This document shows, piece after piece, positions 1 through 64,000 of a stretch of 64,000 nt of DNA. Positions within the stretch are counted from its first letter, which is position 1, and every line of letters starts with the position of its first letter. A program made the translations under genes and the position numbers. Origin of the DNA: Solibacteraceae bacterium (GTDB taxonomy: Bacteria > Acidobacteriota > Terriglobia > Bryobacterales > Bryobacteraceae); assembly GCA_021324015.1 (NCBI GenBank), contig JAJPJX010000157.1:1-64000 (forward strand), given 5' to 3'. The notes beneath the pieces were generated by a model. That model made no database searches. It was given only the letters and a program-made list of their open reading frames with translations, and was not told the DNA's origin.

Positions 1-2
1 GA

Positions 3-98
3 TCCTACGGCTTTCGCACCTATGAGGCCATGGAAATCGCGCTGTATCACAACTTGGGACGATTGCCGGAGCCAGAATCAACCCACAGATTCTGCTGA
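3..98 (+). pseudogene. C-terminal tail of a transposase (ISL3-like?)
   Basis: The first 32 codons read [25 protein letters not shown] and then stop. This resembles the C-terminal tail of transposases found in acidobacterial genomes; the ISL3 family is my best guess from memory and is tentative. The rest of the gene lies left of the window, so an intact 5' part cannot be excluded. The IS630 remnant on the opposite strand begins within about 15 bases of the stop, so one element has probably inserted into or deleted part of the other. Confidence 0.4.
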
Positions 99-111
99 GG
101 AGGCCCACATC

Positions 112-775
112 CATGGCCGCAAACAGGGACGTGACTCCATGCCGCTCGTAATCATGCGACTGCCGCGCGGGGACTCCCGGCGCCAGCGGCAGAATCGGCT
201 CGGTCCGATTCAGGGCCTGGACCTGGCTCTTTTCATCCACGCACAAAACGATCGCCCGATCCGGCGGGTTCAGGTACAAGGCCACGATGTCCCGCACCTT
301 CTCCACAAATTGCGGGTCTTTGGAGAACTTTAAGTTCTCCACTCGATGCGGCTGCAATCCGAAAGCATGCCAGATCCGCACGATGGCGTTCTGCGATAGC
401 CCCATCTCCTGGGCCATGAGGCGGGTGGTCCAGTGGGTGCTGTTGGACGGCATCGATTCCAGCGTTTTGGTGACGACCTCCTCAATCTGTTGATCCGTGA
501 TTTTTACGCGGCGCGCCGACCCGCGGCTCATCCAGCAGACCGTCCCGCCCAAACTCCCGAAATCGTTCCCGCCATTTGCCGACGGTAGCGCCGCTGACGT
601 GCACCTTCCGCGCCACCTCGGAATTGTTCATCCCCTGTTCACAACCAAGCACGATGCGGGCGCGCATAGCCATGGCCTGCGCCGACTTCGGCCGACGCGC
701 GATCATGTGCAATTTCTCGCGATCCTCCGCTTGGATCTCCAGAGGCTTCTTGGGCCGTCCTGTGCGCATACCCAA
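112..775 (-). pseudogene. IS630-family transposase, frameshifted and truncated
   Basis: The N-terminal part (775 down to about 500, starting MGMRTGRPKKPLEI) is the HTH region typical of IS630 transposases, with a segment [20 protein letters not shown]. At a run of five A's on the coding strand near 505 the frame must shift by +1 to continue as [16 protein letters not shown] and through the DDE half ([16 protein letters not shown], then [13 protein letters not shown]). Residues after AAMDV, including the last catalytic acidic residue, are absent. Some IS630 members express a fusion by programmed frameshifting, but the missing 3' end makes this copy inactive either way. Confidence 0.75.
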
Positions 776-824
776 GTATGCGGCCGAATCAGGATTTATT
801 CAACGTATTTCTCGCTCAGGACAC
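112..824 (-). mobile_element. Remnant of an IS630-family insertion sequence
   Basis: The body is an IS630-type transposase reading frame on the minus strand. The transposase-proximal end is recognisable at about 800-824, where GTGTCCTGAGCGAGAAATAC reads on the minus strand and is followed outward by TA at 825-826, the dinucleotide IS630 elements duplicate. The other end is missing: homology stops after the motif AAMDV at about 112, so the distal third of the transposase and the left terminal repeat are gone. It abuts a different transposase tail on one side and a broken hydrolase gene on the other. Confidence 0.7.
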
Positions 825-826
825 TA

Positions 827-1212
827 GACCACCGTTATAGTCTCTCGCCGGCGGACAAAGCGTACCTAGCAACCCTGTGGGCAAGGCCGACGATCTTCTG
901 CAGAAAATGAACTCCCGACCGCCGATAGCTGCCTGCGACCGGTGCCGAGACTTCGCGTCCCGCTTTGCCACCGTGAACCCCGTGAGGGGACTGTTTACTA
1001 GGCCGGTGATCACCCTGCATACTACGGCGGAAGGCCTGGCAGAAATCAACAATGAAGGGTATTATCGCGACGCCGTGCAAGCGAGGGGGTGCTCGCAATA
1101 CCTGGCCCAAGCCTTTGTGACCGGGGTGGGCCAATGCGCCTTCACGGCCACACAGATCCTCACGACCCTGGCGGCAATGTGGAATCCTTGCCGCTACGTA
1201 CATAAAAGATAA
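827..1212 (+). pseudogene. 3' remnant of an alpha/beta-hydrolase gene
   Basis: From about 842 the plus strand reads LSPADKAYLATL in one frame, then in another frame DDLLQKMNSRPPIAA and, further on, TRPVITLHTTAEGLAEINNE and AFVTGVGQCAFTATQILTTLAAMWN before a stop at 1212. The pattern matches the C-terminal part of secreted alpha/beta hydrolases, where the usual motifs are LHTTGDGLV and GVGHCxFT. Both catalytic positions are changed here (Asp to Glu with shifted context, His to Gln), at least one frameshift is needed, and the 5' part is cut off at the IS630 end. It is a decayed gene rather than a short functional one. Confidence 0.55.
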
Positions 1213-1288
1213 ACAGGTCCATATACCCTTGACGGCAAATGTGCCATATGGGACCATTGCGCTGGGAAATACAGCATAGGAATACCGC

Positions 1289-3115
1289 ATGCAGAATTAT
1301 CCCTCGTACCGCAGAACGCCACTGGGCCTCTGGGCAGTGGTGCTGCTGATGTGGGCCGTCCTGGCCCCCGTTCAAGCTCAAACAACTTTGCAGGGACAAC
1401 TGGTGTTGCGCCCTCTTTCCAACGACGATATCGCGGCCTACACACTTCCCGCCAGCACCCAGCGATCAGGGGGACTGTCGACCGTGGGACTCGGCCAACC
1501 TGCCTACCTGGAAGCTCAGGTGAGCAACAGCATAGCCGCCAAGGACATCGCCGGCGTGGACTGGGCGCTGACCAGCAAACCGTCCAGCTCCAAGGCAACG
1601 CTGGTGGACGACCCGCTGGGACCCAAGGTGCCCAGTTTTGAGCCCGCCGATCAGGCGGCTTTCCTGGTGGCGGGCCGAAAGATGCTCAGGCCCGACGTGG
1701 CGGGCATCTACAAGGTGATGGCCACGATTACCGCCAGCAACGGCGCCACCCTTACCGAGACAACGATGATCACCGCAGCCACCTACGTCGGCATTCAGAC
1801 GTGCGCCCGCTGCCATGGCGGAGGACCGGCGGGGACAGACTGGTCGATGGCACAATCCTGGTCCAAAACCAGCCACTCCACGATCTTCAAGGACGGCATC
1901 AACGGAGTAGCCAGCGACCACTATGCCGTCTCCTGCCTGGGTTGCCACACCGTGGGATACGACACCGATCCCGCCGCAGCCAACGGCGGATTTGACGACG
2001 TAGCGAAGCAGTTGAACTGGACTTTTCCGGCCACCATGGCGCCCGGCAACTGGGACGCCCTGCCGGATGCGTTGAAGAACGTCGGCAACATCCAGTGCGA
2101 GAACTGCCATGGACCGGGCAGCACACACGTGGCGAACGGCGGCGACCCCCGGCTGATTTCGATCAGCTACGCTTCGGGCGATTGCGGCCAATGCCACGGC
2201 GCCATGAGCCATCACTTCAAGATGGGCGAGTGGGTCAATTCCGGACACGCAGTGACCACCCGGGATCCGTCCGGTCCGGGGCGTGAAGGTTGCGTGGGCT
2301 GCCACACCGCCGGCGGCTTCATTGCCAAGATGAAAGGGCAACAGATCGTTAATACGGACTACAACGCCATCAACTGCCAGACCTGCCACGATCCGCACGG
2401 CCGGACTTCGCCCGACAACACCGCGCACCTGGTGCGCAGTGTCAACCCGGTAACCCTGGCGGATGGCACGGTCATCCAGAATGCCGGGGCCGGCGCGCTG
2501 TGCATGAACTGCCATCAGAGCCGCCGAAACGCCGCGCAGTACGTGGCGACCACGGCGGGGAACTCGCATTACGGCCCGCATAGCGGCCCGCAAGCCGACA
2601 TGCTGGCGGGGACCAACGGGTTCACCTATGGCCTGTCGCTCCCCAGTTCCGCGCACGGCGACGTGACCGAGGATTCCTGCGTGCATTGCCATATGCAGGT
2701 GGTGGATGCGACCGACGCGGCGTTCACGCATGCCGGCGGCCACACGTTCCGCGCGAGCTGGGCGGACACCAACAACGCGAAGCACGACCTGGTGAAGGCG
2801 TGCCAGGGGTGCCACGGCCCGGACATCACCTCGTTCGACTTTCCGCTCATCGACTATGACGAAGACGGCAAGATTGAAGGCGTGCAGACGGAGGTGCAGC
2901 ACCTGCTGGATCAACTCTCCACCCTGCTGCCGCCGGCCGGCAAGCCCAAGACCTCGTTAGCGATCGATTCCACATGGACCCAGCCTCAGTTGCAGGCAGC
3001 TTACAACTGGCTGTTCGTGCAGAGCGACGGCAGCCGGGGCGTCCACAACATGGCGTACACAGTGGCTCTGCTCAAAGCTTCCATCACGAACCTGGGCCAC
3101 ACGCCCGGCAAGTAA
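1289..3115 (+). CDS. Secreted multiheme (nonaheme) c-type cytochrome
   Basis: A 608-residue exported protein with a Sec signal (residues 1-31, ending APVQAQ). Nine CxxCH heme-binding motifs follow: CARCH at 172-176, then CLGCH, CENCH, CGQCH, CVGCH, CQTCH, CMNCH, CVHCH and CQGCH. Between the signal and the first heme lies a heme-free region of about 140 residues with a beta-rich look. Such proteins carry electrons across the periplasm or at the outer membrane; the partner is unknown. It stands alone: pseudogenes and a 76-bp gap precede it, a strong stem-loop follows at 3125-3149, and the next gene is convergent. AGGAA about 8 bases upstream supports the start. Confidence 0.9.
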   Translation: MQNYPSYRRTPLGLWAVVLLMWAVLAPVQAQTTLQGQLVLRPLSNDDIAAYTLPASTQRSGGLSTVGLGQPAYLEAQVSNSIAAKDIAGVDWALTSKPSSSKATLVDDPLGPKVPSFEPADQAAFLVAGRKMLRPDVAGIYKVMATITASNGATLTETTMITAATYVGIQTCARCHGGGPAGTDWSMAQSWSKTSHSTIFKDGINGVASDHYAVSCLGCHTVGYDTDPAAANGGFDDVAKQLNWTFPATMAPGNWDALPDALKNVGNIQCENCHGPGSTHVANGGDPRLISISYASGDCGQCHGAMSHHFKMGEWVNSGHAVTTRDPSGPGREGCVGCHTAGGFIAKMKGQQIVNTDYNAINCQTCHDPHGRTSPDNTAHLVRSVNPVTLADGTVIQNAGAGALCMNCHQSRRNAAQYVATTAGNSHYGPHSGPQADMLAGTNGFTYGLSLPSSAHGDVTEDSCVHCHMQVVDATDAAFTHAGGHTFRASWADTNNAKHDLVKACQGCHGPDITSFDFPLIDYDEDGKIEGVQTEVQHLLDQLSTLLPPAGKPKTSLAIDSTWTQPQLQAAYNWLFVQSDGSRGVHNMAYTVALLKASITNLGHTPGK

Positions 3116-3124
3116 ACGGCAACC

Positions 3125-3149
3125 GGCGGCGGCTCCCGCAGCCGCCGCC
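3125..3149. terminator. Stem-loop between convergent genes
   Basis: GGCGGCGGCT pairs perfectly with AGCCGCCGCC across a 5-base loop. It sits between the cytochrome stop at 3115 and the convergent kinase stop at 3166, so it could serve both. There is no U-tract, so intrinsic termination is not certain. Confidence 0.4.
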
Positions 3150-3165
3150 ACCTCAATCCGAACTG

Positions 3166-3849
3166 TCAGAGAGTTGCTCTGGCAACCGTTTTCCAGAGGC
3201 GACAGCCTCCCCGGAAGGCGTTGGAGTTGTCTCCCAATTTCGCTCCGGCGGGGGCGGTCTTCAGGAGTTTGGCGTTGCCTCCCCCCAGGACCACATAGTC
3301 GGCCTGAAGGGCGGCTTTGAGTTTCTTGACCACGTCGGCGACGGCGCTGCGCCACTTCTTCTTGCCCAGGCGGAGGAGGCCGGCGCGGCCCACGTAGTCT
3401 TCATAGGTGCGGCCCTTCTTGTAGGGCAGGTGGGCCAATTCCATGGGCTCCAGGACGCCATCCACGATGAGGGCCGAGCCGAGGCCGGTGCCCAGACCGA
3501 GGAAGAGCATGCGGCCGCCTTCGTAGCTGCCGAGCGCCTGCATGGCGGCGTCGTTGATGACACGTACGGGGCGGCCGAAGGCCTTGCGGAAATCGAAGCC
3601 CACCCAGCCGGGACCGAGATTGTGCGGCTCGGTCACCGGCCGGCCGTGAAGCACCGGGCCGGGATAGCCGATGGACACGGCATCGTATTGCCAGCCGGCG
3701 ACCGCGCGGCGGACGGCGGCCGCCATGCGGACGGGGGTCAGGTCCGGCCCGGATTCGATCTTGACGGCAGTCCGGCGGCCGGTGGCCAACAGCTTGACGT
3801 GGGTGCCTCCCACGTCGATGACCAGGATTTTCCGGGGTTTCTTTTCCAT
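3166..3849 (-). CDS. ROK-type sugar kinase, polyphosphate-glucokinase-like
   Basis: A 227-residue soluble kinase of the ASKHA/ROK fold. The phosphate-1 motif is DVGGTH at residues 12-17, the catalytic Asp is D100 in VINDAAMQAL, and the adenosine-side glycine motif is LGLGTGLG at 117-124. The family phosphorylates glucose with ATP or polyphosphate; the overall look and the absence of the ROK zinc motif favour the polyphosphate-glucokinase branch. It is somewhat shorter than most ROK proteins. It lies just downstream of the SDR gene on the same strand (14-bp gap), so the two are probably co-transcribed. The phosphoryl donor is not deducible. Confidence 0.8.
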   Translation of the reverse strand: MEKKPRKILVIDVGGTHVKLLATGRRTAVKIESGPDLTPVRMAAAVRRAVAGWQYDAVSIGYPGPVLHGRPVTEPHNLGPGWVGFDFRKAFGRPVRVINDAAMQALGSYEGGRMLFLGLGTGLGSALIVDGVLEPMELAHLPYKKGRTYEDYVGRAGLLRLGKKKWRSAVADVVKKLKAALQADYVVLGGGNAKLLKTAPAGAKLGDNSNAFRGGCRLWKTVARATL

Positions 3850-3863
3850 CCGCCGCGAGCCCT

Positions 3864-4634
3864 TCAGGTTTCCTGCAGCTTGCGCGTGAGGCGCCGCACC
3901 AGGGCGCGGGGCGCCAGGCGCACGGATTCGACGCCCACCCGGTTCATGACACCGGGCACCACCAGCACCTGGCCGCGCATCATTCCGCGATAGCCGGCCT
4001 CGGCCGCCTGGCGGGCACTCATCATGCCTAGCAGCTTATCGCGCACCAGGCGGGTGTTTTCAATGCGCGCGCGTTTCTGGAACTCGGTGGCGGTGGGGCC
4101 GGGGCACAGGGTGGTCACCGTTACGCCAGTGCCGCGCAGTTCCTCCGCGATCGCTTCGGTGAAGGAAAGCACGAAAGCCTTGCTGGCATAGTAGATGGCC
4201 ATCAGGGGGCCGGGCTGGAAGGCGGCGGTGGAGGCCACGTTCAGGACGCGGCCGGCGCGGCGCTCCAGCATGCCGGGCAGAAAGAGCTTGGTGAGATGCA
4301 CCAGCGACGTCACGTTGACCTGGATCATGTCGAGTTCCTGGCGCAGGTCGTTGGAGGCGAATGGCCCGCAGAGGCCGAACCCGGCGTTGTTCACCAGGCA
4401 ATCGGCGGCGCGCACCTGTTCGAAAAGGAACCAGGGGGCCTGGGGCTGGCTGAGGTCCGCCGGAATGACGCGCACGGCGGCGTGCGAGAGAGACTGCATT
4501 TCGGCGGCGACTCTTTCGAGGCGCGCGGCATCGCGGGCCACCAGCACGAGCTCATATCCGTCCCCCGCGAACAGCCGGGCGAGCTCGTAGCCGATGCCGG
4601 CAGTGGCCCCGGTAATAAGTGCGGTCTGAGACAT
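3864..4634 (-). CDS. Short-chain dehydrogenase/reductase
   Basis: A 256-residue classical SDR. The NAD(P)-binding glycine motif TGATAGIG is at residues 8-15, the NNAG motif at 82-85, the catalytic Ser at about 135, and YYASK at 148-152 supplies Tyr and Lys. The pattern resembles the DltE/YqjQ-like subgroup of broad-specificity SDRs, but the substrate cannot be told. It is followed closely by the sugar kinase gene and is divergent from the MgtC-like gene at 4756. Confidence 0.85.
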   Translation of the reverse strand: MSQTALITGATAGIGYELARLFAGDGYELVLVARDAARLERVAAEMQSLSHAAVRVIPADLSQPQAPWFLFEQVRAADCLVNNAGFGLCGPFASNDLRQELDMIQVNVTSLVHLTKLFLPGMLERRAGRVLNVASTAAFQPGPLMAIYYASKAFVLSFTEAIAEELRGTGVTVTTLCPGPTATEFQKRARIENTRLVRDKLLGMMSARQAAEAGYRGMMRGQVLVVPGVMNRVGVESVRLAPRALVRRLTRKLQET

Positions 4635-4755
4635 AAGCGCTGGCTCTCCCCAGGCCTGGAGAATCCAGCCCGAGTGTAACAGATGCCGTGCTGGCCTGTC
4701 ACGCCGCGCGGTATGCTAAGACCTGCGAGAAAGCCCAGGCCGCGCGCCCCACACT

Positions 4756-6021
4756 ATGCTGCAGAACCTGTATCACTGGCTGCCACCCGAGGGCGTCAAG
4801 ATTCTGCTGGTGCTGTTTCTTTCCTTTCTGGTGGGCCTGGAGCGAGAGGAGCGGAAGGGGGCCGGCGACCAATATCTTTTCGGTGGCGTGCGCACGTTTC
4901 CGCTCATCGGGCTGATCGGCTACAGCATGGCGCTGCTGTTCGGATCGGAATGGCTGCCGCTGACGGTGGGCTTCGCGGTGGTGGGCGGGTTCCTGATGCT
5001 TTCCTACCGGCACAAGCTGCAGGCGTACGGCACGGCGGGCGTCACCTCGGAAATGTCCGGCCTGACGACCTTCCTGGTGGGCGCGCTGGTATACCGCGAG
5101 CAGTTCTGGATCGCCACAACGCTGAGCGTGGCCAGCATGCTGCTGCTAGAGCTGAAGGGGGCGCTCGAAAAGCTCACCCGGCGGATCGAGCCGGACGAGG
5201 TGCTGACCTTCAGCAAGTTCCTGCTGCTGACCGCGGTGGTGCTGCCGGTGCTGCCCAACCAGGATTTCGGCCCCTTCCAGATCAATCCGTTCAAGACCTG
5301 GCTGGTGGTGGTGGCAGTGAGCACGATTTCCTACGGCAGCTACGTGATTCAGCGGCTGACCAAGGAGCAGGGCGGCGTGCTGCTGGCGGCCCTGCTGGGT
5401 GGGGCGTACTCCTCGACGGTGACCACGGTGGTGCTGTCCCGCCGGGCGGGCCGCGAGAACCGGCCGCACCTGTTCGCCGGGGGCACGCTGATGGCTTCCG
5501 GGGTGATGTATGTGCGGCTGGCGGCGCTGGTGGGGATGTTCAACGTGAGCCTGCTGGCGCGGCTGGGGCTGCCGCTGGCAGCGCTGGCGGTGGCGGCGAC
5601 GGCCGCGGGGTGGTTCTGGTCGCGGTTGCCGGACCCCAGCGAGCAGAAGATCGCGCGGGAATACGTCTCCCGGAACCCGCTGGAACTGGGCGCGGCCGTG
5701 CTGTTCGCGCTGTTCTTCCTGGCGATGGTGGTGGCCACGCACCTGACCGTGCAATACCTGGGCAACGGCGGCGTCTACACGCTGGCGCTGATCATGGGAG
5801 TGACCGACGTGGACCCCTTCATCATGGGAATGACGCAAACGGCCGGGACGGCCACGCCGCTGACGGTGGCGGCGGCGTCCATCGTGATCGCCGCAGCCAG
5901 CAACAACCTGGTAAAGGGAATTTACGCGCACGCGATCGCGGACCGGCAGACGGGCAGGCAGAGCCTGGCGCTGCTGGCCGCGCTGGCACTGGCCGGGCTG
6001 GCGCCGCTGTTGTGGATATGA
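4756..6021 (+). CDS. MgtC/SapB and DUF4010 family membrane protein
   Basis: A 421-residue polytopic inner-membrane protein. The N-terminal half has the MgtC/SapB signature (FLVGLEREERKG near residue 26 and GGVRTFPLIGLIG near 44) and the C-terminal half is DUF4010, with a dozen or so hydrophobic segments in total. MgtC-like proteins are linked to Mg2+ limitation and acid survival in other bacteria; the role of the DUF4010 fusion is unknown. It is a single gene, convergent with rho (32-bp gap). Start assigned at the first ATG giving the complete MgtC domain. Confidence 0.85.
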   Translation: MLQNLYHWLPPEGVKILLVLFLSFLVGLEREERKGAGDQYLFGGVRTFPLIGLIGYSMALLFGSEWLPLTVGFAVVGGFLMLSYRHKLQAYGTAGVTSEMSGLTTFLVGALVYREQFWIATTLSVASMLLLELKGALEKLTRRIEPDEVLTFSKFLLLTAVVLPVLPNQDFGPFQINPFKTWLVVVAVSTISYGSYVIQRLTKEQGGVLLAALLGGAYSSTVTTVVLSRRAGRENRPHLFAGGTLMASGVMYVRLAALVGMFNVSLLARLGLPLAALAVAATAAGWFWSRLPDPSEQKIAREYVSRNPLELGAAVLFALFFLAMVVATHLTVQYLGNGGVYTLALIMGVTDVDPFIMGMTQTAGTATPLTVAAASIVIAAASNNLVKGIYAHAIADRQTGRQSLALLAALALAGLAPLLWI

Positions 6022-6053
6022 GCGAAAGCCTCCCCGAGGCAAGGGGACGTGGG

Positions 6054-7439
6054 TTACGAACCGCTCATGGAGGCCAGGAATTCGGCGTTGTTGCGCGTCT
6101 TGGCGAGCTTGTCGAGCAGCAGTTCCATGGTCTCGACCGGGGAGAGCGGCGTCAGGACCTTGCGCAGGATCCACACGCGGTTGAGCTCTTCCTTGGGCAG
6201 CAGCAGCTCTTCCTTGCGGGTGCCGCTCTTGTTGATGTCGATGGCCGGGAACACGCGCTTATCCACCAGCTTGCGGTCCAGGTGAACTTCCATGTTGCCG
6301 GTGCCCTTGAACTCCTCGAAGATCACGTCGTCCATGCGGCTGCCGGTGTCGATCAGGGCGGTGGCGATGATGGTCATTGAGCCGCCCTCCTCGATGTTGC
6401 GTGCGGCACCGAAGAAGCGCTTGGGGCGCTGCAGCGCGTTGGAGTCCACGCCGCCGGAGAGGATCTTGCCGGAAGCCGGAACGATGGTGTTGTAGGCGCG
6501 CGCCAGGCGGGTGATGGAGTCCAGCAGGATGACCACGTCGCGCTTGTGCTCGACCAGCCGCTTGGCTTTTTCGATGACCATCTCGGCCACCTGCACGTGG
6601 CGGGCGGCAGGCTCGTCGAAAGTGGAGCTGATGACTTCACCCTTGACGGAGCGCTGCATGTCGGTGACTTCCTCGGGCCGCTCGTCGATCAACAGGACGA
6701 TCAGGACGATTTCCGGATGGTTGGCTGTGATGGAGTGGGCGATGGACTGCAGCAACATGGTCTTGCCGGTGCGGGGCGGCGAGACGATCAGGCCGCGCTG
6801 TCCCCTGCCCAGGGGAGTCAGCAGATCCATGACGCGGCCGGAGTAATTCTCGCGCACGGTTTCCAGGCGCACACGCTCGTTAGGATAGAGCGGCGTCAAG
6901 TTGTCGAAGAAGATTTTGTTGCGGGCTTCCTCGGGGGGCTCGAAGTTGATGGCGTCGACTTTGAGCAGGGCGAAGTAGCGCTCGCCCTCCTGCGGCGGGC
7001 GGATCTGGCCGGAGATGGTGTCGCCAGTGCGCAGGTCGAAGCGCCGGATCTGGGAGGGGGAGACGTAGACATCGTCGGGCCCGGGCAGGTAGTTGTACTC
7101 GGGGGAGCGCAGAAAGCCGTAGCCTTCCGGAAGGCATTCGAGTACGCCCTGGGAGAAAATCAGGCCGCTTTTTTCGGCCTGGGCCTCGAGGATGCGGAAG
7201 ATCAGGTCCTGCTTACGCAGGCCGGCGGCTCCCGCCAGGCCGAGTTCCCGCGCGACCTGGTTCAGCTTCTGAATGCTGAGGTCCTTGAGAGCACCCAGGT
7301 TCAGGGTCTGCGCCTGGCGCGGAGGGGGCGGGGGCGGAGGGGGCGGCGCAGGCGCTTCCGGCGGATGGTTTCCGGGATTGGCTGCGGTGGGGACTGCCGG
7401 TTCGGCGGGTTGTTCGGTTTTGTTGGGATTTTTCTTCAC
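6054..7439 (-). CDS. rho: Transcription termination factor Rho
   Basis: A 461-residue hexameric RNA helicase that ends transcription at C-rich sites. After a low-complexity N-terminus comes the Rho_N domain (about 45-87), an OB/CSD RNA-binding domain (about 90-165) and the RecA-type ATPase with Walker A in PPRTGKT at 221-227 and the [15 protein letters not shown] segment. The first 44 residues are unusual: Pro/Ala-rich with nine consecutive prolines at 32-40, which would need EF-P for smooth translation. It appears monocistronic, with a leader of about 120 bp before the MaoC gene. Confidence 0.97.
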
Positions 7440-7564
7440 AGGATCCTCTCTCAGACAGCCGGGAATTGCGTCTTGCTATCTTGGAAGGAATTACAGTCAG
7501 GGCCGGAGGATATGGCCCCAAGATTTGAGTATAGCAGCAAATCGGGGCGGCGGTCTCCGGCTGG

Positions 7565-8026
7565 TCAAGCCGGGTACACGCGAATCAGCCATTCGGCGAA
7601 CAGGGCGGGCTTGGGGGCGCCCTCCAGTTCCACGGTGACGGCCCAGAGGAGCTGTACGGCGTCCTCCACGATGGTGAGCCCCTTGAGGGTGAAGCGGGCC
7701 CGGATACGCCCGCCGGCGGGCACGGCCTGGGGAAAGCGCACGCGGTTGAGGCCGTAGTTGATCTTCATGCGGCAGCCGCCGATCTCGAAGGCTAGCGCCG
7801 AGAGATGGCTGAGCAGAGAGAGGGTGAGGAAGCCGTGGGCGATGGGCACGCCGTAAGGCGATTCCTTCCGCGCGCGTTCCACGTCCACGTGGATCCACTG
7901 GGGGTCCTCGATGGCGTCGGCAAAGTGCTGGATGCGCGCCTGCTCGACGGAGATCCAAGGGCTGACGGCCACCTCCTGACCCAGCAAGGGGCGAAGTTCA
8001 TCGACGCCGGCGAAGAAGCGGGGCAT
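7565..8026 (-). CDS. MaoC-family hydratase (hotdog fold)
   Basis: A 153-residue protein with the (R)-hydratase motif: D41 and H46 in DPQWIHVD, followed by AHGFLTLS at 63-70. MaoC/NodN-like enzymes hydrate trans-2-enoyl-CoA. The length is normal for a stand-alone family member. It is the last gene of a minus-strand run (small helical protein, phosphotransferase, histidine phosphatase, MaoC) with gaps of 3, 4 and 12 bp, which points to one operon acting on acyl-CoA or related substrates. Confidence 0.85.
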   Translation of the reverse strand: MPRFFAGVDELRPLLGQEVAVSPWISVEQARIQHFADAIEDPQWIHVDVERARKESPYGVPIAHGFLTLSLLSHLSALAFEIGGCRMKINYGLNRVRFPQAVPAGGRIRARFTLKGLTIVEDAVQLLWAVTVELEGAPKPALFAEWLIRVYPA

Positions 8027-8038
8027 AACAGAGGATGC

Positions 8039-8755
8039 TCAGCGAAAGGTGCGCAGGCGCGGCTCATCCAAATGTGCCACGCCGTTGAAAGTGAATAGGG
8101 TGAGGTCGCGCTCGTGCAAGCGCATAGTGGTGAGCGCGGAGTTGTACATCACGCCGGCCACACGCATGAGCTGGCCGTTGTGCACGCCCAAGGCCATGCC
8201 CAGCCAGATGGCGATGGGCATGGCGGAGGTAAAAACGGCTACGGTCTCGCCGGAGCGGCGGCCGGCCAGGGTCTCCAGTGCGCCGCAGACACGCGTGTGA
8301 AACTCGAGCCAGGATTCCGCGCGGGTAGGATAGCGGCCCTCCATCCAGGCGCGCATCACCAGCGTGTCGCAGTGCGTCCAGGAGCGGTGCTCGGCGGCTT
8401 GATCGTCCGCCAGCCGGTCCAGCAGTTCGGTATGGAGGCGGTGAAACTCGGGGTCCTCGGCGCACATCACGGGGGCCAGTTCCTCAAAGACAGCGGTGAG
8501 ATCGAACTCGCTCCAGTGCGGATCGTGGATAGGCGGCGGCAATTCTAGGCCGGCCTCGCGGTAGGCGCGGCAAACCTCAGCGGCGGTCTGGCGCTGGCGC
8601 TCCAGGCCGCCCGCGTAGACGGCGTCGAAGCACACCTTCCGCGCAGCCAGGTGGCGGCCCAGGAGGTAAGACTGTTCGCGCCCCAACGCGGAGAGGGTGT
8701 CGTAGTGCTGGCGCAGGCCGGCCTGGCCGTGCCGGATGAGATAGAGGGAGCTCAA
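8039..8755 (-). CDS. Histidine phosphatase (phosphoglycerate mutase-like)
   Basis: A 238-residue protein with the catalytic LIRHGQ motif at residues 6-11 and a matching C-terminal part (GETVAVFTSAMP), where the usual His of the second motif appears as Ser-Ala. The best start is a TTG at 8755: it gives the full N-terminal strand, has GAGAGG about 7 bases upstream, and sits 4 bases after the stop of the preceding gene. Reading further upstream would run into the phosphotransferase gene. The altered second catalytic site may mean weak or changed activity. Substrate unknown. Confidence 0.8.
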   Translation of the reverse strand: MSSLYLIRHGQAGLRQHYDTLSALGREQSYLLGRHLAARKVCFDAVYAGGLERQRQTAAEVCRAYREAGLELPPPIHDPHWSEFDLTAVFEELAPVMCAEDPEFHRLHTELLDRLADDQAAEHRSWTHCDTLVMRAWMEGRYPTRAESWLEFHTRVCGALETLAGRRSGETVAVFTSAMPIAIWLGMALGVHNGQLMRVAGVMYNSALTTMRLHERDLTLFTFNGVAHLDEPRLRTFR

Positions 8756-8759
8756 ACGG

Positions 8760-9800
8760 TCAGAACCTCTCCGCCACCCGGGCGGCGGCCTCGATGAGGC
8801 CGCGCACGCGCAGGTCGAAATGCCGGAAGCGCTCATCGCGGGTTTGCCCGCGGCGATAGCGGTAGTAGATCTGCTGGAGGACCACGGCCACTTTGAAAAG
8901 TCCGAACACCTCATAATAGCCGAGGCCGGAGAGGTCACGCCCGGTGCGCGCCGCGTAACGCTCGGTAAGCTGCGCGCGGGTGTACCAGCCGGGACGGGCG
9001 GTCACGGCGCTGATGGCTTCGCGGCGCTCCGGGGGGTCGCCGGCTTCGGGCCAATAGCACAGCACGCAGCCCAGGTCCACCAGGGGGTCGCCGGCGGTGG
9101 CCATCTCCCAGTCCAGCACGGCAGTGACGCGGCAGGGGTCGCGCGGATCGAGCATGACGTTGTCCAGCTTGTAGTCGTTGTGCACCAGGGTGGGCGGACC
9201 GGAGGCGGGCAGGCGGTCGGCCAGCCAGCGGATGAGCCAGTCCATTTGCGGGCTCTCGCCAGTGCGGGCGCGCTCCCAGCGCTCGGCCCAGCCGCGCACC
9301 TGGCGCTCCAGGAAACCCGCAGGCCGGCCCAGCAGAACGCCGCTCGCGTCCACGGCGTGCAGGGCGGCCAGGCACTCGACGAATGCCTGGCTCACGAGGC
9401 GGCCGAATTCGGCATCTCCAGCAAGACCGGGGGGCAGCTCGCGGCGCAGGATCAGGCCTTCACGCCGCTCCATGACGAAGAAGACGGCGCCCAGGACCGC
9501 CGGATCCTCGCACAGCAGCAAGGCGCGCGGGGCCAGGGGGAAGAGGGGATGGACGGCGCGGAGGACGTTGTATTCGCGCGCCATGTCGTGCGCTTTGGGG
9601 GCTACGGGGCCGAGCGGCGGGCGACGCAGCACATATTCGCGGCCGCCCGCGCGCAGCAGGTAGGTGAGATTGGAATGGCCGCCGGGGAACTGCCGGATTT
9701 CGAGCCCCTCACCGGCCCCCGGAAGCTTGCCGGACAGGTAGGCGGCCAGCGCCCGTACGTCCAGCTCTTCCCCCGGGCGGATGGGAGCGGCGTCGGCCAC
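8760..9800 (-). CDS. APH-fold phosphotransferase, ACAD10/11 kinase-like
   Basis: A 346-residue small-molecule kinase of the aminoglycoside phosphotransferase fold. The N-lobe has [10 protein letters not shown] at 40-49, the catalytic loop is HNDYKLDN at 207-214 and the metal-binding motif is LDWE at 229-232. It resembles proteins related to the kinase domain of ACAD10/ACAD11, which phosphorylate hydroxyacyl-CoAs, and this fits the neighbouring MaoC hydratase. An antibiotic-resistance role is not suggested by context. Confidence 0.85.
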
Positions 9801-9803
9801 AGG

Positions 9804-10034
9804 TTAGCGGTCAGCCGCGATGGCCAAGCGCAGTTCGTCAAGCGCCATGCGGATGTGCTCCATGGCCTTGACCCGGTGCCCGCCGAAGTCGCGGTCGGCG
9901 TGCTTCAGGGATTCCTGAGCGTCAAGGAGCGACTTTTGCGCGGCACGGATCATGGGGTGCGGTTCATAGGTGAAAGCGTTCCAGGTGAGCGCCAGACCCA
10001 TACCGAGGACAACCAGCGAAGTTTTTTTGAGCAT
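9804..10034 (-). CDS. Small exported helical protein
   Basis: A 76-residue protein with an N-terminal hydrophobic signal (MLKKTSLVVLGMGLALTW) and a charged helical remainder with heptad-like spacing (AAQKSLLDAQESL, then DFGGHRVKAMEHIRMALDEL). Proteins with this DFGGHR pattern are common in Acidobacteriota and have no known function. A strong GGAGG lies about 10 bases before the ATG. The gene heads the operon with the phosphotransferase and is divergent from the DtxR-like regulator. Confidence 0.7.
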   Translation of the reverse strand: MLKKTSLVVLGMGLALTWNAFTYEPHPMIRAAQKSLLDAQESLKHADRDFGGHRVKAMEHIRMALDELRLAIAADR

Positions 10035-10144
10035 CGTTTGTTACCTCCTCTCGAGTGCTATCGGAGCGGAATTCCCGCGAATATCCCTAGTAGACTACCA
10101 CGAGGGCGGCTGGGCCGCGCACCGGCGTTACAATCGGAGCAAGC

Positions 10145-10819
10145 GTGAAAATCACGATATCCAAGGAGAACTACCTGAAGGCTATCGCGGAAGCAGAATC
10201 GGAGGGTGAGGCTGTCAAGCCGGCGACGCTTTCCCGCTGGCTGGAGGTCTCGGCGCCGGCGGTCACCATGGCGACCCGACGGCTGAAACGCGACGGGTTG
10301 ATCCGGGTGGGAGCGGAAGGCCAGATTCGTCTGACGGCCGCGGGCCGCGAGATCGCCAATCGCCTGCTGAACCGGCACCACCTGATCGAGCGCATGCTGA
10401 CGGAAATCTTCGGCATGGAATGGTACAAGGTGCACGACGAAGCCGAGCAATTAGAACACGCGGTTTCAGCCGACTTCGAGCACCGGCTCGTGGAGAGGCT
10501 GGGCAGCGGCGGGACGTGCCCGCACGGCAACATGGTAGGCGTGGACACGCCGGCAGACCGCCGCCGCCGGGGGCTGCTGCCGCTCGACGAGGGCGCCGAG
10601 GCGCAGACCTTTTGCGTGGCCAGCGTGTACGAGCGCGACCGTCAGCTGCTCGAATACCTGGAAGGGATGGGCGTACGCCCGGGTGTGACGCTGCGCCTGC
10701 AAACGAAGAACTGCGATGAAACGCTGACGCTGCGCGTGGAAGGCCGGCCGGTGCAGATCGGCCGCCCGGCGGCGCGGAAAATCTGGGTGGCGCCCCAGGC
10801 GAACGGGGAGAGGGGATAA
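10145..10819 (+). CDS. DtxR/MntR-family metalloregulator with FeoA-like domain
   Basis: A 224-residue Fe2+/Mn2+-dependent transcription regulator. It has a winged HTH at residues 5-65, a dimerisation/metal domain carrying the family pattern NRHHLIERMLTEIFG, VHDEAEQLEHA and TCPHGN (His, Glu, Cys and His ligands), and a C-terminal FeoA/SH3-like domain from about 145. The next gene starts 38 bases after its stop with no terminator, so the secreted sialidase-like protein is probably in the same transcript. Its targets cannot be read from the window. Confidence 0.88.
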   Translation: MKITISKENYLKAIAEAESEGEAVKPATLSRWLEVSAPAVTMATRRLKRDGLIRVGAEGQIRLTAAGREIANRLLNRHHLIERMLTEIFGMEWYKVHDEAEQLEHAVSADFEHRLVERLGSGGTCPHGNMVGVDTPADRRRRGLLPLDEGAEAQTFCVASVYERDRQLLEYLEGMGVRPGVTLRLQTKNCDETLTLRVEGRPVQIGRPAARKIWVAPQANGERG

Positions 10820-10857
10820 ACGCTGTGGGGCCCGGTAACATAGAATCGAGGAGAGGG

Positions 10858-12033
10858 ATGCCGTTCCATCCAGTGCGCATATTTTCAGCCGCCGGGCTGG
10901 CGGCGCTGCTCGTTCTGGCGGTATGCGAGGGCGGCGCGCGGGAACCCGCCATGGTCCACCTGGCGCGGGTACCCGCCGGAGGTTTGCAACCGCAGGCCGC
11001 GCTGGACCGGCAGGGTGTCCTGCACCTGATCTACCTGGCTGGGGATCCCGCCGCCGCGGACATTTACTATGTGCGCAAGGGGCCGCACGACGCGGACTTC
11101 TCCGTCCCGCTCCGGGTGAACAGCCAGTCCGGCAGCGCCATTGCGTTGGGCACCATCCGCGGCGCGCAGATCGCCATTGGCCGGGCAGGCCGCGTGCACG
11201 TGGCCTGGAATGGCTCGCGGACGGCGCAACCGCAAGGCCCCGGGGGGGCCACGCCCATGTTGTACAGCCGGCTGAATGAGAGCGGAACAGCCTTCGAACC
11301 GCAGCGCAACGTGATCCAGGCGGCGTACGGACTGGACGGCGGAGGATCGCTGGCCGCGGACTCCAAAGGCGGCGTGTTCGTCTTCTGGCACGCGCCCGTG
11401 CCGGGCACGCAGGGCGAAACGAACCGCGCGGTGTGGATCGCGCGCTCCTATGACGATGGCAGCACGTTCGCCCGCGAGACGCGTGCGTGGTCCGAGCCGA
11501 CCGGCGCCTGCGGATGCTGCGGCATGCGCGCGATGGCCGGAGAGGACGGCACGCTCTATGCGCTCTATCGGGCGGCCACCGGAGGGGTGGACCGCGACAC
11601 CGTGCTGCTGGTCTCGCGCGACCGCGGCACAACTTTCCGCGGCACGCGCGTGCATCCCTGGAAGCTGAACGCCTGCCCGATGAGCAGCGCCTTTCTCGCG
11701 CCAGTGAAGGGCGGTGCGCTCGCGGCCTGGGAAACCGAAAAGCAGGTGTACTTCGCCCGGGCGGACGAGCGCACGCTGCGGGTGACCACGCCGGTGGCGG
11801 CGCCCGGCGAAGGCAGCCGCAAACATCCGGTGATGGCGGTGAACGCGGCGGGCGACACCATCCTGGTGTGGACAGAGGGCACCGGGTGGAAGAAGGGCGG
11901 CTCGCTGCGCTGGCAGGTTTTCGACTCTTCCGGGGCGACCAAGGCCGAGTCCGGCGTGGCCCCGGGTGTGTCTGCCTGGAGCCTGGCCGCGGTCTATCCG
12001 CGTCCGGACGGCGGCTTCACGATTCTCTACTGA
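10858..12033 (+). CDS. Secreted sialidase-like beta-propeller protein
   Basis: About 391 residues with a signal peptide (MPFHPVRIFSAAGLAALLVLAVC; the Cys could make it a lipoprotein). Repeated blade motifs such as SYDDGSTF and SRDRGTTF are Asp-box-like, so the fold is a BNR/sialidase propeller. A Cys-x-Cys-Cys cluster (GACGCCGM, near residue 217) and a further Cys (LNACPMSS) are unusual for a sialidase and could bind metal. The ATG at 10858 is chosen because GGAGAGGG lies just upstream. It follows a metal-dependent regulator and is convergent with the PPC-domain gene. Confidence 0.7.
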   Translation: MPFHPVRIFSAAGLAALLVLAVCEGGAREPAMVHLARVPAGGLQPQAALDRQGVLHLIYLAGDPAAADIYYVRKGPHDADFSVPLRVNSQSGSAIALGTIRGAQIAIGRAGRVHVAWNGSRTAQPQGPGGATPMLYSRLNESGTAFEPQRNVIQAAYGLDGGGSLAADSKGGVFVFWHAPVPGTQGETNRAVWIARSYDDGSTFARETRAWSEPTGACGCCGMRAMAGEDGTLYALYRAATGGVDRDTVLLVSRDRGTTFRGTRVHPWKLNACPMSSAFLAPVKGGALAAWETEKQVYFARADERTLRVTTPVAAPGEGSRKHPVMAVNAAGDTILVWTEGTGWKKGGSLRWQVFDSSGATKAESGVAPGVSAWSLAAVYPRPDGGFTILY

Positions 12034-12035
12034 CG

Positions 12036-12551
12036 TTATTTTTTCTGGAGCACGCCCACATTTTCGGCGTTGAGCTTGCGTTCGAGCGGCGTGCCGGAAA
12101 ATTTGGCAATCGTCAGTTCGGCGCGATAGAGCACCTTGCAGCCCTTCTCCAGGTGTCCCCCGAAAGCGCCGCTGAGGTTGGAGAGAGTCATGTGCAGATG
12201 CGGCTCGCCGGCGGCGATCAGCCCGTTGATGTTGAGGATTTCCATGGGGCCTTTGCGGGTCATGAATTTATCCTCGGGCTTGGCGGCCAGCGAACTGACG
12301 GCGTGGAACGTGCACTCCTGCAACGAACCCGCCGCAGTCAGCACGGCGCCGTCGGAGATGTGATAGTCCCGGATGGCCTTCTCAATCGACTCCAGCAGCA
12401 GGTCTCCGCGGTCCAGGCGAAGGCGATAGATCTCCTGAATCTGCGCGCCTCCAAAGACGTTGGGCGGGTTGGCATGCTGCGCGCTCGCGGGTCCGGCCGT
12501 CCAGAGGGCCAAGGCGCCGGCAATGCATCCGAAAAGTCTGGGAATCCGCAT
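12036..12551 (-). CDS. Exported PPC/DUF296-domain protein
   Basis: A 171-residue protein with a signal peptide (MRIPRLFGCIAGALALWTAGPASA) followed by a PPC (plant and prokaryote conserved, DUF296) domain, including the typical AGEPHLHMTLS and GAFGGHLEKG motifs. Bacterial PPC proteins are normally cytoplasmic trimers of unknown function, so an exported form is notable. The start at 12551 has GGAGAAATC directly upstream. It overlaps nothing, and the stop is 2 bases from the convergent propeller gene's stop. Confidence 0.8.
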   Translation of the reverse strand: MRIPRLFGCIAGALALWTAGPASAQHANPPNVFGGAQIQEIYRLRLDRGDLLLESIEKAIRDYHISDGAVLTAAGSLQECTFHAVSSLAAKPEDKFMTRKGPMEILNINGLIAAGEPHLHMTLSNLSGAFGGHLEKGCKVLYRAELTIAKFSGTPLERKLNAENVGVLQKK

Positions 12552-12619
12552 GATTTCTCCTTCAGGAAGTGTACCGCGGAGAAAACGCGGCGCTGGCGGG
12601 CGAGGGCGGCGGGGCACCG

Positions 12620-12994
12620 TCAGGCTGCCGGGACCCAATTCACCATGGCCTCCCATTCGGCAAAGGCCGCCAGGGCCGCCGCCTCGTGGGGAAAAAGCCA
12701 GAATACGCGGTCCAGCATGGTGAGGCGCAGGACCTCGCGTATGCGCTTGTTCGCCCCAGCCAGAACCAGGAAACCGCGTGCGCGCCTGACGGTATGGTAC
12801 AGTCCCACGAAGAACGACAGGCCGGAGGACCCGGCACAGGGGATCTGGCTACAGTCCAGCAATACCTTGCGGCAGCCGGAACGCTGAATTTCGTTTTTCG
12901 CACGTTGATATTCTTCGTCCACGCCGGCCGCAAACCGGCCAGCCAGCCGCAAGACCAACACGTCTCCCCGCACTTCATCCTGAATGGTCATCAC
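12620..12994 (-). CDS. STAS-domain anti-sigma factor antagonist-like protein
   Basis: A 124-residue single STAS domain. The segment KVLLDCSQIPCAGSSGLSF (residues 43-61) has the conserved Ser of SpoIIAA-type proteins at 56 or 57, the site phosphorylated by a partner anti-sigma kinase. Such proteins act in partner-switching control of sigma factors or adenylate cyclases. No kinase or phosphatase partner lies nearby. The stop is 69 bp upstream of the PPC gene start on the same strand. Confidence 0.85.
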   Translation of the reverse strand: MMTIQDEVRGDVLVLRLAGRFAAGVDEEYQRAKNEIQRSGCRKVLLDCSQIPCAGSSGLSFFVGLYHTVRRARGFLVLAGANKRIREVLRLTMLDRVFWLFPHEAAALAAFAEWEAMVNWVPAA

Positions 12995-13107
12995 GCCTCC
13001 GAACGGATCTGAAGTTATACCGTGAGGTAGTGTCGCGAGGCGGGTGCTCCGTTACACCCGCAAGGGGATCGCGCGGGCATATACTGTTCGCTTCACCCGG
13101 AGGGAAA

Positions 13108-14145
13108 ATGCCTCGCCGCCTTTACTCTGCCGTGCTGCTGTTTTTGTTTCTGAGCGCCGCCGGCGCGCGGGCTGAAACGCGCCGGATTGCGCCGGACCGC
13201 TATTACGACACCTTTTCGGCCGCGCACCCGCCGGTGGCCCGCCTGCGGCCCGGAGACACGGTGGTTACCAAGACGCTGGACTCGCGCGGGCGCGACCAGA
13301 GCGGCCAGCTCATCATGGACGCGGACAACGTGCTTACCGGACCGTTCTATATCGAAGGCGCGGAACCCGGCGACACGCTGGTAGTGACGCTCGATCGCGT
13401 GCGATTGAACCGCGGCTGGGGCTGGAACGGCGTGCGCGTTTCGACGGACGCGCTCGCGCCCGAAACCATCGAGCACCTGTTTCCGGCCGATTGTTGCGAC
13501 GCCTGGCTGCAACCGAAGCGACACAATGCGCTGCGCTGGAATCTGGACCTGGCGCGCGGAGTAGTGGCCCCGTCCCGCCCGCTGGGCGGGCGCGCGAAAC
13601 TGGAGTTTCCTGCGCGCCCCGCGCTGGGCTGCATAGGAGTGGCTCCCTCGGAAGCGCAGGCCATCTCGTCGGGCTCGGCCGGATCGTTTGGCGGCAACAT
13701 CGATTTCAACGGCATGGGTGAAGGCGCCATCGTCTACCTGCCGGTCTTCACGCCCGGCGCCCTGCTCTTCGTGGGGGACGGCCACGCCGGGCACGGCGAC
13801 GGCGAACTACTCGGGCAGGGCACGGAGACTTCCATGGACGTGCAGTTCACGGTGAACCTGCGCAAGCATCATCCCATCCAGTGGCCGCGCCTGGAAAACC
13901 AGGAATCGCTGGTGACCTTTGGGCTTACGCCCGGAGCCATCGAGCGCGGGTTCCGCGACGCCATTTCCGAGATGCTCCGCTGGCTCACATCCGACTACGG
14001 CCTGGCGCCGCAGGAGGCGCACGTGCTTTTGGGCATGGCGGCGGAATTGAAGGTGGGCTCGTGGTTCAACACTTCGGTGTGCCAAGTGCCGAAGAAGTAT
14101 GTGCCGCGCGCCCGGCAGGCGTCCGGGGCGAGCGGCAGGAAGTGA
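13108..14145 (+). CDS. Exported acetamidase/formamidase
   Basis: A 345-residue FmdA/AmdA-family protein that hydrolyses short amides to ammonia and the acid. Family segments are seen: GPFYIEGAEPGDTLVV, RPALGCIGVAPSE and GDGHAGHGDGELLGQG, the last two contributing to the metal site. A Sec signal (MPRRLYSAVLLFLFLSAAGARA) is present, whereas characterised members are cytoplasmic. The start at 13108 has GGAGGG upstream. Fifteen bases after its stop the PSD1 gene begins, so the three plus-strand genes to 17914 may be one operon. Confidence 0.9.
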   Translation: MPRRLYSAVLLFLFLSAAGARAETRRIAPDRYYDTFSAAHPPVARLRPGDTVVTKTLDSRGRDQSGQLIMDADNVLTGPFYIEGAEPGDTLVVTLDRVRLNRGWGWNGVRVSTDALAPETIEHLFPADCCDAWLQPKRHNALRWNLDLARGVVAPSRPLGGRAKLEFPARPALGCIGVAPSEAQAISSGSAGSFGGNIDFNGMGEGAIVYLPVFTPGALLFVGDGHAGHGDGELLGQGTETSMDVQFTVNLRKHHPIQWPRLENQESLVTFGLTPGAIERGFRDAISEMLRWLTSDYGLAPQEAHVLLGMAAELKVGSWFNTSVCQVPKKYVPRARQASGASGRK

Positions 14146-14159
14146 TAGAATGGCGCCAC

Positions 14160-16562
14160 ATGGGAGGATGCTGCCTGGCTCTGCTTGCGGCCGTCGTGCC
14201 GCTGGCCGCGCAGACGGACGGCGCCGCCCTTTTTGAGAGCCGCATCCGGCCGGTGCTGGCGGCCAAGTGTTATCCCTGCCATTCCTCGAGGCTGAAGTCT
14301 CCCATGGGCGGCTTTACGCTGGACACGCGGGCGGGGCTGCGAAAAGGAGGAGCCTCCGGCCCGGTGCTGATCCCGGGAAAGCCCGAGGAGAGCCGGCTGC
14401 TCGCAGCCTTGCGGTACAACGATCCGCACCTGCGTATGCCGCCCACCGGAAAGCTTCCCGCCGAGGTGATTGCGAATTTCGCCGCGTGGATCGCCGCCGG
14501 CGCTCCGGACCCGCGGGAGGATGCCGGCACGCCCGGCGCCGGAGCGGCCCGCGCGCCGGCCATCGAGAAGGGCCGCGCGTGGTGGGCGTTTCAGCCGGTG
14601 CGGGAGATGGCTCCGCCGCAGGTGATGGAAAGCGCCTGGCCGCGCACCAAGATCGATGCCTTTCTGCTGGCCAAGCTGGAGGCCTGCGGCTTGAAACCGT
14701 CGCCGCCCGCGGATGCCCGCGACCTGATCCGGCGGGCCTCGCTGGACCTGACCGGACTGGCGCCCTCCTACGAGGAAGTGGCGGCGTTCGCCGCGGATTC
14801 CTCTCCGCAGGCCTATGACCGGTTGATCGAGCAGCTGCTGGCCTCGCCGCACTATGGCGAACGCTGGGGCCGCTACTGGCTGGATGTGGCCCGCTACGCG
14901 GAAGACAACCAGAACAACGGGCCGACCAATCCGTATTATCCCTATGCGTGGCGCTACCGCGACTGGGTGATTGAGGCGCTGAACCAGGATGTCCCCTACG
15001 ACCGGTTCGTGGAACTGCAACTGGCGGCGGACCAGATGCCCGGCGTGCCGCGCGACCAGTGGCGCGCGCTAGGCTACCTGGGGATAGGCCCGGTCACGCA
15101 CAAAGATGGCCGGCTCTCGCGGGACGTGCTGCTCACCTTTGCCGCGGACGATTGGGACGAGCGCATCGACGCGGTCTCGCGCGGATTGCTGGGTCTGACG
15201 GTAAGCTGCGCGCGCTGCCATGACCACAAGTTCGACCCCATCAGCACGCAGGACTATTACAGCCTGGCCGGCGTGTTCGCTTCCACGTCCGCCGTGGAGC
15301 GCCCGCTGTTCGAGATCGATCCGCAGACGGAAAGCCGCTTCCTGTGGCTGGAGCAGCGCATTCACGAACTCACCTACGTGGCCAACCTGCTGGAGAAGGA
15401 ACCCGGTACCAAGCCCGCGGAATCCGCGGCCAAGGCGGCGCGCTTTCACGCCGAACTGCGCACACTCCAGGCGGAGGTGGATGCCCTGGGGCAGCGCTAT
15501 CCGGAGTTGCCCAAGGAGATCGCGCGCTACGCGGCCATCGGGCGGGTGGGCATGGCGAAGCCGCGCAGCGAAGACGCGCCCTTCATGAACGCGGTGTACG
15601 ACGCCTCCCTGTGGGTGGACGGATCGGACCCGGATCTCACCATGCTGGAATACCGGCCGGGGCAGGCCCGGGATCTCCCCGTGTTCCAGCGCGGCAACGT
15701 GGACCAGCCCGGCCCGCCGGCGCCGCGGCGGTTTCCGGCGGTGCTGGCGAAGGCTCCGGACGCTGCCTTCCGCAGCGGCTCCGGGCGCCTGGATCTGGCC
15801 CAAAAGATCTTCACGGACGCGGCGCCGCTGGCGGCCCGGGTGATGGTGAATCGCGTGTGGGCCTGGCATTTGGGCAAGCCGCTGGTGGGCACACCGAGCG
15901 ATTTCGGCGCGCAGGGGGAGCCTCCCTCGCACCCGGAGCTGCTGGACGATCTGGCGGCGCGCTTCATAGCGCACGGCTGGTCCCTGAAGTGGCTGCACCG
16001 CGAGATCATGCGATCGGCCGCGTATCGCCAGTCCAGCCGGGCGCGGGCAGACTGCGAGAGGATCGATCCGACGAACCGGCTGCAGTGGCGCATGAATGCC
16101 CGGCGCATGGATATCGAAGCGTATCGCGACGCGGTCCTGCGGGCGGCCGGCACGATGGATGAGAGCTTGTACGGTCCCTCGCGGGACCTGGACGCGCCCG
16201 GCAACACGCGGCGCACCATCTACGCCACCGTAAGCCGGCAGACGCTGCACACCATCTTTGGGTTGTACGACCTGCCGGATCCTTCGCAGCACAGCCCGGG
16301 CCGCGAGGTCACCACTACGGCCCTGCAGCAGTTGTTCGTGCTGAACAGTCCGTTCTTCCAGCAGCAGGCGGCAGCGCTGGCCGGCCGCGTTTCGGGGGAG
16401 CCGGACCGGAAGGCGCAGATCCGCGCGCTGTACCGGCGCGTGCTGGCCCGCGATCCGGGCGCGGACGAACTGGATCTGGCCATCACGTACCTGAACCGCG
16501 ACCCGCTGGAGCGCTATGCGCAGGCGCTGCTGGCGACCAACGAATTTCTGTACTGGCCATGA
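14160..16562 (+). CDS. PSCyt1/DUF1549/DUF1553 (PSD1) secreted protein
   Basis: An 800-residue exported protein in three parts: an N-terminal planctomycete-type cytochrome domain (CYPCH at 37-41), DUF1549 with a second heme-like CARCH motif at 350-354 (CARCHDHKFDP), and DUF1553 at the C-terminus. A short hydrophobic leader (MGGCCLALLAAVVPLAAQ) ends at about residue 18. These proteins nearly always sit beside a DUF1501 gene, as here, and are abundant in Planctomycetes and Acidobacteriota; their function is not established, with redox-linked degradation often proposed. The downstream DUF1501 gene overlaps by 4 bp. Confidence 0.9.
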   Translation: MGGCCLALLAAVVPLAAQTDGAALFESRIRPVLAAKCYPCHSSRLKSPMGGFTLDTRAGLRKGGASGPVLIPGKPEESRLLAALRYNDPHLRMPPTGKLPAEVIANFAAWIAAGAPDPREDAGTPGAGAARAPAIEKGRAWWAFQPVREMAPPQVMESAWPRTKIDAFLLAKLEACGLKPSPPADARDLIRRASLDLTGLAPSYEEVAAFAADSSPQAYDRLIEQLLASPHYGERWGRYWLDVARYAEDNQNNGPTNPYYPYAWRYRDWVIEALNQDVPYDRFVELQLAADQMPGVPRDQWRALGYLGIGPVTHKDGRLSRDVLLTFAADDWDERIDAVSRGLLGLTVSCARCHDHKFDPISTQDYYSLAGVFASTSAVERPLFEIDPQTESRFLWLEQRIHELTYVANLLEKEPGTKPAESAAKAARFHAELRTLQAEVDALGQRYPELPKEIARYAAIGRVGMAKPRSEDAPFMNAVYDASLWVDGSDPDLTMLEYRPGQARDLPVFQRGNVDQPGPPAPRRFPAVLAKAPDAAFRSGSGRLDLAQKIFTDAAPLAARVMVNRVWAWHLGKPLVGTPSDFGAQGEPPSHPELLDDLAARFIAHGWSLKWLHREIMRSAAYRQSSRARADCERIDPTNRLQWRMNARRMDIEAYRDAVLRAAGTMDESLYGPSRDLDAPGNTRRTIYATVSRQTLHTIFGLYDLPDPSQHSPGREVTTTALQQLFVLNSPFFQQQAAALAGRVSGEPDRKAQIRALYRRVLARDPGADELDLAITYLNRDPLERYAQALLATNEFLYWP

Positions 16563-17914
16563 GCGAAAAGCTTTCGCGGCGATCCTGGATCGAGTCCCTG
16601 TGCGGCGGGCTGGGCGCGGTGGGGCTGGCCGGTATGTTCGCGCCAGAGGCCCGGGCGGCGTCCGGATTCCCCAATTTTCCTCCCCGGGCCAAACACGTCA
16701 TCCTGCTGTTCATGGCGGGCGGGCCTTCGCAGCTCGACCTGTTCGACCCCAAGCCTGCCCTGGCCAAGTTCGCCGGCCAGCGGCCGCCTTCGGTGGACCT
16801 GCGCACCGAGAGGGTAACCGGCGGCCTGCTGCCCTCCTCGTTCGCGTTTCGCCCGCAGGGGCAGAGCGGCATCCCCGTGAGCGAACTGCTGCCGCACCTG
16901 GCAGGCGTCATCGACGAGTTGTGCGTGATCCGCTCGATGTACACTTTCAATCCCACGCATAACCCGGCGCGCTTCCTGTTCTACACCGGAAGCATCACCA
17001 CGGTGCGCCCGTCGATGGGCGCCTGGATCTCCTATGGGCTGGGAACGGAAAACCGGAACCTGCCCGGATTCGTGGTGCTCAGCCCGGATGCGGGCTACTC
17101 CTACCTGTGGCGCTCGGGCTTTCTTCCCTCGGAGCACCAGGGGACGTATTTCAACGACGCCGAGACGGAACCCGAGAAGATGATCCGCTACCTGCGCAAC
17201 ACGCAGATGGACGCCACGGCGCAGCGGCGGCAGCTCGACCTGATCCAGGTGTTGAATCGGAGGCACGAGGCGGCGGCCGGGCCGGACCGCTTCCTGGACG
17301 CGCGCATCCAAGCCATGGAGACCGCCTACCGCATGCAACTCGAAGCGCTGGATGTATTCGACATCCGTAAGGAACCGGAGGCGGTACGCGCCGAATACGG
17401 AACCACGCCATTCGCCAACGGCTGCCTGCTGGCCCGGCGGCTGGTGGAGAAAGGCGTGCGCTGCGTGCACGTGTACTACGGCCAGGGGCAGCCCTGGGAC
17501 GATCACAAGGACATCCATGCCAACCTGGTGAAGCGATGCCCGGACATGGACCAGGCGGCGGCCGCGCTGATCCGCGATCTGAAGCAGCGCGGGCTGCTGA
17601 AAGAGACGCTGGTGGTGTGGGGAGGCGAGTTCGGCCGCACTCCGGTTTCGGAAAACGGCGACGGACGCGACCACAACCCTTACGGTTTCACTATGTGGAT
17701 GGCCGGCGGAGGTGCCAAAGGCGGGCTGGCCTACGGGAACACCGACGAGTTCGGATTCCAGGCCGTGGAGAACCGGGTTTCTATCCACGATCTGCACGCC
17801 ACCATCCTGTACCTGCTGGGCATCGACCACGAGAAGCTGACCTACCGCTATGCGGGCCGCGACTTCCGGCTCACGGACGTCGCCGGGCAAGTGGTCCGCG
17901 GCGCCATCGCCTGA
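16559..17914 (+). CDS. DUF1501 protein, twin-arginine exported
   Basis: A 451-residue member of DUF1501, distantly related to sulfatases/alkaline phosphatases. The N-terminus LSRRSWIESLCGGLGAVGLAG is a twin-arginine leader. Metal-site-like segments include HVILLFMAGGPSQLDLFDPKP near the start and VVWGGEFGRTPVSENGDGRDHNP near 360. The ATG overlaps the stop of the PSD1 gene (ATGA), so the pair is translationally coupled and likely works together in the periplasm. No substrate can be inferred. Confidence 0.9.
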   Translation: MSEKLSRRSWIESLCGGLGAVGLAGMFAPEARAASGFPNFPPRAKHVILLFMAGGPSQLDLFDPKPALAKFAGQRPPSVDLRTERVTGGLLPSSFAFRPQGQSGIPVSELLPHLAGVIDELCVIRSMYTFNPTHNPARFLFYTGSITTVRPSMGAWISYGLGTENRNLPGFVVLSPDAGYSYLWRSGFLPSEHQGTYFNDAETEPEKMIRYLRNTQMDATAQRRQLDLIQVLNRRHEAAAGPDRFLDARIQAMETAYRMQLEALDVFDIRKEPEAVRAEYGTTPFANGCLLARRLVEKGVRCVHVYYGQGQPWDDHKDIHANLVKRCPDMDQAAAALIRDLKQRGLLKETLVVWGGEFGRTPVSENGDGRDHNPYGFTMWMAGGGAKGGLAYGNTDEFGFQAVENRVSIHDLHATILYLLGIDHEKLTYRYAGRDFRLTDVAGQVVRGAIA

Positions 17915-17929
17915 ACGTGCAGGCGCGCC

Positions 17930-19519
17930 TCAGTCCAGCCCGAAGGCCATCAGCACATCGCCGATCGCGATGGCCACCTGCTGCCGGCCGTGGCTGAGAT
18001 AACTGATGGGGTTGGCGAAGCTGACATCGTTGGCGGGAAAGTGCCAGAGGTCATTGCCGGTGCGCGCATCGAGGGCGAAGAACTGGCCTTCCATGGTGCT
18101 GCCGAACACCAGGCCGCCGGCGGTCGAGAGCACGCCCGACCACGGCGCGGTCTGCATCCTGTGACGCCAGAGGATCTCGCCGGTTTGCGGCCGCATGGCC
18201 AGGATCACGCCGTGGCCGGGATCGGCGGGGTTTTCCTTTCCTCCGCCCCCGCCGAAGCTCATGCCGGGCCGGTAGACGGCCTCAACCTTGAAGTAAATCT
18301 CGCCCTTCTCGCGCACGGGTACATACAGCAGGCCGGTCTTCGGGTTGTAGCTGGGCGAGAACCAGTTCAACCCGCCATCACTGCCCGGCCAGACGGGAAC
18401 GCCTGCCTCGGTGGGCGAGGTGTTGGGCAGGGGAATGGGGCGTCCCCGGGCGTCGATGCCTTTGGCCCAGGTCTGCCGCACGTAGGGCCGGGACAGCAGG
18501 TACTCGCCCGTGCGGCGGTCGAACACGTAATAGAAGCCGTTGCGATTGGGGTGGAGGAGCAGCTTTCTCTGACGTCCGGCGAACATCAGGTCGGCCAGCA
18601 CGGGGACCTGCGTGGCGTCCCAGTCGTGTGTGTCGTGCGGCGTGTACTGGAAATACCATTTCAATTTGCCGGTGTCGGCATCGAGGGCCACCATGGAATC
18701 AGTAAACAGGTTGTCGCCGGCGCGATGCTCGTCGTTCCAGTCGGGCCCCGGGTTGCCTGTGCCCCAGTAAATCAGGTTCAGCTCGGGATCGAAGGAGCCG
18801 GTGGTCCAGGTGGAGCCGCCGCCGGTTTTCCAGGAGTCGCCTTCCCATGTGCCGAAATGCGGGTCGTCCGGTCCGGGGATGGTGTAGAAGCGCCACACGC
18901 GGCGGCCCGTGGCAGCGTCGCAAGCGTCCACAAATCCGCGAATGCCGTACTCGCCACCCGCGATGCCGGCAATCACCTTGTCCTTGACGGCCAGCGGGGC
19001 GGCGGTACCCGCGTACCCGGCGCGGTAGTCGGCCTGTACGGCCTCCCACAAGAGGCGGCCGGACCGTGCGTCGAGCGCGATCAGCCTGGCATCCACGGTG
19101 CTCATGAACAGGCGGCCGTCCAGAATCGCCAGGCCCCGGTTCACCTGGCCGCAGCAGGCATGCACGTCTTCGGGCACCGGATGGTGGTAGGTCCAAAAGG
19201 TCCGGCCGGTGCGTGTATCGATGGCCACCACGTCGTTGGGCGGCCGCGTGGCGTAGAGGATGCCGTCCACCACGAGCGGCGTGGTTTCCACGTGGTGGGT
19301 GGTCTTCATCTGGTAGATCCATTGAAGACGCAGGCGGCCCACGTTGCCGGCGTCAATCTGGTCCAGGGCGCTGTAGCGGTAGCCGCGATAGTTGCCGGAG
19401 TACATCAGCCAGTTGCCGGGCTCCTGGTCGGCGCGCAGCAGGCGGGTGTAGGGGACCGAGTCTTCGCCCCAGACGGCGCCGGTAGCCAGCAACACGCCGC
19501 ACATCCAGAGCAGCTTCAC
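17930..19519 (-). CDS. PQQ-dependent alcohol dehydrogenase
   Basis: A 529-residue periplasmic quinoprotein with signal MKLLWMCGVLLATGAVWG. It shows the eight-bladed propeller pattern with tryptophan-docking repeats, the vicinal disulfide Cys pair in HACCGQVNRG, and the Ca/active-site region GTGNPGPDWNDEHRAGDNL. The family oxidises primary alcohols and passes electrons to cytochrome c. Its start overlaps the stop of the upstream diheme cytochrome gene by 4 bp, so the pair forms an operon and probably an electron-transfer unit. The length fits a soluble type I enzyme without a fused heme domain. Confidence 0.9.
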   Translation of the reverse strand: MKLLWMCGVLLATGAVWGEDSVPYTRLLRADQEPGNWLMYSGNYRGYRYSALDQIDAGNVGRLRLQWIYQMKTTHHVETTPLVVDGILYATRPPNDVVAIDTRTGRTFWTYHHPVPEDVHACCGQVNRGLAILDGRLFMSTVDARLIALDARSGRLLWEAVQADYRAGYAGTAAPLAVKDKVIAGIAGGEYGIRGFVDACDAATGRRVWRFYTIPGPDDPHFGTWEGDSWKTGGGSTWTTGSFDPELNLIYWGTGNPGPDWNDEHRAGDNLFTDSMVALDADTGKLKWYFQYTPHDTHDWDATQVPVLADLMFAGRQRKLLLHPNRNGFYYVFDRRTGEYLLSRPYVRQTWAKGIDARGRPIPLPNTSPTEAGVPVWPGSDGGLNWFSPSYNPKTGLLYVPVREKGEIYFKVEAVYRPGMSFGGGGGKENPADPGHGVILAMRPQTGEILWRHRMQTAPWSGVLSTAGGLVFGSTMEGQFFALDARTGNDLWHFPANDVSFANPISYLSHGRQQVAIAIGDVLMAFGLD

Positions 19520-20328
19520 GGTTCCCCCCGCAGGGAGTTCAGGTACGCCACCAAGTCGTTCAGTTCGGTTTCCGAAAATGCGGCCCGGTAGGAAGGCATG
19601 AGGGACTCTTTCTGGATTTGCACCTCTCGCACCTCGTTCTTCAGAAAGGAGCGCAGTTCGCCGCCCAAATCGCGAAGCTGGATAGAGTAATCATCCTGAT
19701 TGAGCACGACGCCACGGATTGTGGAGCCTTGCAGGGTCACCACCGTGGCGGCGCGATATTCCGGAGCGATGGAAGCGCCGGGGTCAACCAGCGACTCGCG
19801 CAGAAACCGCAGCGCGCGGCGCAAGCCGATTTGCGTCAAATCCGGCCCCAGGGTGCCACCGCGGCCGTTGACGGCGTGGCAGGCAGGGCATCCTCCCTTC
19901 CCCTCGTAAAGCAGCCTGCCGGCCTGCGCGTCGCCGGCAGCCTTCTCCTCCGCGCCGGCCTGGCCCAGCCGCCGCACATAGGCGATGATCCGCCAGACCT
20001 CCTCCTGGGAGAGGTGCGTGCCGGGCATCTCCGTGCCGGGTACGCCGCGGCGCACGGTCAGGAACAATTCGCGATCCGAGCCGCCGTGGCGGTAGCGGCC
20101 GGTGGTAAGGTTCACGCCCCGCCCGCCTTCGCCTTCCGGTCCGTGGCACTGAGCGCAATGACCCAGAAAGTACTGATGGCCCTTCGCTACGTCGGCGGCC
20201 GAGGTATAGGGATTGGAGGCCGGGAGGTTCTCGTCCCGCCGCACGGTCCGCTCCTGTCCCTCCTGCCCGGCCGCGGCGCCGAGGCATAGAAGGAAGAGGC
20301 AGCAGAGGAGCCCGGGCGAAAAACGCAT
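19516..20328 (-). CDS. Exported diheme cytochrome c
   Basis: A 270-residue protein with a signal peptide and two class I heme motifs: CAQCH at 58-62 and CPACH at about 147-151, with a likely Met ligand in GTEMPG near 101. The C-terminal part (STIRGVVLNQDDYSIQLRD, then LNDLVAYLNSL) matches cytochromes that act with PQQ dehydrogenases. It is the natural electron acceptor of the quinoprotein encoded directly downstream (4-bp overlap). Confidence 0.88.
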   Translation of the reverse strand: MRFSPGLLCCLFLLCLGAAAGQEGQERTVRRDENLPASNPYTSAADVAKGHQYFLGHCAQCHGPEGEGGRGVNLTTGRYRHGGSDRELFLTVRRGVPGTEMPGTHLSQEEVWRIIAYVRRLGQAGAEEKAAGDAQAGRLLYEGKGGCPACHAVNGRGGTLGPDLTQIGLRRALRFLRESLVDPGASIAPEYRAATVVTLQGSTIRGVVLNQDDYSIQLRDLGGELRSFLKNEVREVQIQKESLMPSYRAAFSETELNDLVAYLNSLRGEP

Positions 20329-20427
20329 AGAGCGAGATTCAGAGATGATACAACATCGGGCGCCTCAGGTTCCAAAACACGCTGCCTGACGGTCGCGGCC
20401 CAGTAAGCTGGCGGGGACCGGCGGACG

Positions 20428-21009
20428 CTACTGCTTCTTGGGGTTAATCATGATGTGCGCGCCGGCGGTGCCGGGAGACATCAGCCAGGGGGCATTGTCG
20501 CTGGGCTTGGTAGAGAGGCCAGTGGATTCCGGCGTCGCGTACGGCACGTAGATGACCCACCGCAGGTAGGCGTTAGCGACCTTTCCGGTGGCCGGATCGT
20601 AACCGCTGCCAGTCAGCACGTAGAGCGTATGCGGGGTGCGCGGCAGCGCCAGTTTCCCCTCCGCGACTTCCTTCCAGCGGACGTCGTTGCGCGCTTTTCC
20701 GGTAACGTTCTGGGCCAGCAACTCGCGCCCGCGCGCCATATACGGTTCGAGGTCGCGGTGATAGCAAGCCACGCTAAAGGTTTTCTTGTTAGGATCGCTG
20801 GCCAGGCAGATGAGCTCGTTGGAGCCCTCGCGCAGTTTGACGAGCTTACCCTGCGCATCGTAACCCAACACGGCCGCGCCCTCACGCAGTTCCTGGGGGG
20901 CGGCGAGCACGGCGGAAGCGATCTGGACTGCCGGAGGCGCTATTTCGGCCCCGGCGCAGAGGCCGGCCCCCAGCATCGCGGTCAAGAGCAACCCATGAGT
21001 GATTTTCAT
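20428..21009 (-). CDS. Conserved secreted protein of unknown function
   Basis: A 193-residue protein with signal MKITHGLLLTAMLGAGLCAGA. No known domain is recognised. It contains two cysteines close together (ELICLASD, SVACYHR) and a tract ending GTAGAHIMINPKKQ. It belongs to a type of small periplasmic protein often seen in Acidobacteriota. It is divergent from the dehydratase gene, and the 96 bp between them hold AT-rich sequence likely to be promoter. Confidence 0.65.
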   Translation of the reverse strand: MKITHGLLLTAMLGAGLCAGAEIAPPAVQIASAVLAAPQELREGAAVLGYDAQGKLVKLREGSNELICLASDPNKKTFSVACYHRDLEPYMARGRELLAQNVTGKARNDVRWKEVAEGKLALPRTPHTLYVLTGSGYDPATGKVANAYLRWVIYVPYATPESTGLSTKPSDNAPWLMSPGTAGAHIMINPKKQ

Positions 21010-21105
21010 GCAGCAGCCATTTTACACCGCGCGCGGCCACGGACCGCAAAATCACAGGTCATCTATATTAAGATACGAATATACTTATGCTCTGGAGGTG
21101 AGCCG

Positions 21106-22359
21106 ATGACGATCCCGCGGAGATCCTTCCTCCACGAGGTTGCCGGCGCCTTGAGTCTGCCGGCGCTCTCGCAGGCGATCCAGGCCACGTCATCCCCCTA
21201 TCGTCGACCGAAACTCAAAATCACGGATATTCGCACGGCGGAAATCGCTCTCCACGGGCACCAGACGCACGTGCGGATCTATACCGACCAGGACATCACC
21301 GGCCAGGGGGAAGCCACGGATGCCGCAGTGGGGGCCGCCGCACTGCTGCGCAGTTTCCGCCCGATGCTGCTCGGGCAGGACCCGCTGAACGTGGAGGCCC
21401 TCTGGGAGCGCATCCGCACCGCCGGGATCTTCGCCGGAGCCCAAGGCGGCCAGTACGTGACCGCGCTCTCCGGCATGGAAATCGCGCTGTGGGACGTGGC
21501 CGGCAAGGCCCTGGGCTTGCCCATCTACCAACTGCTGGGAGGCAAGGTGCGGGACCGCGTACGCATGTACTGCGATTCCTCGATCCGCGATCCGCTCGGC
21601 AAGGAGACAGACGATAAGGCCGCATGGGTCGCGCAGCATGGCTTCACCGCCGTGAAGATCGATATCGACGAGGCCCGCGATCCGGCCCGCTTCGACCGCG
21701 TCAACTGGACGGCGAGCAACCGCGAGATCGATCACATGGTGCAGAAGGTGCGCCGCGTGCGCGAAGCGCTCGACCCGAAGATCGACCTGGCCGCGGACCT
21801 GCATGGGCGCTACGACATGACCACGGGCAAGCGGGTAGCCATCGAACTGGAGCCGTTCCGGCTTCTGTGGCTGGAAGAACCCGCCCCGCCGGAGAATATC
21901 GACGCCCTGCGCGACATACGGCAGGCTACCAAGACCCCTATCTGCTGCGGCGAAAACCTGTTTCTGCGGCATGGGTTCCGCGAAGTGCTGGAGAAGCGCG
22001 CGGCGGATATCCTGATGCCGGACATCCAGAAGTGCGGCGGGTTGCTGGAAGCCCGCAAGATCGCGGACATGGCGCACACCTATTACGTGCCGGTGGCGCC
22101 GCACTGCGTGGTCTCGCCGGTGGGCACGATGGCCTCCTGCCACGTGTGCGCGGCCGTGCCGAACTTCCTGGTGCTCGAGTGGCATTGGATCGACAGTCAC
22201 GATTTCTGGAAGGAATTTGTCCAAGAGGGCGAGATTATCCGCGAGGGCTTCACCACCATCCCGGACCGTCCGGGCATCGGTGTGGAAATGAACGAGGCGG
22301 CCGCCCGGCGGAAGCAGATCCCCGGCACGCCGTGGTTTGTCTCTGGAGAAAAAATATGA
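21106..22359 (+). CDS. Exported enolase-superfamily sugar-acid dehydratase
   Basis: A 417-residue mandelate racemase/muconate lactonizing enzyme-like protein. The N-terminus IPRRSFLHEVAGALSLPALS is a twin-arginine leader, so this copy is exported. The barrel shows AVKIDID, the metal-site segment AADLHGRY (Asp plus a catalytic His), WLEEPAPPEN, CGENLFLR, MPDIQKCGG and VAPHCVVSP. The DLHGRY and HCVVSP pair is typical of the D-gluconate/D-galactonate/mannonate dehydratase branch rather than MLE. GGAGGTGA before the ATG fixes the start. It overlaps the next gene by 4 bp. A -10-like TATACT sits at 21080-21085. Confidence 0.88.
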   Translation: MTIPRRSFLHEVAGALSLPALSQAIQATSSPYRRPKLKITDIRTAEIALHGHQTHVRIYTDQDITGQGEATDAAVGAAALLRSFRPMLLGQDPLNVEALWERIRTAGIFAGAQGGQYVTALSGMEIALWDVAGKALGLPIYQLLGGKVRDRVRMYCDSSIRDPLGKETDDKAAWVAQHGFTAVKIDIDEARDPARFDRVNWTASNREIDHMVQKVRRVREALDPKIDLAADLHGRYDMTTGKRVAIELEPFRLLWLEEPAPPENIDALRDIRQATKTPICCGENLFLRHGFREVLEKRAADILMPDIQKCGGLLEARKIADMAHTYYVPVAPHCVVSPVGTMASCHVCAAVPNFLVLEWHWIDSHDFWKEFVQEGEIIREGFTTIPDRPGIGVEMNEAAARRKQIPGTPWFVSGEKI

Positions 22360-23201
22360 AATGGCTACTAATCGTTGCGGCGGCCTCCCTGTCGAGCGCG
22401 CAGGTGACCCCGGATCCGAGGCTGCGCGCCAACAAGAACACCTACAGCCCGGTGATGGAGGTGCTTCAGGCACGGCACGGCCGCGCCACGGACGAACAAC
22501 TGGAGCGCCTCGGGAAGATGCCGGTCGAAGCCGTCTGGGCGTCGCTGCAGCGCCTGGGCTACGTAAACAGCCACGTGAGCGGCATGCACACGACGCGGCC
22601 GGGCGAGCGCCTGGTGGGCCGGGCTCTCACCATGCGCTACCTTCCGCGGCGCCCGGATCTGGTGGCGGCCATGGAAGGACTGGCCAAGGAAGGCGACTGG
22701 TCGCCCGCCTATAACGTTCGCGCCGGCGAGGAGTCCAAACCCGGGGACGTGGTGGTGGTCGATCTGGGCGGCGGCATTCCGGACGGAATTTTCTGGGGCG
22801 ATATTTCCGCCACGGCGGCGCGGGCAGCCGGGGCGCGCGGCGCGGTCCTGTATGGATCCACGCGGGACTATTCGGAGCTGAAAGAAATGGCCGGATTCCC
22901 GGTTCTGGCGATGGGCTTCGACCCGCGTCCGGCCACGCAGATCGGGGTGGACTGGAACGTGCCCATCCGGGTGGCCGGGGCCACCGTCATACCGAACGAC
23001 GTGGTGTTCGCCGACGATGAGGCGGTCTTCTTTTTCCCGCCCTCGATTCTGCCGCAGGTGCTGGAACAGTGCCAGCGCATTGTGGACCAGGAAGACTACG
23101 AACGAACGCTCACCCGGGAGCGCCGCTACCGCTTCCGGGACGTGTACCCGCTCAACCCGGAACTGCGCCGGCAGTACGAGGAACAGCGCAAGAAACAATA
23201 G
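22356..23201 (+). CDS. Exported RraA-like (HMG aldolase fold) protein
   Basis: A 281-residue protein with a Sec signal (MKWLLIVAAASLSSAQ) and a RraA/dimethylmenaquinone-methyltransferase-like fold. The family core is seen in GDVVVVDLGGGIPDGIFWGD, ATAARAAGARGAVLYGSTRD and IPNDVVFADDEAVFFFP. Relatives are class II aldolases (4-hydroxy-4-methyl-2-oxoglutarate) or RNase E inhibitors; an exported form is more likely an enzyme. ATGA overlap with the dehydratase gene implies coupled translation and a shared pathway: the dehydratase would make a 2-keto-3-deoxy acid that an aldolase could cleave. Confidence 0.85.
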   Translation: MKWLLIVAAASLSSAQVTPDPRLRANKNTYSPVMEVLQARHGRATDEQLERLGKMPVEAVWASLQRLGYVNSHVSGMHTTRPGERLVGRALTMRYLPRRPDLVAAMEGLAKEGDWSPAYNVRAGEESKPGDVVVVDLGGGIPDGIFWGDISATAARAAGARGAVLYGSTRDYSELKEMAGFPVLAMGFDPRPATQIGVDWNVPIRVAGATVIPNDVVFADDEAVFFFPPSILPQVLEQCQRIVDQEDYERTLTRERRYRFRDVYPLNPELRRQYEEQRKKQ

Positions 23202-23255
23202 TGGAACCCTTCACCGGCCTGGGGAGTTAGCAGGATCCCGGCTGCAATTACGTGC

Positions 23256-23367
23256 TGCAATTCAACTTTCGCTACAGCGCCGCTTCGGCGTTGCCGGCTT
23301 CGGGGTGGTTTCGAGCCAGGCAAACCTGAACCGGCAGATGGAGTTGGCAGCGAAGATTTTGTTTTAG
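23256..23367 (+). pseudogene. C-terminal remnant of an Oar-like TonB-dependent receptor
   Basis: The last 22 codons before the stop at 23367 read FGVVSSQANLNRQMELAAKI and end in Phe. This is the last beta-strand pattern of acidobacterial Oar-type receptors; compare the intact receptor in this window, which ends FGQITSARPPRLIQLALKLI followed by Trp. Upstream frames carry stops, so only the tail is left. No other gene was seen in the 284-bp gap 23202-23485. Confidence 0.45.
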
Positions 23368-23485
23368 GTAGGCGTCGCCCTCTCTGCCGATTTTAGAGCG
23401 ATTCTGCTCGGGAATCCGCTGAAGAAGCCGGATCGCAAAACTATCCTGCTGAAACGGCTTTGGCCTTCGAATCACTACGCTGCGG

Positions 23486-24145
23486 GTGCTATCTATGCCG
23501 GCCTTTCGCGCTTGGATCAAAACCATCGATGCAGCCGATGTTTCGAAGTCGGGTGATTTGTCGTCCCAGGAAATCCAGATGCTGCGGGACACGGCGGCAG
23601 CCGGAGCGGTGGTTCTGAAAGGCTATTTGGATCGCTGCCTGAGGCGGATTCGCTCATCGCCGTTTTCACAGGCCCAGGTCGGGGTCGACCCGGCCTCTTC
23701 GCAGGTGGGACCGAAGGATGTGCTGGTGCACCTGACGCAGAGCAGTCTGATTCGGAGCGTTGCCGAGCGTCAGAATCTTCAGATCGTGGGAGCAGGGATG
23801 TCTCCCGGCGGCGGCACGGTCGACTTTTCGCAGGGGGTGCTCTCCGAAGTCTATTGGGTGAGGGTAAAGAACCTGGGCAACGACGCACCCTCCCGCGGGA
23901 AGGTTCTGGCAAATCTGGCGATTCACGAGATTGCACACAACAAGTGCCAGCGCATTCCGAACCTGGATCCGGTCAGCGAAGTGCATGGCAATGGCGGCGG
24001 CGGACTATTGGCCACCGGGGTGACTCCCGCGTTGGCCCGCATGGGGACTCTGTTGCCAGCCAATGAGCAGTTTCTGGCCAAGTATCTGGCCCGGGACGTC
24101 CCGCAATACTCGTTCTGGCTGTTTAATCCCGGCCTCGGCTTTTAG
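23486..24145 (+). CDS. Putative HExxH metalloprotease-like protein
   Basis: A 219-residue protein with no recognised family. It contains IHEIAHNK with HEIAH at residues 147-151, followed 16 residues later by H168 in SEVHGNGGGG, which would suit a zinc site of HExxH...H type. No signal peptide or membrane segment is visible. It follows a receptor remnant, and its own N-terminus (MLSMPAFRAWIKTID) looks abrupt, so a truncated or rearranged gene is possible. The next gene starts 85 bp downstream. Confidence 0.5.
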   Translation: MLSMPAFRAWIKTIDAADVSKSGDLSSQEIQMLRDTAAAGAVVLKGYLDRCLRRIRSSPFSQAQVGVDPASSQVGPKDVLVHLTQSSLIRSVAERQNLQIVGAGMSPGGGTVDFSQGVLSEVYWVRVKNLGNDAPSRGKVLANLAIHEIAHNKCQRIPNLDPVSEVHGNGGGGLLATGVTPALARMGTLLPANEQFLAKYLARDVPQYSFWLFNPGLGF

Positions 24146-24233
24146 ACCGGATCACGCTTCACCAGGGCCGCGCCTCGGGGTTGCTGCGAGATCGTGCATC
24201 GATAATACTGAGAAGTAGGATTCCAGTGGGGTG

Positions 24234-25745
24234 ATGGCAGGGCGAGGGCTTGGGTTTGTCAGAAAGCTTACGCTCTTGATTCGATGCGGAATCTGCTGCG
24301 CCGCGCTCTCCGGCGGTCCGGCCGCGATCTCTGCAACTCGACCGCCGGACCTGGATGCCCCGGCCGCGGCGGTGCGCCCTCTCCGTCGAGTCGATATAGA
24401 CCTGCTGGACGATCTCTCCCGCCGGTCATTCCGTTATTTCTGGGAGCAGACCGACGTCAACACGGGCCTCGTCATGGATCGCGCCCTGGCGAGAGGCTCG
24501 CACGGAGGCAGGCCGGACCGCCAGGGAGTTGCCAGCATCGCGGCCACCGGCTTCGGTTTGGCAGGATGGTGCGTGGCCGCCGAGCATCACTGGATCAGCC
24601 ACGAGATAGCGCGCCAGCGGGTGCTGGCGGCATTGCGCCTGTTTACCTATACGACGCCCCAGCAGCACGGCTGGTTTTACCATTACCTGGATCCCGAGAC
24701 CGGCGCGCGCGCCTGGCAGAGCGAAGTTTCTTCCATCGACACGGCCTTGCTGCTGGCCGGTGTTCTGACTGCCCGCGAGTGCTTCCACAACGATCCCGAC
24801 ATCGTCGACCTGGCGACCAACATTTACAACCGCGTGGATTTTCCCTGGATGATGGACGGCAGCCAGATGTACTTTTCCCACGGCTGGACCCCGGAAAAAG
24901 GCTTCCTGCGCTACCGCTGGAACACCTACAGCGAACTCCTGATTCTCTACGTGCTCGGGATCGGGTCTCCGACGCATCCCATTTCGCCTCGGACCTGGGA
25001 TGCGTGGAGGCTCCCCATCGTGGGCGTCGGCGGCTACACGTACGTGGGGGGCGGGCCGCTATTCATCCATCAATACTCGCTGGCGTGGATTGACCTTCGC
25101 GACCGCTTTGCCGAGGAACCTCCAGCGGCAAACCCCACCGTCGTGCGGCTGGACTCCTTGCTGCCCCGCAGGAACTACCACCTGAACTACTTCGCCAATT
25201 CCGTGGTGGCCACCAGGGCTCAGCAGGAACTTTTCAGCAAGCAGCTTTCGCGCGAGTTTTCCGGGTATTCCCGGAACGTGTGGGGCGTCACCGCCTCCGA
25301 CAGCACCAAGGGATACACGGACTGGGGAGCTTCTCCGACAGATGGCCGAATCGACGGCACGGTGGTTCCCAGCGCCGCCGCCGGCTCGCTGATGTTCACT
25401 CCTGACATTTGCATCCCGGCAATGCGGACCATGCTGGTGAGGTACGGAACGAAGGTATACGGCCGTTACGGATTCGTCGACGCCTTCAACCCCATGACCG
25501 GATGGGTGAGCCGGTACGTCATCGGAATCGATATGGGTATCACCCTGTTGAGCGCGGAAAACCTGCGCACGGGAAGCGTCTGGCAGTGGTTCATGAACAA
25601 CCCGGAGCCCGAGCGCGCGCTCGATCTGGTAGGACTGCTGAGCATCCGCCACCCCCTGGAGAACTACCAGATTCCGCCTTCCCTTCTCAACAGCCAGCCC
25701 TCCCAAAAGGACTTCGTGCTTCGTCTGGGTCAGGCCGGAAAGTGA
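24234..25745 (+). CDS. Secreted GH144-like glucoamylase-domain protein
   Basis: About 503 residues with an N-terminal signal followed by the glucoamylase-like domain (Pfam Glycoamylase, CAZy GH144 relatives). Family segments are SFRYFWEQTDVNTGLVMDR near residue 63, SIAATGFGLAGW, GWFYHYLD, SSIDTALLLAGVL, and the C-terminal YGFVDAFNP and GIDMGITLL. GH144 enzymes cut beta-1,2-glucan; related proteins have other beta-glucosidase activities. A GTG at 24231 immediately precedes the ATG. It is convergent with the propeller gene. Confidence 0.82.
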   Translation: MAGRGLGFVRKLTLLIRCGICCAALSGGPAAISATRPPDLDAPAAAVRPLRRVDIDLLDDLSRRSFRYFWEQTDVNTGLVMDRALARGSHGGRPDRQGVASIAATGFGLAGWCVAAEHHWISHEIARQRVLAALRLFTYTTPQQHGWFYHYLDPETGARAWQSEVSSIDTALLLAGVLTARECFHNDPDIVDLATNIYNRVDFPWMMDGSQMYFSHGWTPEKGFLRYRWNTYSELLILYVLGIGSPTHPISPRTWDAWRLPIVGVGGYTYVGGGPLFIHQYSLAWIDLRDRFAEEPPAANPTVVRLDSLLPRRNYHLNYFANSVVATRAQQELFSKQLSREFSGYSRNVWGVTASDSTKGYTDWGASPTDGRIDGTVVPSAAAGSLMFTPDICIPAMRTMLVRYGTKVYGRYGFVDAFNPMTGWVSRYVIGIDMGITLLSAENLRTGSVWQWFMNNPEPERALDLVGLLSIRHPLENYQIPPSLLNSQPSQKDFVLRLGQAGK

Positions 25746-25758
25746 GCCCGCTTTAGTC

Positions 25759-27588
25759 CTACTTTCGCTCTGCCGGAAGATGATAGCGGTACAGGACGGC
25801 TTCAGACGTGAAATAGATGGCGCCGCCGCGCAGATCGAAACCCGCGGTGATGGGCCGCGGCGCCGAGGCCACGAGCGTGGCAGCGCGTGTGCGCGGGTCG
25901 ATGCGGAAGATGCCTTCGCGGGCCAGGCCCCAGATGCCGCCGTCCGCCCCCACCGCGACGCTGTTATACGGTGCGCTGTGGAAGGGCACCGGCGCGGTAT
26001 GAACGATCTGCCGGGTGGCAGGGTCAAAGACGAACAGCGTCTGGCCAGCGATGCCGTAAATCATCTTGTCCGGCCCGGCGATCAGGTCGTTGATATTGCG
26101 AGCCCTCGCGACCGGCACGGTCTCGAAGATCTTGCGCGCGCCCTGCGGATCCCAAAGAAAGAGCTTCGCCTCCGTTTGTGTCGGGTGGCTCCCGCCGCCT
26201 CCCCCGACGGTGGTGCCGCCGGCGATGAGATCCCCGGCGCGCGCCAGTGACACAGGGCTCTGATCCTGCACCAATTGCGGGTAGCTGGTCACTTGGTTGG
26301 TGGCCGGATCCCAGATAGTGAGCGGCCCCCCGAGCCTCCCATATCCGGCCACCGGCCCGAGATACACGCGTCCATCGGGCCCGGCGATCATGGCCTCCGG
26401 CCGCCAGCCGTGATCCTGGCCGGCGTACTCCACCAGCACGGGGTTCACGCCAGGGTGGAAGGCCTGTGCGGGATCGTAGGACATCAACGGCGCGAGGCCC
26501 GAATACGCGCCCATGAGCAGTCGCCCGCGCAGAGTGAGGAAGGAGTAGACCTCGCCGCCGCCCAGCCCGCCGATCTCCTGGAACGCGCGCTGGGCTTCGT
26601 CGAAGCGCACCAGGTGGATGGGCAGGATGGTGCTGCCGTAGAGGCGATCGTCAGGTCCGAAGGCCACGCGGAACACCGGCAGCGTGTTGCCCTGGTAGCC
26701 GAACTTTCGCTCGGTAATGCCGCCGCCTCGCGGATCGGAGATACGCAGCGTGTTGTCTTCGACCGTCACGCTGCGCCCGTCCCGCAGCCGGTTATTGGCT
26801 ACGGCCGGCGCAGCTTCGGCGGCCGGGATGGGCGTGCAGGTCCAGCCTTCGAGACGGAAACAGCGGGACTCCACGCGGCCGTACACTTTGCCGTCCTGAC
26901 CCATATACACGGTGGCCTGGGCGACCACTTGCGCATCGGCGGGCAGGATTTCGCGGTGCTGGCCGGTGGAGATCTGGTAAACCGCAATGTTCGCCTTACT
27001 GGTGCCGATGCCTACGTAGACGAAGTCGCCCGTGCCGGCGACAGAGTGCGCGTATTGTTCGACGGGGTCCATGCGGCCCAGGTCTTCGAGCTTGTTTGTA
27101 GCCGGGTCGTAGCGCACCAGCTTAGCCTGCGGGTAGGTGGCCCCATAGATCTTGCGGTCCGGCCCCACGGCCACATCCCAGATGTAGCTCTCAGTCTGGC
27201 TGGGACGTCCGAGGTCGATCAGCTTGCCAGCGCGAGGATCGAGTTGCAGCAAGTGCGCGTTGGGCAGCGTGCCCAGGTAGATTTTGCCGTCCGGGCCCAC
27301 CACCATGTTGCGCGCGCCGGATTCGGTGGGCGCCGGATTGGAGAAGACCTGGAAGCTTCCCGTGGCGGGATCGACGGACACGACTTCGATCGTGTTGTTC
27401 AGGTAGAGGTAGCTGAGGTACAAGCGCTCGCTTGCGGGCGTGGGGCCCGGCCCGATCGACGACGCGACGAGCGAGCCGAGGCCGCGATAGGTGGCCAGCT
27501 CCTCGAAAGTTCCGGGGGCGCCGCCGGGCGGGGCCGCGGCCGCGAGGGCGGCAGACAAAGCGAGAACCAAGGGAATAAATTTATGCAT
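25759..27588 (-). CDS. Secreted beta-propeller (SMP-30/Vgb-like) protein
   Basis: A 609-residue protein with signal MHKFIPLVLALSAALAAA. It is made of recurring blades with the theme GPDGKIYLGT, GPDRKIYGAT, GADGGIWGLA and DPATNK, as in NHL, SMP-30 and virginiamycin B lyase propellers. Catalytic residues cannot be assigned, so it may be a lyase, lactonase or binding protein. The neighbours are a GH144-like enzyme and a GH88/GH105 enzyme, which suggests a role in polysaccharide breakdown. It is divergent from the GH88/105 gene. Confidence 0.7.
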   Translation of the reverse strand: MHKFIPLVLALSAALAAAAPPGGAPGTFEELATYRGLGSLVASSIGPGPTPASERLYLSYLYLNNTIEVVSVDPATGSFQVFSNPAPTESGARNMVVGPDGKIYLGTLPNAHLLQLDPRAGKLIDLGRPSQTESYIWDVAVGPDRKIYGATYPQAKLVRYDPATNKLEDLGRMDPVEQYAHSVAGTGDFVYVGIGTSKANIAVYQISTGQHREILPADAQVVAQATVYMGQDGKVYGRVESRCFRLEGWTCTPIPAAEAAPAVANNRLRDGRSVTVEDNTLRISDPRGGGITERKFGYQGNTLPVFRVAFGPDDRLYGSTILPIHLVRFDEAQRAFQEIGGLGGGEVYSFLTLRGRLLMGAYSGLAPLMSYDPAQAFHPGVNPVLVEYAGQDHGWRPEAMIAGPDGRVYLGPVAGYGRLGGPLTIWDPATNQVTSYPQLVQDQSPVSLARAGDLIAGGTTVGGGGGSHPTQTEAKLFLWDPQGARKIFETVPVARARNINDLIAGPDKMIYGIAGQTLFVFDPATRQIVHTAPVPFHSAPYNSVAVGADGGIWGLAREGIFRIDPRTRAATLVASAPRPITAGFDLRGGAIYFTSEAVLYRYHLPAERK

Positions 27589-27634
27589 GTCTATCCGCAG
27601 GGTACAATACCCGCAACGCGGCGGCGAATTACGT

Positions 27635-27664
27635 TTGAGATCTGTTTATCCGCTCCGATATACT
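27635..27664 (+). promoter_or_regulatory. Sigma-70-like promoter for the GH88/GH105 gene
   Basis: TTGAGA (27635-27640) and TATACT (27659-27664) are one mismatch each from the consensus and 18 bp apart. The predicted transcription start falls at about 27671, on the GTG start of the gene, which would make the mRNA leaderless. A 5-bp inverted repeat GGGTA-CAA-TACCC lies at 27600-27612 in the divergent region. Confidence 0.45.
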
Positions 27665-27670
27665 GGCGTG

Positions 27671-28762
27671 GTGCGGACGCTTCTCCGTCTTTTCTGTCTC
27701 TTCGTGACCGGCGCGATGTTGCTCTTCGCCGCCGGTCCGGCACGCGACCAGTGGGTCGCGGTGGCGGATCGGCTGGTCCGGACGGCTCCCGAGTCGTACC
27801 CGATCGATTGGGGGGAAGGCGTCCAGATGTGTGGACTCATGCAGGTGTTCTCGCGTACCCACTACGACCGCTACGCGGACTTCGTGGAGAAGTGGGCAGC
27901 CTTCCATCTCCCCGGCGGTGTGGATGCGCTGCTGGGAAACACGGCGGACTCTCCTCGGAAGGGCTATTGCGGCCGCTGGGTGTGCGGCACCGCGCTGGCG
28001 GCTCTCTTTGAGGCCCGCAGGAAGCCGGAGTACCTGGAGGCCGCCTCACGCATGGCGGAATTCGTGCGTACCGGCGCTACTCGCGGGCCGGAGGGGGAGT
28101 TGGGGCACTGGCTCGGAAATCACCAGCTCTGGGTGGACACGCTGAACATGGCTTGCCCCCTGCTCAGCCGCCTGGCGAAGGTGGAAGACCGGACAGCCTA
28201 CCTGGACGACGCCGTGAACCAACTGCTGGTGGCCGCGCGTCACATGCGAGACCGGCAGACCGGCCTGTTCTATCACATGTGGGACTGGCAGAGCGGCAAA
28301 ATCGAGGGTGCGCAGTGGGGGCGGGGCAACGGCTGGGTGATTATGTCTCTGGCGGATACGTTCGAGTACCTGCCGAAGAGCCACAGGGATTACCCGGCAC
28401 TGCGCCGCCTGGCAGAGGAGCATGCCCGCGCGCTCGCGGCGGTTCAGGACAGCGACGGATTGTGGCACACCGTGCTGGACGATCCGCAATCGTACGCGGA
28501 GTGCTCGGCCACCACCATGGTTGCCTACGGGCTGATGAAGCTGGTCCGCCTGAAAGTGCTTCCCGAGCGCTACCGGGAACCCGCGCGGCGGGCCTGGGTG
28601 GCGGTGAACCGGCGCTGGTTCGAAGACGGCTTGGTGAGCGGCGTCTCGGCCGGCACGGACCCGTCAGACAAGGACGGGTACCGCACCCGGCCGCAGGGGA
28701 CGTACACTTGGGGCACAGGAGCCTACCTGATGGCGGGCAGTGAAGCGGACCGGCTGCCTTGA
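27671..28762 (+). CDS. GH88/GH105-type unsaturated glycuronyl hydrolase
   Basis: About 363 residues with a leader (RTLLRLFCLFVTGAMLLFAAGPA) and an (alpha/alpha)6-barrel. Typical family segments are YCGRWVCGTALAALFEARRK, HQLWVDTLNMACPLL (Asp of the active site), GAQWGRGNGWVIMSLAD and LWHTVLDDPQSYAECSATTMVAYG. These enzymes hydrolyse unsaturated galacturonyl-rhamnose made by pectate or rhamnogalacturonan lyases. No Shine-Dalgarno is seen; a promoter places the transcript start on the GTG at 27671 (27668 is an alternative GTG). GH36 follows after 49 bp. Confidence 0.82.
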   Translation: MRTLLRLFCLFVTGAMLLFAAGPARDQWVAVADRLVRTAPESYPIDWGEGVQMCGLMQVFSRTHYDRYADFVEKWAAFHLPGGVDALLGNTADSPRKGYCGRWVCGTALAALFEARRKPEYLEAASRMAEFVRTGATRGPEGELGHWLGNHQLWVDTLNMACPLLSRLAKVEDRTAYLDDAVNQLLVAARHMRDRQTGLFYHMWDWQSGKIEGAQWGRGNGWVIMSLADTFEYLPKSHRDYPALRRLAEEHARALAAVQDSDGLWHTVLDDPQSYAECSATTMVAYGLMKLVRLKVLPERYREPARRAWVAVNRRWFEDGLVSGVSAGTDPSDKDGYRTRPQGTYTWGTGAYLMAGSEADRLP

Positions 28763-28811
28763 GACCGGAGGTGGGCGTCCAGCGCATCCCCCACATTAGC
28801 GGAGGTTTCCA

Positions 28812-31286
28812 ATGAGCCGAATTGGCTTGGTTGTCCTGCTGGCCCTGCTGGCCGCTTCCATCCGCGCGGAGGAGCCCATGGCGGAGGCTCGCCGCTGGGT
28901 GGAGGCGAAGTTTCTGGCGCGCCCGGACACGCGGCCGGCGCGCGCCCACCTGATGCTATACACGCGCTCCGGTTCGATCTACCGGAACCGGATCAAGGGC
29001 CGGAAGTTCCGCATTGCGGGCCGGGAGTTTGAGCGAGGCGTCGGCATGCCGTCACCCGGCGACGTGCTGGTGCGCCTGCCCGGTCCCGCCGCGGCGTTCG
29101 AAGCCACGGTAGGCGTGGATAGCAACGACCTGGGCTACTACTCGAACGCAGGGCGCGGCAGCGTGGTGGCTTCCGTCGAAGCCGGCGGGCAGGAGGGCTT
29201 CCGCTCTCCGGTCTTGCATGAGGGTCTGGCCGGCATCCCGGTGAAGGTTATCCTGAACGGCGCCGCCGAGTTCAGTCTGAAGTTGACCGCCGTGGGCGAA
29301 CGCCCGCGGACCTATCAGGCCGAATGGGACCAGGCGGATTGGGGGGACGCGCGCGTCACCCTGGCCAATGGCGCAACCGTCTGGCTGGCGGATCTGCCTG
29401 CCGGTCCGCTGGCCGGCCCGTATTCCACCGATCCGCCGTTTTCTTTCCGCTACGGCGGGCGCCCCTCGGAAGACCTGCTGCGCAAGTGGATCCGGAGGGA
29501 ATCCGCGCGTCCGCTGGGGGCGGGCGCAACAGAGCATACCTTGACCTTCACGGACCCAGGCACCGGGCTGGTGGCCCGCGCGGTGGCGGTGGCTTATCAC
29601 GACTTCCCCACCGTCGAGTGGACACTCTATCTGCAAAACACCGGCGCGGCGCCCACGCCCATCCTGGAAGACATCCAGGCTTTGGACACGCGCCTGGAGC
29701 GCAACGCCGAGGGCGAGTTTCTGCTGCACCACGCCAAAGGCAGTCCCAATTCGCCCACCGACTACCAGCCTCTGGAAACGCGGCTGGCGGCCAAGGCCGA
29801 CGAGCGCATCGCCGCGCGGGGCGGCCGTCCTACCGACACCGCCCTGTGCTACTTCAACATCGACTGGGGTACGGACGGCGTGATTCTGGCGCTGGGATGG
29901 CCGGGACAGTGGGCCGCGGAGTTCAAGCGCGACGAAGGCGCCGGGCTGCGGGTGCGCGCCGGACAGGAGCACACGCACTTCCGCCTGTTGCCGGGCGAGG
30001 AGGTGCGCACGCCGCTGGTGGCCTTGCAATTCTGGCAGGGAGACGTGATCGCGGGGCAGAACGTGTGGCGCCGCTGGATGGTCGCCCACAACCTTCCCCG
30101 CCCCGGCGGCAAGTTGCCTCCACCACAGGTGGCCGGAGGCAGCAACCGCCACACCATCGAGATGCAGGATGCCGACGAGGAAAACCAGAAGCGCTTTCTC
30201 ACGCGCGACCTGAACGCCGGCTTGCCCCTGAACTACTGGTGGATGGACGCCGGCTGGTATCCGTTCCGGGAGGGCTGGTGGAACACTGGGACCTGGGAGC
30301 CGGACCCCAAGCGCTTTCCGCGCGGCTTCCGGCCCATCTCGGACCTGGCCCACGCGCGCGGCGTCAAGACCATCGTTTGGTTCGAACCCGAGCGTGTGAC
30401 GCCGGGCTCCTGGCTCTACGAAACACATCCCGAGTGGCTGATCGGCCCGGACGGCAAGAACAAGCTGCTCTACCTGGGAAATCCTGAAGCGCGCCAGTGG
30501 CTCACCGATCACGTGACACGGTTGCTGAAGGAACAGGGCATCGACCTGTACCGCCAGGACTTCAATTTCGAGCCGCTGGCCCTCTGGCGCTCGCACGACG
30601 CCGAGGACCGACAGGGGATCACCGAGATCAAGCACGTCACCGGCTACCTGGCCTATTGGGACGAGTTGCGGCGGCGCTTCCCCGCCATGCTCATCGACAC
30701 CTGCGCCTCCGGCGGGCGGCGCAACGATCTGGAGACCCTGCGGCGCGCCGTGCCGCTCTGGCGCAGCGATTTCGCCTACGAGCCCTCCGCCATGCAGCAG
30801 TTCACCTACGGCATGGCGCTGTGGATCCCGTATTTCGGCACGGCGGTCAATTCGGTGGAACCGTACCTGTTCCGCAGCCAGATGACCCCGGCCATTGCCG
30901 TGGGGCTGGAGCCCGGCCGCATTCCGGATGGCTACGCGCGTTTCCGCCGCCTGATCGAGCAGTGGCGCCAGGTGGCGGACGACTATTACGGGGACTACTA
31001 TCCGCTCACCCCGTACAGCACGGAAACCAGCGCCTGGATCGCCTGGCAGTTCGACCGCTCCGACCGTGGCAGGGGCATGGTGCAGGCTTTCCGCCGCCCG
31101 GACAGCCCTTTTGAAGCCGCGCGTTTCCGCCTGCGCGGCCTCGATGCCGGGGCCCGCTATCGCGTCGCGAATGTGGACACCGCCGACGAACACGAGTTCA
31201 GCGGAAAGGAACTGATGGAGAGCGGCCTGCTTGTGTCCATCCCCGCCGCGCCGGGAGCGGTGATCCTCACGTACCAGCGCCGCTGA
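28812..31286 (+). CDS. Secreted GH36 alpha-galactosidase with NPCBM domain
   Basis: An 824-residue protein with signal MSRIGLVVLLALLAASIRA, an NPCBM (NEW2) carbohydrate-binding domain at about 25-165, and a GH36 module. In the barrel, WWMDAGWYP, KTIVWFEPERV and the nucleophile D583 in LYRQDFNFEP are clear; the acid/base is D639 in CASGGRRNDLE. It releases alpha-galactose from oligo- or polysaccharides outside the cytoplasm. It probably shares a transcript with the GH88/GH105 gene 49 bp upstream and is convergent with the DUF3604 gene. Confidence 0.92.
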   Translation: MSRIGLVVLLALLAASIRAEEPMAEARRWVEAKFLARPDTRPARAHLMLYTRSGSIYRNRIKGRKFRIAGREFERGVGMPSPGDVLVRLPGPAAAFEATVGVDSNDLGYYSNAGRGSVVASVEAGGQEGFRSPVLHEGLAGIPVKVILNGAAEFSLKLTAVGERPRTYQAEWDQADWGDARVTLANGATVWLADLPAGPLAGPYSTDPPFSFRYGGRPSEDLLRKWIRRESARPLGAGATEHTLTFTDPGTGLVARAVAVAYHDFPTVEWTLYLQNTGAAPTPILEDIQALDTRLERNAEGEFLLHHAKGSPNSPTDYQPLETRLAAKADERIAARGGRPTDTALCYFNIDWGTDGVILALGWPGQWAAEFKRDEGAGLRVRAGQEHTHFRLLPGEEVRTPLVALQFWQGDVIAGQNVWRRWMVAHNLPRPGGKLPPPQVAGGSNRHTIEMQDADEENQKRFLTRDLNAGLPLNYWWMDAGWYPFREGWWNTGTWEPDPKRFPRGFRPISDLAHARGVKTIVWFEPERVTPGSWLYETHPEWLIGPDGKNKLLYLGNPEARQWLTDHVTRLLKEQGIDLYRQDFNFEPLALWRSHDAEDRQGITEIKHVTGYLAYWDELRRRFPAMLIDTCASGGRRNDLETLRRAVPLWRSDFAYEPSAMQQFTYGMALWIPYFGTAVNSVEPYLFRSQMTPAIAVGLEPGRIPDGYARFRRLIEQWRQVADDYYGDYYPLTPYSTETSAWIAWQFDRSDRGRGMVQAFRRPDSPFEAARFRLRGLDAGARYRVANVDTADEHEFSGKELMESGLLVSIPAAPGAVILTYQRR

Positions 31287-31293
31287 AGGCTCC

Positions 31294-33300
31294 TCAGTTC
31301 ACCCAAATCGGGCTCGAGATGGCTTTCTTGCCGTCGGTCTGCACCAGGTCGATGTAGTAGAACACGTTCTGGTAATCTCCGGAGGCGTCCACGTATTCCA
31401 GGCTCGCCGAAGTTCCCCCCGGCGAGACGGCGTGCACCACCTTCCCGTTTTTCACCACGCGCAGCACCTGAATGGGCGCGGTGCCCTCGGCGCTTGCCAC
31501 GATGCGCGGCGCGCCGCTCACGCGCAACTGGGAGCCCATGGGCGAGCCGTTGATTTCGAAGTTCAGAATGATGCGCGTGCCCGTGGTGGCGTAGGTGCGC
31601 CGGTGGTACAACCCCTGGAAGATACCCTGTCGCGTGAGTTCGCCGGCGTAGACCGCCACCAGAGCCGTTCCGCGCTCGGCGGGGCTGGTCCGGGAGAAGA
31701 CCTCGCCCTCCTCCCCGCGAGTAACCGCCGCACGCCGCACGCCGTAGCCCGCGTTCCCCGCATGGTTGTCCGTGGAGGCGATGACGCCCAGCCGGTAGCC
31801 GTTTTGTAAGAACTTGGTGGCCCAGTCCTCCGATCGGCGGTGGTCCGAGAAAATCTCGATGGCGCGCTGCAACCCCGGGTTGTGGAAGGCGGGGTTGGCC
31901 TGCCTGCCGCCGTAGTGCGGAATCACCATCAGGTTCTCGTTGCGCTCCATGGGCGCGAGCATGCGGAACAGATCTTCCACGTGATTGGCGCCCTTGTTGG
32001 GGCCGTGATACATGCGCAGGTTCTGATAGTTGAAATAGGAGTAGCAACGGATTACCGGCATGTCGGAATCGGTGGTGTACACGTTGTGGTCGCCGCCGAC
32101 GTCCGTTTGCCCGCTCCACTCGTAAGCCAGGAAGGTGACGAACCGGCCCGGCTGATACAGGCGGTTGGCCGTGGCCTTGATGTCCTCCCACATCCAATCT
32201 TCGACCAGGAAGGAATGGTCCGTCACCGCTGTGAAGTCCAGCGCCGCGACGCGGCGGCCGAAATCGTAGGTCTCTTCCGGGGTGCCCCGCCCGTCGGAGT
32301 ACATGGTGTGGGTGTGGATGTCGCCCCAATAGATGCGCTCGCGCGCGGCCGACGTCCGCACGATCACGGGGTTGCTCTCGCACGCGAGGGTGCCGTCCGC
32401 GCTGCGGACCCGGATGCGGTACGTGCCCGGCTTCGGAAAGATTACCTGTTCGAAGCGGTGCGCACCCTGGTCCGCAGACTGAAAGGTGTATTCGCCCGGA
32501 AGGCGCGCATCGCCGGCTTCCGAGGAGAAGGCCACTTTCCCGCGAAAGCTATCCGCGGGATTGCCGTAGCCGTCATCGGCCCACACGTTCACCCAGGTGG
32601 CCCGGCCCGCCTCAGCGCCCGAGGGCGTGACCACGTTCAGCGCGGCTGCCGGAGCCGCCCGCAGGCGAATGTGCGGGTTGCGCTCCAGCGGCAGGTAATC
32701 GTCGTTGCCCAGGGCATCCACGTAGAAGCGGAAGACGAAGGCTTTCTCGTCGTAGCTCTGCATGCGCACGCCGCGCGATCCGCCCAGGTCGATCTCGATC
32801 GAATTCCCTTCTTTGAGAGAAGGGCCGGTGAGCTTGAACTCGTTGATGAACTGCCAGGGGTGATAGCGCGCAAACAGCGGATTCAGCGTGGTGGTGTAGG
32901 CCCGCCAAGCCAGCGCTGCGCCGGTGGAGGTGCGGAAGGCCAGGTAATTCTCGCCTGCCGGATCGCTGGTTTGCAGGTGCAGGCCTCCCCAGTCCGTGCC
33001 CATGCCGTGTGCCGTGGCCAGGCGCAGCCCGCCGCCGGTTTTCATGCCCGCCCGTCCGACCCGGAAGCGCAGCTTGAGCGGCACGTCGCGGTCCACCACG
33101 GCTTCGGACGGCCCATCCAGGGAGGCTTCGCCCAAGCCCATCTGTTCGCCCTTGCGGATGGCGTCCTCTTCGGTGAGGTAGCGAGCCATCGAGCGGTAGC
33201 CGCCGGTGCGGCTCTCCGCCGCGGGACTCTGGCTGCGCAGGGAGCGAAGCCAAAAGAGCGTACCCGCCATGGCGGCGGCCAGCGCGAGTTTACGTCTCAT
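31294..33300 (-). CDS. DUF3604/PHP-like secreted metal-dependent protein
   Basis: A 668-residue exported protein (leader MRRKLALAAAMAGTLFWLRSL). The N-terminal third is beta-sandwich-like; the middle starts with WGDIHTHTMYSDGRGTPEE and continues with TAVTDHS, VIPHYGG and STDNHAGN, the His/Asp set of the PHP/DUF3604 metal site. DUF3604 proteins are widespread and uncharacterised, probably phosphoesterases or hydrolases. It starts 3 bases after the stop of the Oar receptor gene, so it is in that operon. Confidence 0.85.
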   Translation of the reverse strand: MRRKLALAAAMAGTLFWLRSLRSQSPAAESRTGGYRSMARYLTEEDAIRKGEQMGLGEASLDGPSEAVVDRDVPLKLRFRVGRAGMKTGGGLRLATAHGMGTDWGGLHLQTSDPAGENYLAFRTSTGAALAWRAYTTTLNPLFARYHPWQFINEFKLTGPSLKEGNSIEIDLGGSRGVRMQSYDEKAFVFRFYVDALGNDDYLPLERNPHIRLRAAPAAALNVVTPSGAEAGRATWVNVWADDGYGNPADSFRGKVAFSSEAGDARLPGEYTFQSADQGAHRFEQVIFPKPGTYRIRVRSADGTLACESNPVIVRTSAARERIYWGDIHTHTMYSDGRGTPEETYDFGRRVAALDFTAVTDHSFLVEDWMWEDIKATANRLYQPGRFVTFLAYEWSGQTDVGGDHNVYTTDSDMPVIRCYSYFNYQNLRMYHGPNKGANHVEDLFRMLAPMERNENLMVIPHYGGRQANPAFHNPGLQRAIEIFSDHRRSEDWATKFLQNGYRLGVIASTDNHAGNAGYGVRRAAVTRGEEGEVFSRTSPAERGTALVAVYAGELTRQGIFQGLYHRRTYATTGTRIILNFEINGSPMGSQLRVSGAPRIVASAEGTAPIQVLRVVKNGKVVHAVSPGGTSASLEYVDASGDYQNVFYYIDLVQTDGKKAISSPIWVN

Positions 33301-33303
33301 GGG

Positions 33304-36300
33304 TCACCAGATCAGTTTGAGGGCCAATTGGATCAGCCGCGGCGGGCGCGCGGACGTAATCTGCCCGAAGTTGAGGCTGCCGGTGTCGGCCGAAGGCAGG
33401 TTGAACTGCGCGTGGTTCCACATATTGAAAAATTCGCTCCGGAACTCGATGCGGCTGGCTTCGTGCAGCGTGAAGTTCTTGCTCACGGCGCCATCCCAGT
33501 TGTTGATGCCCGGACCCAGCAGGATGCCGCGCCCGGAGTTTCCGAAGAAGCCGGCTGCCGGGGCCGCGAAGCAGGCCGTGTTGAAGAAGTATCCACCGTT
33601 GGCGCGCACGCTCCCGCTCAGTTGACTGTCGCTGCCGTTGCAAAGACGATTGGCGCGCACATAGCTGAAGTTGCTGCCGGTGCGGTTGGGCGAGGTGATG
33701 CTGAACGAGGAGCCGGTCGAGAAGGTCAGGATGCCGTTGAGATTCCACCCGCCCAGCAGGAGGTCGGCAGCCTTGGGCAGCGTGGAGGCGAAATGCCGCC
33801 CGCGCCCGAAGGGCAACTCATACACCGTGGAGATCACCACCCGGTGTGGCACGTTGTAGGATACCGGACCTTTGTCGCAGGCGCGGCAGCCCGCGATCTG
33901 GTTGATGGTGCTGGAAGCCACCTCCCAAGTGTCGCTGAGCGTCTTGGAAAATGTGTAGTTGGCCAGCAGAGTCAGACCATGGGCGAACTGATGTTGGTAC
34001 TTCAGCATCAGCGCCTCGTAGCTCATGTTTCCGCTGTTGTTGGAAAACAGCAAGGAAGTGTAGCGCGGGTACGGCCGCCGTGCCGGGTCGCAGCCCAACC
34101 CGGCGGTGGCCAGGCACTGGTCGATGTCGTACCGGTCCTGCTGCTTGTGCGCGCTGCTGCCCAGGTAGTCGGCCTGGATCAGGTCGTCCCGCCCGATGGT
34201 GTGCTGCACAGAAAAATTCCACTGCGTGACGTAAGGCGTGCGGCTGTCCGGGTTGGCGGCGAAGGGAGCGAAGCCCGGCGGCAGATTCGCCGCGAAATCC
34301 GGCGTCAGCGGCGGCAGCGGCACCACCGGAAACACGTTCTGCCCCAGCACGTACGTGGGCAGGGAGTTGAACTGGTTGTTCACGATGGACACCGAGTTCT
34401 GGAACGGCGGCCCCACAGCGCCGAATTGGGCCTCAATCAGGCCAAGCTGCCCGTAATACACGCCCGCTCCCGCGCGAATCACCGTGTCCTTCAGAAACTT
34501 CGGCTGCCAGGCGAGGCCGAAGCGCGGCGTGAAGTTGTTGCGGTCGGGGCGAAAGATCTGCGGGTCCATCTGATTCAGCGCGGCGTATCGCAGCAGGCCG
34601 GTCTGGAAATCGAAGCTGTGGATGATCTGCCGGTCAGGGCCTTGCGGATTGGGGATCTGGCCGTAATACCACGAGAGGCCGTAGTTCAGGGTGAGGCTGG
34701 GCGTCACCCGCCAGGAGTCCTGAAAGTACGGGAAGTATTCGGTGTAGTAGTAGTGAATGGGCTGCAAACCGAGCACCTGGCCGGAGGTGGGCATGCCCAG
34801 CAGAAAGTCGGCGAAGGCGCTGCCGGTGTTGGCCGCCGGCGCCAGCCGTCCCCCCGCCGCGGGAGCCAGTTGGGCGGTGAACACGGTCTGGAACGAAAGC
34901 GTGCCCACCGCGTTGGCGTTGGCGTTCTGCTGCTTGGTGCGGTGATAGCGAATGCCGGCTCCGAACGAGAAGCTGTGGCTGGCGTGGTTGTAGTTCAACC
35001 CCTCGTCCACCTGGTAATTGTTATCCGTATTGCCCAGCGGTCCTCCGGAACGGCCGAAGCCCGTAAATCCCTGGATGCCGATCCCGCTGATGCCCCGCGG
35101 GTCCAGCGTGCCAGTGATGCCCAACTGCGGCGCGAGCGGAGGTCCCGCCTCCGCCTGCCCCTCGTTGTTCACCGAGGAGCGGCTGAAGCCGATGCGCGCG
35201 ATGTTCACCAGGTGCGGCCCGGCCGTGATGGTGTGCTGCACCACGGCAAGCTGCGTGTCGAATGGGAAATAGGCGCCCGCCAGCGGCATCAGACTGGCCT
35301 GGATGGCCGGCGAGTTCTCCCAGGTGACCGCCGCGAACAGCGACTGCCGCTCGGACAGGGCCGCATCCGCGCGGATGGTGAACTGGTCGTCATTCAGCGT
35401 GTTCACAGGGTTGCCGAACAGGTTGGAAGGCCGGCGCGCAAAGCTCGAACCGGGCAGGTAATAGGAGAGCAGCTTGCTGGCCACCGGGTTGATCAGGCTG
35501 GCCGGAACGCGGTTGTTGGGAAACGGCTGGCGCGTGCCGGTGCCGGGATCGAAAGTCAGCGGATTGTAGATCGCCTGCGGCACCTCGCCGAAATCGCCCC
35601 CGAACATCGCGGCCGTCGGCGTGAAGGCCGCGGTGGAGAACTTCTGCACCTGCCGCGTCCCCTCGTAATCGGTGTGAAACCACAGCTTGTTCTTCCCGTT
35701 GAACAGCCCGGGAATCAGCACGGGGCCGCCCAGGGCGAACCCGAACTGGTTGCGCTGCAACTGCTCCGGAGCCGGAGCGAAGAAATTCCGTGAGTCCAGG
35801 CGGGTGTTGCGCAGAAATTCAAAGGCCTCGCCGTGATACTCGTTCGTGCCGCCCTTGGTGATCAGGTTCACAATGCCCGGGTTCGGCCCCTGGTCGGGCA
35901 TGAAGAATCCGATCTGAATCTTGAACTGGTCGATCGCCGAAACCGACAGGTTCAGCGCCGATTCTCCCAGCCGGGAACCGCGCGTGGCAATGCCATCGAT
36001 CAGGTAGCTGGTCTGAAACGGACTGTTCCCGCTCAGGATTACCGAGCGGTCCGAATGTCCCTGCTGCCCGGCCACCACGTCGGAAAGCCCGCCCGGCTGC
36101 GCGGTGCCGCCGGCCAGCAAGGCAAGCTGCAAGAAGTCCCGCCCATTGAGCGGCAGCATGGAAACCCGCGTCTGGTCAATCACCGTGCCGAGCGCGTTCG
36201 AGGCGGTCTCGAGTAACGGAGCCTCACCTTCGGCATTAACCAGCACCGACTGCGTGACGGCGCCCACCTGCATGGTGACATCCACGGTGGCGCGCTGGTT

Positions 36301-36603
36301 CACGACCACCTGGAAATTCGAAACGGTGGAGGTGTCGAAACCCTGGCGCGCCACGCGCAAGGTATACAGGCCGGCCGCAACGCCGTTGAACACGTAATCG
36401 CCCGCGGCGTTGGTCACGGTCTTGCGCGCGACCCCACGCTGCGTGTCCACCAGCTCCACCGTGGCGGCCGGCACCGCCGATCCGGTGGCATCCCGCACGG
36501 TGCCGCCGACCGCGGAAGTCCCTAAGGAAGTCTGCGCGCCGAGGGGACCGGCCCCATACAGCACCCACAACCACAAACCCGCTGCTAGAAACGCTTTCCG
36601 CAT
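33304..36603 (-). CDS. Oar-like TonB-dependent outer-membrane receptor
   Basis: A 1099-residue receptor. After a signal (MRKAFLAAGLWLWVLYGAGPLGA) comes a carboxypeptidase-regulatory-like domain (about 25-115, GGTVRDATGSAVPAATVEL), then a plug-like region with the LPLNGRDFLQLALL motif, and a long beta-barrel ending in a final strand with a terminal Trp. This domain order is the hallmark of the expanded receptor family of Acidobacteriota, thought to import large glycans or peptides. It lies between a conserved secreted protein (upstream, 57-bp gap) and DUF3604 (3-bp gap) on the same strand, beside glycosidase genes, which suggests import of their products. Confidence 0.92.
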   Translation of the reverse strand: MRKAFLAAGLWLWVLYGAGPLGAQTSLGTSAVGGTVRDATGSAVPAATVELVDTQRGVARKTVTNAAGDYVFNGVAAGLYTLRVARQGFDTSTVSNFQVVVNQRATVDVTMQVGAVTQSVLVNAEGEAPLLETASNALGTVIDQTRVSMLPLNGRDFLQLALLAGGTAQPGGLSDVVAGQQGHSDRSVILSGNSPFQTSYLIDGIATRGSRLGESALNLSVSAIDQFKIQIGFFMPDQGPNPGIVNLITKGGTNEYHGEAFEFLRNTRLDSRNFFAPAPEQLQRNQFGFALGGPVLIPGLFNGKNKLWFHTDYEGTRQVQKFSTAAFTPTAAMFGGDFGEVPQAIYNPLTFDPGTGTRQPFPNNRVPASLINPVASKLLSYYLPGSSFARRPSNLFGNPVNTLNDDQFTIRADAALSERQSLFAAVTWENSPAIQASLMPLAGAYFPFDTQLAVVQHTITAGPHLVNIARIGFSRSSVNNEGQAEAGPPLAPQLGITGTLDPRGISGIGIQGFTGFGRSGGPLGNTDNNYQVDEGLNYNHASHSFSFGAGIRYHRTKQQNANANAVGTLSFQTVFTAQLAPAAGGRLAPAANTGSAFADFLLGMPTSGQVLGLQPIHYYYTEYFPYFQDSWRVTPSLTLNYGLSWYYGQIPNPQGPDRQIIHSFDFQTGLLRYAALNQMDPQIFRPDRNNFTPRFGLAWQPKFLKDTVIRAGAGVYYGQLGLIEAQFGAVGPPFQNSVSIVNNQFNSLPTYVLGQNVFPVVPLPPLTPDFAANLPPGFAPFAANPDSRTPYVTQWNFSVQHTIGRDDLIQADYLGSSAHKQQDRYDIDQCLATAGLGCDPARRPYPRYTSLLFSNNSGNMSYEALMLKYQHQFAHGLTLLANYTFSKTLSDTWEVASSTINQIAGCRACDKGPVSYNVPHRVVISTVYELPFGRGRHFASTLPKAADLLLGGWNLNGILTFSTGSSFSITSPNRTGSNFSYVRANRLCNGSDSQLSGSVRANGGYFFNTACFAAPAAGFFGNSGRGILLGPGINNWDGAVSKNFTLHEASRIEFRSEFFNMWNHAQFNLPSADTGSLNFGQITSARPPRLIQLALKLIW

Positions 36604-36660
36604 GGACAGTCCCCCATCTTCTGTCCGACATTTCTATCACAATTCGCATGGCGCGGAGCG

Positions 36661-37752
36661 TTATTTGTTCTTAGGAGCGGTCTTGTCGGCGGGCTCTTCC
36701 TTGGTGGCGTCCGGGGATAGCGGCGCGGGCGTCTCGAAGGTGATGGTCGCCTCGGTGCTGAACTTGCGATACATGCGGAATTCCACTTCGTTCTTGATCA
36801 GGTACTTGCCCTCGCGCGAGTTCAGCACGAATTTGAGCGGCAGAGTGAAGGAGTGCCCGCTGATATCGGTCTTGTCGTAATCCAGGGTCAGGTGCACGTC
36901 CTGCACCGGAAAGTCCGCCGGGATATCCACCGCCTGCAACGTGATTTTTTCCACAGACTCGTTCTCCTTATCCACGTAAATCAGGCCGTGATACCCCACG
37001 ATGATGTGCCGGTCCGGCACGTAGATCTGATATTTGGAGCGGGCCTGGCTGACGGTGTAGGAGAACACATGTGTGCGCCGGCCGCGCAAGGTGGCCCAGC
37101 GCTCCCAGTCGAAGGTAGTCTCCGTGGAGGGGTCGAAGATCTCGCGCATCATGCTGGCCCACTCGCCGGAGGAGATGGCGCCCCCCAGCTTCTCGTGATC
37201 CACGTCCATCGGCTTGCTGTTTACCAGTATGACTTTGTAATTCTCTTTGTGCTCGTAATAGCTCAGCCGCTCTGTGATCGTGTCGGCCGGATACCAGCCG
37301 GAATGTCCCGTGGGATCGACGAAACGCCGCGTCACCTGCGTGCAGATGAAATCCGGCAGGCGGGTGGTGTAGTTGATGGCGTAGTCCCGCGCCGCCTCCA
37401 GCACGCGTTTTTGTTCCATGGCGTCCGGCGGCGGGGGCGGCACGTACACCGGTTTCGGCGGCGGGGGCGGCGCTTTCGGCAGGCTGGCGGCGGCTTCGGC
37501 CAGTTCGTGCAACGCCGCCACCGTCTTGGGGCCCGCTCCCAAGCCCTGCAAATCTTCGATGGTGCGGTCGTCCAACTGGTTGGTGAGCTTCATCTTGCGC
37601 AGGTAGTCGGCCACCTTGCGGTCATCCTGCTTTAACTGCACCGCGGACTGGATGAAGGCCCTCAACTGCTCCACGGTGATCTTCATCTGGGCCGCCGCGG
37701 GAAGCGACAGGCAGAGAAGTAGCACCAAAGCTCGCACGCGCATGGAGTGCAT
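36661..37752 (-). CDS. Conserved secreted protein of Acidobacteriota
   Basis: A 363-residue protein with signal MRVRALVLLLCLSLPAAAQ (the second Met, at 37743, may be the true start). A helical N-terminal part (to about 90) is followed by a proline-rich linker PPPPPKPVYVPPPPP and a beta-rich domain containing TRLPDFICTQVTRRF, a motif shared by a paralogous group of unknown proteins in this phylum. The C-terminal tail is Lys/Asp/Glu-rich. No function can be given. It leads the minus-strand group with the Oar receptor. Confidence 0.7.
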   Translation of the reverse strand: MHSMRVRALVLLLCLSLPAAAQMKITVEQLRAFIQSAVQLKQDDRKVADYLRKMKLTNQLDDRTIEDLQGLGAGPKTVAALHELAEAAASLPKAPPPPPKPVYVPPPPPDAMEQKRVLEAARDYAINYTTRLPDFICTQVTRRFVDPTGHSGWYPADTITERLSYYEHKENYKVILVNSKPMDVDHEKLGGAISSGEWASMMREIFDPSTETTFDWERWATLRGRRTHVFSYTVSQARSKYQIYVPDRHIIVGYHGLIYVDKENESVEKITLQAVDIPADFPVQDVHLTLDYDKTDISGHSFTLPLKFVLNSREGKYLIKNEVEFRMYRKFSTEATITFETPAPLSPDATKEEPADKTAPKNK

Positions 37753-37847
37753 TTAATTCGTAGACGCCCCGGCCACGCGTTGTGTTACGGCCGGAGGTTC
37801 GCCCTCTTCCCTCTATGATAGTCCGGGCGTGATATCCTCAGCCTGCC

Positions 37848-39533
37848 ATGCTGCTCTCCCGCCGATCCTTTTGCCGCGCCTCCGCGCTCCTCCCGCTCGC
37901 GCCTCAAGCGGGGCGGCCGCAATCCCGCTTCGGCACGGCGCGGTGCGTCTCCGAGTGGTCCTTCCGCTCGGGGAAGCCGCACCGCGATCCGTTCCACGAG
38001 GTCGAACTGGACGTGGTCTTCACGGGTCCGGGCAGCGCCTCTTACCGGGTTCCCGCGTTTTGGGCCGGAGAGTCGGTGTGGCGCGTGCGCTTCGCTCCTC
38101 CCGGCGCCGGCCGCTACACCTGGAGGACCGTCTCCAACGATACGTCCAACCCGGATCTGCACAATGTCTCCGGCACACTCCAGGTGGAGCCTTACGAAGG
38201 GCCAAATCCGCTCTACCGCCACGGGCCGATTCGCGTGGCCGCGGACCGTCGCCACTTCGAGCACGCCGACGGCACGCCGTTTTTCTGGCTGGGAGACACC
38301 TGGTGGATGGGTCTGTGCAAACGTTTGTCCTGGCCGGATGACTTCCAGACCCTGGCCGCGGACCGCCTGTCCAAAGGCTTCACCGTGGTGCAGATCATCG
38401 CCGGCCTCTACCCGGACATGCCGCCCTTCGATCCCCGCGGCGCCAATGAAGCCGGCTATCCCTGGGAGCCCGGCTACGCGCGCGTCAATCCCGCCTATTT
38501 CGATGCCGCCGACGTGCGCATCCAGCACCTGGCCGACCGCGGCATCGTGCCCTGCATTGTGGGCTGCTGGGGCTATTTCCTCCCGCTCATGGGCGTGCCC
38601 AAAATGAAGCAGCATTGGCGCTACCTGATCGCGCGGTGGGGCGCCTACCCGGTGGTCTGGTGCCTGGCCGGCGAAGGCACCATGCCCTTCTATCTCTCAA
38701 AAACACGCGAACAGGACTCCGCCATGCAGAAGCGCGGCTGGACGGAAGTAGGGCGCTACGTCCGCCAGGTGGATCCCGCGCATCACATGGTCACCATCCA
38801 CCCCTCGCAGACCGCGCGGGATTCGGTCGACGACCCCGGCGTGATCGATTTCGACATGCTGCAAACCGGCCACAACGACCGCGCCAGCATTCCCAACACG
38901 GTGAACCGCGTGACCCAGTCGCTGCTCCAGACGCCGCGCATGCCCGTTCTGGTGGGCGAGGTCTGCTACGAGGGTATCCTTGAGGCCAGCCGCGAGGAGG
39001 TGCAGCGCTTCATGTTCTGGGCCTGCATCCTGAGCGGCGCCGCCGGGCACACTTACGGCGCCAACGGCATCTGGCAGGTGAACCGCGCCGGTCAACCTTA
39101 CGGGCTTTCGCCTCACGGCCACTCCTGGGGAGATACGCCCTGGGATGTGGCCGCCCGCCTGCCGGGTTCGCGCCAACTGGGCCTCGCCAAACGCCTGCTG
39201 GGGCGTTACCGGTGGTGGCGCCTGGAGCCTCGTCCGGAAATCGTCGAACCGCACTGGAGCAAAGACAATTTCGTGCAACCTTACGCCGCCGTCATCCCCG
39301 GCGAAGCGCACCTGGTCTTCCTCCCCGCCACGCGATCCAGCGTGAAGCTGCACAACCTCGAAAGCGGCCCTTACCGCGCGTTCTTTTTCAATCCCAGCGA
39401 CGCTTCCGAACGCGACCTGGGAGACGTATCGCCCGACGCTTCGGGCGCCTGGCAGGCCCCGGACGTGCCCATTTTCCGCGACTGGGTGCTGGTGCTGGAG
39501 CGCCGCCGCAGTTCCGCCGTCACGACGCGGTGA
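37848..39533 (+). CDS. DUF5060/DUF4038 apiosidase-like glycosidase
   Basis: A 561-residue exported protein with a twin-arginine-like leader (LLSRRSFCRASALLPLAP). It has an N-terminal DUF5060-type beta domain (VSEWSFRSGKPHRDPFHEVEL), a DUF4038 (GH140-like) barrel beginning HADGTPFFWLGDTWW near residue 140, with CLAGEG and VLVGEVCYEG as probable catalytic Glu strands, and a C-terminal beta domain (FFFNPSDASERDLG). GH140 members remove apiose side chains from rhamnogalacturonan-II. The last 163 bp overlap the convergent HNH gene. Confidence 0.85.
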   Translation: MLLSRRSFCRASALLPLAPQAGRPQSRFGTARCVSEWSFRSGKPHRDPFHEVELDVVFTGPGSASYRVPAFWAGESVWRVRFAPPGAGRYTWRTVSNDTSNPDLHNVSGTLQVEPYEGPNPLYRHGPIRVAADRRHFEHADGTPFFWLGDTWWMGLCKRLSWPDDFQTLAADRLSKGFTVVQIIAGLYPDMPPFDPRGANEAGYPWEPGYARVNPAYFDAADVRIQHLADRGIVPCIVGCWGYFLPLMGVPKMKQHWRYLIARWGAYPVVWCLAGEGTMPFYLSKTREQDSAMQKRGWTEVGRYVRQVDPAHHMVTIHPSQTARDSVDDPGVIDFDMLQTGHNDRASIPNTVNRVTQSLLQTPRMPVLVGEVCYEGILEASREEVQRFMFWACILSGAAGHTYGANGIWQVNRAGQPYGLSPHGHSWGDTPWDVAARLPGSRQLGLAKRLLGRYRWWRLEPRPEIVEPHWSKDNFVQPYAAVIPGEAHLVFLPATRSSVKLHNLESGPYRAFFFNPSDASERDLGDVSPDASGAWQAPDVPIFRDWVLVLERRRSSAVTTR

Positions 39534-39955
39534 CACTTCAGGCACAGGGTGCGCAGATTGGAGAGGTCGCACTCCCCGCCGCCTTCGCTCACGGGTACGA
39601 TGTGATCGGCGTCCCACAGGCTCGAGCGCGGGGCGCCGCGCAATCCCCACGCCGCCAGGGCGGCCCGGCGGCGGGCGCCGCGCATCCCGCGGATACGCGC
39701 CCATTCGGCCTCGGTATCCACAGCGCACAGCGCGCAGATCCCGCGGTCCCGCACGAATACCTGCTCCCGCAAAAATCCCGGATCGCTGCGCAGCCGCCAT
39801 TCGGTGACGCACCATTCCGAACAGAAGGTGCGCCGCCCCCTGGGCACCTCCAGGCTGCACCACCGGCATAGCGTCCGCCCGTTGGGACCTTTGGGCAAGT
39901 CCTGCGGGCGGACAAATCCCCCTTTCATCACGCGCCTGGTGCTTGACGGCGACAC
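39371..39955 (-). CDS. HNH endonuclease
   Basis: A 194-residue protein. Zinc-binding pairs CRWC and CSEWC come first (about 31-50), then CALC, and the HNH core is WDADHIVPVSEGGGECDLSN followed by LRTLCLKCH. The last 50 or so residues (STSTQSRKMGTSG onward) read antisense through the end of the apiosidase-like gene and look non-conserved, so the present stop may be a drift product. The target is unknown; context (msrA divergent) gives no hint of restriction or mobility. Confidence 0.75.
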   Translation of the reverse strand: MSPSSTRRVMKGGFVRPQDLPKGPNGRTLCRWCSLEVPRGRRTFCSEWCVTEWRLRSDPGFLREQVFVRDRGICALCAVDTEAEWARIRGMRGARRRAALAAWGLRGAPRSSLWDADHIVPVSEGGGECDLSNLRTLCLKCHRVVTAELRRRSSTSTQSRKMGTSGACQAPEASGDTSPRSRSEASLGLKKNAR

Positions 39956-40012
39956 GGAAACATTTTAGCGCGTTCCTGTTTTCTTCAAGCCGCGTTACCC
40001 TGGAAAGACATT

Positions 40013-40555
40013 ATGCAGAATCACGAAATCGCAACCCTCGGAGGTGGCTGCTTCTGGTGCCTGGAAGCCGTTTACGATGAAATGCAGGGCGTGCTCTCGG
40101 TCGAGTCCGGCTACATGGGCGGCCACGTCAAGAACCCCGGCTATCGCGAGGTGTGCACCGGCACGACCGGCCACGCGGAGGTCGCGCAACTGAAATTCGA
40201 CCCGGCCGTGCTCTCCTACCGCGACATCCTGGAAGTCTTCTTCGCCATTCACGACCCCACCACGCCCGACCGCCAGGGCAACGACGTGGGCCCGCAATAC
40301 CGTTCCGTAATTTTCTATCATTCCGATGCGCAGCGTGTGACCGCCGAAGAGGTGATCCGCGAGGTGACGGCCGCCCGCGTCTTCCGCGACCCGGTTGTCA
40401 CCACCGTCGAGCCCGCCGCAGCCTTCTACCGGGCCGAAGACTATCACCAGGAGTACTTTCGCAACCATCCGAACCAGCCCTATTGTGTCTACGTGGTGTC
40501 CCCCAAAGTGCACAAGTTTCGCGAGAAATTCGCCGCCCGCCGTAAGCTAGAGTAA
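40013..40555 (+). CDS. msrA: Peptide-methionine (S)-S-oxide reductase
   Basis: A 180-residue MsrA that reduces methionine-S-sulfoxide in oxidised proteins. The catalytic motif GGGCFWCLE has Cys at 13, followed by [24 protein letters not shown] and [10 protein letters not shown]. There is no signal peptide, so it is cytoplasmic. The DJ-1/PfpI gene starts 4 bases after the stop, suggesting an oxidative-stress operon. The start lies at the first ATG before the conserved strand. Confidence 0.96.
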
Positions 40556-40559
40556 GAGC

Positions 40560-41141
40560 ATGGCAGCCAAGAAGATCCTTATGCTTGCGGGAGACTTCGT
40601 GGAGGACTACGAAGTCATGGTGCCGTTCCAGGCGCTGCTCATGGTGGGCCACACCGTGCATGCCGTGTGCCCCGGGAAAAAAGCGGGCGACCGGGTACGT
40701 ACCGCGGTGCACGATTTCGAAGGCGACCAGACCTACAGCGAGAAGCCAGGCCACAACTTCGTGCTGAACGCCACCTTCGACGAAGTCGCGCCGGGCGGCT
40801 ATGACGCTCTGGTCATCCCTGGCGGGCGCGCGCCCGAGTACATCCGTCTCAATTCGAGGGTTCTGGAGATCGTCCGCCATTTCGCCCAGGCGAACAAACC
40901 CATCGCCGCCATCTGTCATGCCGGCCAGCTTCTGGCCGCCGCCGGAGTGCTGGAAGGCAAGGCTTGCACCGCCTACCCCGCCGTGGGGCCCGAGGTCCGC
41001 CGCGCCGGCGGGCATTGGGTGGATTGCCCCGTCGATCAGGCGCACGTGGACGGCAATCTGGTGACGGCGCCCGCCTGGCCGGCGCATCCGGAATGGCTGG
41101 CCAAGTTCCTTCGCGTGCTGGGCACGCGGATCGAGCCGTAG
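40560..41141 (+). CDS. DJ-1/PfpI-family protein
   Basis: A 193-residue class I glutamine amidotransferase-like protein. The nucleophile elbow is AAICHAGQ with C119 and H120, and a conserved Glu sits in GDFVEDYEV near residue 15-18. Family members act as glyoxalase/deglycase, protease-like or chaperone proteins. Its position directly behind msrA fits a repair role. The exact activity is not predictable. Confidence 0.88.
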
Positions 41142-41229
41142 GCGGCGCCGCCCATAAGTGTCGCGGCTCGGACGACCAACCCTAAAGCCGTGCCGGCTTT
41201 TGGCCGATCTACCAAGGCGGAGGACCCGA

Positions 41230-42576
41230 TTGGCCGCCTGCTCCCCAAGCGCTGAAATCGAACATCTGCGGCAGGAGAATGTGCGGCTTCGCGCCGAGGT
41301 TCTCGAAGTATCCGAGGCGAATGCACGCGCGGCCGAGCTGATGGTCGAATTGGAAGAGGCCCGGGAACTCCTGCACACACAAAACCAGGAGCTGGCTTGC
41401 CAGAAACTCGCCTTGAGCGAAGCGCTTAAAAGCAGTGAGGCCGCCACCAACGCCAAGGCGTTGTTTCTCGCCAACATGAGCCACGAAATCCGTACGCCGA
41501 TGAACGGAATCATGGGTATGGCCGAACTCTTGCTCGAAACCCAACTGAGCCCGGAGCAGCGGGATTACGTGGAAACCATCAAGAGCTCGTCCGAGTCCCT
41601 GCTGACCGTGATCAACGACATCCTGGACTTCTCCAAGATCGAAGCCGGAAAGCTAACGATTTCTCCCCAGCCCATCGAACTGCGCGCCGCCATAAGCTCG
41701 ATGTTGCGGACCGTGGCCATGCGTTGCCAGCAGGCAGGCCTGAAGCTGCTGAACGAAATTCATCCCCAGGTACCCGAGCGCATCCTGGTCGATCCGGACC
41801 GCTTGCGCCAGGTCATCCTCAACCTTCTCGCAAACGCGGTGAAGTTTACGCACGCAGGAGAGGTGGAGCTGTCGGTCCGGCTGGAGCAAGTGGAACGCGG
41901 CGCCGCGGGGGTCCACTTCGCGGTTCGGGACACCGGGATTGGGATCCCCGCGGAGAAGCAGGCCCTTATCTTCCAGCCTTTTGTGCAGGCGGACGGCTCG
42001 ATTACGAGATGCTACGGCGGCACGGGACTGGGGCTGGCGATCTCTTCGCGTCTGGTCGCGCTGATGGGAGGGCGCATTTGGCTGGAAAGCTCGGCCGGGC
42101 GCGGCAGCACCTTCCACGTCGTCATCCCGTGTGTAGCCGCAGCGCCGCAGGCTTCCGATTCGCTCCCGGAAGGCGCCCCGCCGGCGCCGGCCCCTTCGCG
42201 GCCGCTGCGCATCCTCGTGGCCGAGGATAACCCCGTCAATCAAAAGCTGGCCGTCCGCATTCTCGAAAAACAAGGCCATGCCGTGACGGTGGCGCCCGAT
42301 GGCCTGGCGGCCTTGCAGGCTTGGGAGACCAACCCCTTTGACTTGATCCTCATGGATGTACAGATGCCCCGCATGGGAGGATTCGACGCCACACAGGCCA
42401 TTCGCGCCTCCGAGCACAGCACCGGAAGCCACGTGCCGATCATCGCGCTGACGGCGCACGCCATGAAGGGCGACCAGGAGCGCTGCCTGTCGCAAGGCAT
42501 GGACGCGTATCTCTCGAAACCTCTCCGCCCGGCCAATTTGCTGGAGGTCATCGGCCGTTTCGCCCCCGCGCTCTGA
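41230..42576 (+). CDS. Soluble hybrid histidine kinase with receiver
   Basis: About 448 residues: an N-terminal coiled coil ([18 protein letters not shown] to about 75), HisKA with the phospho-accepting H85 in [11 protein letters not shown], HATPase_c (N box [11 protein letters not shown], then [16 protein letters not shown]), a Pro/Ala linker and a receiver domain with D376 in LMDVQMPRM. No transmembrane or sensory domain is present. The TTG at 41230 is preferred because GGCGGAGGA lies 5 bases upstream; a GTG at 41158 would add 24 residues of low quality. Signal and output are unknown. Confidence 0.85.
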
Positions 42577-42593
42577 CCGCCGGCGCTCGCGCG

Positions 42594-44825
42594 CTATCGC
42601 ACCACCAGTTCCCGCCGCTCTCCCGGCCCCAGCCGGATGGTCTTTTCCTGGAACGCCTGGCCAGGCGCCACGTACCCCAGCGGCCAGACCACCTTCACTT
42701 CCCCACCCCGCTCCGCGCGCAGCGTGGCGCTCACAATCTCGCCCGAGCGCATCACGCCCGAGACCAGCACTCCGCCCTGCGCCCGCAAGTCGCGAAACGA
42801 GACGTCCGTCCACTCCTCCGGCACGGCAGGGAAGATCCGCAGCCGCCCGCCCCAGCTTTGGAGCAGCATCTCGTTCACCGCGGCCGTGAACGCGCACTCC
42901 GCCTCTTCGGTGAACGGCTCGTAGGTGTAAAACGAAAACCCGAATTTCTTGTAGTCTCCGTTCACGTGAAATCCGTTCGGCCAGATGTAGGCCTTCTCAT
43001 AGATCTGGAGCAGGTTCAACGCCTGGTTGGGGCGCCGCGCGCGCGATGCGATCAGGCTGCCGTATGGATAGGACCAGCCGGTCCACTCGCCCGTCCCGCG
43101 GAAGATCCATTCATGCAGGGAGCGGTCGATCAGCGCCCGGTCCGCCGCGGTTCCCTCCACCGTCAGGTCCTCGCCCGGAAAGATCGGGAACAGGTGCATG
43201 GGGTGGCGGTGCGAGCGGGAGTACGGGGCGTCGGGTTGGACCTTCAGCCCGCTTGCATCCGCGGGATACGCCGCAAGCTGCGCGTCCATTTTTTGCCAGC
43301 GTGCGCGGTCGGCCGCATCCACGCCCAGCGCCTCCGCGGCCCGCGCGGTGTAGCGGAGCAGGTTTCGGATCAGCGCCAGGTCGCAGGTCGGATCCGGCGT
43401 CCAGGCTTCCAGATCGTTGCTGAAATACTCCGGGGAGCTTGAAAGCGGCACGTGCAGGCGCCCGTCCGGGCCGGTCTTCAGCGTATTCTCGAAAAACCGC
43501 ACCAGCTTCCGCAGCGCCGGATATCCGTGCTCGCGCAGATAATCGCGGTCCTGGCTGTAGGCGTACTGCCACCAGATGTGCTGCCCCAGCCAGGCCCCGC
43601 CGCCCAGCCAGTATTGCACCGTCATCCAGTTGGAAACGCCGCCCAGCAGGCGGCCTTTGAGATCCAGGGCTGTTCCCACCCACACGCCGTCCACGCCGAA
43701 GAACCGCCGCGTGAGCTTTTCCGATTCCGGCAGCACCTGTTCGAACAGCCAGCGGTCGAGTGGCTCCACCAGGTCGAGCTGATTGCTGCTGTAGGCCGGC
43801 CAGTAGGTCTCCTGCACGTTCATGTCGCAATGGTAATCGCCGCGCCACGGCGGGATTTCCCCGTCGGGCGGCCACAGCCCTTGCAGGTTGGCCGGCGCAC
43901 CCCCGTGCGAGCTGCTGGCCAGCTTGTAGATGCCGTTCACCCACAGCCGCTGGAGGCCCGCATCCGGAAGGTGCACGGCTGATCGGGCCCACCGTTCCCG
44001 CCAGGCGGCTCGGTGCGACGCGATCACCGCATCCGTGCCCCGCTCGAGCGCCGCGTGCAGCGTCTGCTGCCCCGCGGCCACCGGATCGGCGGTGTCCTGC
44101 GGTGGAATCGTGACCAGGAGCGTCCAGGCGCCCGGCTCGGCGCGGGTGGTCCATACAGTGGCCACCTGCCCGCTCTCCGGCATCGGCTGCACGACCCACG
44201 AAAACGTCGCGTCCTTTCCGGGGACCGGCTGCGGATACCCCAGCTTTTTTCCCAGGTTCGGATTGATCGCCCCCAGGGCCGCGAGCGACACCCGCGGCGT
44301 CCATCCGCTGGCGCCGTCGAGCGTGACCACCAGGACATCCCGGTCCGCGGCCGCCAGCACCCGGTAGCGCAGCGTCTGCCCCCTGGCGCGCAGCCGCCAG
44401 CGCACCTCTGCCAGTTGCATATCGAGTTCCGCGGATTCCACAGTGGTGTCTTCCGGCAGTTCGATCTCCAGCCTCCCGATGCTGATGCGCGTGGGCGTCA
44501 GATCGCTGAGTGCTCCCGCATCCGGGTTCATCTCCGTCTGGATGGCCGCCTTGTTGCGCTCCCGCACCAGTTGCTGCAAGCGGGCATAGGTGTAGCCGGG
44601 GTCGTGCCGGGGTTGATAGCGCAGATCCCACACATCGCCGCGGTCGAGCGTCAGGAACAGGCGCGGGCCGCTGCCCCACACCTGCGCGCCCAGCCGGCCG
44701 TTGCCCACCGGCAGGCCGTCTTTCCATCGGGGGAGCGCGTGCCCAAAGACGAAACGCCACGGCGCGGCCGTATCGGCGGCGCACAAAGCCGCCGCCGCGG
44801 CCAGGCCGGCCAGTAGAATTCTCAT
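42594..44825 (-). CDS. GH95-family alpha-L-fucosidase-like protein
   Basis: A 743-residue exported protein (signal MRILLAGLAAAAALCA). The N-terminal beta domain begins FVFGHALPRWKDGLPVGNGRLGAQVWG, the GH95 entry motif; the (alpha/alpha)6 barrel contains GGAPANLQGLWPPDGEIPPW and DYHCDMNVQETYW (N and D residues of the active site), and the C-terminal domain follows FTAAVNEMLLQSWGG. GH95 includes alpha-1,2-L-fucosidases and alpha-L-galactosidases. The ATG at 44825 gives the signal; upstream codons overlap the RND gene and are not used. Confidence 0.9.
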   Translation of the reverse strand: MRILLAGLAAAAALCAADTAAPWRFVFGHALPRWKDGLPVGNGRLGAQVWGSGPRLFLTLDRGDVWDLRYQPRHDPGYTYARLQQLVRERNKAAIQTEMNPDAGALSDLTPTRISIGRLEIELPEDTTVESAELDMQLAEVRWRLRARGQTLRYRVLAAADRDVLVVTLDGASGWTPRVSLAALGAINPNLGKKLGYPQPVPGKDATFSWVVQPMPESGQVATVWTTRAEPGAWTLLVTIPPQDTADPVAAGQQTLHAALERGTDAVIASHRAAWRERWARSAVHLPDAGLQRLWVNGIYKLASSSHGGAPANLQGLWPPDGEIPPWRGDYHCDMNVQETYWPAYSSNQLDLVEPLDRWLFEQVLPESEKLTRRFFGVDGVWVGTALDLKGRLLGGVSNWMTVQYWLGGGAWLGQHIWWQYAYSQDRDYLREHGYPALRKLVRFFENTLKTGPDGRLHVPLSSSPEYFSNDLEAWTPDPTCDLALIRNLLRYTARAAEALGVDAADRARWQKMDAQLAAYPADASGLKVQPDAPYSRSHRHPMHLFPIFPGEDLTVEGTAADRALIDRSLHEWIFRGTGEWTGWSYPYGSLIASRARRPNQALNLLQIYEKAYIWPNGFHVNGDYKKFGFSFYTYEPFTEEAECAFTAAVNEMLLQSWGGRLRIFPAVPEEWTDVSFRDLRAQGGVLVSGVMRSGEIVSATLRAERGGEVKVVWPLGYVAPGQAFQEKTIRLGPGERRELVVR

Positions 44826-44839
44826 GGAATCGTGCCTCG

Positions 44840-47800
44840 CTATCTGGTGGCGGGCTCCAGGGCCCGCCCTACTCTTGTAGCACGCCTTGCGCGGGCAGCC
44901 ACATCGTCCAGCAGCGTGTACACCACCGGCACCACAATCAGAGTCAGCAGCGTGGATGTGATCAGCCCGCCGATCACCGCCCGCGCCATAGGCGCCCGGA
45001 ACTCCGCGCCGGCGCCCCACTCGAAGGCCAGCGGCAGCATGCCGAAAATCATGGCCAGCGTGGTCATCAAAATGGGCCGCAGCCGGATGCGCGCCGCCGT
45101 GATCAAGGCCTCCCGCCGCTCCATTCCGCCGCGCCGCTGCACGTTGGCAAAGTCCACCAGCAGGATGGCGTTCTTGGTCACCAGGCCCATCAGCAGGATC
45201 AGGCCGATCAGGGACATCATGTTGAGCGTATCCTTGACCAGGTACAGCATGCCGGCCACGCCCACCAGCGACAGCGGCAGCGACAGCATGATGGCCAGCG
45301 GCTGCAGAAAGCTGCGGAACTGGGAAGCCAGAATGGCGTAAATCAGCACCACGGCCAGCGCCAGCGACTGCCCCACGTAGCCGAAGCTCTCCCGCATGTC
45401 CTCGGCCTCGCCGGTGTAGTCGATGCGGTAGCCCGCCGGCAGATCCAGCTTCGCCGCACGCTCTTTGATCTCGTTGATCACCTCGCCCAGGGAGCGGCCG
45501 GCGGGGCTGGCGCTCACGCGGATCTCGCGCATCAGGTCGCGATGCCGCACCTTCGAGGGCGCGGTGGCGTCCTCGAGCGCGGCCACCTGCATGAGCGGTA
45601 CCAGGCCCGTGCCGCCGTGGGCCGGCAGGTCCAGGCGCAGCAGATCGCCGCTGCGCGTGCGTTCGGAGGGATCCACGCGCAGGCGCACGTCGTAGCTGTC
45701 CCCGTCCGGGTCTTCGAACTGTGAGACCACCTGTCCGGCCACCAGGCCCCGCACCGTGGCCGCCACGGTGCCCAAGTCCAGGCCCAGGTCGCCCGCCGCC
45801 TGGCGGTTCACTACCACCCGCACCTCCGGCCGCAATTCCTCCTGGCTGCTGTCGATATCCGCCGCGCCTGGCACCTGCCGCATCTCCTGCATGAGCCGCT
45901 CGCTGAGGGGCTCTAGCCGCGCCAGGTCCTGGCCGCGCACGCTGATCTGGATGGGCTTGGTGTCGCCACCGAACTCGTTCACGTCCTCCACGGAGATGCG
46001 CGCCCCGCGGAAGCGTTGCAACCGCTCGCGCAGGTCCGCCTTGATGATCAGGAAATGTGGCCGCAGGCGGCGCTCCGTAAGCCGCACGTAGATGCGCCCC
46101 TCGTTGATGGGCTGCGTGCCGTTCCCGCCGATGGCCGTGTAGGTGTACGCCACCCCCGGATGGCGCCGGATTTCGCCCACCAGTTGCTGCGCAATCTCGG
46201 TGGAACGTTCCAGGCTGATGCCGGGACGCGCCTTGAAGTTCACCTGAAACTCCCCGGGATCCGCCTCCGGCATGAACGCCGACCCCAACTTTCCGAAGAT
46301 CGCGAAACTGGAGGCGATCGCCGCGGTGGCGATGAGCGCCACCGCCCAGCGATGCGCCAGCGACCAGCCCAGCCCGCGCGCCAACAGCCCCTGCAGCCGG
46401 TCCAGTTGATCGTTCAGCCGGCCCAGCGTCCGGCCTAGCCAGGAACGCGGCACCGTGGGATCGGCCGCCGGATCGTACCAGCGCGAGGACAGCATGGGAT
46501 CGAGCGTGAAGCTCACGTACAGCGACACCAGCACCGCGAACCCCACCGTGATGCCGAACTGGAAGAAGAATCGCCCGATGATGCCGCCCATGAAGGCCAC
46601 CGGCACGAAGACGGCAATGATTGTGAACGTGGTGGCCATCACCGCCAGGCCGATTTCCGAGGTGGCTTCCCGCGCCGCCGTGTAGTGGTCCGCGCCGCCG
46701 TGCAGGTGCCGTACGATGTTTTCCCGCACCACGATGGCGTTGTCGATCAGCAGACCGATGGCCAGCGAGAGCCCCATCAGCGTCAGGATGTTCAGCGTGA
46801 AGTGCAGCCCGCGCATCACGATGAAGGTGCTGATCACCGAAACCGGCAGCGCCAGGCCGGTGATTACCGTGCTGCGCCAGCTATTCAGAAACAGGAAGAC
46901 GATCAGCACCGTCAGGATGCCGCCCAGCACCAGCGTGGTCTGCACGTCTTCCACCGACTCGCGGATGAACAGCGAACGGTCCACCACCTTGCGCAGCTTG
47001 ATGTGCGCCGGCAGTTCGGCGTTGATGCTTTGGATGGCCTGCTCTACGCCGTCGGCCACCTCCACGGTGTTCGCGCCGGATTGCTTCACCAGGTCCAGCG
47101 AAAGACCCGGCCGCTCGTCGATGAGCGAGGCGCTGCGCCTCTCCTCGACCCCGTCCACCACACGGGCGACTTCCGGCAAAAAGATCGGGCGCCCGTTGCG
47201 TACCGCCACGATCAGGTGCTGAAAGGCGTCCACGGAGCGGAACTTGCCGGCCACCCGCACCAGCGGCTCGTGCTTTCCCTGCTCCAGCTTGCCGGCGGGT
47301 ACATCCTGGTTCTCGCGCTCCAGCGCCGCGGCAACCTGCGCGTACGCCAGCCCGTAGGCGGCCAGCTTCTGGCGGTCCACCAGCGCCTGGATCTCGCGCC
47401 GCGCCAGGCCCACCAGGTTCACCTGGCCGACGCCGGGCACCGTCTCCAGGCGCTTCTTGATGACTTTTTCCGCCAGCGAAGAGAGCGTCTTGATGTCCGC
47501 CGAAGGGCTTTCTACAGCCACAGAAAGAATCGGGATGGCGTTCAGGTCGATGCGCTGGATCACCGGCTCCTTCATGTCCCGCGGAAAGTCCGCACGGATG
47601 GCGTTGATCTTGGCCTGCGCATCCTGCTGCGCCGTATTCACATTGGTGCCCAGGCGGAACTCAGCCACGATGGCCGAAAGTCCCTCGGTGGTGGTGGAGG
47701 TGATGTGCCGGACCCCGGAAATGGTGTTCAGCGCTTCCTCGATACGCTTAGTGACCTCGCGCTCCACCGTTTCCGGGGACGCTCCCGGATACTGCGTCTG

Positions 47801-47941
47801 CACCGTGAGCACCGGAATCTCCACGTCCGGGAACTGGTCGATGCTGAGCTGCCGGTAGGAGAACACCCCCAGCGTCAGGAGCGACACCGAAAGCATGGTG
47901 GCCAGCACCGGCTGCCGGATCGAGAGGTCGCTCAGAAACAT
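44840..47941 (-). CDS. RND efflux transporter (HAE1/AcrB type)
   Basis: A 1033-residue inner-membrane proton-driven pump. Family signatures include the N-terminal LSIRQPVLATMLSVSLLTLG, QTQYPGASPETVEREVTKRIE, the TM4 motif SLAIGLLIDNAIVVREN (proton-relay Asp) and TM10-11 region LIGLILLMGLVTKNAILLVDFAN. It is complete. It is the last gene of an operon with a TolC-type channel and a periplasmic adaptor on the same strand. Substrate unknown. Confidence 0.94.
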   Translation of the reverse strand: MFLSDLSIRQPVLATMLSVSLLTLGVFSYRQLSIDQFPDVEIPVLTVQTQYPGASPETVEREVTKRIEEALNTISGVRHITSTTTEGLSAIVAEFRLGTNVNTAQQDAQAKINAIRADFPRDMKEPVIQRIDLNAIPILSVAVESPSADIKTLSSLAEKVIKKRLETVPGVGQVNLVGLARREIQALVDRQKLAAYGLAYAQVAAALERENQDVPAGKLEQGKHEPLVRVAGKFRSVDAFQHLIVAVRNGRPIFLPEVARVVDGVEERRSASLIDERPGLSLDLVKQSGANTVEVADGVEQAIQSINAELPAHIKLRKVVDRSLFIRESVEDVQTTLVLGGILTVLIVFLFLNSWRSTVITGLALPVSVISTFIVMRGLHFTLNILTLMGLSLAIGLLIDNAIVVRENIVRHLHGGADHYTAAREATSEIGLAVMATTFTIIAVFVPVAFMGGIIGRFFFQFGITVGFAVLVSLYVSFTLDPMLSSRWYDPAADPTVPRSWLGRTLGRLNDQLDRLQGLLARGLGWSLAHRWAVALIATAAIASSFAIFGKLGSAFMPEADPGEFQVNFKARPGISLERSTEIAQQLVGEIRRHPGVAYTYTAIGGNGTQPINEGRIYVRLTERRLRPHFLIIKADLRERLQRFRGARISVEDVNEFGGDTKPIQISVRGQDLARLEPLSERLMQEMRQVPGAADIDSSQEELRPEVRVVVNRQAAGDLGLDLGTVAATVRGLVAGQVVSQFEDPDGDSYDVRLRVDPSERTRSGDLLRLDLPAHGGTGLVPLMQVAALEDATAPSKVRHRDLMREIRVSASPAGRSLGEVINEIKERAAKLDLPAGYRIDYTGEAEDMRESFGYVGQSLALAVVLIYAILASQFRSFLQPLAIMLSLPLSLVGVAGMLYLVKDTLNMMSLIGLILLMGLVTKNAILLVDFANVQRRGGMERREALITAARIRLRPILMTTLAMIFGMLPLAFEWGAGAEFRAPMARAVIGGLITSTLLTLIVVPVVYTLLDDVAARARRATRVGRALEPATR

Positions 47942-47943
47942 GC

Positions 47944-49084
47944 CTAGCGTGCCTCCACGCGCACGCCTTCCGCCAGTTCGATGCTCTGCTCGGTGATCAA
48001 CTGGTCGCCGGTTTTGAGGCCGTCCAGGATCTCCAGGGTACCGTCGCGCTCGCGGCCGATGCGCACCGTGCGCCGTGCCGCCTTGCCGCTCTCGATGACA
48101 AAGACGCTGCTCGTCTTGGCCGAGCGGTCCTCGCGGTACACCGCCGCCGCGGGAATCACCACGGCCATCTGCCGCACGCCGGTGAGGATCTCGCCTTCAG
48201 CGAACATACCCGCCTTCAGCCGCGCGTCGCGGTTGTCTACGCGCACGCGCACCCTGGCCGCCCGCGACTCCGCCTCCACCGCCGGGTTGATCTCCACCAC
48301 CTGCCCTTCAAACACCACACCCGGGTAACTATTGACTGTGAAGCGCACGGTCTGTCCTGCGCGCACCGGGGCGAGATCGGCCGTGGACACGGGACTCTCT
48401 AACTCCAGCTTGCCGTTGTCCACCAGCGAGAACAGGGCCGTGGGGGCTTCCACGTAGGCGCCTGGATTGACGAACTTTTTGTGGATTTCGCCCGCCACCG
48501 GCGCTCGAATCCGGCAGTCACGCAGCCGCTTGCGGGCCACCTCGAGCGCCGCCCGCGCCTGCGCCAGTTGCGCTTCCGCCAACGAGATCTGCGCCCGGGC
48601 GTCCTGCTCGGCCACCTGGGCGGCCTTCATATCTTTATCCGTGATGCCCCCGGAAGCCAGCAGGTTCTGCGCCCGCTCCAGTTCGGCCCGGTTTGTGCGC
48701 TTCCAGCACGCGGCCCTTCGCCAGCACGGCTTCCGCCACCTGCACCGCCGATTCGGCCTGCTGCGCCACCAGCCGGTAGTTCTCCTCTTCCACCCACACC
48801 ACGGTTTCGCCGGCGGCAACATGATCGCCCGCCTGCTTGTCGAACCGGACCACCCGCCCGATGGTTTCCGCCTTCACGTCCACCTGCGCCGTGGAGACCA
48901 GCGAGCCCGTCACTGGCACCGTAGCCGTGAAGGACTGCGGCGTGATGCGCGCCACACTGACACGCACGGGAAGCGCTTCCGAAGCGGCCGCCGTAGGCGT
49001 TTCCTTCCGCGCGCAGCCGGCCAGCAGCGCAAGCGCGCAGAGCAGACAGCCAAGCAAGTGCGGACTCGCTCCGGTCACTCCCAT
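47944..49084 (-). pseudogene. RND periplasmic adaptor (MFP) gene with a frameshift
   Basis: The 5' part (from ATG 49084, MGVTGASPHLLGCLLCALALLAGC, a lipoprotein signal) encodes the barrel and first coiled-coil helix up to AVLAKGRVLEAHK. Near 48685-48710 the frame breaks; homology resumes one frame over as RAELERAQNLLASGGITDKDM and continues to VAGEIHKKFVNPGAYVEAPT and the C-terminal RTVRIGRERDGTLEI. One single-base indel restores a normal adaptor of about 380 residues. It could be a real mutation disabling the pump or a sequencing error. It overlaps the TolC gene end by 10 bp and precedes the pump by 2 bp. Confidence 0.8.
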
Positions 49085-50397
49085 GGGGTCCACCCCACCA
49101 GCCACCGCAGATTGGCCCGGGCGATCGTGTAATCGTGCATGCCGCGCAGCAGGTTGATCCGCGCCACCGTGCGCGCCGCTTGCGCATCCACGATGTCCAG
49201 CGAGGTGGCCGCGCCGTACTTATAGTTGGCCTGCGTCATCTCCAGCACGCGGTCGGCTTGCTGGACATTGGCGCGCACTGCTGCGATGGTCTCCCGGGCG
49301 GCGCGCAGGTCGTCCAGCCCCTGCTGCAGAGACAGCCGCACCTGCTGCTCGGCTTTCTCGCGCTCCAGGCGCGCCGCCCTTTGCGCCGCCGTTGCCTGCC
49401 ACACCAGGCCGCTCCGCTTGAATCCGTCGAAGATCGGAAACGTATAGTTGAAGCCGATGCTCCACCGCACGAACTCCGCGTTCGCCAGGTTCTGCGGCAT
49501 GCGCGTTATGATTCCATAATTCCCTTCGAAGTCCAGCCGCATGCGGCTCTGCGCCTGGGCCAGTTGCACCTGCATCCCGGCGCTCCGCTCCGCAATGCGC
49601 AGGCTCACGATCTCCGGACGCCGCCGCATGGCCTCCAGGGTCAGGGTCTCCAGGTCGCCGTCGGTCCACTCCTTGTCGGTGAACTGGCCCGCCGCCTCGG
49701 TGGGCGCCTCAATCGGCCGCACGATGTAGAAATTCAGCAGCGCCCGCGCCTGGCGGATGTCGTTTTCCGCTCGCACGACCTCCGGCCCGATGTTGGCCAC
49801 GGCCACCTCCGAGCGCAGCACGTCCACCTCTGTGGCAACTCCGTTCCGAAACCGGGTGCGCGCCATCTCGGCGTGTCGCTGCCGCTGCTGCTGCGCCTCT
49901 TTCATCAGCTCCAGGTAGCGCTCGGCGCGGATTAGGCCGTAAAATGCCCTCACCACGTTCATCGCCAGGTCCTGCTCCGCCCGGTCGATTTCCACCGTCG
50001 CCCCCTCCGCCTCCACCGAGGCCAGGCGCAAGGCCGTGCCGATCTTGCCTGCCGTGTAGAGCGTCTGCTTTACGTTCAGGTAATAGTCGAACAGGTTCAC
50101 GCCGACGGGCACCAGGGCGTCGCGCAGCTCCGGGGGAAATTTCTCGATCCCGGAGGCGTTCAGCAGGCTGGGATCCCGCCAGCGCAGGAAATTGGAATTG
50201 AAGTTGACGCTCGGCAGCGCCTCCGACCGCACCTCCCGGATACGGCCCTTTAACTGGTCTGCGTTCGCCTTCGCCTTGCCCACATCCGGGTAGCGCTCCG
50301 TCGCCATGCGCACCGCCTCCGCGATCGTCACCACGGTCGGCTCGGGCTCGGCGGCCCAGAGGAGCCCGGCGGCCAGATTTAAAACCACCCGCCACAT
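49075..50397 (-). CDS. TolC-family outer-membrane efflux channel
   Basis: A 440-residue protein with signal (MWRVVLNLAAGLLWA) and two long helical repeats of the OEP family, for example TIAEAVRMATERYPDVGKAKAN at the start, EVDVLRSEVAVANIGPEV mid-way, and WSIGFNYTFPIFDGFKRSG before the second helical hairpin. It provides the exit duct for the RND pump. The ATG at 50397 is preferred because upstream codons run across the divergent mutarotase gene. Its stop overlaps the adaptor start. Confidence 0.88.
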   Translation of the reverse strand: MWRVVLNLAAGLLWAAEPEPTVVTIAEAVRMATERYPDVGKAKANADQLKGRIREVRSEALPSVNFNSNFLRWRDPSLLNASGIEKFPPELRDALVPVGVNLFDYYLNVKQTLYTAGKIGTALRLASVEAEGATVEIDRAEQDLAMNVVRAFYGLIRAERYLELMKEAQQQRQRHAEMARTRFRNGVATEVDVLRSEVAVANIGPEVVRAENDIRQARALLNFYIVRPIEAPTEAAGQFTDKEWTDGDLETLTLEAMRRRPEIVSLRIAERSAGMQVQLAQAQSRMRLDFEGNYGIITRMPQNLANAEFVRWSIGFNYTFPIFDGFKRSGLVWQATAAQRAARLEREKAEQQVRLSLQQGLDDLRAARETIAAVRANVQQADRVLEMTQANYKYGAATSLDIVDAQAARTVARINLLRGMHDYTIARANLRWLVGWTPWE

Positions 50398-50423
50398 ATA
50401 ATCTTTGAAGACCCGAAATTCTA

Positions 50424-50443
50424 TTGTATCCTGTTGTATCCTG
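50424..50443 (+). repeat. Tandem 10-bp repeat in divergent promoter region
   Basis: TTGTATCCTG occurs twice head to tail between the TolC gene start (50397) and the mutarotase start (50452). Such a one-helical-turn spacing suits two sites for a regulator or a promoter element controlling either gene. Confidence 0.5.
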
Positions 50444-50451
50444 GGGCCTAT

Positions 50452-50772
50452 ATGGAGCGCGTCTGTTTTCTGCTGCAAGTAAAAAAGGAGCGGCTGGCGG
50501 AGTACAAAGAGCGTCATCGCTCCGTCTGGCCGGAGATGCTGCAAGCCCTGCGCGAGACCGGCTGGCACAACTACTCGCTGTTCCTGCGCGAGGACGGCAT
50601 GCTGGTCGGCTACCTGGAAACACCCGACCTGCAAAAGGCCCTCGAAGGCATGGCCCGCCGGGAGGTCAATGCCCGCTGGCAAAGCTCCATGGCGCCGTTT
50701 TTCGAGAATCTGGGGAACCGCCGCCCCGATGAAGGCTTTCTACGCCTGGAAGAGGTCTTCCACCTGGATTAG
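50452..50772 (+). CDS. rhaM: L-rhamnose mutarotase
   Basis: A 106-residue member of the RhaM/RhaU family, which interconverts alpha- and beta-L-rhamnose. Family segments are VCFLLQVKKERLAEYKERH, VWPEMLQALRETGWHNYSLF and GYLETPD. The ATG at 50452 follows GGGG by 6 bases. No other rhamnose-pathway gene is adjacent; the neighbours are efflux and DinB genes, but several pectin-type glycosidases are encoded 6-23 kb upstream. Confidence 0.9.
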   Translation: MERVCFLLQVKKERLAEYKERHRSVWPEMLQALRETGWHNYSLFLREDGMLVGYLETPDLQKALEGMARREVNARWQSSMAPFFENLGNRRPDEGFLRLEEVFHLD

Positions 50773-51249
50773 CTACATATCCATATAGGGCATCGGGGGT
50801 ACCTTCCCCCGTAGCCGCGAGTACACGGTCAGGGCGCCGCGGTGGTGCGCCGTATGGTCCGTGAGCGCGCCGAAGACCACGAACTTGGGCAGCCCGCCCA
50901 TGATCGGACCGGGCGGCAGCGCCTGCGCCCACTCCTCTTCCCTGCGAGCTGCCACCTCCGCCTGCGCCGCAGCGCATGCCCGTTCCATCCAGGCCCGCGC
51001 CGCCGCGAGCGAAGTGACCTGCCGCACCTCCCGGTCGAGCCTCTCGAAGTCCATGTCGAACCCGTCCGCGGCGAGCACCCCAGCGATGAACCACTCCACG
51101 GTTTGCGCGACGTGCGCCACCTGCTGCGCGGCGGTGAACATCCCTTCCGCGGGAGCGAAGGTGGAGTCCGCTTCCTCCAGAACGCGCGTCGAGCGGTCGA
51201 AGTATTCCTTCATCGCCGCCAACTGGCCGAGCATCTGCTGTTTGGTCAT
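50773..51249 (-). CDS. DinB-family protein
   Basis: A 158-residue four-helix DinB/YfiT-like protein with the three-His metal site: His in QQVAHVAQTVEW (about residue 46) and the His residues of LTDHTAHHRGAL near the C-terminus. DinB proteins are thiol-dependent or otherwise unassigned metalloenzymes. It is convergent with and immediately abuts the mutarotase stop. Confidence 0.85.
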   Translation of the reverse strand: MTKQQMLGQLAAMKEYFDRSTRVLEEADSTFAPAEGMFTAAQQVAHVAQTVEWFIAGVLAADGFDMDFERLDREVRQVTSLAAARAWMERACAAAQAEVAARREEEWAQALPPGPIMGGLPKFVVFGALTDHTAHHRGALTVYSRLRGKVPPMPYMDM

Positions 51250-51324
51250 TCCGGATCATCCTCCTGGCAATTTCCAGGATAACGGAAGCCGGTGCGCGCC
51301 GCCCGCGGAAGTTACACTTGGGAT

Positions 51325-52032
51325 ATGCGAGAGGATATGGGTCCCCGGAACGACTCGCCCCTGGGAGCGCCCGTCAATTCCGCGCCCGCCCGCCGGCCCC
51401 AACACACCACGCTCGCCGGGCGCCGCGTGACCCTGGTGCCGCTGGATCCGGCGGCGCACGCGCCAGCGCTCTACGAGGCCACCTGCAGGACGGAGAATGA
51501 GGCGCTGTGGTTGTACCTGTCCAACGGGCCGTTCGCCGGCCGGGAAGACTTCGACGCCCACCTGGCGAAGATTGCGGTCTCCGAGGATCCGCTGTATTTC
51601 GCCATCGTCGACAATGTCTCGGGGCTGGCTGCCGGCTACGCCGCCTACCTGCGCATCGAACCCGGGCACCGCGTGATCGAAGTCGGCGGCATCCTTTTCA
51701 GCCCCCGCTTGCAACGCACCGCCGGCGCCACCGAAGCCATGTACCTCATGGCCCGCCACGCGTTCGAGGATCTCGGCTACCGGCGCTACGAATGGAAGTG
51801 TCACTCCCTCAACACACCTTCCCGCCGGGCCGCCTTGCGCCTGGGCTTCACTTTCGAGGGCATCTTCCGCCAGCACATGATCGTGAAAGGCCGCAACCGC
51901 GACACCGCGTGGTTCTCCATGCTGGATACCGAATGGCCCGTGCGCAAGGGCGCTCTCGAGCGCTGGCTGGACCCGTCCAATTTTGACGCGGACGGCCGGC
52001 AGAAACAGTCCCTGAGCGCTCTGCCGGCGTAG
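51325..52032 (+). CDS. GNAT-family N-acetyltransferase
   Basis: A 235-residue acetyltransferase of the RimJ/RimL-like type. The fold is recognised by RVTLVPLDPAAHAPALYEAT, VIEVGGILFSPRLQRTAGATEAMYLM (acetyl-CoA binding) and YRRYEWKCHSLNTPSRRAALRLGFTFEGIFRQH. Substrate unknown. An N-terminal extension of about 25 Pro/Ala-rich residues precedes the domain, and the true start could be a few codons downstream. Confidence 0.85.
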   Translation: MREDMGPRNDSPLGAPVNSAPARRPQHTTLAGRRVTLVPLDPAAHAPALYEATCRTENEALWLYLSNGPFAGREDFDAHLAKIAVSEDPLYFAIVDNVSGLAAGYAAYLRIEPGHRVIEVGGILFSPRLQRTAGATEAMYLMARHAFEDLGYRRYEWKCHSLNTPSRRAALRLGFTFEGIFRQHMIVKGRNRDTAWFSMLDTEWPVRKGALERWLDPSNFDADGRQKQSLSALPA

Positions 52033-52102
52033 CTCTCGGGCCGCCTGCTATAATCCCCCGCATGCACCCGGCCAACCCGCCTTCCCCTCGCGAGTGTGCT
52101 CG

Positions 52103-53356
52103 ATGAACCGGCGCTACTTCATCGTCGGCCTCATCTTTCTCGGCATGCTCATCAGTTATGTGGATCGCGGCAACCTGAGCATCGCCGCGGCGTCCATGAT
52201 GCGCGACTTCCGGCTCTCCCCGGCCGCTATGGGCACGCTGCTCTCCGCCTTCTTTTGGACCTATGCCGGCTTCCAACTCCCCGCGGGCGCTATCGTAGAC
52301 CGCTTCGGCATCCGCCGCACCTATGCCGCCGCCTTTCTGCTGTGGTCTCTGGCGTCGGCCGCCATCGCGATTACCCGCGGCATGACGGATGTGATCGCCT
52401 TCCGCATGCTGCTGGGCATGGCGGAAGCCGTGGGACCGGTCGCCAGCCTGTCCTTTATCCGCCAGTATTTCGCTGGCCGGGACCAGGGCACTCCCACGGC
52501 CATCTACATCGCCGGGCAGAACATCGGTCCCGCGCTGGGCGCCCTGCTGGGCACGCTGCTCATCGACCGCATGGGCTGGCGCCTGATGTTCGCCGCCACC
52601 GGCCTGGTGCCCCTGCTCTGGCTGCCTTTCTGGCTGTGGCTGGTTCCCGCTCACCGGCCCCAGGCCATCGAGGAGCCCCGGCCGCAGCCCGTCGCCGGCG
52701 GCCATCTGCCCTGGGGCGCTGTGCTCGCGAGCCCGGCCTTCTGGGCCATGTGCCTGTGCATCTTCCTTTCGTCTTATTACTGGTATTTCACGCTCACCTG
52801 GGTGCCCACGTACCTGACCCTGTCCCGCGGATTCTCCAACCTGGAAATGGGCCGCGTGCTTTCCACGCCGCTGTTCGTGATGGCCGTGATGAACGTGGCG
52901 GCAGGCTTCGTGGCCGACCGCCTGGCCAAGCGCACCGGTTCGGTGTTTCGCGTGCGTGTGCTGTTCTGCGCCGCCGGCTACGCCTGCGCCACCTGCATTC
53001 TGCTGCTGCTGATTCTGCCCCACCGCTCGGCCGTTTTCCCGGTGCTGCTGGTTTCCATGTGCGCCATCGGAATCGGCAATGCGAACTATTGGGCCATCTC
53101 CCAGCATGCGCCGCCGCCCCACTTGACGGGCCGCACCATCGGCTTCCTGAACACCCTCTCGACCATTGCCGGCGCCGTGGCGCCGCTGGCGACCGGATGG
53201 CTGCTCGGTCCGGAGAAGAATTTCGGAGTGGCGTTGGGGGTCGCCGGCATCTCCCCCCTGCTGGCCAGCGCCTGCCTGCTCCTCGCCGGACCCAAAGCGC
53301 TGGACCGCATGAAATCCCTGCTGGCGGGCGCCAGCGTGGGCGAAGCCCCCGTGTAG
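52103..53356 (+). CDS. MFS transporter, anion:cation symporter type
   Basis: A 417-residue inner-membrane carrier with about 12 hydrophobic segments. The N-terminus YFIVGLIFLGMLISYVDRGNLSIAA, the loop RFGIRRTYAAAF and FRMLLGMAEAVGPVASL are typical of the ACS family (hexuronate, glucarate and similar sugar acids). Given nearby sugar-acid enzymes a glycuronate or aldonate substrate is plausible but not proven. It is the last host gene before the tRNA. Confidence 0.85.
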   Translation: MNRRYFIVGLIFLGMLISYVDRGNLSIAAASMMRDFRLSPAAMGTLLSAFFWTYAGFQLPAGAIVDRFGIRRTYAAAFLLWSLASAAIAITRGMTDVIAFRMLLGMAEAVGPVASLSFIRQYFAGRDQGTPTAIYIAGQNIGPALGALLGTLLIDRMGWRLMFAATGLVPLLWLPFWLWLVPAHRPQAIEEPRPQPVAGGHLPWGAVLASPAFWAMCLCIFLSSYYWYFTLTWVPTYLTLSRGFSNLEMGRVLSTPLFVMAVMNVAAGFVADRLAKRTGSVFRVRVLFCAAGYACATCILLLLILPHRSAVFPVLLVSMCAIGIGNANYWAISQHAPPPHLTGRTIGFLNTLSTIAGAVAPLATGWLLGPEKNFGVALGVAGISPLLASACLLLAGPKALDRMKSLLAGASVGEAPV

Positions 53357-53414
53357 AGCAACTGGACCGGCCCGCCCGGCGCCTGATAAAATAAGTCCAG
53401 TTCCCTTCCGCCAC

Positions 53415-53504
<90 letters not shown>

Positions 53505-53590
53505 CTTTCTTTTCAAGCATTTACAACAACATAGGCTTCCGGCTTGGGCAATTTTGGGTAATGCCCGTGTTAGGATCGGGGCGGTAAGAC

Positions 53591-54847
53591 ATGGCCCTGA
53601 ACCTTTACCGCAGGCACGGTTCCCATTGCGTTGGTGGCCGCGCGTTGCACGACATGACCTACGAAGCAGACGAACTGCGCCGTAGTTGGAAACGCTGCTT
53701 GTGCCCCATCTATGCGTCGGGGACGCTGGGTTTCCGGTTCAAGCGGAAGAATACCGAGTGTGCCACTTGGGATGAAGCCAAGGCGCTGGTGCGCACGTGG
53801 CAGGACGCTGCTTCGTGGGAAGGCCCGGTCACCGCGCCACCGGCCCCTGAACCCCCGGCCCCGAATCCTGATGCTGGACGCGTCACGATTGCCGACGCAA
53901 TCACCGCGTTCATCACCGTCCGGGAAGCGTCCAAGATCGCGCCGTCCACACTCCGCAAGTACAAGACCTTCACCAAGCAGTTGCGCGCCTACGCCGATGA
54001 CAAGGGCTATGTGATGCTGGACCAGTTCACGTCTGCGGACGTTGACGTGTTCTACTCCAACTGGAAGCTGGGAGCACGAGCCAAGGGCAAAGCGCTGGGC
54101 ACGCTGCGGAGTTTCTTCCGGTTCTGCGCCAAACGGAAATGGATAGCTGTTGACGCGACGGACCCGAAGTCCATCGGGCCGGTTTCCAGCGACCTGAAGC
54201 CCCCGCTGGGTGCCAACCGCGTAGCCAATAAGGTCCCCTTCACTGATGACGAACTTCAGCGCATCCTGGACGCCTGTGACCGGCTGGGCGCAATCGAGTG
54301 GAACAACGGCAGCAAGACGGGCGTGTGGACCGGTGAAGACGTGAAGGACTTCATCTGGCTGCTGACGTACACCGGCCTTCGCATTTCTGACGCTGGCTTG
54401 TTCCGCATGGATCGGCTGCACGGTAACGAAGTCTTCCTGCGGGCCAAGAAGAACGGTGGCGACGTGTTCACCTGGATACCGGATTGGCTGGCCACCCGGC
54501 TGACTGACCGCGCCAAGCGACACGGGCCGCGTCCGTTCATCACCGGAGAATCAGACCGGCTGGAAACAGTCACCGACCTGTGGCGCAGAAGGCTGAACAA
54601 GGTGTTTGAACTGGCTGGAAAATTCAAAGAGACACCCACGCCCCACCGGTTCCGCCATACGTTTGCGCGAATCCTCTTGCAGCGGGGCGTCCCTGTGGCC
54701 GATGTCGCGGACCTGATGGGCGATGATGAAGACACTGTGCGCGAACACTATGCCCGCTGGGTGCCAGAGAGACAGGCGCGGCTGACCAACATCCTACGGG
54801 ATGCTTTCACGGATAAGCCACGGCCAAAGCTGTTGGCGATTCGGTAA
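53591..54847 (+). CDS. int: Tyrosine recombinase/integrase
   Basis: A 418-residue integrase. The N-terminal part (HCVGGRALH and WKRCLCPIYASGTLGF) carries Cys/His residues of a zinc-finger-like arm-binding region common in acidobacterial integrases. A SAM-like core-binding domain follows (about 100-190), then the catalytic domain with Arg in TYTGLRISDAG, HRFRHTFARILLQRG (H and R), and the nucleophile Tyr in REHYARW. It presumably integrates the element at tRNA-Ser. GGGGCGG lies upstream of the ATG, and a 10-bp stem-loop follows the stop. Confidence 0.93.
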   Translation: MALNLYRRHGSHCVGGRALHDMTYEADELRRSWKRCLCPIYASGTLGFRFKRKNTECATWDEAKALVRTWQDAASWEGPVTAPPAPEPPAPNPDAGRVTIADAITAFITVREASKIAPSTLRKYKTFTKQLRAYADDKGYVMLDQFTSADVDVFYSNWKLGARAKGKALGTLRSFFRFCAKRKWIAVDATDPKSIGPVSSDLKPPLGANRVANKVPFTDDELQRILDACDRLGAIEWNNGSKTGVWTGEDVKDFIWLLTYTGLRISDAGLFRMDRLHGNEVFLRAKKNGGDVFTWIPDWLATRLTDRAKRHGPRPFITGESDRLETVTDLWRRRLNKVFELAGKFKETPTPHRFRHTFARILLQRGVPVADVADLMGDDEDTVREHYARWVPERQARLTNILRDAFTDKPRPKLLAIR

Positions 54848-54860
54848 GCAGGTTGAAACG

Positions 54861-54886
54861 GGGCCGGTCAACAAAATGACCGGCCC
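54861..54886 (+). terminator. Stem-loop after the integrase gene
   Basis: GGGCCGGTCA and TGACCGGCCC form a perfect 10-bp stem with a 6-base loop, 14 bases after the integrase stop. There is no U-run, so it may be a Rho-independent terminator only in a loose sense, or an RNA-stabilising end. Confidence 0.5.
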
Positions 54887-54954
54887 TACGTGTATCAGGC
54901 CGCATACTGCCCGCACCGGCCCTGCGCTTGGCCGGTGGTTGGCATCAGGCTGGG

Positions 54955-55518
54955 TCACGCGGCCTTCGGATACAGCGCCTGTGCGATCTTGGAGAGTTCA
55001 TCGGCTTCAGCGATTCGCTGATGGTGTTCGGCAAGGAATTTGGCTGCTTCCAAGTCGGCGAAGGTGCCGTAATATTTGCCTGCCACTCTGACCTGCCATT
55101 TGGCCGCACCCCGGTGCCAATAGATTCCCGTGGTACCACTTGTATTGTTGCGAGGCATTCTGCGATTCAGAAGGTTCAACGTCCTTGTTGCCAGACGCAA
55201 GTTGGACCTGCGGTTATCTAAGGTGTCACGGTTTATATGATCCACCTGATAGCAGTCTGGCGCGTCCAAAAGGACGCGATGCAAATGGACCTTGCCCCCG
55301 CTCCGACCTGCGCTACTTATCACGCGGAAGCAGCGTGAATGTCGGCACCAGTGCCCATGCCACCGATACGGCAGCGCTTGTAACATTGGCAGGTCCATAG
55401 CGTCAACCAACGTTTCGATGGCTGGGCCGTTCTTCCGTCGTAGGAAAAGAACGGCGACTTCCCCACGGATTTCAAATAGATTCTTCATCGGAGTAGCGGT
55501 TATGCCATCAGGCCGCAT
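54955..55518 (-). CDS. HNH endonuclease with AP2-like DNA-binding domain
   Basis: A 187-residue protein of the phage HNH type. The HNH_3 core is DCYQVDHINRDTLDNRRSNLRLATRTLNL near residues 88-116; the C-terminal part GIYWHRGAAKWQVRVAGKYYGTFADLEAAKF is an AP2-type DNA-binding fold. Such genes are usually free-standing homing endonucleases. Its start at 55518 overlaps the end of the HTH gene by 11 bases; MKNLFEI at 55488 is an alternative start. Confidence 0.85.
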   Translation of the reverse strand: MRPDGITATPMKNLFEIRGEVAVLFLRRKNGPAIETLVDAMDLPMLQALPYRWHGHWCRHSRCFRVISSAGRSGGKVHLHRVLLDAPDCYQVDHINRDTLDNRRSNLRLATRTLNLLNRRMPRNNTSGTTGIYWHRGAAKWQVRVAGKYYGTFADLEAAKFLAEHHQRIAEADELSKIAQALYPKAA

Positions 55519-55717
55519 TCAGCAGCCGGGTATGAATGCGCCGGGCCACGGATTCCGGGACGCTGTACGTGGTGTTGGCTTTCTTCCTGCCCAACCGGAT
55601 GCGAACCACACCGGGTTCATTCATCACCAGCTTGCGCACGGTTTCCCTGCCCATGGCCCACTGGTCTTTCAAATCTGAGATGCTGTAGTGCTTTTCAAAG
55701 GTGCTGTCTGGTGTCAT
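55508..55717 (-). CDS. Small helix-turn-helix protein
   Basis: A 69-residue protein (from MTPDSTFEKHYSI) with an HTH-like segment SISDLKDQWAMGRETVRKLVMNEPGVVRI followed by basic GRKKANTTYSVPESVARRIH. Similar proteins are common next to mobile elements in Acidobacteriota and look like excisionase/AlpA-type DNA-binding proteins. The same frame is open up to 55948, but that extension lacks conserved features. It probably co-operates with or represses the opposite-strand HTH gene across the control region. Confidence 0.7.
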   Translation of the reverse strand: MTPDSTFEKHYSISDLKDQWAMGRETVRKLVMNEPGVVRIRLGRKKANTTYSVPESVARRIHTRLLNAA

Positions 55718-56188
55718 CGTGCCCGCAGCATAATTTCCCATTTCTCCCACCGGCCCCGATTTCATTTTGTACTTCTCGTCCTGCCAACCAGTTACCTTCA
55801 GCTTGAAGCATGTGAACGCTGGCCCGGCAAGATGGGCGCTGGGCGGGACTTTCTTCAGCAGCAACGAAGCGAGTAGCACAGCCGCGCAAGTGGCAAGGCG
55901 CAGCAGCCCTTTGAACTGTCTGTGAAGCCAGCAGCTTACATGCCGCAATGAAGTGTGTGACGGAAGCCAGCGTTTCCCCTACGGGACCCGTTCACATATT
56001 TCGTTTCGGAATGCCTCACGCGAAAGTGACACGTAAGTTCATGCAACCACCCGTTTGTCAAAACTGGCTTGCATTACCGCGCGTGATTCAAGCTGACAGG
56101 CGCTGATGGGGGCCTGTGTAGAATGGGGTTGGCGGGATTCACACCCCCGCTTCCCTCACGTGCAGTAAAAACCCAAGGCAATTTCACC
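55718..56188. promoter_or_regulatory. Divergent control region of the element
   Basis: The 471 bp between two divergent HTH genes contain no convincing gene. This is where a lysogeny-like switch would be expected. Visible features are the motif TAGAAT at 56119-56124 (possible -10), and a short hairpin GCGGG...CCCGC at about 56131-56152 just upstream of the AlpA-like start. Operators could not be defined by eye. Confidence 0.4.
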
Positions 56189-56392
56189 ATGACGCGTTTA
56201 CACGCACCAAGTGCGCAGCCTGCCTACCTGCGCCAGCGGGACGCTGCTGCGTTTCTTTCGGTCAGCGTGGCCCTGTTACAGAAATGGCACCGTCTGGGCA
56301 CAGGTCCCCGCCGTGTGCTGTTGGGTGGCCGGGTGCCGGTATATTTCATTCCCGACCTTCACAGATGGGCGCAGGAACAGGCCGCGCAATGA
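56189..56392 (+). CDS. AlpA/excisionase-like HTH protein
   Basis: A 67-residue MerR-like (HTH_17) protein: PAYLRQRDAAAFLSVSVALLQKWHRLGTGPRRVLLGGRVPVYFIPDLHRW. The helix-turn-helix plus wing and Gly-rich turn are typical of AlpA/Xis factors that direct excision or activate element genes. The frame stays open to 56123 upstream; MTRLHAP is chosen because the domain starts soon after. The next gene overlaps by ATGA. Confidence 0.8.
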   Translation: MTRLHAPSAQPAYLRQRDAAAFLSVSVALLQKWHRLGTGPRRVLLGGRVPVYFIPDLHRWAQEQAAQ

Positions 56393-56598
56393 AGCGCTGG
56401 CCGTGGAAGCAGTCATTGTCCAGCGGGCGCATGTTCATGCACCTACCGGGCCGGGGACGGCAAGTATGCGTCTTCCAGAACAGCGATGGCAGCTACGGCT
56501 TTTCCGTTTGCGGACAAGACCAGCCGGGCCAGTGGGAGAGTCAAACGGACGCCATGGCCGCTGCTGAACGGTTGATATACGGGGTGACCACTCAATGA
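56389..56598 (+). CDS. Small element protein, unknown
   Basis: A 69-residue basic protein beginning MKRWPWKQSLSSGRMFMHLPG with two cysteines (QVCVFQ, FSVCGQD). No family is recognised. Both ends overlap its neighbours by 4 bp (ATGA), so translation is coupled to the AlpA-like gene and the following gene; this supports it as a real gene. Confidence 0.6.
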   Translation: MKRWPWKQSLSSGRMFMHLPGRGRQVCVFQNSDGSYGFSVCGQDQPGQWESQTDAMAAAERLIYGVTTQ

Positions 56599-56894
56599 AA
56601 ACCGAAGAGTATTACGGCGCGGTCAGGCAACAGACCGCTGCACTGAACGAGCGATTCCCGCAGGGTTTCTGTTACCTGTGCAGCATCGCGAATCGAGACA
56701 GGGGCACGGTGGACGGTAGCGTCACCGAAGCGGCCAATGACAATGCGGCCCGCTGCCTTGTGGAACGGACCCACCGGCTGGCCACGGATGATGAAGTGGC
56801 CGAATGGCACGGGCATCAGCAGCAGAACGCGCAGGCGTCACAGTCCAAGGAATTTGAACTGCGTGGCCAGAAAGTCATGTGGGTGCGCCGATGA
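56595..56894 (+). CDS. Small element protein, unknown
   Basis: A 99-residue hydrophilic protein (MKTEEYYGAVRQQTAALNERFPQG) with a CYLC pair near residue 26. No family recognised. It is start/stop-overlapped with the genes on both sides. Confidence 0.6.
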   Translation: MKTEEYYGAVRQQTAALNERFPQGFCYLCSIANRDRGTVDGSVTEAANDNAARCLVERTHRLATDDEVAEWHGHQQQNAQASQSKEFELRGQKVMWVRR

Positions 56895-57529
56895 TAAAAG
56901 CAAATGATCTGGGCCAGTTGACGGAACTGGCAATGGACCGCATTGACAAACTGGACGCCACGCGCGCCGAACGTGAAGAGTGTATCCAGCGCAAGGCGAA
57001 CGTGGCCGCTGAACTGACCAAGCAAGAGGAAGAGGAACGGGCCATTGCGCTGGACCAGCGCAGAATGAACGGACTGGCCAACACGTGGGGCCGTGAAGCA
57101 TCGGAAGCCGTGGCCAAGTTGCTGGATGAAGCATCCCGGAACCCGGCCTGCGATTTCGACAGCGTTGCTGACCTCTGCGCCAAGGCCCGCATGAAGCCCA
57201 AGCTGGGCGCAGAGGCTGTGACCTTCATTGTCACCCGGCTGATGCCAGCCCAGCGTGTGAAGGTGCTGGAACTGGAACTGGCGCACGCGCGGGAACATGA
57301 ACAGGTCCTGCTGTATGACGCGCTGATTGCCCGCATCGAAGCGGCCATTGCGGTACAGGGCCTGCTGGACGTGGAAGGCAGCGTTGAAATCAGCGGGGGC
57401 CGCAGTGAATACCTGCTGCGCCTTGCGCTGGACGCGGGACGCAGGACCCGCGCGGCCCACCAGAACCTGATTGATGAGAAGTCACGTCAGGCAGAAATGG
57501 CCCGGTCTGGGGCTATTGCAAGTTTGTAG
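56891..57529 (+). CDS. Helical/coiled-coil element protein, unknown
   Basis: A 212-residue protein rich in Ala, Glu, Lys and Arg, with a strong coiled-coil run (RAEREECIQRKANVAAELTKQEEEERAIALDQRR, about 25-60) and a second helical tract near the middle. No domain recognised. The start overlaps the previous stop by 4 bp. It could be a scaffold-, primase-accessory- or nuclease-inhibitor-like protein, but nothing in the sequence decides this. Confidence 0.6.
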   Translation: MIKANDLGQLTELAMDRIDKLDATRAEREECIQRKANVAAELTKQEEEERAIALDQRRMNGLANTWGREASEAVAKLLDEASRNPACDFDSVADLCAKARMKPKLGAEAVTFIVTRLMPAQRVKVLELELAHAREHEQVLLYDALIARIEAAIAVQGLLDVEGSVEISGGRSEYLLRLALDAGRRTRAAHQNLIDEKSRQAEMARSGAIASL

Positions 57530-57563
57530 TATCACGAAGCAGTACAGATTCAAGTTGGTAGTT

Positions 57564-57812
57564 ATGACCGAACGAGAACAACTTTTGCAGGCCATCAACC
57601 AAGGGCTTGTAGACCTTCAACCCAAACGGCGCGGGCCGATTCCAGCCCCCGCCATCATCAACGACAATCAGGCAGACCCGGCCCTGCGCCGTGGGGCCTT
57701 AAAGCAGTACGCGTCTGCTGTACTCGAAACTCCTACGCAGGACTGGTCACCCGAGATGCGCAGCGCTGTCATGCAGGAGTGCGCCAACGTGGTGCGGGAG
57801 ATGGGGCAATAG
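57564..57812 (+). CDS. Small element protein, unknown
   Basis: An 82-residue protein (MTEREQLLQAINQGLVDLQPKRRGPIPAPAIINDN). The first 20 residues form a helix, followed by a Pro-rich stretch and a second helical part ending REMGQ. The gene lies 34 bp behind the coiled-coil gene. No family is recognised. Confidence 0.5.
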   Translation: MTEREQLLQAINQGLVDLQPKRRGPIPAPAIINDNQADPALRRGALKQYASAVLETPTQDWSPEMRSAVMQECANVVREMGQ

Positions 57813-57816
57813 CACC

Positions 57817-58143
57817 ATGGAAATCTATTCCCTTGGAAAGATCGCACCCACCACACCGGGCACGCCCGTGCAGTTGACCACGGATGACACCATCAAGGTG
57901 CAGGCTGTCTATGCCAGCCAGATTGGTGGGACCACGGGCCGGGTGCTGCTTGGCCGCGTGGGGCTGAACAAGACCACGCTGGCCGGTTGCATCAAGCCGT
58001 TCCTGCCACCCGCTGCTTCCGGGTTCTTGGACAGCTTTGAAGTGGCAGCGGAAGACCGCAGCAACTGCATTCAGTTGTCCAAGTATTGCGTGGACGCGGA
58101 CGTGGCCAACGAAGGGCTGGTCATTTCCTACGTGGTTGCCTAA
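57817..58143 (+). CDS. Beta-rich small protein, unknown
   Basis: A 108-residue protein (MEIYSLGKIAPTTPGTPVQLTTDDTIKVQAVYASQIGG...). The alternating hydrophobic pattern and Gly/Thr content suggest a beta sandwich, as in small virion or decoration proteins of phages. It starts 4 bases after the preceding stop and is followed by a stem-loop. Confidence 0.5.
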   Translation: MEIYSLGKIAPTTPGTPVQLTTDDTIKVQAVYASQIGGTTGRVLLGRVGLNKTTLAGCIKPFLPPAASGFLDSFEVAAEDRSNCIQLSKYCVDADVANEGLVISYVVA

Positions 58144-58153
58144 ACGAAAAGAG

Positions 58154-58181
58154 CGGGCCGGGTGTGAGTAAGCCCGGCCCG
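58154..58181 (+). terminator. Stem-loop at the end of the small-gene operon
   Basis: CGGGCCGGG and CCCGGCCCG form a 9-bp perfect stem with a 10-base loop, 10 bases after the stop of the beta-rich gene. No U-tract follows. It likely ends the 56189-58143 transcript. Confidence 0.5.
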
Positions 58182-58331
58182 AAGTAAGTAAATCTCAACA
58201 CTTGTGCCAACAGGATAACGGACAGGTGCATACAGCCGGGTCCCCGGCATAAGACAACCCACTCGTTTGACTGGGATAATTTCACGTGATGTGTCACTGA
58301 AACCGCCTAAATGGGCGAGAGAGACAGACCG

Positions 58332-58901
58332 ATGTTACAGGAAACAACACTTCAGGAAGCCCGCAGGTTGTTATTTATTGCGATGAGAGAGATACCGCAG
58401 TTGACCCCCTTCGGAATCGGCGTGCATTACGCCTATCATCGCAATGGACGTGAACACGTGTGCCGGGAAATTCAGAGGCAACAGGCAGAACTGGAGACGG
58501 ACCACGCGTTGCGCATGATTGCCTTCTGCGCCGATTGGATCAAGACACACCCTACGGGATTCAAACCGCATCGCACTTCCTACTACTCCAAGCACCTTGT
58601 GGAACAGTGGCGCAGGGATGCCGGTGACCCGGACCCCTACGTCCACAACGGCTGCTTCATTGCGGCTGCGGTGGGCCTTGGCCTTAACTTCAGGATCGAC
58701 GGCCCCAATGCCGTCTTCAGATTCCCAACGCTGCGCCAGCTTATCGACAGGGCGCTGTGTGCTGACGGCCAGCGGCTGCGCGGAAACAAGATCGTGCAAA
58801 TCTACGATGAAGTTGGACCCATGATGTTGCCGTGTGAACCGCGCGTGATTGAAGATGACGTTGACTTGGAAACGCTGGCGCGCGAACTGGGAGTGCTGTG
58901 A
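58332..58901 (+). CDS. Element protein upstream of the replication gene, unknown
   Basis: A 189-residue soluble protein (MLQETTLQEARRLLFIAMREI). No known domain is recognised; conserved-looking tracts are GVHYAYHRNGREH and DPDPYVHNGCFIAAAVGLGLNF. ATG 58332 has a weak GAGAGA upstream; ATG 58311 would add 7 residues. The prim-pol gene begins directly after its stop, so it may be a replication accessory factor. An 8-bp palindrome TCACGTGA lies at 58282-58289 in front of it. Confidence 0.6.
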   Translation: MLQETTLQEARRLLFIAMREIPQLTPFGIGVHYAYHRNGREHVCREIQRQQAELETDHALRMIAFCADWIKTHPTGFKPHRTSYYSKHLVEQWRRDAGDPDPYVHNGCFIAAAVGLGLNFRIDGPNAVFRFPTLRQLIDRALCADGQRLRGNKIVQIYDEVGPMMLPCEPRVIEDDVDLETLARELGVL

Positions 58902-61214
58902 ATGAATCGGGATATCGCAATTCAATACGCGCGGAACGGCTGGTCTGTCATTCCGCTGCACAGCCCGCAGGGTTCTGGCTGTTCTTGCGGTAGCGCTGAC
59001 TGCGGCAAGCCGGGCAAGCATGCGCGCGTCCGCGAATGGCAGAAGGCGTCATGTGACCCGGACACTGTTGCCGCATGGTGGCAGCAATGGCCGGATTCAA
59101 ACATCGGCCTGCGCTTGGACAATCTGGTGGTGCTGGACGTGGACGGAACGGAAGGCGCTGACTCACTGGCTGCTCTCGAACAACAGCACGGGCCGCTGGT
59201 CGCACGCGCGCAACAGCGCAGCGGTTCAGGTGGCTGGCACTACGTGTTTGAAGCCGCGGAAGGCGTCACCAAGCATCTGAAGTTCAGGCCCGGCCTTGAC
59301 CTGCTGACTGGGGCCGGGTGCTACATCGGGGTGGACCCATCGCAGCATGCCAGCGGTGGAAACTACCGGTGGGTGGATACGGAAAGCCCGGCCAACACTC
59401 CCCGGCCCCAGCTTCCGCTGACGGTTCCACCGGCTTGGCTGCTGGAAGTGGCCAAGACAAAGGCCCGGACCCCAACTGAACGCGTACCCGTCGAACGTCT
59501 CATGACCTTGGCACTCGAAAAGATCGGGGCCGGGTCAGGGCGCAACGATGCGGGCCTGTTCTTCTACGGCCAGATGCGCGACAACGGGTACACTAAGGAT
59601 GAATCGTACCTGACTCTCCGGGAGTGGGTCACCCGCGCCAATGAAGCCGCACCAGCGCTGGCCAAGTACACGCTTTCGGAAGCGCGGGCCACCTTGAACA
59701 GCGCCTATAAGCGGGAACCCCGCGACCCGTGGACCGAACCCGGCAAGCGGACCAATACCGCAAAGCTGCTGGAAGACCTGTCTGAAGACATCGAACTGTT
59801 CCACTCGCCCAAGGGTGACGCATTCGCGGTGGTCCCCGTCAATGACCACGTGGAATGCTGGGCCGTCGATTCCAAGACGTTCAAAGGCATTCTGACCAGC
59901 CGGTATTTCAAAAAGCAGAATGCCACACCGGGCAGGGACGCGCTGCAAAGTTTCGTTGACCTGCTGTGCGCACGCGCTGCTTATGACGGCCCTGAAAAGC
60001 AAACACACCTGCGATTCGCACACGTTGACGGGCGCGCGTATTTGGACCTTGGCAACGATTCTTGGCAGGTCGTTGAAATCGACGCTGATGGCTGGCGCAT
60101 CCTGCCCCAGTCCCCGGTGTGTTTCAAGCGCGTGGCCGGTATGAAGCCGCTGCCGATTCCTGAACGCGGCGGGTCACTGACCGCGCTGCGCAGATTCATC
60201 AACGCGCAGGATGACCGGCATTTCGTCTTGATGGCGTCATGGCTGGTTGGGACGTTTCTGCCGAAAGGCGCGTTTCCGGTCTTGTTGATTCAAGGTGTGC
60301 ATGGTTCCGCGAAGTCGGGGACCACGGCCATCCTGCGGAATCTGGTTGACCCGGTGACCGTGCCCCTAAGCGCGTTGCCGCGCGATGAACGGGAACTGGC
60401 CATCACAGCCAACAACAGTGGCGTCATCGCTTTTGACAACGTATCCGGTGTTCATCAATGGCTGAGCGATGCGTTCTGCCGAATCGCCACTGGCGCGGGC
60501 TTCCGCACGCGGACCTTGCACACCGACGCGGATGAACAGCTATTCGAGACGCGCAGGCCGCTGCTGCTGAACGGCATTGACGATATCGCATCCCGCGCGG
60601 ACCTGCTGGACCGTGGCATTGGAGTGTATCTCAGACGCATAGCGGACACACAGCGGAAGACGGAAGATGAGATTCAATCGGAATTCGCTTCCGCACAAGG
60701 TGCCATCTTGGGCGCGCTGCTGACCGCAGTGTCCACGGGGCTGCGGAACTTGCCCAGCACCAAGTTGTCCAGCCTTCCGCGCATGGCTGACTTCGCTAAG
60801 TGGGTTTCAGCGTGTGAACCGGCCCTGCCATGGGAACCGGGGGCCTTCATGCGGACGTATCTGGAAATGCGCCAGAAGACAGCGGAAATGTCCGTGGAAA
60901 ATGACATGGTGGCCCAGGCCCTGCTGCGCATGATTCTGACCACGCGTTCCAGCGTCTGGGAAGGCACCAGTGAAGAACTGCTGCTGGAGTTGAACCAGCG
61001 GGTGCCCTTCGATAGACGGGACTTCACAGCGTGGCCCAAGACGCCTGCGTCACTGGGCCGCTGGCTGCGCCGCGCGGAACCCTGCTTGCTCGCCGTGGGC
61101 GTCACCTTGAGCGCACGGCGTGGTGGGAAGGGCCGCACGCGGTTGCTGCGTGTCGAATACAGCAACCCGGATCAAGGGACCCTGCTTCCGTGGCCCGAAC
61201 AGGACGCGGCATAG
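58902..61214 (+). CDS. Bifunctional prim-pol and helicase-type replication protein
   Basis: A 770-residue replication protein. The N-terminus is a prim-pol domain: GWSVIPL near residue 14, a Cys/His cluster CSCGSADCGKPGKH (28-41), the catalytic DxD in VVLDVDG near 78, and GGWHYVF near 111. A primase-C-like helical region follows (about 200-270). The C-terminal half is an ATPase with a Walker A-like loop GVHGSAKSGTT (465-475) and a Walker B-like VIAFDNVSG (about 508-516). Such proteins start autonomous replication of satellites and plasmids. The iteron block begins 1 base after its stop. Confidence 0.85.
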   Translation: MNRDIAIQYARNGWSVIPLHSPQGSGCSCGSADCGKPGKHARVREWQKASCDPDTVAAWWQQWPDSNIGLRLDNLVVLDVDGTEGADSLAALEQQHGPLVARAQQRSGSGGWHYVFEAAEGVTKHLKFRPGLDLLTGAGCYIGVDPSQHASGGNYRWVDTESPANTPRPQLPLTVPPAWLLEVAKTKARTPTERVPVERLMTLALEKIGAGSGRNDAGLFFYGQMRDNGYTKDESYLTLREWVTRANEAAPALAKYTLSEARATLNSAYKREPRDPWTEPGKRTNTAKLLEDLSEDIELFHSPKGDAFAVVPVNDHVECWAVDSKTFKGILTSRYFKKQNATPGRDALQSFVDLLCARAAYDGPEKQTHLRFAHVDGRAYLDLGNDSWQVVEIDADGWRILPQSPVCFKRVAGMKPLPIPERGGSLTALRRFINAQDDRHFVLMASWLVGTFLPKGAFPVLLIQGVHGSAKSGTTAILRNLVDPVTVPLSALPRDERELAITANNSGVIAFDNVSGVHQWLSDAFCRIATGAGFRTRTLHTDADEQLFETRRPLLLNGIDDIASRADLLDRGIGVYLRRIADTQRKTEDEIQSEFASAQGAILGALLTAVSTGLRNLPSTKLSSLPRMADFAKWVSACEPALPWEPGAFMRTYLEMRQKTAEMSVENDMVAQALLRMILTTRSSVWEGTSEELLLELNQRVPFDRRDFTAWPKTPASLGRWLRRAEPCLLAVGVTLSARRGGKGRTRLLRVEYSNPDQGTLLPWPEQDAA

Positions 61215-61215
61215 G

Positions 61216-61556
61216 CGGACAGAGCGGACAGCAGCGGACAGGAACGAAAACGGGCTTGCTGTCCGCCATTTCTGCTGGAAACGCAGGGGTTAGGTGTTAG
61301 GCGGACAGAGCGGACAGCAATTTCTATGTTTTCCCTGGAAAAGAATATATATAAAGGGAAACAGTGTATAGAAACGCCACGCAGACAGGACCTTTGCGAC
61401 TTTCTAAATGCCACCGGGAAATAGCTGCAAAATGCTGTCCGCTCTGTCCGCTCTGTCCGCCAACTTTTTAACACCAACTGTGTCAAGCTGATAGGTCATG
61501 CGTCTGGCGGACAGCAGGGCGGACAGTAACTCTGCGTGCTGCCCGCTTCCTGTCCG
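61216..61556. repeat. Iteron block: putative replication origin
   Basis: Twelve copies of CGGACAG lie in 341 bp. On the plus strand they start at 61216, 61225, 61235, 61302, 61311, 61508 and 61520; in inverse orientation (CTGTCCG) they start at 61259, 61435, 61444, 61453 and 61550. Most neighbours are 9 or 10 bp apart. The two clusters flank an AT-rich stretch. The location directly behind the replication gene and the two-cluster layout match P4- and SaPI-type origins recognised by their own primase-helicase. Confidence 0.7.
61330..61361. repeat. AT-rich inverted repeat (possible unwinding element)
   Basis: TTTCCCT (61330-61336) and AGGGAAA (61355-61361) surround an AT-rich core containing AATATATATAA. 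It sits in the middle between the two iteron clusters, where a DNA-unwinding element would be expected. Confidence 0.5.
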
Positions 61557-61987
61557 CCGTGCGTGGGTCACGGACTTGACACGCTGAATCGGACGTAAGT
61601 TACTCAATCGTCGGCGCTGTCAGAAAAGTGGCGCTAAAGTGGCGTTGCCGCAAAGCTGTGCTATTAGCGCACTTAGCAGACAGGCCCCAAGGCACGCGTG
61701 GTCAGTCACACGTACTGCATTAAGGTTCCATTAAAACCAGGAGTCACCAAGCGAACGGCTGGCGATCCGCTGAACACGAAGTACTTGACAACGCCAAGGC
61801 ATGCGCTGGCGTTAGCGCGCGGCAAAGGACCTGACCGTCCAATTACCCGCCGCATAAACCGACCCGCGCGCTGCCAGCCGTGGCCGTAGAAACGCTTTTC
61901 GGGGCCGGGGGATGCTGTGGTGTCACCCGCTGCCCCTTCACGCGCTGTAGCCCGTCTGGGCCGCAGCAACACACATGAGAGTGACGT
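61557..61987. other. Gene-free stretch behind the iterons
   Basis: About 430 bp with no convincing gene; a 63-codon plus-strand frame at 61698-61889 has no recognisable features. It contains a near-direct repeat AAGTGGCGCT/AAGTGGCGTT at about 61626-61646 and could hold the promoter of the terminase-like gene or further origin sequence. Confidence 0.3.
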
Positions 61988-62407
61988 ATGTCAAAAACAA
62001 AAACGGGGCGTCCTGTTGGGCGTCCGAAGGGTTCCATTTCAAAGCGCAGGGCCGTGGCACACGAAGTCTTGGCCCAGTTGGAAGCAGAACTGGGCAGGGC
62101 CGTGAATCCGCTGGAAGGGCTGCTGCGGATTGGCGCTGACGTGAATCAGCCCATGGCCATCAGGGTTCAGTGCATGTCTGAATCTCTTCCGTACCTGTTT
62201 CCAAAACTGCAAAGCCAGACGGTGGCGCTGACCGGCCCCACTGGGGACGGCCCGGTGGAAGTGGCCACGTTGGATGTCAGCGCGGTCTTGGCCAATCCCC
62301 AGCTTGCCGCAGCCGCGCAGGAACTGGCACTGATGGTGATTGAACAGGAAGCGCTGGCTGAAGGCCAGCCGCAGCCCCGTTTAATCGACCAGCCGCAGTA
62401 CAAGTAA
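61988..62407 (+). CDS. Terminase-small-subunit-like DNA-binding protein
   Basis: A 139-residue protein starting MSKTKTGRPVGRPKGSISKR, an AT-hook-like GRP repeat, followed by helices (VAHEVLAQLEAELG, NPLEGLLRIGADVN) and a Pro/Gln-rich tail. The GRPKGS start and helical follow-up resemble small terminase subunits and DUF5681-like phage proteins. No large terminase is seen downstream in the window. Identification is tentative; a plain DNA-binding protein is equally possible. Confidence 0.5.
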   Translation: MSKTKTGRPVGRPKGSISKRRAVAHEVLAQLEAELGRAVNPLEGLLRIGADVNQPMAIRVQCMSESLPYLFPKLQSQTVALTGPTGDGPVEVATLDVSAVLANPQLAAAAQELALMVIEQEALAEGQPQPRLIDQPQYK

Positions 62408-62483
62408 GCCGCAGGGAAAGGGTGGCCAGCACTCAGACGCTGGTCACCCCGTGTAAACGCACGAACATTGAAAGGACTCATCC

Positions 62484-63104
62484 GTGAAAACAGAGTTTCG
62501 CCGTTCTGATTTGATCGCGCTGGCGCTGCCAGCTTGTGCGCACTGCGGTGGCAGTGGCCTGCGCAGCGCTGAAGGGGTCTGCCTGTGTGTTGAGCGTTCC
62601 GTATTCCGCATTGTGATGCAACGCTACCGTGACATCACCGAAGGGGAAGAGTTCATTGCGCCCCTGTCACTCGAAAACGCGGGCACTGGTCCCAAGGGGC
62701 TGGTGCGCGTTGGCCGTCCCCATGAAGAATTCCTTGCGGACGTGTGCCTGATAGCCAAGCGCGCGCTGGACCCGCTGGAACACTCCGTCTTCCGGTTTCA
62801 CTTCCTGCTGGGCGCTGATTGGAAGCTGTGCTGCAAGCGGCTGAAGATTGACCGGGGAACCTGCTTTCACGCCTTCTACCGCGTGGAAGCCAAGCTGGGC
62901 CGTGCATTCCGCACCACGCAGCCGTACCCGCTGTATCCGCTGGCCGGGTACTTCTATGGCGTTGTTCGCGGACGCAAGACAGCACCCTGCGTGCCCGATG
63001 ATGAACTAGCCCAGCCGGTGGCGTTGGTCCCACCGGTCATGTCGAAACAAGAACGGCTGGCGTACATCCGCGAAAGGTTGGCGGAAGGCCCGCTGGCCGC
63101 ATAG
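62484..63104 (+). CDS. Zinc-ribbon/HTH-like phage-type protein
   Basis: A 206-residue protein. CAHCGGSGLRSAEGVCLC (18-35) is a Cys4 zinc knuckle of the DnaJ-like CxxCxGxG kind. The central part HSVFRFHFLLGADWKLCCKRLKIDRGTCFHAFYRVEAKLG looks like a sigma-4/HTH-type helical domain. Related proteins are widespread in phage-like islands without known function; control of late transcription is a reasonable guess. The dif-like site starts 4 bases after its stop. Confidence 0.6.
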   Translation: MKTEFRRSDLIALALPACAHCGGSGLRSAEGVCLCVERSVFRIVMQRYRDITEGEEFIAPLSLENAGTGPKGLVRVGRPHEEFLADVCLIAKRALDPLEHSVFRFHFLLGADWKLCCKRLKIDRGTCFHAFYRVEAKLGRAFRTTQPYPLYPLAGYFYGVVRGRKTAPCVPDDELAQPVALVPPVMSKQERLAYIRERLAEGPLAA

Positions 63105-63107
63105 ACA

Positions 63108-63135
63108 ACACATGATAATTCGACTTATCATGTGT
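63108..63135. other. 28-bp dif-like recombinase core site
   Basis: Two perfect 11-bp inverted arms, ACACATGATAA (63108-63118) and TTATCATGTGT (63125-63135), are separated by 6 bp, TTCGAC. Arm length, spacer length and the ATAA/TTAT inner ends are those of XerCD sites such as dif and cer. It lies 2 bases before the ATG of a Xer-like recombinase. It could be that recombinase's crossover site, its operator, or both. Confidence 0.65.
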
Positions 63136-63137
63136 CT

Positions 63138-64000
63138 ATGGGTAAGCAAATTGTGGCTGTTTCGCTCGGCCTTCAGCAGCAAGCGGACACCGATGAACAG
63201 GCCATCAAGCTGTGGTTGCACGGCAAGGCAGCGCACAGCCAGCGGGCTTACCGGCTGGACATTGACCGGTTCCGCGCTGCCGTGCGCAGGCCGCTGCCAG
63301 CGGTCACGCTGGATGACCTGCAACAGTTCGCGGACTCGCTGGCCGGGCTTGCCCCTGCCTCACAGAAGCGCATCCTTGCGAGTGTGAAAAGCCTGCTGGC
63401 GTTCTGCTTGAAGATTGGATACTGCCAGTTCAACGTGGGGGCCGCGTTGACCGTGCGCAAGGCCAAGAACACGCTGGCTGAACGCATCCTGCCCCATGAA
63501 GACGTGGCGCGCATCATCGAACGTGAAGACGGCCCCCGCAACCACGCCATGCTGCGGTTCCTGTATGAAACCGGTTGCCGGGTGTCAGAACTTTGCAGTG
63601 CAAAGTGGCGTGACATTCAGCCGCGTGACGCAGGGCTGGCGCAGGTAACGGTGTTCGGGAAGGGGGACAAGACGCGCCACGTCCTAATCTCGAAACGGCT
63701 GTACAAGGAACTGGTGCGCCTGCACGCGGATGCCGGTGACAATGCCCCCGTGTTCCCCAGCAAGACCGGCAAGGCACTGGACCAGCCAGCCGTCTTCCGC
63801 GTCATGCAGGCCGCTGCGCAGCGGGCCGGTATCGAACAGCCCGTATCGCCCCATTGGTTCCGCCACGCGGCAGCGTCACACGCGCTGGACAACGGGTGTC
63901 CCATCGGGCTGGTGAAGGAACAACTGGGCCACGCCAGCCTTGAGACAACCAGCGTGTACGTACATGCCCGGCCCACGGATGGCTTGTTCAAGTACCTGCG
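63138..64000 (+). CDS. XerC/XerD-like tyrosine recombinase (runs off the window)
   Basis: The frame is open from ATG 63138 to the window end (287 codons), so it is nearly complete for a Xer-type protein of about 300 residues. The core-binding domain covers about 20-105. All catalytic residues are visible: Arg in YETGCRVSELCSAKW, Lys in FGKGDKTRHV, H and R in HWFRHAAASHAL, His in QLGHASLETT, and the nucleophile Tyr in TSVYVHARP. It is shorter than and unlike the tRNA-proximal integrase. The dif-like site just upstream suggests multimer or cointegrate resolution, or a second integration route. Confidence 0.88.
   Translation, partial: MGKQIVAVSLGLQQQADTDEQAIKLWLHGKAAHSQRAYRLDIDRFRAAVRRPLPAVTLDDLQQFADSLAGLAPASQKRILASVKSLLAFCLKIGYCQFNVGAALTVRKAKNTLAERILPHEDVARIIEREDGPRNHAMLRFLYETGCRVSELCSAKWRDIQPRDAGLAQVTVFGKGDKTRHVLISKRLYKELVRLHADAGDNAPVFPSKTGKALDQPAVFRVMQAAAQRAGIEQPVSPHWFRHAAASHALDNGCPIGLVKEQLGHASLETTSVYVHARPTDGLFKYL

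Follow-up and report, generated by a model that had tools for sequence, protein, structure and literature searches.

In P4, a satellite phage of E. coli, the winged helix of the alpha protein binds the P4 repeats, after which alpha unwinds and primes (PMC4234260). In PICI and SaPI elements, the origin lies immediately 3' of the pri-rep gene and consists of two iteron sets that flank an AT-rich region (PMC6092414). Contact with the downstream repeats is made by a C-terminal domain in both SaPI Rep and Cch2 (PMC7581432). Plasmid pWTY27 encodes RepA beside the prim-pol RepB, and RepA binds adjacent iterons (PMC3583192).

The sequence considered here (the window) is the whole 64-kb stretch of DNA that was analysed, from a Solibacteraceae bacterium. 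Near its end lies a repeat block that is very likely a P4/PICI-like theta replication origin, belonging to a tRNA-integrated element and served by that element's own initiator, for which no binding, excision, or replication data exist. A preliminary description, made without database searches, had reported 12 copies of CGGACAG in both orientations, mostly one helical turn apart, around an AT-rich inverted repeat. The count and orientations held: 12 exact copies lie at 61216-61556. Every one extends to the 8-mer GCGGACAG, of which 12 exact copies, in both orientations, fall within 61215-61557 and none elsewhere in the window. Dinucleotide shuffles predict CGGACAG about 12 times per 64-kb window, or about 0.07 times per 341 bp, against the 12 observed in 341 bp; this clustering is far from chance.

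The first GCGGACAG copy begins immediately after the TAG stop codon of a gene for a 770-aa protein, and a single 343-bp block holds all 12 copies, including a 17-bp tandem pair found nowhere else in the genome. The left cluster (61215..61317, + strand, with P4-ori-like geometry) has copies at 61215+, 61224+, 61234+, 61259-, 61301+, and 61310+; the right cluster (61435..61557, - strand) has copies at 61435-, 61444-, 61453-, 61507+, 61519+, and 61550-. Successive centres are 9, 10, 25, 42, 9, 125, 9, 9, 54, 12, and 31 bp apart, and so the claim of helical-turn spacing held in part: the close steps are mostly 9 bp, slightly less than a turn, and such intervals account for 6 of the 11. Between the clusters lies the AT-rich core (61314..61375, no strand assigned), the probable melting site. 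No other 60 bp of the window are as rich in AT (70%, against a mean of 35%) as the stretch that starts here, at 61314-61316, and so this part of the description also held; the inverted repeats themselves are short and nested (TTTCTAT/ATAGAAA and TTTCCCT/AGGGAAA), accompanied by a TATATAT palindrome. The contig has no exact DnaA box, TTATNCACA or TTGTCCACA, from 53 to 67 kb, which sets the element apart from DnaA-dependent iteron plasmids, with DnaA boxes at their origins.

The block sits in a 13.3-kb element integrated at a tRNA-Ser(CGA) gene (53415..53504, + strand); about 2.8 kb of the element extends past the window end. The 3' end of the tRNA gene holds the 21-bp attL core CGAATCCCACCCTCACCGCCA (53484-53504, + strand), repeated exactly at contig 66752-66772, outside the window. 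A 17-mer, GCAATTTTGGGTAATGC (53548..53564, + strand), recurs as an inner repeat near the other end (contig 66654-66670) and is a candidate integrase arm site. Beside attL lies a gene for a tyrosine integrase (53591..54847, + strand; PF00589) with its catalytic motifs present, followed by one for a small helix-turn-helix protein (56123..56392, + strand) with a weak match to the excisionase/regulator group phrog_66. An ORF without known family (58311..58901, + strand) abuts the primase-helicase gene (58902..61214, + strand), with no intervening nucleotide. Behind the block are a phrog_15261-like ORF (61988..62407, + strand) and the gene for a second tyrosine recombinase (63132..64000 in the window, + strand, ending at contig 64004), which is 290 residues long, XerC/D-sized, and has recognisable catalytic motifs; by inference, it could be a dimer resolvase for the replicating circle. 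For two ORFs downstream of the block, no close relatives were found among phage records. Between the block and the second recombinase gene, a 206-aa ORF (62484-63104) has no confident family and by eye resembles prophage late-gene regulators. A search for RNA elements found the tRNA alone. The scanned ORFs of the element match no named packaging or interference family (terS, capsid morphogenesis), and several belong to no known family. The att sites, the two recombinases, and the replicon together suggest an integrated mobile island able to excise, as the preliminary description had proposed; this remains an inference, without excision data. The element is known from one draft genome, in which no circle was seen.

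Residues 6-168 of the 770-aa protein form a Prim-Pol domain (PF09250), whereas the remainder matches no Pfam family. Modelling predicts an SF3/D5-like AAA+ helicase at about residues 283-680 and a C-terminal winged helix at about 685-753. AlphaFold2 models about residues 283-757 with confidence, ending in the winged helix; the Prim-Pol part of the model is poor (pLDDT below 50 for residues 59-193) and was left out of fold interpretation. Among PDB entries, SaPI5 Rep (7om0) matches the helicase and winged helix best, with Z 19.4 and 9% identity across 377 residues; the alignment extends to model residue 742. Further matches include D5/E5 helicases, MPXV E5 among them (Z about 17), AsfvPrimPol (15), SCCmec Cch (14.1), SaPI PriRep1 with dsDNA (13.6), and SaPIbov1 Rep (12.5). 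The predicted fold thus resembles D5/SF3-like primase-helicases, whereas the Pfam sequence profiles do not detect it: neither D5_N, VapE, nor DUF3987 matches the helicase part, and 33 aligned relatives yielded a single marginal VapE-like match. A search of the sequences of solved structures returned no usable relative, only P-loop matches.

Comparison with the known systems reveals a consistent plan with local departures. In P4, too, the iterons are short, face both ways, and follow one another at 9-11 bp, and the initiator is a primase-helicase-winged helix protein (PMC4234260). However, P4 divides its origin into two separated parts, ori and crr, whereas the window has one block; P4 ori contains type 2 repeats; and alpha carries a Toprim primase (PMC4234260) rather than Prim-Pol. 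The PICI/SaPI elements share the position of the origin directly 3' of the initiator gene, the two iteron sets, and the AT-rich core; an initiator (SaPI5 Rep, PriRep1, SaPIbov1 Rep) that joins an AEP primase to a helicase and a C-terminal DNA-binding domain, the latter in the window by predicted fold; and an integrase with a specific att site (here tRNA-Ser, with its 21-bp repeat). Nevertheless, identity to PICI/SaPI Rep is just 8-9% in the fold alignment, the window helicase has no Pfam family, and no packaging gene was identified among the scanned ORFs of its element.

Other systems are similar in part. In the SCCmec Cch2/Cch modules, the helicase likewise binds direct repeats behind its own gene through a C-terminal domain (PMC7581432; binding in the window is inferred), but a single repeat region holds the three iterons, and the polymerase/primase is separate (PMC7581432). 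The Streptomyces theta plasmids pFP11 and pWTY27 pair a Rep gene with adjacent iterons bound by Rep (PMC3583192), but they keep primase and helicase in separate genes and leave several hundred bases between the gene and the first iterons. In pFP11, a prim-pol gene lies beside HS337_RS00140, which encodes a helicase homologue and has GTGCGTCCC repeats beyond it; the identity of HS337_RS00140 with the published RepA is unverified. The crenarchaeal plasmid pRN1 (ORF904) has the same order of AEP prim-pol, SF3 helicase, and winged helix, with the origin directly downstream, but that origin is a 100-nt stem-loop without iterons (PMC4234260). Because the same domain order goes with iterons in the window, the present locus is relevant to a published proposal of stem-loop use by prim-pol/SF3/winged-helix initiators (PMC4234260).

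The similarity to P4 extends to the arrangement of sites. In the P4 record, used as a control, crr begins 46 bp after the alpha stop codon. The P4 type 1 iteron CTGTTCACC and the window word on that strand, CTGTCCGCC, agree at 7 of 9 bases. The P4 ori reads <10<11<22>43<10<, and the left six iterons of the window read <9<10<25>42<9<, with identical orientations. When the window's own spacings and orientations are put in random order, a fraction of 1.5e-4 of the shuffles matches P4 ori equally well (3e-4 in another run). The same geometry occurs in a sister phage, L184 (<9<10<21>46<9<; shuffle 5e-5), in a Chloroflexota plasmid, L077 (<8<10<22>44<8<; 3e-4), and at L010, L186, L239, and L187 (0.0014-0.0026); the P4 crr pattern occurs at L015 (2e-4) and L014 (9e-4). 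A blind scan of 2.03 Mb for P4 ori geometry, with any repeated word allowed, returned seven loci: P4, the window, L077, L010, L193, L239, and L243. All six other than P4 lie just behind a helicase gene of the window protein's family.

Two caveats apply. The window match was noticed before it was tested there, and so the other loci and the blind scan constitute the fairer test; and the matching loci are partly related to one another, in scanned DNA enriched for such helicase genes. P4 alpha has no BLASTP similarity to the window protein, and geometry shared with P4 across phyla in the absence of such similarity is new here, and the surprising part. Together with the single-block layout and the coupling of a Prim-Pol domain to a Pfam-dark helicase, it is what makes this origin novel. 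A bolder reading is that the P4 layout represents an old grammar of origins held in common: whatever the phylum, and whether in phages, plasmids, or islands, about six initiator sites would retain their order, orientation, and gaps. What varies would be the iteron word, the fused primase (Prim-Pol or Toprim), and the greater part of the initiator's sequence. The present evidence leaves this reading as likely to be wrong as right. If true, the origins of Pfam-dark initiators could be found by geometry alone.

Relatives were collected from genomes, viral contigs, plasmids, and phages with the helicase as bait, and the DNA following the conserved C-terminus was examined for the number of copies of a repeated 7-mer. 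In a first set, 21 of 44 loci had significant clusters, a count that 0 of 200 shuffles reached; in a second, 17 of 77 did (0 of 100 shuffles), and of 1694 other windows only 1 attained counts this high. By this method, about half of the first set had no cluster, as was true of most viral contigs at about 33% identity (L199-L249). The loci with clusters come from bacteria, archaea, plasmids, and phages, and their words are related but different. The closest relatives, L184 and L185, are 50% identical to the window protein over residues 6-763 and are followed by eight CCGTCAC copies in two clusters. In L185, the ORF after the origin is homologous to the ORF at 61988-62407 (31%, E 2e-12) and precedes a portal gene; the window and a phage-like contig therefore have a replication module in common. 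Plasmids with clusters include those of Chlorohelix (L077) and Streptomyces (L081), the archaeal pH6Ac (L074), and pFP11 (L078/L082); members of the window's own phylum and class with clusters are L047, L048, L050, and L056 in the first set and L173 and L175 in the second. Some relatives of the helicase carry other primases in front, with Toprim or DUF3854 domains. Plasmids, phages, and islands that share hardly any other genes have clusters after the helicase gene. These data indicate that this Pfam-absent helicase family provides the replication initiator in plasmids, phages, and islands of bacteria and archaea, a role inferred without binding or replication data.

The preliminary description held that an absence of conserved iterons in sister elements with the same gene would refute the origin. 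That did not come to pass: sisters have clusters at the same place, with differing words. Nearly every sequence test run (position, fold, clusters in sisters, P4 geometry) supported its proposal of a P4/SaPI plan. Its suggestion of a new origin family for Acidobacteriota proved too narrow, because the origin type occurs in many phyla, plasmids, and phages.

The words vary, nearly always containing GTC (TCGTCCGCA, CTGTCCGCC, CCGTCAC, AGCGTCA, and others); CTGTCCGCC, the window's word, is also that of a Rhodobacteraceae relative. The idea that the base after GTC tracks the initiator tree was rejected. This base changes at least six times among 18 labelled rows, and the iteron word therefore switches often. 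The relatives do not consistently have an AT-rich stretch; tested one by one, most gave no significant result. A GC-skew switch was sought at the iterons of L074, L075, L076, and pFP11; skew extremes do not coincide with the blocks, and GC skew therefore gives no support in small plasmids.

Several relatives have features of their own. At L010, L012, L014, L015, L016, L017, L030, L047, L048, and L050, the initiator frame stays open through the iterons, which would make the repeats a translated extra tail; in the window, a stop codon precedes them. L014 and L016, contigs of one bin (NPL-UPA2 GPS119), encode near-identical recognition helices and have the words CGTCGGC and CGTCCAA, respectively; their winged helices differ mainly in the wing, possibly as if diverging to avoid incompatibility. 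At L201 and L202, two clusters of GGTGAAC, the P4 type 1 repeat, lie behind a helicase gene of the window protein's family. In the Methanothrix plasmid pH6Ac (L074), CGCCTCC repeats at 4331-4595 fall in the 3' part of the gene for the initiator homologue; these repeats are, by inference, likely to be that plasmid's origin.

How might the window origin function? The evidence read from sequence comprises the position of the block, its repeats and AT-rich core, the att repeats, the recombinases, the predicted helicase and winged-helix fold, and the recurrence of both the plan and the P4 geometry. The following steps are inferred: excision, binding, melting, helicase loading, priming, and autonomous copying. 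The integrase would excise the element from its tRNA-Ser site as a circle. By analogy with SaPI Rep and P4 alpha, the winged-helix C-terminus of the primase-helicase would bind the GCGGACAG iterons that flank the AT-rich core, where monomers 9 bp apart may seed helicase rings on either side. The core would then melt, and the SF3/D5-like helicase would unwind the DNA. Presumably, the N-terminal Prim-Pol domain or a host primase supplies the primer, and a host polymerase carries out theta replication of the excised circle.

Alternative readings of the block must be weighed. Iterated binding sites can be operators, and plasmid iterons often double as autoregulatory sites. The block might then be no origin, but the operator array of a regulator for the primase-helicase gene or for the genes behind it. 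This is very unlikely: the block follows the primase-helicase gene instead of preceding it, its geometry is that of the known P4 origin, and comparable clusters follow the helicase gene in replicons that otherwise hardly share genes. Some plasmid centromeres, too, are arrays of short repeats, and the block could represent a parC/parS-like partition site. However, no ParA-, ParB-, or ParR-like gene was found among the scanned ORFs of the element, and the AT-rich core, like the association with a winged-helix helicase, fits an origin; this reading is likewise highly improbable.

A less remote possibility, still unlikely, is that the block is a former origin in a decayed, non-mobile remnant. No circle was seen, the genome is a draft, and the right att site has just the 21-bp core in common with the tRNA. 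Against this, 12 of 12 iterons are letter-perfect; the 770-aa frame and both recombinase frames are open, the latter with catalytic motifs; the tRNA is intact; and the two att cores are identical. Finally, chance or a simple tandem repeat is all but excluded. Such an array does exist in genome G051, where contig C92 has seven GCGGACAGG copies in strict tandem with no helicase relative nearby, but the window copies are unequally spaced, point both ways, and form no tandem array; elements built on other words repeat the same gaps.

For hosts with few genetic tools, the P4/PICI-like origin reading offers an origin and an initiator of mobile elements that are both defined and open to test. Moreover, it links the P4 and PICI origins to the window's helicase family through spacing rules rather than sequence. 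This raises a testable question: does geometry, and not the iteron word, position the helicase rings?

The window's word and its spacing also appear at other loci. The G051 array (C92:18371-18432, L163), from another genome of the phylum, has a 9-bp period and adjoins an ORF with a resemblance, by eye, to REP-associated transposases. On the viral contig L109, eighteen GCGGACAG copies fall within 400 bp (11607-12000), with a gene for a terminase large subunit about 1.6 kb away; the part of the contig examined revealed no primase-helicase. The iteron-pair pattern proved unsuitable for finding elements. Most of its matches across 80 viral contigs and 396 genomes were isolated or unrelated, and none lay beside the window's helicase family except in the window's own genome. 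Some, however, sit right behind primase-helicase genes of the DUF3987, VapE, D5_N, or Toprim/AAA_25 type. In viral contigs L083/L111 (with near copies L097, L120, L129, and L131), L089, L098, and L146, GCGGACAG recurs at 9-bp steps directly behind primase-helicases of these other families, a possible hint that the word is common beyond the window protein's own family.

Follow-up and report, generated by a model that had tools for sequence, protein, structure and literature searches.

At the end of the window, the 64,000-bp stretch that we analyzed (bases 1 to 64,000 of a 70,149-bp contig), a 28-bp palindrome adjoins, or overlaps with, the start of a gene for an Xer-like tyrosine recombinase. 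Comparison with homologues, which retain the same geometry upstream of their genes, indicates that the palindrome is not a coincidence, and numerous unrelated phages and plasmids share such a gene-plus-site pair. The gene is the second tyrosine recombinase of an integrated and probably self-replicating 13.3-kb element, because att repeats enclose it together with a separate integrase, a primase-polymerase (Prim-Pol) gene, and a repeat cluster. We consider it quite likely that gene and site constitute a single-recombinase module that would resolve multimers of the element once it is excised and replicating.

The site (63108 to 63135, no strand assigned) reads ACACATGATAA-TTCGAC-TTATCATGTGT, which is exactly the perfect 11-6-11 inverted repeat originally described. 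It is treated as a candidate core recombination site on the basis of this geometry and of the same layout upstream of homologues. No other perfect 11-6-11 repeat occurs in the whole 70,149-bp contig, where a first-order Markov model predicts 0.05; with any spacer of 3 to 12 bp, the same model predicts 0.43 perfect repeats. Host Xer genes were found by a PF00589 search of the whole genome. Allowing up to three arm mismatches, the 8.2-Mb genome contains neither a further copy of the site nor a host dif of the same sequence. The originally proposed check for the same site at the right end of the element or in host dif was thus negative, and the ends of the element are instead 21-bp tRNA-Ser repeats. 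The recombinase frame begins immediately 3' of the TAG of the upstream gene (63102 to 63104). A spacing of 2 bp between site and start codon, as first reported, applies to the ATG at 63138; a second possible start codon, an in-frame GTG at 63132, falls within the right arm.

The recombinase gene (plus strand, from 63132 to the end of the window) is intact, as its complete appearance had suggested, although it exceeds the window by 4 nt and has its stop codon at contig positions 64002 to 64004. It encodes 290 aa from the GTG or 288 aa from the ATG. We identified Pfam domain PF00589, a SAM-like N-terminal domain (PF02899), and all of the catalytic residues (R150, K177/K180, H241-x-x-R244, H267, and Y276). 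The predicted structural model (mean pLDDT 89, pTM 0.69) has two domains and no extra N-terminal domain. Simple tyrosine recombinases consist of a core-binding and a catalytic domain (PMC8138268), and the Phage_integrase domain, the R-K-H-R-H-Y residues, and the lack of an arm-binding domain place this protein among them. Compared with the sequences of solved structures, the family profile is best matched by XerD (E 2e-43), an archaeal XerC-like enzyme, and XerA; the fold of the model matches XerA, integron integrase, XerH, lambda Int, and then Cre. The protein nevertheless falls below the curated NCBIfam cutoffs for XerC and XerD (157 bits versus 335 and 330) and archaeal XerA (152 versus 220 bits), and below the curated cutoff for XerS (52.6 versus 267 bits). 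With 290 aa, it is also too short for XerH (354 to 362 aa), to which its match is weaker than to XerD and XerA. It thus reaches no curated Xer family cutoff, though it would work like IntXO-PSL, XerS-difSL, or Cre-loxP.

The surrounding element occupies contig positions 53484 to 66772 and is integrated in a tRNA-Ser(CGA) gene (53415 to 53504, plus strand). The last 21 bases of this gene form attL (53484 to 53504), and attR is an exact copy beyond the window (contig 66752 to 66772; 4752 to 4772 of locus L002). Just inside these lie two 25-bp repeats, 92% identical (53544 to 53568 and 66650 to 66674), that possibly serve the integrase as arm sites. The separate tyrosine integrase (418 aa; 53591 to 54847, plus strand) was recognized by PF00589 in the whole-genome search. 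It is followed by an HNH endonuclease gene (54955 to 55518, minus strand), possibly a homing endonuclease, and by a possible excisionase or MerR-like regulator (56183 to 56392, plus strand) with a weak match to phrog_66 (E 1e-4). A 770-aa Prim-Pol replication protein (58902 to 61214, plus strand) matches PF09250 (E 4e-33) and phage DNA primase families. Directly 3' of its gene, GCGGACAG/CTGTCCGC repeats in both orientations cluster around an A+T-rich stretch (61212 to 61560, no strand assigned), a plausible candidate for an iteron replication origin. No capsid or tail genes were recognized among the scanned proteins of the element. A search for close relatives across the element returned none for the gene upstream of the recombinase and one distant Prim-Pol. 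The 28-bp site is internal to the element rather than at its ends.

Relatives of the recombinase, at about 40 to 55% identity, are found mostly in plasmids and phages. They include proteins of small circular plasmids from Cyanobacteria, Methylobacteriaceae, Bacillus safensis, and Desulfolutivibrio, some of which carry partition genes, and of phages phiAP1 and phiKM1 and at least 80 viral contigs. Relatives also occur on contigs of two genomes from the same phylum; a protein search of genome contigs yielded two relatives only. Upstream sites include CCGCAAGATAA-GTGTAG-TTATCTTGCGG in phiAP1, ACGCAAGACAA-GAATCG-TTATCTTGCGT in plasmid pCMU02, and GCGATTGATAA-GGATTA-TTATCTATCGT on a contig from the same bacterial family. 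In plasmid pNYY1_2 (locus L017, 2268 to 4947), two transposase genes, one of the IS5 and one of the IS110 family, stand between the site ACGCAAGACAA-GTGACA-TTATCTTGCGT and the recombinase.

To quantify the pairing, we scored the best 11-6-11 site, weighted for ATAA-N6-TTAT, upstream of each relative, with equal-length windows elsewhere in the same loci as controls. Many viral contigs are closely related to each other, so clusters at 70% identity (49 in total) were counted instead of contigs. Scores of at least 12.5 were reached by 23 of the 49 clusters versus 1.4% of control windows, and scores of at least 13.5 by 16 of the 49 versus 0.3%. Since the weights were set after the first sites had been seen, the argument rests on the control fractions rather than on the raw scores. 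Under this score, about half of the 49 clusters lack a clear 11-6-11 site. The original prediction had named loss of the palindrome from recombinase-bearing relatives as grounds for dismissing it; the outcome was favorable, in that the symmetry is conserved upstream while the 6-bp center varies. Some cyanobacterial plasmid relatives (loci L021, L024, and L025) carry ATTCAACATAA-N7-CAATGTTGAAT, an 11-7-11 near-palindrome about 20 bp before the start, with the start codon in its right arm, which suggests that site geometry varies.

The arms change together with the enzyme. The outer arms that precede ATAA are diverse (CCGTCAG, CCGCAAG, CCGGGAG, ACGCAAG, ATGCAAC, GTTGCAC, and ACACATG), yet left and right arms agree at 5.9 of 7 outer bases within a site versus 3.4 across recombinases. 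Arm similarity also tracks protein similarity (Mantel r 0.25, reached in 17 of 5,000 permutations). The center varies while the arms stay constant; for example, CCGTCAGATAA is combined with TATCTG, TCACTG, TCATTG, TCTCTG, or TTACAG. A recombination core site shows just this combination of covarying arms and a center that is free to change. No conservation of neighboring genes around the relatives was found, and the gene and its site are therefore the unit.

Phages of acetic acid bacteria have three half-sites before the core: a direct one at -32, an inverted one at -58, and another at -76 or -77. Their offsets are fixed and their bases change along with the core arms (loci L042, L046, L051, L065, L074, L077, L103, and others). 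By analogy, the layout resembles the core-plus-direct-repeat arrangement of TnpI irs sites. In the window, no extra half-site with up to three mismatches was identified from 250 bp upstream to 200 bp downstream, leaving the core only.

We propose the following sequence of events. The element would be integrated at tRNA-Ser by the other integrase and, once excised, would replicate from the Prim-Pol/iteron origin. The 28-bp palindrome would be the core crossover site of the adjoining recombinase, with its identical 11-bp arms occupied by a pair of subunits, and two sites would synapse into a tetramer. Cleavage at the borders of the 6-bp center would be followed by strand exchange, with the asymmetric center TTCGAC setting relative direction. 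Circle multimers would carry directly repeated sites, at which the recombinase could resolve them to monomers suited to stable inheritance or re-integration.

Several lines of evidence make multimer resolution the best-supported role. Phage phiAP1 has both enzymes, and its other integrase has been shown to integrate at tRNA-Ser and to drive an integrative vector (PMC8566455), so the 11-6-11 family member is not needed for integration there. Among the phage records that contain a family member, 10 of 17 encode a further tyrosine recombinase. A recombinase beside its recombination site is the usual arrangement on large plasmids, and linkage of gene and site has been described as potentially characteristic of single Xer recombinases (PMC5357621). 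A plasmid precedent is IntXO-PSL of Bacillus anthracis pXO1 (PMC5567495), in which a plasmid tyrosine recombinase and its own site function in plasmid maintenance; its site is 37 bp. As in a plasmid or phage multimer-resolution module, the gene in the window adjoins a site that conservation points to as cognate, on an element that homology points to as a replicon. Against this role, about half of the clusters show no clear site, the site in the window has no accessory motifs to steer the reaction toward resolution, and the element needs no resolution while it is integrated as a single copy. A self-contained system for resolution or integration had been predicted; a self-contained module of gene and site is supported, whereas the tRNA-Ser att repeats, the element's own integrase, and the single internal site speak against integration.

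The main rival, which we judge rather unlikely, assigns the same enzyme and site mainly to a lytic or transfer cycle, where they would circularize incoming DNA or cut concatemers in a role of the P1 Cre-lox type. The chemistry would be identical to that of multimer resolution. Many relatives do reside in phage genomes with separate integrases, but others belong to ordinary small circular plasmids that carry partition genes, and the lack of a capsid or tail gene among the scanned proteins also counts against this role for the element in the window.

The palindrome could instead be a mere operator, bound by a transcription factor or by the recombinase acting as a repressor, without strand exchange. 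Palindromes before genes are often operators, and this one overlaps the start codon and two promoter-like hexamers, TAGACA (63102 to 63107) and TATCAT (63126 to 63131), on the plus strand. They form a sigma-70-like pair (TAGACA-18-TATCAT) that spans the site. Moreover, an unrelated viral contig has a palindrome with identical arms ahead of a gene, and no recombinase adjoins it. A purely regulatory site is nonetheless very unlikely given the Xer-type ATAA-N6-TTAT geometry, the arms that track the recombinase and the freely varying center in phages and plasmids, and the accessory half-sites with covarying bases. Regulation may well accompany recombination: recombinase bound to a site that overlaps the hexamers and start codon would probably repress its own gene. 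Judged from the consensus match, autoregulation, also part of the original prediction, is plausible. The message is possibly leaderless, as would follow if the hexamers are used and the transcript starts near the ATG at 63138.

Use of the palindrome as an attachment site, with the element integrating at host dif or at another copy in the manner of an IMEX, is suggested by the dif-like geometry. We rejected this role as highly improbable. An IMEX has a dif-like site at its ends and needs no integrase of its own, but this element has its own integrase and is bounded by 21-bp tRNA-Ser repeats, and the 28-bp site lies inside it, with no second copy at up to three arm mismatches. Least probable is that the recombinase acts as a DNA invertase in phase variation, flipping a segment: a symmetric, core-only site permits inversion as well as deletion, but there is no second site in the contig or genome.

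Multimer resolution by a single recombinase has parallels in several known systems. One is phiAP1, whose second "integrase" (BCZ75824.1) is about 41% identical and has a perfect 11-6-11 site upstream of its gene. Like the element, phiAP1 has a separate integrase that acts at tRNA-Ser (PMC8566455). It differs in that its site has accessory half-sites and in being a 42.8-kb phage. XerS/difSL and XerH/difH (PMC5357621) likewise pair one recombinase with a site adjoining its own gene, but they are chromosomal, with larger enzymes (about 356 aa), and difSL is 31 bp with an 11-bp center versus 28 bp and 6 bp here. The position of a recombinase beside its own site had been singled out as noteworthy, which is imprecise, as this is usual in these two systems and in large plasmids (PMC5357621). 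Archaeal XerA/dif and XerCD/dif (PMC2958812, PMC3025954) have 28-bp 11-6-11 sites, and the protein is nearest to XerD and XerA in sequence and fold; these systems are chromosomal, and the arms in the window are fully symmetric. Cre/loxP, VCre, and SCre (PMC4957104) combine a single recombinase with symmetric arms and a site near the gene, but lox sites are 13-8-13 (PMC4957104) as opposed to 11-6-11, and Cre ranks after the other four fold matches. TnpI/irs of Tn4430 and Tn5401 (PMC7157771) has a tyrosine resolvase whose gene is preceded by core inverted repeats, with a promoter within the site, and its accessory repeats are like those of the acetic acid bacteria phages (PMC7157771). It is, in contrast, part of a Tn3-family transposon with TnpA, and the site in the window has no accessory repeats.

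With moderate confidence, we propose that these genes represent a large unnamed family of Xer-derived single recombinases that, with their own adjacent 11-6-11 sites, act as portable modules for resolution in those phages, plasmids, and integrated elements in which a separate integrase is already present. In the branch from phages of acetic acid bacteria, a TnpI-like array (at about -76, -58, and -32) would impose topological selectivity. Our literature search covered open-access papers and our sequence search the stated collections, so an earlier description of the family may have been missed. The proposal hints at what genes usually labeled "integrase" or "XerC/D" may do in phages and plasmids with an integrase already in place. 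About twenty recombinase/target pairs, which differ in their arms and have variable centers, make target specificity and orthogonality directly testable, and sites with the core only versus those with accessory repeats offer a natural comparison.

An exact search for the arms in viral contigs returned a single match (locus L108, 5446 to 5473). Both exact 11-bp arms are present there, extended to a 14-6-14 palindrome with center TTACTG just before an ATG; no recombinase adjoins it, and a distant tyrosine recombinase is encoded elsewhere in the contig.
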